From assembly GCA_028282925.1 (NCBI GenBank), contig JANQGV010000016.1:1-33748 (forward strand): 33,748 bases of DNA, given 5' to 3'. Within the stretch, counting starts at the first letter, position 1, and the number at the start of each line of letters is the position of its first letter. Below the pieces are notes generated by a model. The model was not told the origin of the DNA. It saw nothing but the letters and a program-made list of their open reading frames with translations, and ran no database searches. Origin of the DNA: Thermodesulfobacteriota bacterium (GTDB taxonomy: Bacteria > Desulfobacterota > WTBG01 > CAIYCZ01 > CAIRTM01). Made by a program: the position numbers and the translations under genes. Below are positions 1 to 33,748 of the stretch, in pieces.

Positions 1-1
1 G

Positions 2-613
2 ACGCCACCGCCCCCGGTCAAACAAACGCTTAAAAAACCGAAGTCCGAACCGGCGGCCAAAAAGCCATCGCAAAAAAAGCAAGCTCCCGAGTCTGCCCGT
101 GAGCCTCAACCTGAAGCAATGCCGGTACAGCAGGTTATCGCCATTACCGGCATCGGCGACACACACCTGTACCAGGACCCGGCCGGGGTTTATTCCATCA
201 ACCTGCCCGTCGGCTTTGAAAAAACCGCGGCGTCCCCTTCAGGCTCCCGGGCCGCTTTTGTTTTCGATAATGCCGTGCGGATACAGTTTGCGGTCCGCTC
301 CGTTGAACCGGCCTGGAACGCCGAAGACGCCATGTACCGGAAAGTAATGGATATCCAGGGGGGTGCGGGACAAAAATCGACCATGACTGTCGGTGACTAC
401 TCACTGGTCGAAATCGGCGGCGCCCGCGGCTATATGATCGATTTCAGCGGCTATATCCAGGACTCCTCTTCTAAAATAAGTCTCTATGCCCTTGAAACCT
501 CCGGAAAGGTGCTTTTTATCGACATTAACTGCGCCAACTGGAGAAAACAGAAAAACCTCGACATGTACACCACCGCTCAAAAAAGTATCCGGAAAACACT
601 TATCGTGTATTAA
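2..613 (+). CDS. C-terminal part of an unknown protein with a Pro/Lys-rich linker (5' partial)
   Basis: The reading frame is open from the left edge, so the N-terminus lies outside the window; an internal ATG at 119 is not needed as a start. The first ~40 visible residues are rich in Pro, Lys, Gln and Ala, a typical flexible linker. They are followed by a compact ~150-residue domain starting near the motif YQDPAGVYSINLP and ending IRKTLIVY. That pattern (an aromatic/Pro 'DPAGxYSINLP' entry, alternating beta strands, a final helix 'TAQKSIRKTL') recalls PsbP/DcrB-like domains of exported proteins, but this is inference from pattern only. The missing N-terminus probably holds a zinc-ribbon or membrane anchor, as in similar linker proteins. 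The stop at 611-613 is clear. It is followed by 150 bp with a promoter for the next gene, so it probably ends its transcription unit. Confidence 0.7.
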   Translation, partial: TPPPPVKQTLKKPKSEPAAKKPSQKKQAPESAREPQPEAMPVQQVIAITGIGDTHLYQDPAGVYSINLPVGFEKTAASPSGSRAAFVFDNAVRIQFAVRSVEPAWNAEDAMYRKVMDIQGGAGQKSTMTVGDYSLVEIGGARGYMIDFSGYIQDSSSKISLYALETSGKVLFIDINCANWRKQKNLDMYTTAQKSIRKTLIVY

Positions 614-667
614 TAATCATTCCTGCATACCTATTACAATTAAGTATAATCAAACAGAATTATTTTC

Positions 668-696
668 TTGCATTACTTTCCACTTTGTCATATATT
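668..696 (+). promoter_or_regulatory. Sigma-70-type promoter for the PilZ gene
   Basis: TTGCAT at 668-673 and TATATT at 691-696 are separated by exactly 17 bp in an AT-rich region. A start near 703 would give a leader of about 60 nt before the ATG at 765. This is a consensus match by eye only. Confidence 0.5.
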
Positions 697-725
697 TTGT
701 GCAACTAGAGAAAAAAGTCCCAATA

Positions 726-739
726 TATTGTATACAATA
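726..739. promoter_or_regulatory. Perfect 14-bp palindrome in the PilZ gene leader
   Basis: TATTGTATACAATA is a perfect palindrome between the predicted transcription start and the ribosome site of the PilZ gene. It resembles the TTGTATATACAA half-sites of the mazEF operator (12742-12770) but has a shorter centre. It may be a repressor site; function is inferred from position only. Confidence 0.35.
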
Positions 740-764
740 CAGCTAATCATACTAAGGGGATACC

Positions 765-1148
765 ATGGAATCTCATGACGAGCAGAGACAACACGTACGC
801 CGCTATCCCAGCGATAATGTGTATGTTGCGCTTGGCGAAGGGTATGCCAGAGTAGGCAGGATGTATGATATGAGTAAGGGGGGGCTATCGTTCGAATATA
901 TTGTGTATGAGGAAGAAACACCCGAAAAAGTTCAAAAAATCGATATTTTCATCTCAAAAGACGAATTCCATCTGTCGGGTGTTCCCTGTGAAGTGATCTA
1001 TGATATTCACGTAACTGCCCCTACTTCGAGCCTGTTTACCAGCAATATTATCAGCAAACGTTGCGGCGTGAGATTTACGGGCCTTTCAACCGGCCTTGAA
1101 AATCAAATCGATACCTTCATGTCCATGCATACCGGGGGAACGGTCTGA
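765..1148 (+). CDS. PilZ-domain protein (c-di-GMP effector)
   Basis: A 127-residue cytoplasmic protein that is essentially one PilZ domain, a family that binds cyclic di-GMP and changes the behaviour of motility or envelope machinery. Both binding motifs are visible: RxxxR at residues 8-12 (RQHVR) and DxSxxG in DMSKGG about 30 residues later. The rest shows the alternating strands of a small barrel ending in an acidic helix. The start is supported by AAGGGG 4-5 nt before the ATG and a promoter at 668-696. It faces a second PilZ gene (1165-1536) convergently, with 16 bp between the stops, so they are separate transcription units. The partner is not identifiable; nearby hook genes suggest flagella but do not prove it. 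Confidence 0.85.
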   Translation: MESHDEQRQHVRRYPSDNVYVALGEGYARVGRMYDMSKGGLSFEYIVYEEETPEKVQKIDIFISKDEFHLSGVPCEVIYDIHVTAPTSSLFTSNIISKRCGVRFTGLSTGLENQIDTFMSMHTGGTV

Positions 1149-1164
1149 GCGGCGGGGGTTGCCG

Positions 1165-1536
1165 TCAGGAATCAGGCTTGTTTTCCTTTTCAAGGATGCT
1201 CTGATAGGCATAGTCCATCAGTTTCTGCATACCCTCGTCTTTAATCAGCGTCAGCTTTACACCGGCTCTATAGTTGTGGTCGCCCTCCCCGTCCGCTTTT
1301 TTGACCCACTTGAGGTTGGCCACCGCCGAAACACTCGTTTCCTCCTGGGGAACATCAATTTCAAGCAGCAGGTTTTTCCCGGGTTCGAGCTCCCGTTCCA
1401 GCGATAAATTCAGCACAATGCCCCTGGCGCTTATTTCGGAAACCACGCACCTGGTGCTCTCGGTATAGCCGCACCCGATAAACGAAGCAGTCAACTCAAT
1501 GGGAAAACGCTGGTATTTCCTCTTTTGCTCCTCCAT
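1165..1536 (-). CDS. PilZ-domain protein (second copy, divergent)
   Basis: A 123-residue PilZ-type protein. RKYQR near the N-terminus gives the RxxxR motif. EISARG takes the place of (D/N)xSxxG, so the usual acidic/amide residue is Glu, which may weaken or alter nucleotide binding. The rest is one small beta-barrel domain with a C-terminal helix. A longer frame begins at 1560, but its first codons are the ribosome site itself (AGGAAGGGGG, 8 nt before the ATG at 1534-1536), so the shorter start is chosen. It is only weakly similar to the PilZ gene at 765 and not a recent duplicate. The next gene leftward on this strand (1589-1795) lies upstream with a 52-bp gap, so the two may be co-transcribed. 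Confidence 0.8.
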   Translation of the reverse strand: MEEQKRKYQRFPIELTASFIGCGYTESTRCVVSEISARGIVLNLSLERELEPGKNLLLEIDVPQEETSVSAVANLKWVKKADGEGDHNYRAGVKLTLIKDEGMQKLMDYAYQSILEKENKPDS

Positions 1537-1588
1537 GTCACAATCCCCCTTCCTGTCCACAGATTATAGCCGCTTCGTGACCGTGCCG

Positions 1589-1795
1589 CTAGTCTTTTTC
1601 CTCCCCGGAGCCCGCATCTCCGGTATCGGGCCGGCCACCTTTTTTGGGAAACATCAGGGTCATCAGGCGCACCGTCGCTACAAAAAAAAGCGCCATCCCA
1701 AAGTAGTGCCGCCATCCCTCCTGGTAGGTGTCCCAGGCCGTAATTCCCATCAGCGCCAGAAAGCAGTATGCCGCAATTCTTACAAATCGTCTCAT
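1589..1795 (-). CDS. Small membrane protein, function unknown
   Basis: A 68-residue protein starting MRRFVRIAAYCFLALMG. It has two short hydrophobic segments (about residues 5-17 and 30-47) separated by a polar Trp/Tyr-containing loop, and a charged, Gly/Asp/Glu-rich C-terminal tail. The basic N-terminus next to the first segment fits a membrane protein. The frame can be extended to 1837, but the ATG at 1793-1795 is the first with a plausible upstream purine run (AGAGGAA, a long 12-nt spacing), so the start is uncertain. It may be transcribed with the PilZ gene 52 bp downstream. No family was recognised; a chance frame cannot be fully excluded. Confidence 0.5.
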   Translation of the reverse strand: MRRFVRIAAYCFLALMGITAWDTYQEGWRHYFGMALFFVATVRLMTLMFPKKGGRPDTGDAGSGEEKD

Positions 1796-1886
1796 GGCAG
1801 AAATAGTTCCTCTGTTTACTGTTGTATCTCGTACCAATATACACGACGAAAACAGGCCTGTAAACGGCTAAAAAATCACATTGTGA

Positions 1887-2104
1887 ACCACCCGCTTCGC
1901 TCGAGGCGCGGAGGTCACTGGGAGAAAAGATTTTTTCACCGGACAAGAAACGGCGCCCGGTGAAAAGCACTCACTGGCTTTACCTGAAATCACTGTTGAT
2001 ACAAATGCCCGAAGGGCGAGCAGTTTTGCAGGATCGGCATCTCCCGATCCTGCAAAGAAAATGCTGTTCTCCGTGCTCTCGGTGTCTCAAGCATAGCGGG
2101 TGGT
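1887..2104. mobile_element. MITE-like element with ~35-bp imperfect terminal inverted repeats
   Basis: The left end ACCACCCGCT (1887-1896) and right end AGCGGGTGGT (2095-2104) are perfect inverted repeats. The similarity continues inward for about 35 bp with mismatches (1887-1924 against 2069-2104). The interior is non-coding and carries a perfect 13-bp hairpin (2025-2056). The right end resembles a 'CTCCGTG..CTCGGTGTCTC' type dispersed sequence common in environmental bacterial genomes. There is no transposase, so it would be a non-autonomous element or relic. Target-site duplications were not identified. Confidence 0.45.
2025..2056. repeat. Perfect 13-bp hairpin
   Basis: TTTGCAGGATCGG (2025-2037) is repeated inverted at 2044-2056 with a 6-nt loop (CATCTC). 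No U-run follows on either strand, so it is not a standard terminator. It lies inside the MITE-like element 1887-2104. Confidence 0.7.
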
Positions 2105-2140
2105 GAATCATGTTGGAATTCAAAGGGTCAAAAAAAAATG

Positions 2141-2197
2141 AAGGGGGTGGCAGGCTTTGGCATCATCCGTGACGCACCAATCGCCTTCCACCCCCTT
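2141..2197. repeat. Long imperfect hairpin element
   Basis: AAGGGGGTGG (2141-2150) pairs with CCACCCCCTT (2188-2197). Inside it AGGC (2152-2155) pairs with GCCT (2183-2186) and TGG with CCA, giving a nested stem with small bulges over 57 nt. No flanking gene uses it as a terminator. It may be a palindromic repeat or a small mobile relic. Confidence 0.6.
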
Positions 2198-2366
2198 ACA
2201 CTGGGAGCAAAGTCGGTTGAAGATTCGAGACTGCCGGAAGATATTCATCTACTGCCGTGTATCTGAATGCCTTCCTTCAGTCTACCGTGAGAAGCATATA
2301 TCAGTTGCAGAGTGCGCATTGTTCTGAGGTGCACACCATTAAATTCAATAAGTAAATAACACATTG

Positions 2367-2450
2367 TGTAGAGTGGGTGAAGTGTCGACGCAACCCACCT
2401 TTTTTAATTCCGGACATGGTGGGTTCCGCTTATGCTCCACCCACCCTACA
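2367..2450. mobile_element. 84-bp MITE with 33-bp terminal inverted repeats
   Basis: The ends TGTAGAGTGGGTGAAG and CTCCACCCACCCTACA are inverted repeats. They extend inward to CAACCCACC at 2391-2399 and GGTGGGTT near 2418-2425, about 33 bp per arm with roughly 75% identity, around an AT-rich centre. The TGTAGGGTGGG...CCCACC type end is typical of a very widespread non-autonomous repeat. A related, decayed copy spans about 2709-2836 and a fragment lies near 2551-2582. Confidence 0.75.
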
Positions 2451-2461
2451 GCATACATCAT

Positions 2462-2554
2462 ATGATTGTGGTTTGGAGCGGGTCTCCGTGCCTGCCATGC
2501 CGAAGCTTTACGCGAAGGATGGCCCGCCCACTTACGGACCTATATCATAGGCAG
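2462..2554. repeat. Dispersed ~95-bp repeat, copy 1
   Basis: Starts ATGATTGTGGTT and includes GCGGGTCTCCGTGCCTGCC, CGAAGCTTTACGCGAAGGAT and GGCCCGCCC. It matches 2861-2955 at about 80% or better overall, and almost perfectly across the 50-bp core. The ends GCGGG and CCCGC make the core weakly palindromic. It is non-coding. Confidence 0.8.
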
Positions 2555-2708
2555 ACATGGTGAGTTTCATCCACCGGCCTACCTGTCCCGATCTTAACAG
2601 GATTGCGCTCACCCCTCGTCAATGCAACACTCACCCGCATACGCCTCATGCCCAGGGACTTCACTCGTCTTGTTTCTGTTCGGTCTCCTTCAGTCGGCAA
2701 CAGACGTC

Positions 2709-2836
2709 GGATGGGCGCAGCTTCAGCGCAACCCACTTAATTATTTTTATTCCCCTCAATAACGGGTTTCACCCCGCCTCTTTACCTCCTTACTGTTTCA
2801 GATTGATCAGCATTCGGCGCGCATTGCGCACCCTAC
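2709..2836. mobile_element. Decayed MITE relative carrying an internal flgE-end fragment
   Basis: The left part GGATGGGCGCAGC...GCGCAACCCACTT resembles the left arm of the MITE at 2367-2450. The right end GCGCACCCTACAT resembles its right end. Between them lies a 27-bp piece matching the flgE 3' end (2783-2809). As at 2367-2450, a copy of the ~95-bp repeat follows directly to the right. Confidence 0.45.
2783..2809 (-). pseudogene. Relic of the flgE 3' end
   Basis: This 27-bp stretch matches 2982-3008, the end of flgE plus the bases just downstream, with only two differences. Read on the minus strand it encodes LINLKQ-stop, against LINLKR-stop in the real gene. Upstream of these codons the match breaks within about 5 bp. 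It is a duplicated or captured fragment too short to function. Confidence 0.6.
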
Positions 2837-2860
2837 ATCCCAACAAATTAAGAACGTCCA

Positions 2861-2955
2861 ATGATTATGGTTCGTGTAGCGGGTCTCGGTGCCTGCCATG
2901 CCGAAGCTTTACGCGAAGGATGGCCCGCCCGCTTACGGGATTTCATCAAAGGCAG
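2861..2955. repeat. Dispersed ~95-bp repeat, copy 2
   Basis: Second copy of the repeat at 2462-2554, same orientation, starting ATGATTATGGTT and sharing TGCCTGCCATGCCGAAGC and the GGCCCGCCC end. It ends 34 bp from the flgE stop. A third, more diverged, inverted copy lies at 13631-13690. Confidence 0.8.
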
Positions 2956-2988
2956 CACCTTTTATATTTACCTTACCGCCCTACCTCC

Positions 2989-5874
2989 TTACCGTTTCAG
3001 GTTGATCAACTCGGCCAGCATGTCGTCGGTGGTGGTAATAATACGCGAATTGGCCTGGAAACCGCGCTGCTGAATAATCATGTTCACAAACTCGGTCGAG
3101 AGATCCACGTTGGACTGCTCCAGGGAGTTCGGCGCAATTTTTCCAAGGCCCGCGCTGCCGGCCGTACCGGTAATGGGCTGACCCGAAGTACGTGTTTCGG
3201 AGTACAGGTTACCACCCTCACGGCTCAAGCCCCACGGGTTGATAAAATCGGCCAGGGCCACACGTGCCAGGTACAGCACCTGCCCATTGGAATAGTTACC
3301 GGTCATAACACCGTCGGAGTCCACCGCTACATCCTGCAGGAAGCCAGAGCCGTAACCGTCCTGGGTCTGGAATATGGTTGAAGACGGGGCCGAAAACTGG
3401 GTCGATACGTTGGTGTCGGACCCCAGGCCGAAATCTATATCAATTTCCTGCTGGGGCTCTGCCCCGCTGCCAAAGTCAAATCCGGTACCATCCGATACAA
3501 CGCCGGTAGTGGGATCAACCACCTGTGTCAACCACTCAATGGCCGATTCACTTCTCAACTGGCCCGACTGGTCAAACACCAGGGTACCACGGGCCTGCAC
3601 CTCGGCCTCGCCCGAAGCCGTATCCGATGAAGGCACATAGGCAAACCATTCCCATGAAGTACGGTTATCATCACTCACATAAGCTTTACGGAAATAAAAC
3701 GATACGGTATGCTGATTACCAAGCGAGTCATACAACACCAGGGATGTTGAATAGTTAGCGGTCTCATCTGGGTTAGATACATCAAACCCCACTCCGTAAT
3801 TAACCGTGTTATCATCAATGTTAAGTGTACCACCTACTAAATCATCTGGTAAATTGGCTGGATTACTAAAATCATTCTCAAATGTAGTAAGCTGAATTGT
3901 TGAATTTGCGCCAAGTTCAGTAGATGCAATGCGGAAGCGACCACCCTGGGTTTCGTCTACTTCGGTAAAGGAAACTTCAACCTGCTCTGTTTCTCCTTCA
4001 GCATCCAGGGCATCATTTATCTGGGTTTCAAGTTCAAGGGCAAGTTCGTTCCCGGTATAAACACCAGCCGTTATAGTAACCGTAACAGGCGTACCTGAAT
4101 TAGCCGGATTCCCGTTAACTGTTACATTAAGCTCATCATTATCACCATTTAAAATATTAAAGGCAACACTCCGGACACCATCAATGGATGTTCCAGCATT
4201 AAGTAAGTTTGTTGCTGTAGCAGTAGTTGATACAAACCCAAGGGTTTCATCAATAGTTGATGCTGTCCAGTCCAGAGTATAATTCGTTGCCCCACCACCA
4301 GAAGTTAAATTATTTAGTGTGAAAATATCAGTTACCGGATTATATGTTACACTAATAGTATTAGCACCAAACGCTGCTGTATTTACAATTCTCCAGGTAA
4401 GTGCCTCGGCCACCTCCTGACCGGTATATGTTTCACCTGCGGTTATTACAGTACCATCAGCTGTTTGTGCATTAATTATATCAAGGTTGGTTGCGGGGGG
4501 TCCTACAGATAAAATATTATTAGTCCCACCCTGAAAGGTAAAAGCACTGGTTGTGTCTGAACGAGACTCAGTAAACCCGGGCACGGTAAACCCATTTGCT
4601 TCAACGGCAGTTACCTCTTCATAATTAACGATATTAATGGTGGGTAAAAAATTGTTGGCAATTGCCTCCATTTGTATAGCCGAGCCGTTCTCCTCACCAC
4701 GAGTGCTGGTAAAAATCTGAAAACGATTCCTTGTGGGAGCACTTTCATCATAGCGAACATCAACCGTCAAATTTGCCGTAGCCTGGTTTGCGGCCAAAGC
4801 CGTATTAATCTGTTGTTCCATATGAAATCTAAGAAGTTCAATTGTATACACACCATTTGTAAGTTGGACAGTAACTGGCCCGGTTCCGTCAACATAGACA
4901 TTAAACGCATTGTTCTCATCGGTAACATTAAAAGCCACTTCACTTCCTGTTTCGCTTGAATTTGCACCCGCCTGGTCAGTAATTACCGTATTAACTGCTG
5001 TAGAAATACCAATTACAGCATTTGCAGACCCACCAGAATCAAACGTTATACTATTACCTGCAGCAGTTGTATTTGTAATTGTAAATGTATTAGTATCACT
5101 ATCATATGAAACTGTATAGCTTTGACCTGCAGTTGCATTATTATTTAATTCAGTTTGAATTGCCGCTGCCACCTCATCACCTGTATATACAGCTCCTTCT
5201 TCCAGTTGTGCTGTCGGAAGTAAAGGATTAACAAGATCGATAGTAACATTTCCGCTACCATCATCAAATACCAATTCATCATTAACCCCTTCATCAAACA
5301 CAAATCCACTCCGCGTAACCATATCCGATTCAACAAAAGCGGCGCTTTGCACAAACTCGGCCTGGGTATCCAGGTTGACTGCAATGTCCACATTCTCGGT
5401 TTCCTGAGGCGAAGACGACGTGGCATTGATCTGGATATCGGTAATGGCGCCGCGAGGATCAGGCTCATTGGGGTCGAGAATCCAGCCCTGCACACGGTAG
5501 CCTGCCGGGTTCACAAGAAAGCCTTCCTCGTCGAATTTAAAATGCCCGGCACGGGTATAGAACATACCCGTCTCAGTACTGCGCACCATGAAAAACCCGT
5601 CGCCGCCGATTGCCATGTCCGTTGCTTCGCTTGTACCTTCGAACGATCCCTGGGCCCACACATAGTCTACGGAGCTCATTGCAACACCGCGGCCGATCTG
5701 GGACGTACCGGTTGCATCGGTAATACTCTGGGCGAGCAGGGTCTCAAAGGATGCCCTCGATGCTTTAAAGCCTATGGTATTTACGTTTGCTATGTTGTCG
5801 CCGATAACACTCATGGAGTTTCCCAACGTGTTTAATCCGCTGACACCCGCAAACATTGCACTGGATATACCCAT
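2989..5874 (-). CDS. flgE: Flagellar hook protein FlgE, enlarged
   Basis: Structural subunit of the flagellar hook, exported by the flagellar type III system. The N-terminus carries the rod/hook signature (GLNTLGNSMSVIGDNIANVN, about residues 13-32). The C-terminus carries the matching helical signature (EFVNMIIQQRGFQANSRI followed by LINLKR-stop). At 961 residues it is about twice the usual 400-440. The excess is a central insert (about residues 185-700, nt 3775-5322) of four related ~95-residue blocks, each with a GxYTGxE-type motif followed by a helix ending in 'IN'. This insert is visibly AT-richer than the flanks. The start has GAAGGAG 8 nt upstream. It is the last gene of fliK-flgD-flgE, 55 bp after flgD. 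Confidence 0.95.
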   Translation of the reverse strand: MGISSAMFAGVSGLNTLGNSMSVIGDNIANVNTIGFKASRASFETLLAQSITDATGTSQIGRGVAMSSVDYVWAQGSFEGTSEATDMAIGGDGFFMVRSTETGMFYTRAGHFKFDEEGFLVNPAGYRVQGWILDPNEPDPRGAITDIQINATSSSPQETENVDIAVNLDTQAEFVQSAAFVESDMVTRSGFVFDEGVNDELVFDDGSGNVTIDLVNPLLPTAQLEEGAVYTGDEVAAAIQTELNNNATAGQSYTVSYDSDTNTFTITNTTAAGNSITFDSGGSANAVIGISTAVNTVITDQAGANSSETGSEVAFNVTDENNAFNVYVDGTGPVTVQLTNGVYTIELLRFHMEQQINTALAANQATANLTVDVRYDESAPTRNRFQIFTSTRGEENGSAIQMEAIANNFLPTINIVNYEEVTAVEANGFTVPGFTESRSDTTSAFTFQGGTNNILSVGPPATNLDIINAQTADGTVITAGETYTGQEVAEALTWRIVNTAAFGANTISVTYNPVTDIFTLNNLTSGGGATNYTLDWTASTIDETLGFVSTTATATNLLNAGTSIDGVRSVAFNILNGDNDELNVTVNGNPANSGTPVTVTITAGVYTGNELALELETQINDALDAEGETEQVEVSFTEVDETQGGRFRIASTELGANSTIQLTTFENDFSNPANLPDDLVGGTLNIDDNTVNYGVGFDVSNPDETANYSTSLVLYDSLGNQHTVSFYFRKAYVSDDNRTSWEWFAYVPSSDTASGEAEVQARGTLVFDQSGQLRSESAIEWLTQVVDPTTGVVSDGTGFDFGSGAEPQQEIDIDFGLGSDTNVSTQFSAPSSTIFQTQDGYGSGFLQDVAVDSDGVMTGNYSNGQVLYLARVALADFINPWGLSREGGNLYSETRTSGQPITGTAGSAGLGKIAPNSLEQSNVDLSTEFVNMIIQQRGFQANSRIITTTDDMLAELINLKR

Positions 5875-5929
5875 GGATTAATCTCCTTCTCGTATATATA
5901 AATTATGTTTCATTAACCATATAATAGAC

Positions 5930-7111
5930 TTACAGAAACAACGGAGCGGCTCTTACCGCCATGGACCCAACGTCCTTGATAAAATCGGCCACAGCCCTGA
6001 ACGAGCTCGACCCGCTGTCTTTAATCTCGATAATATCGTCCACCGGTATCAGAAGTTGCCCGATTACGGCATAGGCGTTTTTCTCGGCATCATAGGTTAT
6101 GCTGTCAACCGTTCCGTTCACCAGGGACTGTGAATTAACCGACCGGCCGTCGCTGTCCGAAGCCGATACCTTAAAGAGGTAAGTACCGGCCGCAACCTCT
6201 GTACCGGACTCGTCGGTGCCGTCCCAGTCGCAGTACTGGGTACCGGCAATCCGTTTGCCGCAATCAATGGTCTTCACCAGGTTGCCTTCGGTGTCGTATA
6301 CTTTAACGGACACGTTTTCGGCGTCACTGCCCAGGCTGTAGAAAAGGCGCGGCTGGTTGTCGCCGTCGTAATAGGTCTGTTCACTGGAAGCGGTTACCTC
6401 TTTGCCGATCATGGCCAGGTAGTCCTTGGTTGAAGTGCCGGCAACATTATCGCCGATTTCAATTACATCGCCGATGGCCACATTCTGGTCGTCAACCGTC
6501 AGATAGGTAACCCCGTTTTCAAAGGTAATACCGTCCACAACACCGGTGAGCATGGTGGTAACATCAACGGCATCATCATTGAGATCGACCGGGTAAACCT
6601 TGAATGTGTAGTTTCCTTCGGCAAGTGCATTGCCGTTGGAATCGGTACCGTCCCAGTACACGGTCTGGGGGCCGCTGGTCTGGGATCCTTTATACAGGGT
6701 GTTTATCAGTTTTCCATTGGCGTCATAAATGCTGATAGATACCTTGGCGGCATCGGCTCCAAGCGAATACCTGATGTTTCCGCCTGCATTTTCATCCAGG
6801 TGCACGCTGTTACCGGCGGCAATAACCTCCTTGCCGATAAAATTAACCGATTGAGAGTTATTGATGGAGGCCATATACAATTGCAGGTAGGTCAGGTTTT
6901 CGTTTACCCCCTGCAACTGCGAGACAGTGTTGATCTGGGCCAGTTGTGCCGTAAACTCGGTATTTTCCATGGGGTCCAGCGGGTCCTGGTACTGAATTTG
7001 GGCCATGAGCATGGTCAGGAACTGCTCCTGTATTTCATCGGCTGTGGTGGGCTGATTAGAGTTTGACTGGGTCGTATTGTACGTGCTTGCTAATGGGTCT
7101 ACTACCGACAT
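5930..7111 (-). CDS. flgD: Hook-capping protein FlgD with duplicated C-terminal domain
   Basis: FlgD caps the growing hook so that FlgE can polymerise. The conserved N-terminal segment is clear (FLTMLMAQIQYQDPLDPMEN, residues 31-50, then EFTAQLAQINTVSQLQ). Typical FlgD has one tudor/Ig-like C-terminal module (total ~220-240 residues). Here there are two in tandem, residues ~91-220 and ~235-364. Both run IGKEV, YSLG(A/S)DA, a beta-hairpin with DGTD, 'aeGnYtFKV', then a 'dvIEI' end. A short unique tail follows. It sits between fliK (52 bp upstream) and flgE (55 bp downstream). The ribosome site is weak, so translation may depend on fliK read-through. Confidence 0.93.
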   Translation of the reverse strand: MSVVDPLASTYNTTQSNSNQPTTADEIQEQFLTMLMAQIQYQDPLDPMENTEFTAQLAQINTVSQLQGVNENLTYLQLYMASINNSQSVNFIGKEVIAAGNSVHLDENAGGNIRYSLGADAAKVSISIYDANGKLINTLYKGSQTSGPQTVYWDGTDSNGNALAEGNYTFKVYPVDLNDDAVDVTTMLTGVVDGITFENGVTYLTVDDQNVAIGDVIEIGDNVAGTSTKDYLAMIGKEVTASSEQTYYDGDNQPRLFYSLGSDAENVSVKVYDTEGNLVKTIDCGKRIAGTQYCDWDGTDESGTEVAAGTYLFKVSASDSDGRSVNSQSLVNGTVDSITYDAEKNAYAVIGQLLIPVDDIIEIKDSGSSSFRAVADFIKDVGSMAVRAAPLFL

Positions 7112-7162
7112 GGCACTCTATTCATTTAAAGGTTACTCTATACCCGGTTTTATTAATCGGTG

Positions 7163-8926
7163 TTATGCCAACAGATCGAGTCTGTCGTTTTCAATTATCT
7201 GGTTGTACATGGCGGCCTGCAATATCTCATGGGTGGATGGCACACCGCCCTCGCCTTGTTCACTGTCCCCTTCGCCGGTCTGTTTATTGCCTTTGCCCTG
7301 GTTGTTTTCACGCAGAAGCGATGCAAACTGCTTTCCATCCTGGCCCACATGCACCGAGAACTTTTCTACCTCGATATTCTGCACTTCCAGGGTATTGCGC
7401 AGTTGCTCGATGTTTGATTCAAGCACCTGTTTTACCTGGACTGTTTCGGCAATAACAACGGCCCGAAGCTGGTTGTCTTTCATGGAAAGCTCGATATTGA
7501 TTTTACCCAATTCAGGCGGGTGAAGCTGCATTGAAACGCGGTTTTCACCATTCTTCAGGGCTGCATTGATTTTTCCGGATATCTGGTCGAGGAGGTAGTT
7601 GGAGTTGACCGGCAGTTTTTCAGATGTTTTACTTAACAGCCCGGTGTGTTCGCTCTTCAAAACTTCCGGGTTGGTTTCAGTGCTGGTTACCACGTTCTGA
7701 AACAGGTTGACATTGTCAACTGTTTTAGGCCCGGCAGCGTCTTTTACCACCAGTTGTTCAAACAGTTGCGCGTCAAGTGATTGCAGCGGTATCTGCTTTT
7801 CAGTGGTTTCAGCGCCTGCCATATTCTGCATAATATCGGCAAACGCCGCCTGTGAATTCATATTGTTCAGCAGATAGGGGTTTACCTGCCCCTGGCCGTT
7901 CTGGTTCTGGCCGAACAGGGACGGGTTGTTGTTCATAAACGAACTGTTTTCCCCTGCCCCATTGCTGTTTTGCTTGAAAGAGGCAAGCAGCTCGTTGATT
8001 GTCCTTGTATCTTTATTGCCGTCGTTGGATGCCGTATTCTGCTCTGAGACGGTCTTTTTCAGCATTCCCTCGATGTTCTTCTCGCCGTTTTGCAGGGCCT
8101 GGAGTGCCTGTTCTTCTTTTGTCAAACCCTGGCCCTCTGTAACCTGCTGACCGTTGGGATTGGTATTGTTTGTTACCACCGGCGCATTCTCTTTAGCGGT
8201 TGCAAGCTCTGTCACGACTGCTTCCTTAAACGGCGTACCGCTTATGTCGGCATAGGTTTGCTGCAGCGCGTTACGAAGTTCGGTAAACCGGGCCAGTATG
8301 TCCTGCAACGGCGATGTCCGGCCGGTTGCGCCATTCGCACCGGTCAGGGCAAGCTGCTCTGCCCGCAGGCCTTCAAGTGTTTGGATAATAGAGTTCAGGG
8401 AGGTAATCAAATCTTCAAGGCCCTTCAGCAACTCATTTGCCTCCTGGCCCTGGAGTTCTTCAATGCTTTTACTGCCCAGCAGCATTTCAATGAGTGACAA
8501 CTGCTGATCCTGTTCCTGACCCGCTGAATCGATAAACATCTGGGCAAGCTCGTCCTGGTCCATATTAGGGAACAGCGCCTGCAGCAACTGCAGATCTTCG
8601 GCGGTCAGCGTATCCTGAAGCAGTTCCGCAAGATCGGCCTGGTTCAGGCCGCCTTTGCCGTTTGCAAGGGCAGCAGCTATCTTTTTCATAACCACATTCA
8701 GGGCCTGCATGGTATCGGTGGAACTGATATCCAGGCCGTTACCGCCTGCAAGGCCTGTAAGCTGACCCGGAAGTGTCTGCGCGGTGTGGTTGGTAGCGGA
8801 AAGCAGACCCTGGAGAATACCCTCGAAACCGCCGGACGAGCCGTTACCGTTCTGTCCGCCGATCGACTGAATGCCGGTCGGGCTTCCAGGGTTTCCAAGC
8901 AACATTTGTAAAGGATTGGTCTGCAT
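7163..8926 (-). CDS. fliK: Flagellar hook-length control protein FliK
   Basis: FliK measures hook length and switches the export gate from hook to filament substrates. The protein has 587 residues: a long low-complexity Gln/Asn/Gly-rich ruler region, then a conserved C-terminal Flg_hook domain at about residues 463-530. That domain shows LHPPELGKINIELSM, then the helix VKQVLESNIEQLRNTLE. A Glu/Gly-rich tail follows. The frame could start at a GTG at 8992, but those codons are a sigma-54 promoter, so they cannot be translated from its own transcript. The ATG at 8924-8926 with GAGGA a few bases upstream is chosen. It is the first gene of the hook cluster. Confidence 0.92.
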   Translation of the reverse strand: MQTNPLQMLLGNPGSPTGIQSIGGQNGNGSSGGFEGILQGLLSATNHTAQTLPGQLTGLAGGNGLDISSTDTMQALNVVMKKIAAALANGKGGLNQADLAELLQDTLTAEDLQLLQALFPNMDQDELAQMFIDSAGQEQDQQLSLIEMLLGSKSIEELQGQEANELLKGLEDLITSLNSIIQTLEGLRAEQLALTGANGATGRTSPLQDILARFTELRNALQQTYADISGTPFKEAVVTELATAKENAPVVTNNTNPNGQQVTEGQGLTKEEQALQALQNGEKNIEGMLKKTVSEQNTASNDGNKDTRTINELLASFKQNSNGAGENSSFMNNNPSLFGQNQNGQGQVNPYLLNNMNSQAAFADIMQNMAGAETTEKQIPLQSLDAQLFEQLVVKDAAGPKTVDNVNLFQNVVTSTETNPEVLKSEHTGLLSKTSEKLPVNSNYLLDQISGKINAALKNGENRVSMQLHPPELGKINIELSMKDNQLRAVVIAETVQVKQVLESNIEQLRNTLEVQNIEVEKFSVHVGQDGKQFASLLRENNQGKGNKQTGEGDSEQGEGGVPSTHEILQAAMYNQIIENDRLDLLA

Positions 8927-8976
8927 ATATTCCTCGTTAGTTCCTACACACACTTCTATTCCGCAACATTGCAAGA

Positions 8977-8991
8977 GCAAGGGCCATGCCA
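8977..8991 (-). promoter_or_regulatory. Sigma-54 (RpoN) promoter of fliK-flgD-flgE
   Basis: On the minus strand TGGCATG-GCCC-TTGC gives the GG/GC pair with the exact sigma-54 spacing; consensus is TGGCACG-N4-TTGC with one mismatch. It is preceded by a purine/T stretch, and transcription would start about 40 nt before the fliK ATG. Sigma-54 control of hook genes is well known in many flagellated bacteria and requires an activator such as FlrC/FlgR, not present in this window. Confidence 0.75.
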
Positions 8992-9470
8992 CATTGCGCC
9001 GGAAATTTATTTGTGATGGAATGCCGGACGTTTAAGATATTTCAGGCCCAAACGGCAATTTTTGGACAATAGGCAAAGGTAGGTAAATATGTGTTCCATG
9101 GTAGGCAAAAAGGTTCCGGTTTTGAACCAGTCAATCCCTTTTCACAGACGTTTTAAGTGCAGACCTCCGTTCAACCCTTTAACGAGGAATTTTACAGAAT
9201 TCACCACTATATAGCTATTACTACTCATCTTCAATCAGTTGTTTTTTTTCAAAAATAAGGCTTTGCCCAATACTATTTCATTAAACCCTATGATATATGT
9301 CTTTGTAACTGCACAAGATCCTCGAACGATGGAGTCTTTGTAGATTACAGGTATCAGGTAATCATACAAGATCCCATACGCACAAACAAAAGAGGGGCAA
9401 AAACAACATTACATAATCTAAAAACATACTCAGCAATTGTTCAAATCCCGTTTAATATGAATTAACGTGT
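8992..9470. other. AT-rich intergenic region between fliK and the TSP3 protein gene
   Basis: No credible reading frame or RNA gene was seen. The region separates divergent transcription units and would hold the activator sites for the sigma-54 promoter at its left edge. Nothing recognisable was found beyond that. Confidence 0.5.
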
Positions 9471-9499
9471 TTGTTAACCATGTTTTTTCTTTGTATAGA
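9471..9499 (+). promoter_or_regulatory. Sigma-70-type promoter for the exported TSP3-repeat protein
   Basis: TTGTTA (9471-9476) and TATAGA (9494-9499) lie 17 bp apart. The predicted leader of about 88 nt contains a small inverted pair (ACGCT/AGCGT near 9509-9527) and ends in AAGGAG 7 nt before the ATG. Confidence 0.45.
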
Positions 9500-9593
9500 A
9501 AGGAGGGGCACGCTAAACAGACAGCGTTTATAAATTGGGGAGGTACGACTATTTTTCCGTAATTGAACAATCAAACATGTAAGGAGAAGCTTT

Positions 9594-11609
9594 ATGCATA
9601 TTCTAATTACAATTCTTACGTTCATAATCATTTCACTAAGCATTCCACAAAACAGTTATGGAATCGCCTATTGGGAAAATGCCTATGGGGGCAGCGGAGC
9701 TGAAAGCATAAACATAACCATACCCACCACAGATACAAGATTTGGTCATTATTTAACACTCGGAAAAAGTGCATCATTTGGAGACAGGCTCTGGGCGGTA
9801 AATCTTAAAGAAAACGGGGATATCTTTTGGGAAAGGACCATTCATACTGCATTAATAAACGTCTGGTCCGTATGCCAGGGCGACCTCAATACCTCCGTAA
9901 TAGCCGGATCAACAAACTTTGCCGGTAATGGGAGTAATGTATGTTTAATGAGAATTCATAATAGCAATGGAAGCATATCATGGAATATGACGCTGGGAGG
10001 TACCGATGAAGAATCTGCAGCATGCATTGCTCAGACATCTGACGGTGGGTACATTGTATCAGGATTTACCAAAAGTTTCGGTGCTAGTGGTAGAGATGGA
10101 TACATTGTTAAAGTTCCAACCAATGGTGGTGGATATGAATGGAAAAGAATGATCGGCAGCACAGGGGATGAGAACATCACCTCTATTCGTCAATTGGACG
10201 ACGGCGGATACATCATGTGCGGAACAACCGACAGCACACTTGGCGGCGACATTGATGTATGGGTTATCCGCCTGAATTCAAACCTGGATAAAACCTTTGA
10301 AAAACATTATGGTGGAACCGGAAGTGATGTTGCATTTGCGGTTCGCCCTATTCCGGATGATAAATTTGTTGTTTTCGGAAGAACAAATTCATACAGTGCA
10401 CCAGCTGAGGATATCTGGCTACTTAAACTTGACGGATCAGGCAATATCTTGTCTGAAAAAACAATCGGAAGTTCAGGTAATGAATACATTAGAAGTGATG
10501 AAGCGGTACATATGACCTATGATAATGGTGTTTATGATGGATTTATTATTACCGGCGACACAACTTCATTTGGAAATGGCGGAAATGATTTCTTTGCCCT
10601 TAAACTTGCAGCGGATTTGACGATAGAATGGCAGAAAGCATATGGAGGTTCCGACCATGAATATGCATATTCAATTTTTCCGGACACCGCCGGCGGATAT
10701 GTTATTTCCGGCACCACACATTCATTCGGCACTGGTAATTCCGATTCTTTGATCATCAAACTGGATGAATACGGTGATGTTACAAATTGCACCAATATCG
10801 TAAACTGCTCGTTTACGAGTACCAACACATCGGCTTCCATTGGCCAACTTAATGTTGGCCTTGTTGATCCGGGCATCACTGTAACTATACCAACATATAC
10901 AACACAGGACACTACAGCCGAAGTTACACCTGTTTGTATATATATCGATACCGATGACGACTCAATTTTTGATGACGGAAACGGCGACAACATACGCGGC
11001 AACACCCCCTGCACCGGCGGGGCAACAACAAACTGTGACGATAACTGCCCGTTAACGGTAAACGGCGACCAGGCGGACCCTGACGGTGACGGAATCGGAA
11101 CGGTTTGTGATAATTGCCCTGACGACGCTAATGCCGACCAGGAGAATTTTGACAGTGATGAATTCGGTGATGTATGCGATTCAGACATCGACGGTGATTT
11201 GATTGATGAAGACGGTGATGGTGACGGAACACCGGGCAACAATCCATGTACCGGAGGTGCAACAACAGCCTGTGATGACAACTGCCCGACTGTTGCCAAC
11301 CCTGTACAGGAGAATTCCGATACAGATCATCATGGCGATGTATGCGATAATTGCCCGTATGTTGACAATGATTACCAAACCAATTCCGACACTGACAGTC
11401 ATGGAGACGCATGCGACAACTGCCCGAATGATGATAATGAGGATTTAGCCAATTCAGACACCGACAGCCACGGCGATGTTTGCGATAACTGCCCAACTAC
11501 GTGCAACGAACTGCAGAATGATGAAGATCAGGACGGCATAGGAGATGTGTGCGACCCTGAACCGAACTGTGTACAATGTGGCGTAGACAACTGTGAAAAA
11601 CCATGCTAA
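9594..11609 (+). CDS. Exported protein: propeller-like repeats plus thrombospondin type 3 repeats
   Basis: 671 residues. An N-terminal signal peptide (about residues 1-23, hydrophobic core then SYG) targets it for export. Residues ~25-400 contain about six copies of a ~55-residue repeat of the form 'GGxGxExaxxixxtxDGGYIvxGxTxSFGxGxxDxxxxKLdxxG', the pattern of beta-propeller-like secreted proteins. Residues ~445-660 are tandem Asp/Asn/Cys repeats (DxDxDGxGDxCDNCP), the Ca2+-binding thrombospondin type 3 motif, ending in a Cys-rich tail (CVQCGVDNCEKPC). It is probably secreted or surface-bound and Ca2+-stabilised. The start is well supported by AAGGAG. It has its own promoter and terminator, so it is monocistronic. 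Its biological role is not known. Confidence 0.85.
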   Translation: MHILITILTFIIISLSIPQNSYGIAYWENAYGGSGAESINITIPTTDTRFGHYLTLGKSASFGDRLWAVNLKENGDIFWERTIHTALINVWSVCQGDLNTSVIAGSTNFAGNGSNVCLMRIHNSNGSISWNMTLGGTDEESAACIAQTSDGGYIVSGFTKSFGASGRDGYIVKVPTNGGGYEWKRMIGSTGDENITSIRQLDDGGYIMCGTTDSTLGGDIDVWVIRLNSNLDKTFEKHYGGTGSDVAFAVRPIPDDKFVVFGRTNSYSAPAEDIWLLKLDGSGNILSEKTIGSSGNEYIRSDEAVHMTYDNGVYDGFIITGDTTSFGNGGNDFFALKLAADLTIEWQKAYGGSDHEYAYSIFPDTAGGYVISGTTHSFGTGNSDSLIIKLDEYGDVTNCTNIVNCSFTSTNTSASIGQLNVGLVDPGITVTIPTYTTQDTTAEVTPVCIYIDTDDDSIFDDGNGDNIRGNTPCTGGATTNCDDNCPLTVNGDQADPDGDGIGTVCDNCPDDANADQENFDSDEFGDVCDSDIDGDLIDEDGDGDGTPGNNPCTGGATTACDDNCPTVANPVQENSDTDHHGDVCDNCPYVDNDYQTNSDTDSHGDACDNCPNDDNEDLANSDTDSHGDVCDNCPTTCNELQNDEDQDGIGDVCDPEPNCVQCGVDNCEKPC

Positions 11610-11627
11610 TAAGCACATAATACAAAC

Positions 11628-11677
11628 CCCGGTAGATATGATGCGTATATCTACCGGGCTTTCTTCTTTTTTTCTTC
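11628..11677 (+). terminator. Rho-independent terminator after the TSP3 protein gene
   Basis: CCCGGTAGATAT (11628-11639) pairs perfectly with ATATCTACCGGG (11647-11658) around a 7-nt loop and is followed by a T-rich tract to 11677. It starts 18 bp after the stop codon. Confidence 0.93.
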
Positions 11678-11795
11678 CTGCCAGGGCCTGCAATTCTTCT
11701 TTACTAACGTGCTGAAAAATCATATCTTAGGAATAATTTAATAACACATCGGGGCGATTTTCAAAAACGTACTTTTCACATGGGGGATAAATAAA

Positions 11796-12599
11796 ATGCC
11801 GGGGAAAAGGATCTGTATTGTTATTGCTGTGCTGTTCAGCTTTATGCTTTCCGGAGTAGCCTTGGCTTCTGTTGCAATAGAAGCCGATCCAACAGGCAGT
11901 GCCGTTGCCATAACCGCTATCAACACCAAGCCCACTGAAATTGTGCAGGAGCTTCAAAGCTCCTTCGGGGTTACGATTGAGTTTAAAGGCAAGGAAATAC
12001 CGGATGAGCCCCTGAATGTGCAGATCAGCGGGGTGCCGTTCAAAAACGCTTTTAAAAGCCTGATAAAGATATTCGGGGTTGATAATCACTTTATCAACTA
12101 CGGTAAGCCGGGCAAAAACGATATTCCCCAGTCTATTACCGTGCATGTGCTGAGCGCCGGCGACCCCATTAAAACCGCTACCATCCAGGCCGAGCCGAAA
12201 AGGTCCGGCAAACCCAAACCGGCCGCAGGGCTGAACCGCCCACCCCAGGGAAAAAAGCCTCCGTCCATGCTGTCGAAAAAAGGAAAGCCGGAAGACTTTG
12301 ATCAAAAGGTTGATGAATTCAAAGACGCTTATGAGTGGGACAACGATGCAACCAGCGACATGGCCGGGTACCTGCTGGATATCATGCCCGATTCGCTGAA
12401 AAAGTCGGGACTTAGCGCCCTGTCGAAAGAGCTGGAAGAGTTGGTTAAGAAGGGGGAGATAAGCAAAGTGGATGAAGCAATTCTGCTGGATTCCATGGTG
12501 GCTACGGTGCCGGCTCACATGAAGAAAGACATGCGAGAACTCCTGATACGACGCATTGAAGAATTCAAGGGCGGTGCCGTTGCAATGCCGGGAAGATAA
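11796..12599 (+). CDS. Periplasmic protein of unknown function
   Basis: 267 residues with a clear signal peptide (basic start, hydrophobic ICIVIAVLFSFMLSG, cleavage near ALA-SVA around residue 24). Residues ~30-120 look like a small alpha/beta domain (INTKPTEIVQELQSSFGVTIEFKGKEIPDEPLNVQ...). Its 'helix, short strand, exposed groove' pattern recalls the STN/secretin N-terminal domain of outer-membrane export proteins, but the match is only by eye. A Pro/Lys-rich linker (~140-165) leads to a helical, highly charged C-terminal part. It lies downstream of a strong terminator, so it has its own promoter, which was not identified. GGGGGAT 9 nt upstream supports the start. It is the last gene before mazEF, with 190 bp between. 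Confidence 0.75.
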   Translation: MPGKRICIVIAVLFSFMLSGVALASVAIEADPTGSAVAITAINTKPTEIVQELQSSFGVTIEFKGKEIPDEPLNVQISGVPFKNAFKSLIKIFGVDNHFINYGKPGKNDIPQSITVHVLSAGDPIKTATIQAEPKRSGKPKPAAGLNRPPQGKKPPSMLSKKGKPEDFDQKVDEFKDAYEWDNDATSDMAGYLLDIMPDSLKKSGLSALSKELEELVKKGEISKVDEAILLDSMVATVPAHMKKDMRELLIRRIEEFKGGAVAMPGR

Positions 12600-12725
12600 G
12601 GTGGTTTTGGGGGTTGAGTATTTTGTCAGATTTAAGACAATAAGCATCTGTTAATGCTTTACTTATTAGCCAAAAGCTCGGCCTTCATAATAACAGCAAT
12701 GGTAATTTCTTTATAAAGAATTCTC

Positions 12726-12770
12726 TTGACTATAGCAATCCATATTGTATATACAATGTATATACAATAT
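12726..12770 (+). promoter_or_regulatory. mazEF promoter and palindromic operator
   Basis: TTGACT (12726-12731) is a good -35 box, with a -10 candidate inside the operator. The operator at 12742-12770 is a near-perfect 29-bp palindrome (one central mismatch) made of two overlapping 12-bp palindromes, TTGTATATACAA and TGTATATACAAT. AbrB-fold antitoxins normally bind such sites and repress their own operon; here it sits over the -10 region, 20 bp before mazE. Confidence 0.75.
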
Positions 12771-12790
12771 GATTCTCATAGGAGCTATCA

Positions 12791-13039
12791 ATGCTTACAA
12801 AAATTCAGAAATGGGGCAATAGCCAGGGCATAAGATTACCACGGGAAGTTCTCCGTAAAATTGACATATCAATTGGAGATAATGTTGATGTTTCCATATA
12901 TCATGGAGAAATTATTGTGAAGCCTGTCAAGGTTACCCGTGGCAAATACACATTAAAAAACCTGCTTAAAAATATACCGGATGACTATCGACCACACGAA
13001 ATACAATGGGGAGCACCTGCGGGTAAAGAAATATGGTAA
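12791..13039 (+). CDS. mazE: MazE-type antitoxin (AbrB/SpoVT fold)
   Basis: 82 residues with the classic antitoxin N-terminus: KIQKWGNSQGIRLPREVLRKI, then a 'GDNVDV' loop and strand. The C-terminal half (KNIPDDYRPHEIQWG) is the extended tail that normally wraps and neutralises the toxin. The start is preceded by GGAGCT with suitable spacing. The stop overlaps the toxin gene (mazF ATG at 13033, overlap 7 bp), giving translational coupling and antitoxin-first order. It is probably the DNA-binding partner for the 12742-12770 operator. Confidence 0.92.
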   Translation: MLTKIQKWGNSQGIRLPREVLRKIDISIGDNVDVSIYHGEIIVKPVKVTRGKYTLKNLLKNIPDDYRPHEIQWGAPAGKEIW

Positions 13040-13380
13040 CAGGTAAATATGTTCCCGCTAGAGGTGATTTGATTGCTCTAACGTTTGATCCGCAATCCGG
13101 ACATGAACAAAAAGGGAGACGCCCTGCCCTCGTAGTTTCCCATTCCATGTTTAACCGTAAAACCGGGCTTGCATTCGTATGCCCAATAACGACAACAGAT
13201 AGAAATATGCCCTTACATGTTCAACTTCCGGATAATTGTTCAGTCCAGGGTGTTGTTATGGTAGACCAGATGAAATCGATAGATTATGTTTCCCGAAAAG
13301 CAAAATTTATTGATAAGGCACCTACGGAAATCCTCAACGAAGCACTCGCCATTCTCGATGCAATTTTATACGAGGAATAG
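13033..13380 (+). CDS. mazF: MazF-type toxin (sequence-specific mRNA endonuclease)
   Basis: 115 residues, the usual MazF/PemK length. The family signatures are present: ARGDLIALTFDP near the N-terminus, GHEQKGRRPALVVS (about residues 23-36), CPITTT, and the late VMVDQMKSID. The two catalytic basic/polar positions around 'GHEQKGRRP' are intact, so the toxin looks active. It is translated from an ATG overlapping the mazE stop. It belongs to the same operon, controlled by the upstream palindrome. A possible role in plasmid or region stability, or in stress, follows from the family only. Confidence 0.92.
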   Translation: MVTGKYVPARGDLIALTFDPQSGHEQKGRRPALVVSHSMFNRKTGLAFVCPITTTDRNMPLHVQLPDNCSVQGVVMVDQMKSIDYVSRKAKFIDKAPTEILNEALAILDAILYEE

Positions 13381-13438
13381 GCAGGAATACTAAACTTCAC
13401 ACTGCAAGGTATTATATCACCCTGGATTCCGCGATCAC

Positions 13439-13576
13439 GAGGCTGTGTCGTAATTAAAAACGTGAAAATGAAGGCTTTCATATTTGCCCCGTAAGCGATT
13501 ATTTTAAATTTTAAATGATCGCATGGTTAGAAAAAACGGCTCCTAAACCGACAAAAATGAATTGTGACACAGCCTC
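13439..13576. mobile_element. 138-bp MITE next to mazEF
   Basis: The ends GAGGCTGTGTCGTAATT (13439-13455) and AATTGTGACACAGCCTC (13560-13576) are inverted repeats with 15 of 17 matching. The interior is AT-rich and contains a second, near-perfect 28-bp palindrome at 13495-13522. There is no coding capacity. Ends of this form occur in non-autonomous insertion-sequence derivatives; no transposase is in the window. Confidence 0.7.
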
Positions 13577-13630
13577 CAAGTCGCAGGATGACCATTCTTT
13601 TATATACTCGTCCAGCATCGTAATTGATTG

Positions 13631-13690
13631 CCCGTAAAACGGGCGGGCACCCTTCGGCTACGTTCAGGGCAGGCGGAGACCCGCCCCACA
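13631..13690. repeat. Third, inverted and diverged copy of the dispersed repeat
   Basis: Read on the minus strand, GCGGGTCTCCGCCTGCC followed by CGAAGG and GCCCGCCC matches the core order of the copies at 2462-2554 and 2861-2955, with changes in the middle. It lies between mazEF and the membrane glycosyltransferase gene. Confidence 0.6.
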
Positions 13691-13866
13691 AACTGCAATA
13701 CAATACTGTGTGAATTATACAGGGCGGAGTGACGCCGGGACATCGGCACGCTGCTGCAGGGTGTATATTTTATTTGGTGTTCGATCGGAATCGTGCTATA
13801 GCGGTTGACTTGGTGCGATTGTTGGAAAGGAATAGAACCCCTCATGATGGATTGGATACACCGGAC

Positions 13867-15489
13867 ATGACGGCCCTGCCTGATATGCCGATACCATCGC
13901 GTTTTTCCGGACGTAATTACTGGATAGTGCTCCTGCTCATCCTGTTGTTTGCGTTGGCTGTTCGTATTGTGTGTTTTGTCGGCCTGGGATTCAACGATGA
14001 TTCTTTTTATCTGGAGTATGCAGCAACTCTCTATAAAGGCCTTGCGTTCAACCCCCCGCTGTATATATGGCCGGTACGAACAGGCGTCTACCTGCCTGTG
14101 GTGCTGATGTGGAAACTGCTGGGTATCTCAGAGTTTTCCACCTCCCTTGTTTTTCTCATCTATTCACTCGGTACGGTTCCGGTTACCTGCATGCTGGGTA
14201 GTGTTCTGTTCAATCGGAGGACAGGGCTTCTGGCGGCTTTTATTGTTTCAGTCATACCGCTCGATGTCGTGTATGCCGGGCAAATCGGGCCGGATGTGCC
14301 GTTTCAACTGTTCATCGCCGTGTCGGCGCTCTTTTTCTTCAAGAGCGTACAGCCGGGCACATCAAGATTGTTGTACGCTTTTTTATGCGGGCTGTTCCTT
14401 GGATGCGCTTTTCTTTTCAAGGAAGTTATTTTCCTGATACTGATATGCTTCTGTTTTTATCCGGTAGCCGATCCACGTGTACGAACGAAGATCCTTCGGA
14501 CGGAGAGGGGGGACGGTTGTGTCGGTGTCCTTATCAACAAGGGGATTATGAAGCGGCTGGGGCTGTTTTTTGCCGGTTTTCTCATCGTCTATTGTGCGCA
14601 GACCGGCTTCTTTTACAACGTAACCGGGCAATGGTTTTTTGCCGAGAAAGCAAAATCCTGGACAATCAGGAACGACGGAAACCACAATGACGACTTTGGG
14701 TTTTACCCGCAAGCAATCCTGAATCTGAACAAGGACACCTTCGGCTGGGTACACACTAAACCGTTGTTCGGCTATGTGTACTGGTTTGTTTTGCTGAGCG
14801 CTCTTGCTCTTACGCTGCAGCGGCGCTGGTCGGCCGGGAGTCTGTTTCTGTTATGCTGGCTTACGGTGTTTTTTGTTTTTTACCAGTACGGGCTTCATTT
14901 TGTTTCCACGGTTATCCTGGAGAACGGTATGCGTACACGGCACAGCCGGTTCCTGCTGCCGATGTCGGTTCCGGCCGCGCTGCTGATTGCCCATGCTTTT
15001 CTTTATAAAAAAAACAGGTCCTTTGCCGCCGTGAAAACGGTGCTGGTGCTGGTTCTTATGGGTACATCGCTTTATTATGCCTATACCAGTAAAATCTTTC
15101 TCCGCAACGGAATGGGATATGTCCGTGAAACGGTGCACTATCTGATGCAGCTTGAACCGAAAAAGATGTATGTCCCCGATGCGTGGTGCCTGTCGAAATT
15201 CTTGTTTTTCAGTGGATATGACGACGAGTTTTTTAACAGACTGGTCACCTATGAGTGCAGCGAAGTGAACTGTGAAGACAACAACGTGAAAACCGGCGGG
15301 TTCATCGAGGATGCATACATTGTTACCTTTGTCAGCCCCTACTCATATCTTAATCTAAAACAGAACAACACGTACCCGGACTTTGTGCTGAACCCGCCCC
15401 CCTGGTGGAAAGAACTGAAAACAATTACGCTTCATAACCACGGCTTTTTCAGCAGATATTCACCACGGATCTTTTATACCGGCAAGTAA
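13867..15489 (+). CDS. GT-C type membrane glycosyltransferase (ArnT/PMT-like)
   Basis: About 540 residues with around ten hydrophobic segments. After the first segment there is an acidic loop motif, GLGFNDDSFYLEYA (DD), the position at which ArnT/PMT-type (GT39/GT-C) transferases carry their catalytic acidic pair. Such enzymes take a sugar from a polyprenyl-phosphate donor and transfer it to lipid A, proteins or teichoic-like polymers outside the membrane. The C-terminal ~150 residues form a soluble domain with several Cys. The open frame runs back to 13729, but those codons overlap repeat-flanking DNA and show no ribosome site. The ATG at 13867 is preferred and is only moderately supported; ATG 13885 is an alternative. 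Substrate is unknown. Confidence 0.8.
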   Translation: MTALPDMPIPSRFSGRNYWIVLLLILLFALAVRIVCFVGLGFNDDSFYLEYAATLYKGLAFNPPLYIWPVRTGVYLPVVLMWKLLGISEFSTSLVFLIYSLGTVPVTCMLGSVLFNRRTGLLAAFIVSVIPLDVVYAGQIGPDVPFQLFIAVSALFFFKSVQPGTSRLLYAFLCGLFLGCAFLFKEVIFLILICFCFYPVADPRVRTKILRTERGDGCVGVLINKGIMKRLGLFFAGFLIVYCAQTGFFYNVTGQWFFAEKAKSWTIRNDGNHNDDFGFYPQAILNLNKDTFGWVHTKPLFGYVYWFVLLSALALTLQRRWSAGSLFLLCWLTVFFVFYQYGLHFVSTVILENGMRTRHSRFLLPMSVPAALLIAHAFLYKKNRSFAAVKTVLVLVLMGTSLYYAYTSKIFLRNGMGYVRETVHYLMQLEPKKMYVPDAWCLSKFLFFSGYDDEFFNRLVTYECSEVNCEDNNVKTGGFIEDAYIVTFVSPYSYLNLKQNNTYPDFVLNPPPWWKELKTITLHNHGFFSRYSPRIFYTGK

Positions 15490-15892
15490 ACTTTAAAAGA
15501 GTCGTGATATTTTTTTACATGAAGGCCTTGAGAAGCGCACCCTGCCGGCCTTTACCGTGTTTGCCCCTGAAATATATACACGGACCTGTCTGCCCCACTG
15601 CAGTATGTGAGTTTCCTCATTATCATACGGCAGAAAACAGGCGACCGGCATGGTACGCTTCCCAAAGCCTTCCGATAGACGTATTGGTGACATTCGGCAC
15701 GGTACTCTGTAACGGGTGCTGTACTGTGGAAACAGCGGCTGGTGCTGTTGCGGTATGCCCCTCATCGGCGTGTGCCCCTCTTTTATTTTGGATAGCTCTA
15801 CCTGCCTCTTACGTACTGTGCTTAAGCACGTATTCTGTACCATTATAGAATAAATACGGATTAAGCTAAAGAAAAAAAAAGCGTTGTAATTC

Positions 15893-15916
15893 AAAATGAG
15901 TATTATTACTCATTTT
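15893..15916. terminator. AT-rich hairpin with T-run, terminator-like
   Basis: AAAATGAGTA (15893-15902) and TACTCATTTT (15907-15916) form a perfect 10-bp stem with a TTAT loop, followed on the plus strand by further T. It is low in GC, so strength is uncertain, and it lies 400 bp after the nearest upstream stop codon. Confidence 0.4.
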
Positions 15917-15971
15917 TTAGTGGTGTTTATGTGAACTATCAGGAACTGCATCTACGTGATGGTGATAGGGC

Positions 15972-16030
15972 CTGACGAATCTTTCTGCAGAGCGTCAGCG
16001 GTCTGTAACCGGTTGCTGCGGTTACCGGCC
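15972..16030. repeat. Two adjacent stem-loops upstream of the kinase promoter
   Basis: CTGACG (15972-15977) pairs with CGTCAG (15993-15998). Right after it, GGTC-T-GTAACCG pairs with CGGTTAC-C-GGCC (16000-16030). They lie 135 bp upstream of the promoter, so they are not the leader of the kinase mRNA. They could belong to an unrecognised small RNA. Confidence 0.4.
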
Positions 16031-16164
16031 TGCGAGGCGGGATTCCTCCTTATGCCCCAACACGCGCTGAATGACATGTTTTAGTATAGATCTGCAGCAG
16101 ATTAATGAACCCCCGAGTCACCGTTCAAATACACACGTTCATTTCCGCCGACCACCTGATTTTT

Positions 16165-16194
16165 TTGCAATTTTGCATAATCGTATCCTATACT
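16165..16194 (+). promoter_or_regulatory. Sigma-70-type promoter for the heme-sensor kinase
   Basis: TTGCAA (16165-16170) and TATACT (16189-16194) with an 18-bp spacer. The predicted start at about 16201 leaves a 45-nt leader with AGGAG. Confidence 0.5.
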
Positions 16195-16246
16195 CTATGG
16201 TTAAACGGCACTTACCAGCGTGATAGGCACTTTTTTAGGAGATGGT

Positions 16247-18541
16247 ATGGCTGAGAAAGTACCGGCTGCGCAGAACGACCAGGGCAGCGACGGCTTTTCA
16301 ACATTGTACAGAAACGCGGTGGCTGTGACCCTGGTATGGATACTGATCGTTGCAGGTTCGTTTTCATGGTCTGTGTACCACGAGCGAAAGCATACACTGG
16401 AAATGGCACGCAATGAAGCGCGCTCGGCTTTCAACAAGGACCTGGCGCTGCGTTTGTGGGCAACGTCCCACGGAGGCGTGTATGTGACTCCCGATGATAG
16501 AACACCGCCGAACCCCTACCTGAGCCATTTGCCCGACCGTGACGTGCTGACGCTGTCGGGCAAAAAACTTACCCTGATGAATCCCGCCTACATGCTGCGC
16601 CAGACAATGCAGGACTATGAAAAACTCTATGGGGTGAAGGGGCACATAACAAGCCTGAAACTGCTGAATCCGATGAACATGCCCGACGAATGGCAGCGCA
16701 AGGCCCTGAACGAGCTTGACCGCGGTGCGGCGGAGGTTGCAGGAGTTGCGGAGATCAGGGGTGAAAAATACCTGCGGTTAATGCGGCCGATGCTGACCAA
16801 GAAGGGCTGCCTTAAATGCCATGGGCACCAGGGATATACGGTCGGTGATGTGCGGGGAGGAGTGGGTGTCTCGGTGCCGATGATGCCGTATTACCGGACG
16901 GAATATACAATCATAAAAAACTACCTCTGGACCAACGGCGCTGTGTTGCTGGCCGGACTGCTTGCCATCGGGTTTGTTTCTTTCCGCAGCAAAAAGCGTA
17001 TATCCGAAAAACATGAGGCCGATAAAAAGCTCCGGGAAAGTGAAGAGCGCATGAGCCTGCTTTTCAACAGCCTGCCCGATTTTATCGTGCAGGTCGGAAC
17101 TGATATGAAGGTTGTATGGGCAAACCAGTGCGTAACCGAGGTGAAACCGGATGCGGTGGGGCAGTATTGTTACCGGGTCTTTAGAGCCGCGAGCCGGCTC
17201 TGTCCCGACTGTCCGGTCAGGCAGTGCATGGAATCGGGCACAATAGTGTCTGAAGAGTTGGCATATGAAGGCTTCACGGAAAGAGAGGGGGAGACGTGGT
17301 GGTCGCTGACGGGCATCCCGTTGAAAGACGAAAGCGGCACCGTGACGGGAGCCATTGAAGTGTGCCGCAATATAACCGACCGGGTGGAAATGGAGGCATC
17401 CCTGCGGCAGTCGCAGAAAATGGAGGCCATCGGAACCCTTGCCGGTGGTATTGCCCATGATTTCAACAATATCCTGGGTGGTATTATCGGATACACCGAG
17501 CTTGTACAGGGGGATGTTCCGCAGGGCAGCCGTGTGCAGGACGATTTAAAAGAAATCATCAAATCGGCCGACCGGGCCAAGGACCTGGTCAGGCAGATTC
17601 TCACCTTCAGCCGTAAGAGCAGGAAAGAGCGCAAAACTCTCTCGATTGCGCCTATCATACAAGAGGCCGTAAAGCTGCTGCGCTCGACTATCCCGACAAC
17701 CGTTGAGATCAGGCCGGCTATCAATGAGCAATCCGGCATGGTGAATGCCGACGCCACGCAGATGCACCAGGTGATGATGAACCTGTGTACCAATGCGGCC
17801 CATGCAATGCAGGAAACAGACGGGGTGCTGGATGTGTCGCTGAATCCTGTTGTTCTGTCGGAAGAATCAATGGGAATATATCACGATCTGACTCCCGGTC
17901 CCTATGTAGAGTTGCGTATTGCAGATAACGGAGCCGGGATAGACCCCCGGATACTGCCGCGGATTTTTGAGCCGTTTTTCACCACCAAAGAGCAGCAGAA
18001 AGGTACCGGCATGGGACTGGCGGTTGTGCACGGCATTGTGAAGGACCACGGGGGAGAGATCAACGTGGAAAGCCGGGTGGGTGCCGGAACCACATTTACC
18101 ATTCTTTTGCCGCGGGTCATTGAACAGCCTGCCGCAGATGGAGGTGAGCAGACGGAAGCAGAGGGCGGCAGCGGGCACATCCTTTTTGTTGATGATGAAA
18201 AAACACTGATGGACATCGGCCGCAGAATACTTGAGTCTCTGGGCTACACGGTTACCGCCTGTAACGGCAGCCTTGAAGCCCTGGACGTGTTCCAGCAGTC
18301 GCCGGACGAGTTCGACCTGGTGATAACAGACCAGACCATGCCGCATATGACGGGATACAATCTTGCAAAGAGAATACTGAGAATAAAACCCTCCATGTCC
18401 GTTATTCTCTGCACCGGCTACAGTGATTCCCTTACTCCCCAAAAAGCCAGGGATGCAGGCAGCAAAGCCCTGCTGTATAAACCGTTCAGCAGGAAGGACG
18501 TAGCCCGTACCGTCCATGACGTTTTGAGTGCGGACAATTGA
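16247..18541 (+). CDS. Membrane hybrid histidine kinase with heme-binding Tll0287-like sensor
   Basis: 764 residues. Order: TM1 (~24-44), periplasmic Tll0287/DUF3365-like domain with CLKCH (Cys188, Cys191, His192), a c-type heme attachment motif, then TM2 (~231-247). Next come PAS (~265-385), HisKA with IAHDFNNILGG (phospho-His ~404), HATPase (N-box NAAHAM, G1 DNGAGID, G2 GTGMGLAVV), and a C-terminal receiver with phospho-acceptor Asp ~695 in DLVITDQTMP. It would sense a redox or gas signal through the heme and pass phosphate internally to the receiver; no output domain is present. The start is at 16247 (AGGAG, 5-6 nt upstream) rather than the upstream ATG at 16220. Neighbours give no operon partner. 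Confidence 0.92.
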   Translation: MAEKVPAAQNDQGSDGFSTLYRNAVAVTLVWILIVAGSFSWSVYHERKHTLEMARNEARSAFNKDLALRLWATSHGGVYVTPDDRTPPNPYLSHLPDRDVLTLSGKKLTLMNPAYMLRQTMQDYEKLYGVKGHITSLKLLNPMNMPDEWQRKALNELDRGAAEVAGVAEIRGEKYLRLMRPMLTKKGCLKCHGHQGYTVGDVRGGVGVSVPMMPYYRTEYTIIKNYLWTNGAVLLAGLLAIGFVSFRSKKRISEKHEADKKLRESEERMSLLFNSLPDFIVQVGTDMKVVWANQCVTEVKPDAVGQYCYRVFRAASRLCPDCPVRQCMESGTIVSEELAYEGFTEREGETWWSLTGIPLKDESGTVTGAIEVCRNITDRVEMEASLRQSQKMEAIGTLAGGIAHDFNNILGGIIGYTELVQGDVPQGSRVQDDLKEIIKSADRAKDLVRQILTFSRKSRKERKTLSIAPIIQEAVKLLRSTIPTTVEIRPAINEQSGMVNADATQMHQVMMNLCTNAAHAMQETDGVLDVSLNPVVLSEESMGIYHDLTPGPYVELRIADNGAGIDPRILPRIFEPFFTTKEQQKGTGMGLAVVHGIVKDHGGEINVESRVGAGTTFTILLPRVIEQPAADGGEQTEAEGGSGHILFVDDEKTLMDIGRRILESLGYTVTACNGSLEALDVFQQSPDEFDLVITDQTMPHMTGYNLAKRILRIKPSMSVILCTGYSDSLTPQKARDAGSKALLYKPFSRKDVARTVHDVLSADN

Positions 18542-18667
18542 CGGGTACCGCCCCTTTTTATTGCTCACACTTCTTATCACCATCCCCCATGAATCGCTTT
18601 CAAAATCCCCTCTTTTTCAGCGGCATATAAAAAAGCGTGCAGGGTACCATCTGTTGGGTATTATACA

Positions 18668-18829
18668 GTGATACGTATCATTACTTCCATACCGGCCCTG
18701 AATGCCGGTATCAAGATGGTGGGCGAGGGCACCCTTGACCACCGCCACGATGTGCGCACCGGCGACAAGATCGAGGCGGTTGCCGAGACATTCAACACCA
18801 TGGCGGAGAGGACCTTAAAACCCATATGA
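18668..18829 (+). pseudogene. HAMP-domain fragment, remnant of a sensor/chemoreceptor gene
   Basis: Translation in this frame gives the full shape of a HAMP linker: 'IRIITSIPALNAGIKMV' then 'GEGTLDHRHDVRTGDKIE' and 'AVAETFNTMAER', followed by a stop at 18827-18829. HAMP domains connect a membrane sensor to a kinase, cyclase or chemoreceptor signalling part, but both sides are missing. The frame is open back to 18593 without recognisable sequence. It ends only 5 bp before the stop of the convergent membrane-protein gene. Nothing else of the parent gene was found in this window. Confidence 0.7.
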
Positions 18830-18834
18830 AAATT

Positions 18835-20466
18835 TTAATGCAGGGAAGAAGGTACAAGCTCCTTTTTAAGGTACAAGGTTTTGTTTGAAAGCTTTTTTGG
18901 TATCTTTGTAAAACCATAGTGGTCTGGATTTTTCAGGAAACGTTTATAGGCATCATCATGCATGTAGCGGCTGTCGGAAGTATCCAGCCCATCGGCAATG
19001 ATCATCATGTTGATCGAATGTGTATCGATAAAAGTATCGAAGGGTTCATTTTTTATGAAGAAGGGTACGGTCCTGTAATTGCTGCCTGCAAAAACTGAAT
19101 ATATTCCTCCGCTTTCAAGCAAAAACACCTGCTTCTCAATGTTAAGCGATTGAAGAAACCTGATAATGCCTACATTTTCCCGGTTCGAGGTTACGGGGCC
19201 GGATACGCCGGGGGTAACAATATACAGAACAAGTAGCGCAAGTGCGGATACGCCCAGAGTTTTCAGCGAGAGCTTGGATGCGGGTCGGGGAGATACAAAC
19301 AACAAGAGTGTTGCGGTGAGCAATGCAACAGGCACGACAAAATAGTGGCTGCGGGGATAAATGATTACGCAGGAAACAAGTGGAGGCAGTGCGAAACAAC
19401 CGAAAATGATAAAAAGGTTTTTATTCCTGTTCCATGTTTCGCAGGTATGCAGCAACCAGCGTTTGCGGTAAAGAACCGCAAGAAACAAACACATGCCCAT
19501 CAGCATATACCGTTCAATTCTTTTTCCTTCAAAACTGTCGGGCAATATGAAATTCTGATGTGCTCCAAGCAGGAAAATGCCGTGGCGTATTGAGCCGACC
19601 GTATTGCAGCCGACATGTTTCAGAAACATGGCTGGATTGTTTTGAGCTGCGCCGGGTATGGACTGTGCGTTGCCGAAATCGGAAGCCGTTATTTCCTGCC
19701 AGTTTGTGAGGGGGCTCAGCCGGATATCGGACCACGATACCTTGTTCAGGGAGTAATGTTGCCCGAATGCTATCAGGCTTCTGTCCCGGCTGACGGGATT
19801 GCCCCAGGAAATCAGCAGTACTACAGTAACGAGAAGGGTGATGCTGAAGGATGTCAATTCAGCACCGGCAAGCCTTTTGTCTGTGCGCCGTAAAAGCCGG
19901 TACAGGAAAAACAGCATCAGCAACAGAAAGGTGATAAAAAACTCGGGGCGTATGTATGCACAGAGTAATGCCGCAAGGGCCGACAGTGAAATTTGCGTAA
20001 GAACGGATTTAATCCGGCAAATGCAGGTTAAAAAAACAAGCATGGCAATCAGTGCAAAATGGGAAGTCTTCGGCCATGACTGAACATTGATAAAAGATAT
20101 CAAATGAAAAAAAGCGGCGGCGACCGCAAGAGCCCTCTGTATGTGCATTCGCCGTAAAAGCAGATACAGCAGGGAGGGGTACATCAGCGTAATGAGTATA
20201 TTGCTCAGGTAATAAAGTGTGATGCGGTCGGGCTGCACAAGAGAAAGAACGTAAAACCACAGGCAATACAATGGACCATAATCAGGCTGGAGAATACCGG
20301 TTTCTTTAAATGCAAAGCCTTTTGCCAGATAGCCGCTGTCGTCGGAAAAACCGATATCAAAAAACATCTCGAATCCGGAAATATATTTCAGTCCGATTGC
20401 AACAAGTGCACCGGCAATGAGCAGTTCGAGAAGAACGGGCAGAGGGGAGGTTTTGTTTTTGTCCAT
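18835..20466 (-). CDS. GT-C-like membrane glycosyltransferase or related polytopic protein
   Basis: 543 residues with about ten hydrophobic helices and a C-terminal soluble domain of ~130 residues. After the first segment the loop motif GFSDDSGYLAKG places an acidic pair where GT-C transferases (ArnT/PMT/dolichol-mannose type) have theirs. That is the same layout as the 13867-15489 protein, though overall they are only distantly alike. The likely role is transfer of a lipid-linked sugar to an envelope target. The start lacks a strong ribosome site. It is transcribed leftward and converges on the HAMP relic; a 256-bp gap with a hairpin separates it from the divergent VOC gene. Substrate unknown. 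Confidence 0.7.
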   Translation of the reverse strand: MDKNKTSPLPVLLELLIAGALVAIGLKYISGFEMFFDIGFSDDSGYLAKGFAFKETGILQPDYGPLYCLWFYVLSLVQPDRITLYYLSNILITLMYPSLLYLLLRRMHIQRALAVAAAFFHLISFINVQSWPKTSHFALIAMLVFLTCICRIKSVLTQISLSALAALLCAYIRPEFFITFLLLMLFFLYRLLRRTDKRLAGAELTSFSITLLVTVVLLISWGNPVSRDRSLIAFGQHYSLNKVSWSDIRLSPLTNWQEITASDFGNAQSIPGAAQNNPAMFLKHVGCNTVGSIRHGIFLLGAHQNFILPDSFEGKRIERYMLMGMCLFLAVLYRKRWLLHTCETWNRNKNLFIIFGCFALPPLVSCVIIYPRSHYFVVPVALLTATLLLFVSPRPASKLSLKTLGVSALALLVLYIVTPGVSGPVTSNRENVGIIRFLQSLNIEKQVFLLESGGIYSVFAGSNYRTVPFFIKNEPFDTFIDTHSINMMIIADGLDTSDSRYMHDDAYKRFLKNPDHYGFTKIPKKLSNKTLYLKKELVPSSLH

Positions 20467-20654
20467 GGATCGTTATTTTTGGGTTTATATGTTTTCAGAT
20501 ATATCAGAAGGATACAAAAATGGCAACTTGAGGTTCTTCTTTTGGTTCGGAGGTAGAGACCGCACAGATGTTTTTGCAGTTGTTGTGTTGAAGGTTTGAC
20601 TGGCAATCAGTTATGCCCTGGGATAGAATAACCGGCAAACGGCAAGCACCAGGA

Positions 20655-20695
20655 ACCCGGCTGTGAAGCGTGTTCAGCATGAAACGCTTCCGGGT
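20655..20695. repeat. Stem-loop before the VOC-family gene
   Basis: ACCCG and GAAGCGT pair with ACGCTTC and CGGGT with a 5-nt bulge on the left side; loop 12 nt. It lies 28 bp before the VOC start codon, so it would sit in the leader of that mRNA. Function unknown. Confidence 0.4.
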
Positions 20696-20722
20696 AGTGT
20701 TTAATGAATGAAAGGAAGACAC

Positions 20723-21154
20723 ATGCAACCAAGAATAAGCATGATTACACTAGGGGTTAATGACCTTGAGGCGTCGAGACGATTTTACCGCGATCTCGGT
20801 TTTCCCGAGAAGGAATGGGGCCCGGATATAGCCTTTTTTACACTGAACGGGACGTGGCTGGCATTGTACAACCGGGAGGCGCTGGCCGAAGATGCTACGG
20901 TGCCAAGTGATGGAGACGGCTTTCAGGGGTTTACCCTGGCACACACTCTTGCATCGGAAGCCGAAGTGGATGAAGTGTTCGTGCAGGCAGTAGAAGCCGG
21001 AGCAACGCCGGTTAAACAACCACAGAAAGTGTTTTGGGGCGGTTATTCAGGTTATTTCAAGGACCCGGACGGCTACTTGTGGGAAGTGGCCCACAATCCG
21101 CACTTTTGGGCCGGGCCGGAAGATGAATCGGCATACGGGCGGCGCGTGCATTAG
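20723..21154 (+). CDS. VOC-superfamily (glyoxalase/bleomycin-resistance fold) protein
   Basis: 143 residues with the paired beta-alpha-beta-beta-beta modules of the vicinal-oxygen-chelate fold. There are ITLGVNDLEASRRFYRDLGF at the start and the matching second module ending GYFKDPDGYLWEVAHNP, including the metal-ligand Glu in WEV. Members bind a metal and act in glyoxalase, dioxygenase, epimerase or drug-binding roles; the exact reaction cannot be told from sequence. AGGAAG 4 nt upstream supports this ATG rather than the one at 20708. Its last four bases (TTAG) overlap the stop of the convergent hybrid kinase gene, an unusually tight 3' end. Confidence 0.9.
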   Translation: MQPRISMITLGVNDLEASRRFYRDLGFPEKEWGPDIAFFTLNGTWLALYNREALAEDATVPSDGDGFQGFTLAHTLASEAEVDEVFVQAVEAGATPVKQPQKVFWGGYSGYFKDPDGYLWEVAHNPHFWAGPEDESAYGRRVH

Positions 21155-23073
21155 TGCCTGTCCAGGACCGAGCGGATGACTCCGGCAATATCCCGTTTCT
21201 GGCTGGGTTTGGGCAAGAGCGCCTTTATGCCGCAGGCCTGCAATGTATCATCGGAGACCGCATCGGCATAGCCGGTCGCAAGAATAACAGGGATGTCCGG
21301 CCGAATCCCGACTATTTCAGAGGCCAGCCTGTCGCCGTTCATGTGCGGCATCGACAGGTCGGTAATGACAAGGTCGAACTGCTCAGGATCAGCCTTGAAA
21401 ATCTCAAACGTTTCACGACTGTCGGTCAGTGCGGTTACCGTATAGCCGAGGTGCTCGAGAATTCTTTTTGTCGTAACTGCCAGGTATCCTTCATCGTCCA
21501 CCAGCAGGATATGCTCATTGCCGGTAGGGATTTCCTCTTTGCGGTCGGCAACCGTTTGCTCGGCCCGGGCCTTTGGAAAAAAAGCCGTAACCGTTGTGCC
21601 CCGGCCGGGTGTGCTTGAAACGTGTATCGTCCCGCCGTGGTTTTTAACGATTCCGTGCACAACCGCCAGTCCCAGTCCGCTGCCTTTGCCGACATCTTTG
21701 GTGGTAAAAAAGGGATCGAAAATTTGATGGAGTATTTCCGGTTCGATACCGGTACCGTTGTCGGTTACCGTGAGTTGCGTATATTCACGCACCGACAGTT
21801 CCGGGCACTTTTCAAGGAGTGCGGCGTCCGGAACAACCGGCCACAGACCGACTTCTATCAATCCGCCGGATGCCCCCTCCAGGGCCTGGACTGCATTGAG
21901 GCACAGGTTTACCAGGACCTGCTGCAACTGGATGGGATCGCCCATGATGGGGCCGGTATTTTCGCTGATGTCGCTGCGTATTTCTATTGATGCCGGAGTT
22001 GTTGCCCGCAGTACTCTCAAACCTGATGCCACGGGAAGGTGTGGTTGCAGCACGGTGCGTTCCTGCCAGCTTTTACTGCTGAACATGAGTAGTTGTTTTA
22101 TAACGTCCCGGGCGCGGTCGCTGAGTTTCGATATTTCCTCCAGGCTGTCGCGGCCGGGGCTGTCGGCAGGTATATCTTCAAGGGCCAGTTCGGTATAGCC
22201 CATAATGCCGCCCAGGATATTGTTGAACTCATGGGCAATGCCCCCGGCAAGGGTGCCCACCGACTGCATCTTCTGGGAAGTGAGCAGGTGCTCTTCCATC
22301 CGGCGCTTATGGGTAATGTCCCTGAAAACAATAACGGTGCCGGTAATTTCACCTTTTTTGTTCCTGATCGGGGCGGCGCTGTCGCCGATCAGGACTTTAT
22401 CGGTGCTGTTTCTCCGGATCAAAAGCGTGGTGTTGTCGAGCGAAAGTACCCGCCCCTCATCAATCACTTTCCGTGCAAGGCCGCCTACGGGCTGCCCTGT
22501 CGATTCATTTATGATTTGAAAAACGTTATCCAGGCTCTGATTCAGGGCCTCGCTTATGTTCCAGCCGGTCAGCGACTCGGCAACGGGGTTGATAAACGTG
22601 ATCATGCCCGTGGTGTCGGTTGTAATGACACCGTCGCCGATGGAGTTCAACGTTGTCAGGAGCCACTGCTCGCTGTCTTTCAGGCGTTTTTCCATGGCGT
22701 GTTTGTACAGGGCGATTTCAATGGTTGTTTTCAGCTCCCGGTCGTCAAACGGCTTGACAATATAGCCGAAGGGTCCGCACAGCTTTGCTTTTTCCAGAAC
22801 ATCCGTATCACAGTATGCGGTCAGGTAGATAATCGGTATGTCGTACAGGTCGTGGATTTTTAAAGCGGCTTCGGTTCCGTCCATGTCACCCTTGAGCTTG
22901 ATATCCATCAGTACCAGGTCGGGGGAGTCTTCTTTTGCCGACTCAAGCGCCTGTACCGCCGTAGGCACGGCCCTGGACACGGCAAAACCGCTTTCCTCAA
23001 GCGACCTTCTGATGTCTTCGGCTACAAGGCCGTCGTCTTCTACAATCTGAATGGTTGTCTTCTGTGTCGTCAT
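21151..23073 (-). CDS. Hybrid histidine kinase / response regulator (REC-PAS-HisKA-HATPase-REC)
   Basis: 640 residues, soluble. N-terminal receiver (phospho-acceptor Asp57 in LVLMDIKL), PAS (~140-255), HisKA with GGIAHEFNNILGG (His ~281), HATPase (N-box NLCLNAVQAL, G1 DNGTGIE, F-box FFTTKD, G2 GSGLGLAVV), then a second receiver with Asp ~572 in DLVITDLSMP. An N-terminal receiver on a kinase marks it as a downstream step in a phosphorelay. It follows the membrane kinase (23094-25058) by 20 bp in the same direction, so that is the likely upstream donor. The start at 23073 has AAGGAG; a longer frame to 23097 overlaps the previous gene's stop and lacks its own site. No DNA-binding domain. Confidence 0.93.
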   Translation of the reverse strand: MTTQKTTIQIVEDDGLVAEDIRRSLEESGFAVSRAVPTAVQALESAKEDSPDLVLMDIKLKGDMDGTEAALKIHDLYDIPIIYLTAYCDTDVLEKAKLCGPFGYIVKPFDDRELKTTIEIALYKHAMEKRLKDSEQWLLTTLNSIGDGVITTDTTGMITFINPVAESLTGWNISEALNQSLDNVFQIINESTGQPVGGLARKVIDEGRVLSLDNTTLLIRRNSTDKVLIGDSAAPIRNKKGEITGTVIVFRDITHKRRMEEHLLTSQKMQSVGTLAGGIAHEFNNILGGIMGYTELALEDIPADSPGRDSLEEISKLSDRARDVIKQLLMFSSKSWQERTVLQPHLPVASGLRVLRATTPASIEIRSDISENTGPIMGDPIQLQQVLVNLCLNAVQALEGASGGLIEVGLWPVVPDAALLEKCPELSVREYTQLTVTDNGTGIEPEILHQIFDPFFTTKDVGKGSGLGLAVVHGIVKNHGGTIHVSSTPGRGTTVTAFFPKARAEQTVADRKEEIPTGNEHILLVDDEGYLAVTTKRILEHLGYTVTALTDSRETFEIFKADPEQFDLVITDLSMPHMNGDRLASEIVGIRPDIPVILATGYADAVSDDTLQACGIKALLPKPSQKRDIAGVIRSVLDRH

Positions 23074-23093
23074 TGTGCACACTCCTTTTTTTA

Positions 23094-25058
23094 TCAACCG
23101 GTTTTGAACCGGATGACAAACGTTGTGCCTTTTTCCCTGAGGAGGGCCAGATGTCCATCCATCTGGTGTTCGGCCAGCAGGGCCACAATTTTAAGTCCCA
23201 GAGAGTCTGTATTTTCAATGTCCATTTCGCCGGGAATACCGACCCCGTTGTCGCTTACCGTAAGTTCAGCCTCACCTGCACCGTGCGACTGAAGGACAAT
23301 TTTTATGGTGCCGCTTCCGTCGTCGGGAAACGCGTATTTGAGTGCATTGGAAACAAGCTCATTGATGATCAGGCCGCACGGAATCGCGCAGTCCAGCCCG
23401 ATGGGAATATTGTCGATATGTAATGTTGTATTGATTTTTTTCACGTCAACGTTGTACGATCTGTTCATGCTGTTCATAAGCCGGCGTACATATTCGGGAA
23501 AGTCGATTTTAGCCAGGTCTCCGGACCGGTAGAGTATCTCGTGGATAAGCGACATGCTCTGGATGCGATCCTGGCAGTTTTTGAAAATTTCACGCTGTTC
23601 TTTGCTGCTTACGTTGCGTTCCTGGAGTCTGAGAATGCTGGAAACGAACTGAAGATTGTTTTTTACCCGGTGGTGGATCTCGCGCAACAGCACTTCTTTT
23701 TCCTCCAGCGATCTGCGGAGGGCCGCCTCAGCATTTTTTCGTTCGGTAATGTCGGTGTAAATGGTCATCTTCGAGATGGTGCCGTCGGCATGATATATAG
23801 GGGAGTTGGAAATATGATATATGCGGTCGTCAAGGGGGCTGACGACATCCAGGGAGCAGGAGTTACCTTGCTGTATTTTATCTTGGACACACCACGGGCA
23901 TTTCATCTCCATAGCGTTCATGACCTTGTAACAGGGTTCGCCGGTTGCATCCCGGCCGATCCGTTTGATCATGGCCGAATTCATGTAGCTGATACGATAG
24001 TCCGGCGAGCAGATATAGGTGCACTCGTTAATGGACTCCATCATGCTGCGATACTTTTCTTCACTTTCCCGCAGCTCCTGGGCCGATTTTTGGGCCTTTG
24101 TTTTTTCCTCTGAGAGCCTGCGGGTTTTTTCGGTTACCATGCGGTTCAGGTACCAGACTCCTCCGAGTGCCAGCAAGAACACAACCGGGGTGAGAAGAAT
24201 AAGAATATATTTGATGATCCTTGTAACGGACGCAGGGGACGCGGGCAGGATGGGTCCGAACCATTTGTTGTATAAACGGTCGTAAGTGCCGTCGGCAAAA
24301 ACAACGGCAAGACCTTCATTGAGTTGTGCCAGCAGTTCAGTGTTGTCCTCCTGTACGGCAAAACAAAACTTCTGTTCAAAATCGTCAAGGGTCCCGGCGT
24401 GCGGCTTCAGGCTCAATTCTTTTGAATTGTTCATACACTCGATGTTGCTGATGTCCAGTTGCTTCAGCAGTTGGAGACCCATAAGCTGCTGCCCGATGAC
24501 CGCATCGTGTTTGCCGCCGGCAAGCATCTGCATGGCTTCGGAAAAGGTGGTGGTCAAAATCAGCTTATCGGTCAGGTTATTATTGAGGGCATATTCATGG
24601 GCGGTGTCTCCCCGCATTACCAGGATTTCTTTACCACGCAGGTCTTCCCGGCTGCGGATTGCGGTTTCCCCTTTGCGAATGAAAACGGCCCCCCGCATGC
24701 GAAGATAGAGAACGGTGAAATCCAGCACTTTGTCGCGCTCAGGAGAGTAGGAGACCAGGGGTAAAACGTCAAGTTTGCCGTCGATGAGCCGGTGCATAAT
24801 TTTATACCATGGGCCGGTGGTGAACCGTACCTCCAGGCCCATGGTGCCGGCAACGGCCTTGAGCAACTCAACTGAAAAGCCGTCGGCGCTGCCGTCGGGT
24901 TTGACAAGGGCAAAGGGCGGATAATCGTATTCACTGGCGGACTTGAGTATGGTGCCCGGGGGAAGATCAGCCTGTGCCGATGCAATGAAGATGCAGAGGA
25001 ACTGGACGATTATAAGCAACCGGCATGTGAAAACAAGCTGTTTAATTCCGCCGCCCAT
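23094..25058 (-). CDS. Membrane sensor kinase: periplasmic solute-binding domain, PAS, HisKA_2
   Basis: 654 residues. A signal or anchor segment (1-30) precedes a type-3 solute-binding domain (~35-265: SEYDYPPFALVKPDGSADGF, then 'RSREDLRGKEILVMRGD'), the fold that binds amino acids or small ligands. A TM segment follows (~281-303), then PAS (~325-440), HisKA_2 with EIHHRVKNNLQ (phospho-His 462 or 463) and HATPase (LIINELVSNAL, DNGVGIP). The HATPase ends the protein; there is no receiver. The PAS holds a Cys cluster (PCYKVMNAMEMKCPWC). AGCAGG upstream of the ATG supports the start. It is the first gene of a two-gene operon with the hybrid regulator. Confidence 0.9.
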   Translation of the reverse strand: MGGGIKQLVFTCRLLIIVQFLCIFIASAQADLPPGTILKSASEYDYPPFALVKPDGSADGFSVELLKAVAGTMGLEVRFTTGPWYKIMHRLIDGKLDVLPLVSYSPERDKVLDFTVLYLRMRGAVFIRKGETAIRSREDLRGKEILVMRGDTAHEYALNNNLTDKLILTTTFSEAMQMLAGGKHDAVIGQQLMGLQLLKQLDISNIECMNNSKELSLKPHAGTLDDFEQKFCFAVQEDNTELLAQLNEGLAVVFADGTYDRLYNKWFGPILPASPASVTRIIKYILILLTPVVFLLALGGVWYLNRMVTEKTRRLSEEKTKAQKSAQELRESEEKYRSMMESINECTYICSPDYRISYMNSAMIKRIGRDATGEPCYKVMNAMEMKCPWCVQDKIQQGNSCSLDVVSPLDDRIYHISNSPIYHADGTISKMTIYTDITERKNAEAALRRSLEEKEVLLREIHHRVKNNLQFVSSILRLQERNVSSKEQREIFKNCQDRIQSMSLIHEILYRSGDLAKIDFPEYVRRLMNSMNRSYNVDVKKINTTLHIDNIPIGLDCAIPCGLIINELVSNALKYAFPDDGSGTIKIVLQSHGAGEAELTVSDNGVGIPGEMDIENTDSLGLKIVALLAEHQMDGHLALLREKGTTFVIRFKTG

Positions 25059-25148
25059 ATAAACCTGCTGATCGTATTGGAGTTTTTTGTTTTGAGTCCG
25101 CTCCTTTTTTCAGCATGAGGTCGGCATATGTCGGGTCTCTTTTTGGTT

Positions 25149-25174
25149 CCGCACCGCCGCTTGGGGCGGTGCGG
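25149..25174. repeat. GC-rich perfect 10-bp hairpin
   Basis: CCGCACCGCC (25149-25158) and GGCGGTGCGG (25165-25174), loop GCTTGG. No T-run follows on either strand. It lies 91 bp upstream of the sensor kinase ATG. Confidence 0.6.
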
Positions 25175-25389
25175 TGCACACTGTTTCCCAAACCCTGCGT
25201 GCCCTGATATATACACTACGTACAATATTAATCAGGCTATTTCAATACGCCGACGCTAAAATCAGGGCTTCTGTGTAGTTTTTTTACACTTTTCGTCTTG
25301 TCCGATAATCGATGGATACGTATTAATAATGAAATTGTAGGTATTTTTACTCACCCTTGTGGCGGTATTAGAGCAATTCCCAAAAAACT

Positions 25390-25443
25390 ATAGCCGCATT
25401 GAAGAACTGCACAGGCTGATACGGTTTGATTGCCTGCGGCTAT
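25390..25443. repeat. 9-bp inverted repeat around a 36-nt spacer
   Basis: ATAGCCGCA (25390-25398) and TGCGGCTAT (25435-25443), perfect, in non-coding DNA. It may be part of an unrecognised element or a chance match. Confidence 0.35.
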
Positions 25444-25696
25444 GTGCTCGCATGAAAGGTAAGAAAATAGAGAGAATCCATAGCTCGCACCGCCGAGGCT
25501 GCTCTTGCCGCATCAGCGTTCACAGTACCTGGTGGCCACAGAAAAGTGTGAAATGTTCTCGTGAATACCATGGGCGTAACAGGTGCGCCGACGGGAAGCT
25601 TTTTGATCTGTATACGGCAGGTGGGTCACCTGGATGGTGCCGCAGGGTGACGGACTTGTGCAGGTGTTTGAATAAGCGTAACGGTTTGTGGTGTGT

Positions 25697-25727
25697 AAAG
25701 AGAAAACCGGTGCACGGTGCGCACCGG
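25697..25727 (-). terminator. Rho-independent terminator of the FapA-like gene
   Basis: On the minus strand, CCGGTGC and GCACCGG (25721-25727 and 25707-25713) form a 7-bp stem just 3 nt after the TAG stop, followed by TTTTCTCTTT. The position and T-run fit an intrinsic terminator. Confidence 0.75.
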
Positions 25728-25730
25728 CAG

Positions 25731-27776
25731 CTAGAAATCCTCCCCATCCTGATCGGTTGTTTCCGGCTCCGTGTTCCCTGTCTCTTCGCCTTCCGTTTCT
25801 TTTTCCTGAGCACTGTCCTTTTCCCGGTGCAGGGGCTCCACCGAGATGGTTTCGTTTTCGGGGCTCTCGTACAGGCGCATGGGGCCTTCCAGCACGCTGG
25901 CAATCTCGCGGCGGAACATACCTGTTTTTATGCGCACCCCCTGCCAGGCATTATGGTGCACAATCACTTCGGTTACGGCGTCGGCCAGGCCTTCCGTGAT
26001 CATGTTGTGCTTGCAGGTCTCAAGGGACGCTTTCTCTGCGTTGAGGCTTTCGATATAGCGCAGGGTTTGGTCGTATTTCTCGCGCTGTGCGGACGGCATT
26101 TTTTCAAGCAGTTCGGGTTTTTCATGCAACGGCTCGATGATGTGTTGCACTTTTTCAAGCTCGGCATTCTTTTCGGCAATGCCGGCATCGATTTTTTTAC
26201 ACCGATCTTTCAGGTCGTAGTCCACACCGGGCCGCAGGACGGTTTCTACCCCGTATTCAGACCCTACATCGTAGGACTCGATACCTTTCTTGGCCCTGAC
26301 CCGGGCTCCGCAAATTTTCCCCTCCAGAACCGTTACCCGGCCGAGGCTGTCAACCGAGGAACTGATTATTTCACTGGTTACGATCACGTCGCCGCTGGCC
26401 TTGACGATGGCCCCGTTGATGTACCTGGCCCGGATTTCACGGCCTGCTATGATGCGCGATTTGTTGTTGCCGTTGCAGCCCCCCTCGATAACAATGTCCA
26501 AGCCCGATTCGATATTTGTAGCACCCACAAAACCGCGGATAAGAATCGATTTTGTCGATTTTATGGTATAGCCGTCCTCTACATCGCCGTTGATCTCCAC
26601 CTCGCCGTCGAAGTCGATGTTGCCGATGGACATGTCGAGATCGCCGTCGATGGTCAGGACATCGGCGACGCACACGGTGTAACCGTCGTAATTGGGGCGG
26701 CCGCTTTTTTCGGCGATGAAGGTGCATCCGTCGTCGGACACCACCACGTTTTTGCCCGCCAGCAGCGACACCTGTTTTACCGGCTGGGGCTGGATGCTTT
26801 TACCGTACACCGTGGTGCCGGGAACGGGGTCGACATGGGGGGTTAGGACGGCAATGCTCTGGCCTTCGGCCACGGACTGGATTACATTGGTTTCCCTCAG
26901 ATCAACACTTCCGTCTACATTTTCAGTGAAATGAGGTCCCGATTCGGTTTCGAATGCAAAAGAAATGCTGCCGTCTTCACCTTCACGAACCGGTGTGCCT
27001 TCGGCAATAACAAGGCCCAGAACCGGGGCGGCATTTTCCTGAGAGGCCGACACGACCGCATCGATTGTCTGGTTGTCGATGCCGTGGGTGATTTTATCGG
27101 CCGCAAGCTCTTCTTCTACGCGCTCGCGGGTGAGGGGATGAGGACAGTTGTAGGTGAGCCGGGCGGTCATGGCGTCTTCATCAACCGACACCTCGATTGC
27201 CTTGTTTACCGCCAGAAAATCTTTTTCCAACACAACCCGCCCGAAAACTTCGCTTACATATTCACCGGGATTGCCCGAGGCCACATTGGGGCCCAGGGAG
27301 ATTTCCGGTGTTGTGCCCGCGGACGGTTCTATAACGTTACCATAGATGTTTTTACCGGCAGTGCCCGGAGTTGCACCCACAACACGCAGGAGGAGTTCGC
27401 CCTTGTCCACATAGGGGTCCTCTTTGCCGAAAAACAATTCGAACCGACCGTCTTCGCCGTCAACGGCGGGGCTGCCCTCGGCCAGCAGTATTGGGCCGCA
27501 TGTATCACCTGTACCCGCAAGGGTAGCGAGGCTTTCTTCAACCGCAGCGGCCTTCAGGCCCTCGGTGATGCCGAGCTCGGTTGCAATGTCGCGCACGTCG
27601 GCCATGGCAAGCTTTTCCTCAGACTCCCCGGCGGTAACGGTTATGTAAGCCCGGCATTTGTCGGTGGTTTCGGCAATGCGCACGTGCCCCATAAGGTCCC
27701 CCTTGTCGTAAATGACACGGGTATCGTCCCCGGGCGGGGAGGGGGAGGCCTGGTTTTCCGATTGAGTGTCGGACAT
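25731..27776 (-). CDS. DUF342/FapA-family protein with duplicated N-terminal domain
   Basis: 681 residues. FapA-type proteins are polar beta-helix proteins linked to flagellar placement and assembly in several bacteria; whether that applies here is inferred. Two related N-terminal modules are visible: ~40-190 and ~195-360. Both show an 'AEG(S/T)P...GEDG' turn and a late 'YG(N/K).I.P' motif. Then comes a long parallel beta-helix (~370-510) with the 'DGDLDMSIGNIDFDGEVEINGDVEDG' style of strands (alternating Asp/Gly turns). A coiled coil follows (~520-615: KKIDAGIAEKNAELEKVQHII...), and a charged Glu/Asp-rich tail. The ATG at 27776 is preferred to a TTG at 27785. The stop is followed at once by a terminator, so it is monocistronic. 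Confidence 0.8.
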   Translation of the reverse strand: MSDTQSENQASPSPPGDDTRVIYDKGDLMGHVRIAETTDKCRAYITVTAGESEEKLAMADVRDIATELGITEGLKAAAVEESLATLAGTGDTCGPILLAEGSPAVDGEDGRFELFFGKEDPYVDKGELLLRVVGATPGTAGKNIYGNVIEPSAGTTPEISLGPNVASGNPGEYVSEVFGRVVLEKDFLAVNKAIEVSVDEDAMTARLTYNCPHPLTRERVEEELAADKITHGIDNQTIDAVVSASQENAAPVLGLVIAEGTPVREGEDGSISFAFETESGPHFTENVDGSVDLRETNVIQSVAEGQSIAVLTPHVDPVPGTTVYGKSIQPQPVKQVSLLAGKNVVVSDDGCTFIAEKSGRPNYDGYTVCVADVLTIDGDLDMSIGNIDFDGEVEINGDVEDGYTIKSTKSILIRGFVGATNIESGLDIVIEGGCNGNNKSRIIAGREIRARYINGAIVKASGDVIVTSEIISSSVDSLGRVTVLEGKICGARVRAKKGIESYDVGSEYGVETVLRPGVDYDLKDRCKKIDAGIAEKNAELEKVQHIIEPLHEKPELLEKMPSAQREKYDQTLRYIESLNAEKASLETCKHNMITEGLADAVTEVIVHHNAWQGVRIKTGMFRREIASVLEGPMRLYESPENETISVEPLHREKDSAQEKETEGEETGNTEPETTDQDGEDF

Positions 27777-27999
27777 TGTTTTCAATCTTTCATTCTGTGA
27801 AAATTACAGGGTATTTTTTTAGTGTTTATATATAATATATATTTATATTTATCGAAAGTAAAATTAAATTATTGAGTTGGAAGTTGCTTTTTGCAATGTG
27901 GGCTATAGTGAAATTGTATGGGTACATGCCGGAAATCAGGGGGTGTTACACATCAGGGCAGGGTGCTTTTATCGTTATATATGTAATTGCCGGTACAAT
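27777..27999. other. AT-rich intergenic region upstream of the FapA-like gene
   Basis: Contains a very AT-rich block (27820-27870) directly upstream of the ATG, in the position of a promoter, though no clear -35/-10 pair was chosen. No gene seen. Confidence 0.45.
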
Positions 28000-28026
28000 C
28001 AGGGGCAGGCGAGAGGCCTGCCCCTG
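28000..28026. repeat. GC-rich perfect 11-bp hairpin
   Basis: CAGGGGCAGGC (28000-28010) and GCCTGCCCCTG (28016-28026) with a GAGAG loop. It is 48 bp after the beta-helix gene's stop, but lacks a T-run in that gene's direction. It resembles a dispersed palindromic repeat. Confidence 0.6.
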
Positions 28027-28073
28027 TGCGATTTTACTATTATTTATGATATTATGACGAACATCGCCTTTGT

Positions 28074-31000
28074 CTACTGGACAACGGTAATGTAAAAAAT
28101 ATCCGTTTCGGTCCTCTGGCCGATGCAGTCTTCGGAGAAGAACCGTATTTCAAACGGCCCGGTGCCCGACAGGTCGCACAGGTCGAGCCAGCTATACGGC
28201 CAGTACGTGTCGCTGCCGCCGGTGCGCATTTCCTGCGGGTAAGCATACCGGGTGGTCCACTCCTGATCAGTATAGGTTTTGTATTGCCACCCGATTACCA
28301 TGGTTGAGTTGTCCGGGCAGCGGTTGGAATCGTTACTGTTTGACCAGACAATTTCCTGGTGGAGGTATGCTGTCCGGTTGTCATCCGTTACCTGGAGCGG
28401 ATTTGCCGGGTCGGTTGACATCTGGCAGTAGCCGGACGTGGGTGGAACGCCGGTTCCCCGGCACATCGTCTGCCCCGACGTAACAAAATATATCGGATCT
28501 GTGAGGCCCGGCGGAAGATCGCCCACACCGTCGAACGCCCCGATGTCCCAGCCGCCGGTGTCGTCGTTCTGGCCCAGGTAGGACGGGGAAGGCAGGCCCG
28601 GTACCTCTTCGGCCACAATGCCGGTCATGGCAATGCCGTAGCGCACAGCCGGAAATGCTTTCTCGTCCCACATGCCGGGATAGTCGTTGTTGAAGGCGGT
28701 TTCAAGCAGGGTAATGGCGGCAAGGGTTTCCGAAGCCGTGATGCTGTAGGGGTTCAGGATATAGTGATGATCATCGTCTACGTCTATGCCTGCATGCAGG
28801 GCCGGTGAACCGGGCAGCAGGGTGAAATCGTAATTCGCCGGATCGGCGAGTGCCGGGTCGGCCCACTGGTTGCCGGTCATAACGGGGACTCTCAATTCAG
28901 TGTCGGTGATCAGAGGCACCGGTCCGGGAGAATAGCCCATTGCTTCCATAAACCCGCTTCTGTCCAGGACCTCAACGTTGTTGTTGGCAGGCCAGTCCAC
29001 CCAGGTTTGAAAATCGGCATTTATGGTTGTGTTGTTGGCATAGTCCATAACCCTGAAGCGATCTGTAGATGAGCTGTTGTCGCAGTTGGGAGAGTCCGTG
29101 CACCAGAAAATATTGTTGACCCAGTCGGCATACCCTTGGGACGGACAGGTCCCGGCCTCGTTCCATGTGTCGTCGATGCTGATATTGTTGGCTTTGTATC
29201 CGTGGGTTACATAGCCGATAACCTCAGGGGATTGACGTTCGGCACCGGTCGTATCGCAGGTGCCGCTGTCGCCACAGGTATAATCTCCGAAAAAGTACAT
29301 ATCAAAAAAACCCGCCTGTCCGCCGGTATCGATACAGGCCTCGCCGTCGCGGGCGCCGCCGACACAGGTGCCGATATCACAGCGCGATCCACCGCAAAAC
29401 TGTACTTCGGGGTCGCCGGGCCGCAGGGCATAGGGGGTTTCCCATATGGCAAGTGTTCCGCCGTCGCCCATGCCGCCGCCTTCATAGCCGCCGGGAAAAT
29501 AGGGCATAAAAGTCCAGCCGAGATTGTTGTTGTAGACAACATTGTTGTAAATTTTACATCCCTCTCCGATAGCAGACAATCCGGGTCCGGCGTTGCTGTA
29601 GGTGATGTTGCCGTAAAGCAGGCCGTAGTAATTACCTTCGCTCATATAAATTCCCTGGGAATCATTGGGATGTTCACCGGGTGCGTAGGGGTAATCGCAG
29701 GCCTGGTATGTCCCGGGCGCTGTTTCACACATATTGTTGTGGTGCACAACGTTCCAGCGGATTACCGGACGTATACCGTTCACAACCATGAGGCCCATGC
29801 CTTCTATCCGGCCGGTGTGATGTATATAGTTGTTTTGAACGAGGGTATCGATGCCGCCGATAAAAATACCGTTTGCATCGGTGTAGGAAATGACATTATT
29901 CTCAATGGTGGTGTTTTCAGCATGGTAGAAGGACCTGTATTCAGCGCCGTTTACAGTTGCCGGGTGAAAGCCGAAACCAAATTCAGCGGTGCCTACCGGT
30001 GCTCCGCCGACTCCGGAAGTGGAGCTGTAGAACAGACTGTTGCGGACAAGAGTGTTTTGTGCATGATGCACATACACACTATACATGGTTTGGCCGGGGG
30101 TGCTGTTGTCGGCCAGAATGTTTTCAAAAATACAGTTGTCGACAAGTGCGCCCGATACATAATCAAGCTGGATGCCCCGGATGTTGGAATCGATGAAGGT
30201 GCAATTGTCGATGGTGATATTGTTGCCTTCGGTTATATCATCATCATTGACATAGGTTGCATCATATCCTGCAAACTGTGTAACGGATGCAGACCGTCTC
30301 CCATTGGGAAGCACGGTGATAAGCCCGCCTTTTTCCTGCACGAGTTTAGAATGATCAAACTGGCCGCCCTGGAACCGGATTTTTGAAACAGTTACGTTTG
30401 AACCTTTGAGCCACAGGGCGTAGTTGGCGGTGCCGGCATCGATGACCGGTGCCGTGGTGCCGGAGCCGTAGCTGGAAATGGTTACCGGGTTTCCTTCCGA
30501 GCCGGAACCGGTAAAAACGATCTGCTCGTCCCAGGTGTCGCCCTTTTTCAGCAGTATCCGGTTTCCCGGCTCAAAGGTGCCGTTGTCGGCCTCTTCCTGC
30601 ACTTTGGCGAGGGTGCTCCAGGGGCCGTGGCCGTAGCCGTCTGATACCGGGGAGAGACCGTCGTTGGTATTATTGCCCTGATTTGTTATGTAGTAGGTTG
30701 ATTTATCATTATCTTCAACAGTAAAATAAAAGGTGCCCGACTGCGTTTCCTGGGCGGCACAGTCCGTAACCGAAAAGGTGAACTCATAGGTGCCTTCCGG
30801 CATTTCCGTTACCGGGACAACCACATAGGCAATGTCTTTGCCGTCAAACACGTCGGTATATACCGGGGAAAGTGGTATGGGGGTGCTGTCGCCCACTTTC
30901 ATACACTGGGCCGCATGGGTGCAGGCACCGCTGCACGATGCGTAGTCGTCGCTGTATGACCAGACAAGGGTCATGTTGTCGATAAATACCGGGTCATTGC

Positions 31001-31187
31001 CGGATGTTGAGGGTAAGGTGTACCATTTCCCACCCACAAAGGGTCCGTCGATAATCTGTGGAGGATCGTCGTTAAGCTGCTGCGCGGAAAGAGATAATGA
31101 ACGATCCTGCATTGTTTTTGCCCAAACCGAACCTGCGGCACACATCAAAAAAACTGTCAAGAGTAACGTCAGTATCCGTGATTGCAT
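28074..31187 (-). CDS. Large exported beta-helix protein with related domains at both ends
   Basis: 1037 residues with a signal peptide (MQSRILTLLLTVFLMCAAG, cleavage near WAK). Residues ~160-250 match the opening of parallel beta-helix carbohydrate-active proteins ('GNNTNDGLSP...PWSTLAKVQEEA...PGNRILLKKGDTWDEQI'). Then follow ~350 residues of PbH1-like repeats with Asn/Cys-rich rungs, and a Cys-rich middle. The domain at ~72-158 (VWSYSDDYASC ... TDCAAQETQSGTFYFTV) reappears at ~947-1037 (VWSNSNDSNRC ... EDCIGQRTETDIFYITV). Cys are numerous, suggesting disulfides outside the cell. AAGGAGG 5 nt before this ATG fixes the start; a frame reaching 31292 is unsupported. It may be a polysaccharide lyase or adhesin; unproven. 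Confidence 0.85.
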   Translation of the reverse strand: MQSRILTLLLTVFLMCAAGSVWAKTMQDRSLSLSAQQLNDDPPQIIDGPFVGGKWYTLPSTSGNDPVFIDNMTLVWSYSDDYASCSGACTHAAQCMKVGDSTPIPLSPVYTDVFDGKDIAYVVVPVTEMPEGTYEFTFSVTDCAAQETQSGTFYFTVEDNDKSTYYITNQGNNTNDGLSPVSDGYGHGPWSTLAKVQEEADNGTFEPGNRILLKKGDTWDEQIVFTGSGSEGNPVTISSYGSGTTAPVIDAGTANYALWLKGSNVTVSKIRFQGGQFDHSKLVQEKGGLITVLPNGRRSASVTQFAGYDATYVNDDDITEGNNITIDNCTFIDSNIRGIQLDYVSGALVDNCIFENILADNSTPGQTMYSVYVHHAQNTLVRNSLFYSSTSGVGGAPVGTAEFGFGFHPATVNGAEYRSFYHAENTTIENNVISYTDANGIFIGGIDTLVQNNYIHHTGRIEGMGLMVVNGIRPVIRWNVVHHNNMCETAPGTYQACDYPYAPGEHPNDSQGIYMSEGNYYGLLYGNITYSNAGPGLSAIGEGCKIYNNVVYNNNLGWTFMPYFPGGYEGGGMGDGGTLAIWETPYALRPGDPEVQFCGGSRCDIGTCVGGARDGEACIDTGGQAGFFDMYFFGDYTCGDSGTCDTTGAERQSPEVIGYVTHGYKANNISIDDTWNEAGTCPSQGYADWVNNIFWCTDSPNCDNSSSTDRFRVMDYANNTTINADFQTWVDWPANNNVEVLDRSGFMEAMGYSPGPVPLITDTELRVPVMTGNQWADPALADPANYDFTLLPGSPALHAGIDVDDDHHYILNPYSITASETLAAITLLETAFNNDYPGMWDEKAFPAVRYGIAMTGIVAEEVPGLPSPSYLGQNDDTGGWDIGAFDGVGDLPPGLTDPIYFVTSGQTMCRGTGVPPTSGYCQMSTDPANPLQVTDDNRTAYLHQEIVWSNSNDSNRCPDNSTMVIGWQYKTYTDQEWTTRYAYPQEMRTGGSDTYWPYSWLDLCDLSGTGPFEIRFFSEDCIGQRTETDIFYITVVQ

Positions 31188-31209
31188 CTGTTCCTCCTTT
31201 TCATTACGA

Positions 31210-31230
31210 TAAGATCCGGCCCGGATCTTA
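31210..31230. promoter_or_regulatory. Perfect 21-bp palindrome just upstream of the beta-helix gene
   Basis: TAAGATCCGG (31210-31219) and CCGGATCTTA (31221-31230) flank a single base. It lies 23 bp upstream of the ATG, close to the ribosome site. It could be a repressor operator or a mRNA hairpin that controls translation. Confidence 0.55.
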
Positions 31231-32121
31231 CCAGACTCCACTCTGCGGCCCTTGTGCATTGTGAGATGCACCTGCTCCGCATGCATCCTCAATCAGGTGC
31301 GGCGTATGGCAACCGGCCCTCGGGTGTGCGTGATTTGAGGGTGGAACGCGTTGCAGTCAGGACCTTCCCTAGACTGTTTTACGAATTGTAACTGCTTTCC
31401 ATGCGGTACCTTTTGAAAACAACCTGCCGTCGTTATACTGTTTACGGCATTGCAGGCCTGCTCTGTAGTGGTCACTGCATTGAAAACATCCGGTACTCTT
31501 TCCCCCCTTTCACCGTAAGAGTGTTCATGTCCGGCCCGAAAAAATGCATTTCGGGAATGATTTAATTATTGCTTGTATGCGAGGCCGGTAACGCCGTACC
31601 ATCGGGTTGTGAAGCAGGGGTGAGGGTATCAGGCCGGCCTGATGTCATGACCTGTGCCGTAATGGGTGCGGTAGAAAGTGGATACAACTCTATCGATACG
31701 GTTTTTCTCATGCGTCCCCCCCCTGGAAACCATGGATTTTGATACACGGCCAGCAGTTGTCAATGCCTGCGCCCGTTCATCGCAGCATACGGCGCAGTAA
31801 CAAAGGAACCGTGTAACCCGGTGTATTGTGTTGTGACGAGTTTTTTTACTACTGGTGTGTTCGTTCAGTGCACATACTACTCGATTTTGTGCGTCTGTTC
31901 CAGTGAAAAAACTACTTTGTGGGAAAAAATCTGCGCCCAGCCAAAAAAATTGAGTAGTTCTTGTCAGATGTATGGGGCCGATACATATATTGATTCACAA
32001 GCCATGCAAAAAAAACATTCATGCTTTTTTTTGTTGTAGAAATGAAATTCCGAGATCGCCCGGTTGTGCTCGAAGATAAGGCCACCTGGAGCCGGTAAGA
32101 ACTTCCCTTTTTGATTTTGCC
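31231..32121. other. Intergenic region between divergent surface-protein genes
   Basis: About 0.9 kb with no convincing gene. It contains the right-hand inverted repeat noted separately, poly-A/poly-T tracts around 31990-32040, and presumably the promoter of the beta-helix gene, which was not identified. Short frames with Ser/Thr/Pro-rich translations are treated as chance. Confidence 0.5.
31876..31958. repeat. Inverted repeat with 57-nt spacer
   Basis: ACTACTCGATTTT (31876-31888) and AAAATTGAGTAGT (31946-31958) match at 12 of 13 positions. A short AT-rich run with repeated A tracts lies between. It may be a transposon end relic. Confidence 0.45.
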
Positions 32122-32150
32122 TTGACCGGTTTGTATGTAGATTGTATATG
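32122..32150 (+). promoter_or_regulatory. Sigma-70-type promoter for the repeat protein, long leader
   Basis: TTGACC (32122-32127) and TATATG (32145-32150) are 17 bp apart. The start at about 32157 gives an unusually long leader of ~180 nt before the ATG at 32340, containing a possible early ribosome site (AGGAGGTGAAC near 32270). No known riboswitch was recognised in it. Confidence 0.45.
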
Positions 32151-32339
32151 TTACATACGAAATGGGGCAATTGCCGCAGAAAAGACCAGAACCATTCAAA
32201 CAAATTTTTTTGTTAGATTTACAGGCATAAGCCCGTATATTTCCACGGTAGTACCAGCACCAAAACCAGGAGGTGAACTCAACATCTAAACATTTTACAG
32301 GGTTTTCCGTAGACAAATTGTTTTTATAGGGAGGTTGAC

Positions 32340-33748
32340 ATGAGACACCGTTTCAATTTGATTAATGCAGTACTGATAGGGCTTGTTTGTAGTATGGCAT
32401 GGGGCAGTATCTGTTTTGCCCAGTGTACCGTTGATGACGACGGTGACGGAAAATATGACTATAGTTGCGCAAGCTGTACCCCTCTTGATTCCGGATGCGA
32501 TTTCAACGACAGTGTGGCCGACGATAATCCTGTTACCCTTTTATACGATGACGGCACTGCGGAGAGTCTGTATACCTATGGAGATATAGATTTTACCCTG
32601 GTAACGCCGGTTTTTCATCCGGACCGTACTCAGACAAAGAGTTACTGTGAGGATTTGACCTGGGGTGGCCTTTCAAACTGGCAGCCCCTGGACGAACATG
32701 ACGTATGGAAGCTGGCCGCAGCAAACTATCCCTATGACACTCAATGCAATAACCATAATTCAAGCTGGGGCTGCGAGATTTATACCCGCTCCTGGGACAG
32801 CCCGACCCCCTGGGTTGCGCCACCTGAACCCTGGGCATCAGAACTCGATATGATGCTCTTAAACGGCAACTGGTACCGGAGCTGGTTTACCTACCTGGGC
32901 GGGCCGTATTCACAGTCCGGCGAATACTTTTTCCGTGTCCGTGAGTCCGACGGATACAGTTCTCCGAAGTTTGAAATTGATCTCCGCTGGTACGATGCTG
33001 AGCCGGTTGTCATCTGTAAAGCAGCCGCGTGTACCGTTGAGGTTGCTGTAGGACCCTGTACGGATGTGGTTTCAAATACCACATTGGTGCTGGATGATTC
33101 TGACTGCGATGGTATTGCTGATGCAGGTTTTGACTGCGATGGGGCAAATCCTGATGTTCCTGCCGACAATTGTCCGTTTGTGCCTAATGCGGAGCAGGAT
33201 GACTGCGACGGAGACGGCATTGGTGATGCCTGCGATCCCGATCTCGACGCTGATGATGACGGAAAAAATAATTACCTGTGCACCGGCTGCGGCCCCCTTG
33301 ACGAAGGTTGTGACTTGAACGACAGTATCCCGGACGACAAGCCGGTTGGCCTTATGCATGATGACGGCACTACCGACAGCCTGCATACCTATGCAGACGT
33401 AGATTTCAACCGTGTAACGCCGGTTTTTCATCCGGACCGTTCACAGACAAAAAGTTACTGCGAGGACTTGACCTGGGGCGGCATTTCAAGCTGGGAGCCC
33501 CTGGACGAACATGACGTATGGAAGCTGGCCGCAGCAAACTATCCCTATGACACCCAATGCAATACCCATAATCCAAACTGGGGTTGCGAGATCTATACCC
33601 GCTCCTGGAACAGCCCGACCCCCTGGGTAGCACCGCCCGAGCCCTGGGCATCGGAACTCAACATGATGCTGTATAACGGCAACTGGTACCGGAGCTGGTT
33701 TACGTACCTGGGCGGCCCATACTCACAGTCCGGCGAATACTTTTTCCG
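32340..33748 (+). CDS. Long exported repeat protein with TSP3 repeats (3' partial)
   Basis: The frame is open from the ATG at 32340 to the right edge (469 codons), so the gene continues beyond. GGGAGG 5 nt upstream fixes the start. A signal peptide (~1-27, cleaved after CFA) is followed by an Asp-rich DDDGDGKYDY stretch. Then comes a ~190-residue domain with 'TKSYCEDLTWGG', 'LDEHDVWKLAAANYPYDTQCN', 'WGCEIYTRSW' and 'SQSGEYFFRV', then TSP3-like Ca2+ motifs (DSDCDGIADAG ... DNCPFVPNAEQDDCDGDGIGDACD). The same domain restarts 813 bp later. The 'YC..L..GG' and late 'FRVRE' are reminiscent of DUF1566/Lcl-type surface domains, which is a weak suggestion. It is likely a Ca2+-stabilised surface or adhesive protein. 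Confidence 0.85.
   Translation, partial: MRHRFNLINAVLIGLVCSMAWGSICFAQCTVDDDGDGKYDYSCASCTPLDSGCDFNDSVADDNPVTLLYDDGTAESLYTYGDIDFTLVTPVFHPDRTQTKSYCEDLTWGGLSNWQPLDEHDVWKLAAANYPYDTQCNNHNSSWGCEIYTRSWDSPTPWVAPPEPWASELDMMLLNGNWYRSWFTYLGGPYSQSGEYFFRVRESDGYSSPKFEIDLRWYDAEPVVICKAAACTVEVAVGPCTDVVSNTTLVLDDSDCDGIADAGFDCDGANPDVPADNCPFVPNAEQDDCDGDGIGDACDPDLDADDDGKNNYLCTGCGPLDEGCDLNDSIPDDKPVGLMHDDGTTDSLHTYADVDFNRVTPVFHPDRSQTKSYCEDLTWGGISSWEPLDEHDVWKLAAANYPYDTQCNTHNPNWGCEIYTRSWNSPTPWVAPPEPWASELNMMLYNGNWYRSWFTYLGGPYSQSGEYFF
32436..33748 (+). repeat. 813-bp in-frame tandem repeat within the exported protein
   Basis: The sequence from about 32436 recurs from 33249 with an offset of exactly 813 bp (271 codons); for example GTAACGCCGGTTTTTCATCC at 32601 recurs at 33414. 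Nucleotide identity is high through the second copy, which is cut by the window edge, and substitutions are mostly silent or conservative. Confidence 0.85.

Follow-up and report, generated by a model that had tools for sequence, protein, structure and literature searches.

A two-domain exported protein that closes beyond the contig edge

The window analysed here (a stretch of 33,748 nucleotides, which is the entire contig C264 of a 324-contig, 5.6-Mb draft genome) ends inside a gene whose product is probably a finite, ordinary-sized exported protein of 688 residues, complete on assembly evidence. The best reading, to which the same degree of confidence applies as a whole, is by analogy that of a bivalent, lectin-like exported adhesin kept by a lineage-specific C-terminal module. 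Its parts are, in order, a signal peptide, Lcl_C-like domain 1, a TSP3-like linker, Lcl_C-like domain 2, a Thr-rich linker, a Cys-rich segment and an FN3-like C-terminal module.

An uninterrupted open reading frame runs on the + strand from the ATG at 32340 to the window edge, preceded by a Shine–Dalgarno-like sequence that can be read directly (TAGGGAGG, containing GGGAGG; 32329–32336, + strand). The gene is visible over 469 of its 688 codons (32340–33748, + strand), the rest lying in contig C116 (locus L016), with the stop at 12752 on the − strand of that contig. Sequence features indicate a signal peptide (MRHRFNLINAVLIGLVCSMAWGSICFA; 32340–32420, + strand) with a putative cleavage site. 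Domain copy 1 (32439–33035, + strand), assigned as remotely Lcl_C/DUF1566-like from repeat and profile comparisons, is followed by an Asp-rich, TSP3-like linker (33090–33251, + strand; DSDCDGIADAGFDCDG...DNCPFVPNAEQDDCDGDGIGDACDPDLDA) and then by the first 165 residues of copy 2 (33252–33748, + strand), the remainder of which is in C116.

The linker conforms to the thrombospondin type 3 motif DxDxDGxxDxxDNCPxxxNxxQxDxDxDGxGDxCD, reading DGIADAGFDCDG..DNCPFVPNAEQDDCDGDGIGDACD. It gives a partial match (21.8 bits, approximately 57 residues) to the TSP3 part of the NCBIfam model NF047638, which describes the TSP3 cohesion protein MtsC, and so falls below the curated membership cut-off of 350. The two kinds of protein have in common Asp-rich TSP3-type motifs in an exported chain; unlike MtsC, the present protein has no MYXO-CTERM. 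The sequence-only reading had also reported TSP3 motifs in the protein at 9594–11609 of the window, and these are real: it is an exported protein with DGGYIVSG-type (propeller-like) repeats, then a 69-bp tandem array of TSP3 motifs, and it has neither the ~190-residue domain nor the C-terminal module. Elsewhere in the window lie flagellar hook genes on the − strand (2989–8992), encoding FlgD, FliK and a long FlgE of 961 residues, and, also on the − strand (28074–31292), a 1,072-residue right-handed β-helix protein with a weak chondroitinase B-like match.

The contig joint

The final 99 bases of the window (33650–33748, + strand) are identical, with zero mismatches, to the first 99 of C116 taken as its reverse complement. 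A second contig pair, C3 and C117, also overlaps by exactly 99 bases, and the recurrence of this length points to the k-mer of a de Bruijn assembler as the source of the joint. No overlapping contig was found in the bin for the left end of the window. Past the joint, the frame runs for 219 more residues and then stops, with no further repeat unit. The gene had been described as unfinished at the edge: the frame is indeed open at the end of the window, but that edge is the end of a contig and the protein closes in C116. The accompanying proposal of a giant, many-repeat Ca2+ protein is rejected on this joint; a stop soon after the window with no further unit had been set beforehand as the outcome that would count against it, and that is what C116 holds.

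Could C116 be something other than the true neighbour, joined through a chimera of strain variants? The assembly is a draft of metagenome type, in which branch points give rise to contig ends, but we regard a chimera as highly improbable. The frame is preserved through the exact 99-bp overlap, copy 2 as completed from C116 aligns with copy 1 up to the end of the domain, and the C-terminal module in C116 is the one with which a homologue from the same order (G010/L080) also ends.

A second alternative is a longer array that encodes a larger repeat protein, its three or more copies having been merged by the assembler into a short loop contig that escaped binning. The contig break does fall within copy 2, and the shortest of approximately 20 sampled contigs is 1,840 bp, so a loop contig of about 912 bp would probably be absent from the bin. 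Against this, the overlap between C264 and C116 is direct and has exactly the length k = 99. A tandem loop needs copies that are identical over exactly 99 bp, as any longer identity would place a separate contig between them, and copies 1 and 2 differ inside the 99-bp stretch. A search of the genome found no third copy, the only places with the domain being C264 and the extreme end of C116, and the homologue in the same order has a single copy. We consider a longer array unlikely: extra collapsed copies are possible but not favoured, and nothing supports a giant protein.

Two copies of long standing

The 271-codon unit is present twice in frame, with a start-to-start spacing of 813 bp; the window itself holds all of copy 1 and the greater part of copy 2. 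In these respects (frame, signal, spacing and TSP3 linker) the original description of the protein stands, but the 'high' nucleotide identity it ascribed to the copies is 83% (418 of 501 comparable bases in the window). Identity is graded along the unit, from approximately 60–70% at the 5′ end to 88–98% in mid-unit, and the copies are approximately 80% identical as protein. Their similarity is far above chance, yet it is not high identity.

Comparing copy 1 with copy 2, the latter completed from C116, over 198 codons gives dS of ~0.72, dN of ~0.11 and dN/dS of 0.15. By these values the duplication is old and constrained, with both copies under purifying selection, and not a recent expansion. 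Recent expansion or gene conversion had been proposed from the supposed high identity, and recent expansion is rejected on this synonymous divergence.

A remote relative of Lcl_C

The ~190-residue domain is not recognized by standard libraries. The profile search suggested for it by the sequence-only reading returned no family match in Pfam or NCBIfam; for Pfam, PF07603 included, nothing was found even at E ≤ 10 and the gathering cut-off was not reached, and all sequence searches of Pfam, NCBIfam and the PDB gave chance-level or untrustworthy matches. Its core sequence, DDGT ... YCEDLTWGG..W.PLDE.D.WKLA, resembles Lcl_C/DUF1566. Aligning the domain by hhalign to a profile built from 21 Lcl_C domains of the same class gave a collinear match with a score of 29.9 (P 0.00035); the best of 500 column shuffles scored 22.6, and the reversed profile 13.9. 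When an Lcl_C HMM was used to rank 825 ORFs plus two added proteins, the present ORF came directly below the three true Lcl_C proteins, both copies being matched in the same register, with weak single-sequence scores (E 0.11–0.24 over 827 sequences). In the opposite direction, an HMM of the repeat domain run over 16 genomes found a sole extra match (E 0.077), located inside an Lcl_C domain (G004:C76). Homology to Lcl_C thus holds at profile level, with modest significance.

Outside its own genome one relative of the domain was found, from the same order (46–48% identity), where it occurs once in a protein of 409 residues; scans of genome contigs returned what is apparently the same record (L080, from a Lac Pavin MAG), and scans of viral contigs found no relatives. 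An AlphaFold2 model of the domain from a three-row alignment has a pLDDT of 34.8, probably reflecting the lack of sequences.

With no database family match, weak pairwise signals, additional cysteines and one homologue only beyond the genome, the domain might instead be new and unrelated to Lcl_C, placing it in an exported protein of another function (an enzyme, or a cell-wall or pilus component). We think this rather unlikely, given a collinear profile match far above the shuffles, reciprocal weak matches to Lcl_C proteins and an architecture in common with Lcl_C pairs of the same lineage. There is good evidence at the level of sequence profiles, though not proof, that the domain is remotely related to Lcl_C/DUF1566 (PF07603).

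Paired Lcl_C domains in the lineage

Lcl_C is abundant in the class: 15 of the 16 genomes searched, the bacterium's own included, contain it, and one reaches 33 copies. By our own count, two or more tandem domains occur in 37 of 80 Lcl_C ORFs; the C-terminal module lies directly downstream of Lcl_C, in frame, in 11 of the 80. A contig of the same genome, C290, encodes a signal peptide, two Lcl_C domains and TSP3. The frequency of tandem domains and the C290 layout together make the domain pair a common arrangement in the lineage; what is unusual here is the divergence of the domains and a TSP3 linker sited between the copies. Other tandem proteins of the class (for example, G000:C290, G010:C303, G010:C89 and G013:C43) share the paired domains, a signal peptide where this was read (C290) and, in some, TSP3 or the same C-terminal module. 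Their domains are canonical with unit spacings of 381–723 bp, whereas those here are divergent and spaced at 813 bp; relative to canonical Lcl_C, the present domain has Cys pairs and an insertion.

The reference protein, Legionella Lcl, is extracellular and trimeric, with a DUF1566-containing C-terminal domain that binds sulphated glycosaminoglycans (PMC11162425). Both it and the present protein are exported or extracellular, and the helix-YC-L-GG-W-P-E-L core aligns together with the preceding DGT motif, the lectin-fold-like C-terminal domain being that of Lcl. In contrast to Lcl, the chain here has two divergent domains with extra cysteines, below Pfam detection, and ends in an FN3-like module; a TSP3 linker takes the place of the collagen stalk.

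By analogy with Lcl, each domain would share the C-type-lectin-like fold of that protein's C-terminal domain, and its ligand may be a polyanion or a carbohydrate. The TSP3 linker would be a Ca2+-binding, stiff spacer that allows bivalent binding, and the role of the C-terminal module would be in sorting the protein or holding it at the cell surface.

A C-terminal module shared by mostly unrelated exported proteins

The last ~105 residues (L016:12755–13075) form the FN3-like module, which occurs at 49 places in the same genome (for example, L050–L079), or 48 by profile at E 1e-6, so that about 48 other exported proteins share it. In 26 of 30 cases inspected, it ends within eight residues of the stop codon, usually as ATPRLIYG or a variant. 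Proteins bearing it have signal-like N termini in 19 of 20 cases (by a crude hydrophobicity test), and what remains of them is mostly unrelated, with 14 of 435 pairs being related. The module is concentrated in this class, where other genomes have as many as 34 copies, and is rare outside it. Downstream of the repeat-protein gene, three consecutive genes (L016:10294–12486, − strand) share a near-identical signal peptide (MKKLIISMAVVVSMVL) and have divergent mature parts, forming a paralogous exported set.

Neither Pfam nor NCBIfam yielded a trustworthy match to the module, and the PDB gave a weak FN3 lead only (3mpc, E 0.14). Its alignment has no LPXTG and no hydrophobic-plus-basic C-terminal tail of known anchors; AlphaFold2, run from two alignment rows, returned a pLDDT of 36. 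The placement at the extreme C terminus of many unrelated exported proteins recalls the sorting domains of type IX secretion (Por_Secre_tail and CHU_C), although neither matches the module in sequence. Por_Secre_tail was not found in the genome, and the protein shows no match to a T9SS cargo domain. A search for SprA gave no match, but its control was silent as well. From its position and distribution, we infer that the module behaves like a C-terminal sorting or retention module. More tentatively, it could be a lineage-specific signal for sorting or surface retention, read by a dedicated export or anchoring machinery, with the lectin-like protein as one cargo.

Discussion

The repeat is real, and the protein belongs, as a divergent, Lcl_C-like form, to a kind of exported protein already known; the giant Ca2+ repeat protein was a false lead, now removed. 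A surface system built on TSP3 repeats, as first suggested, is plausible, but Lcl_C-type pairs plus the shared C-terminal module describe its common element better than TSP3 repeats do. What emerges is an uncultured lineage with expanded lectin-like Lcl_C proteins, one of which has a domain too divergent for Pfam. The shared module is a more interesting thread than the repeat protein: the lineage places a single uncatalogued module at the C terminus of many exported proteins that are otherwise unrelated and, should this module serve as a sorting signal, an export or anchoring route not yet described would be implied.
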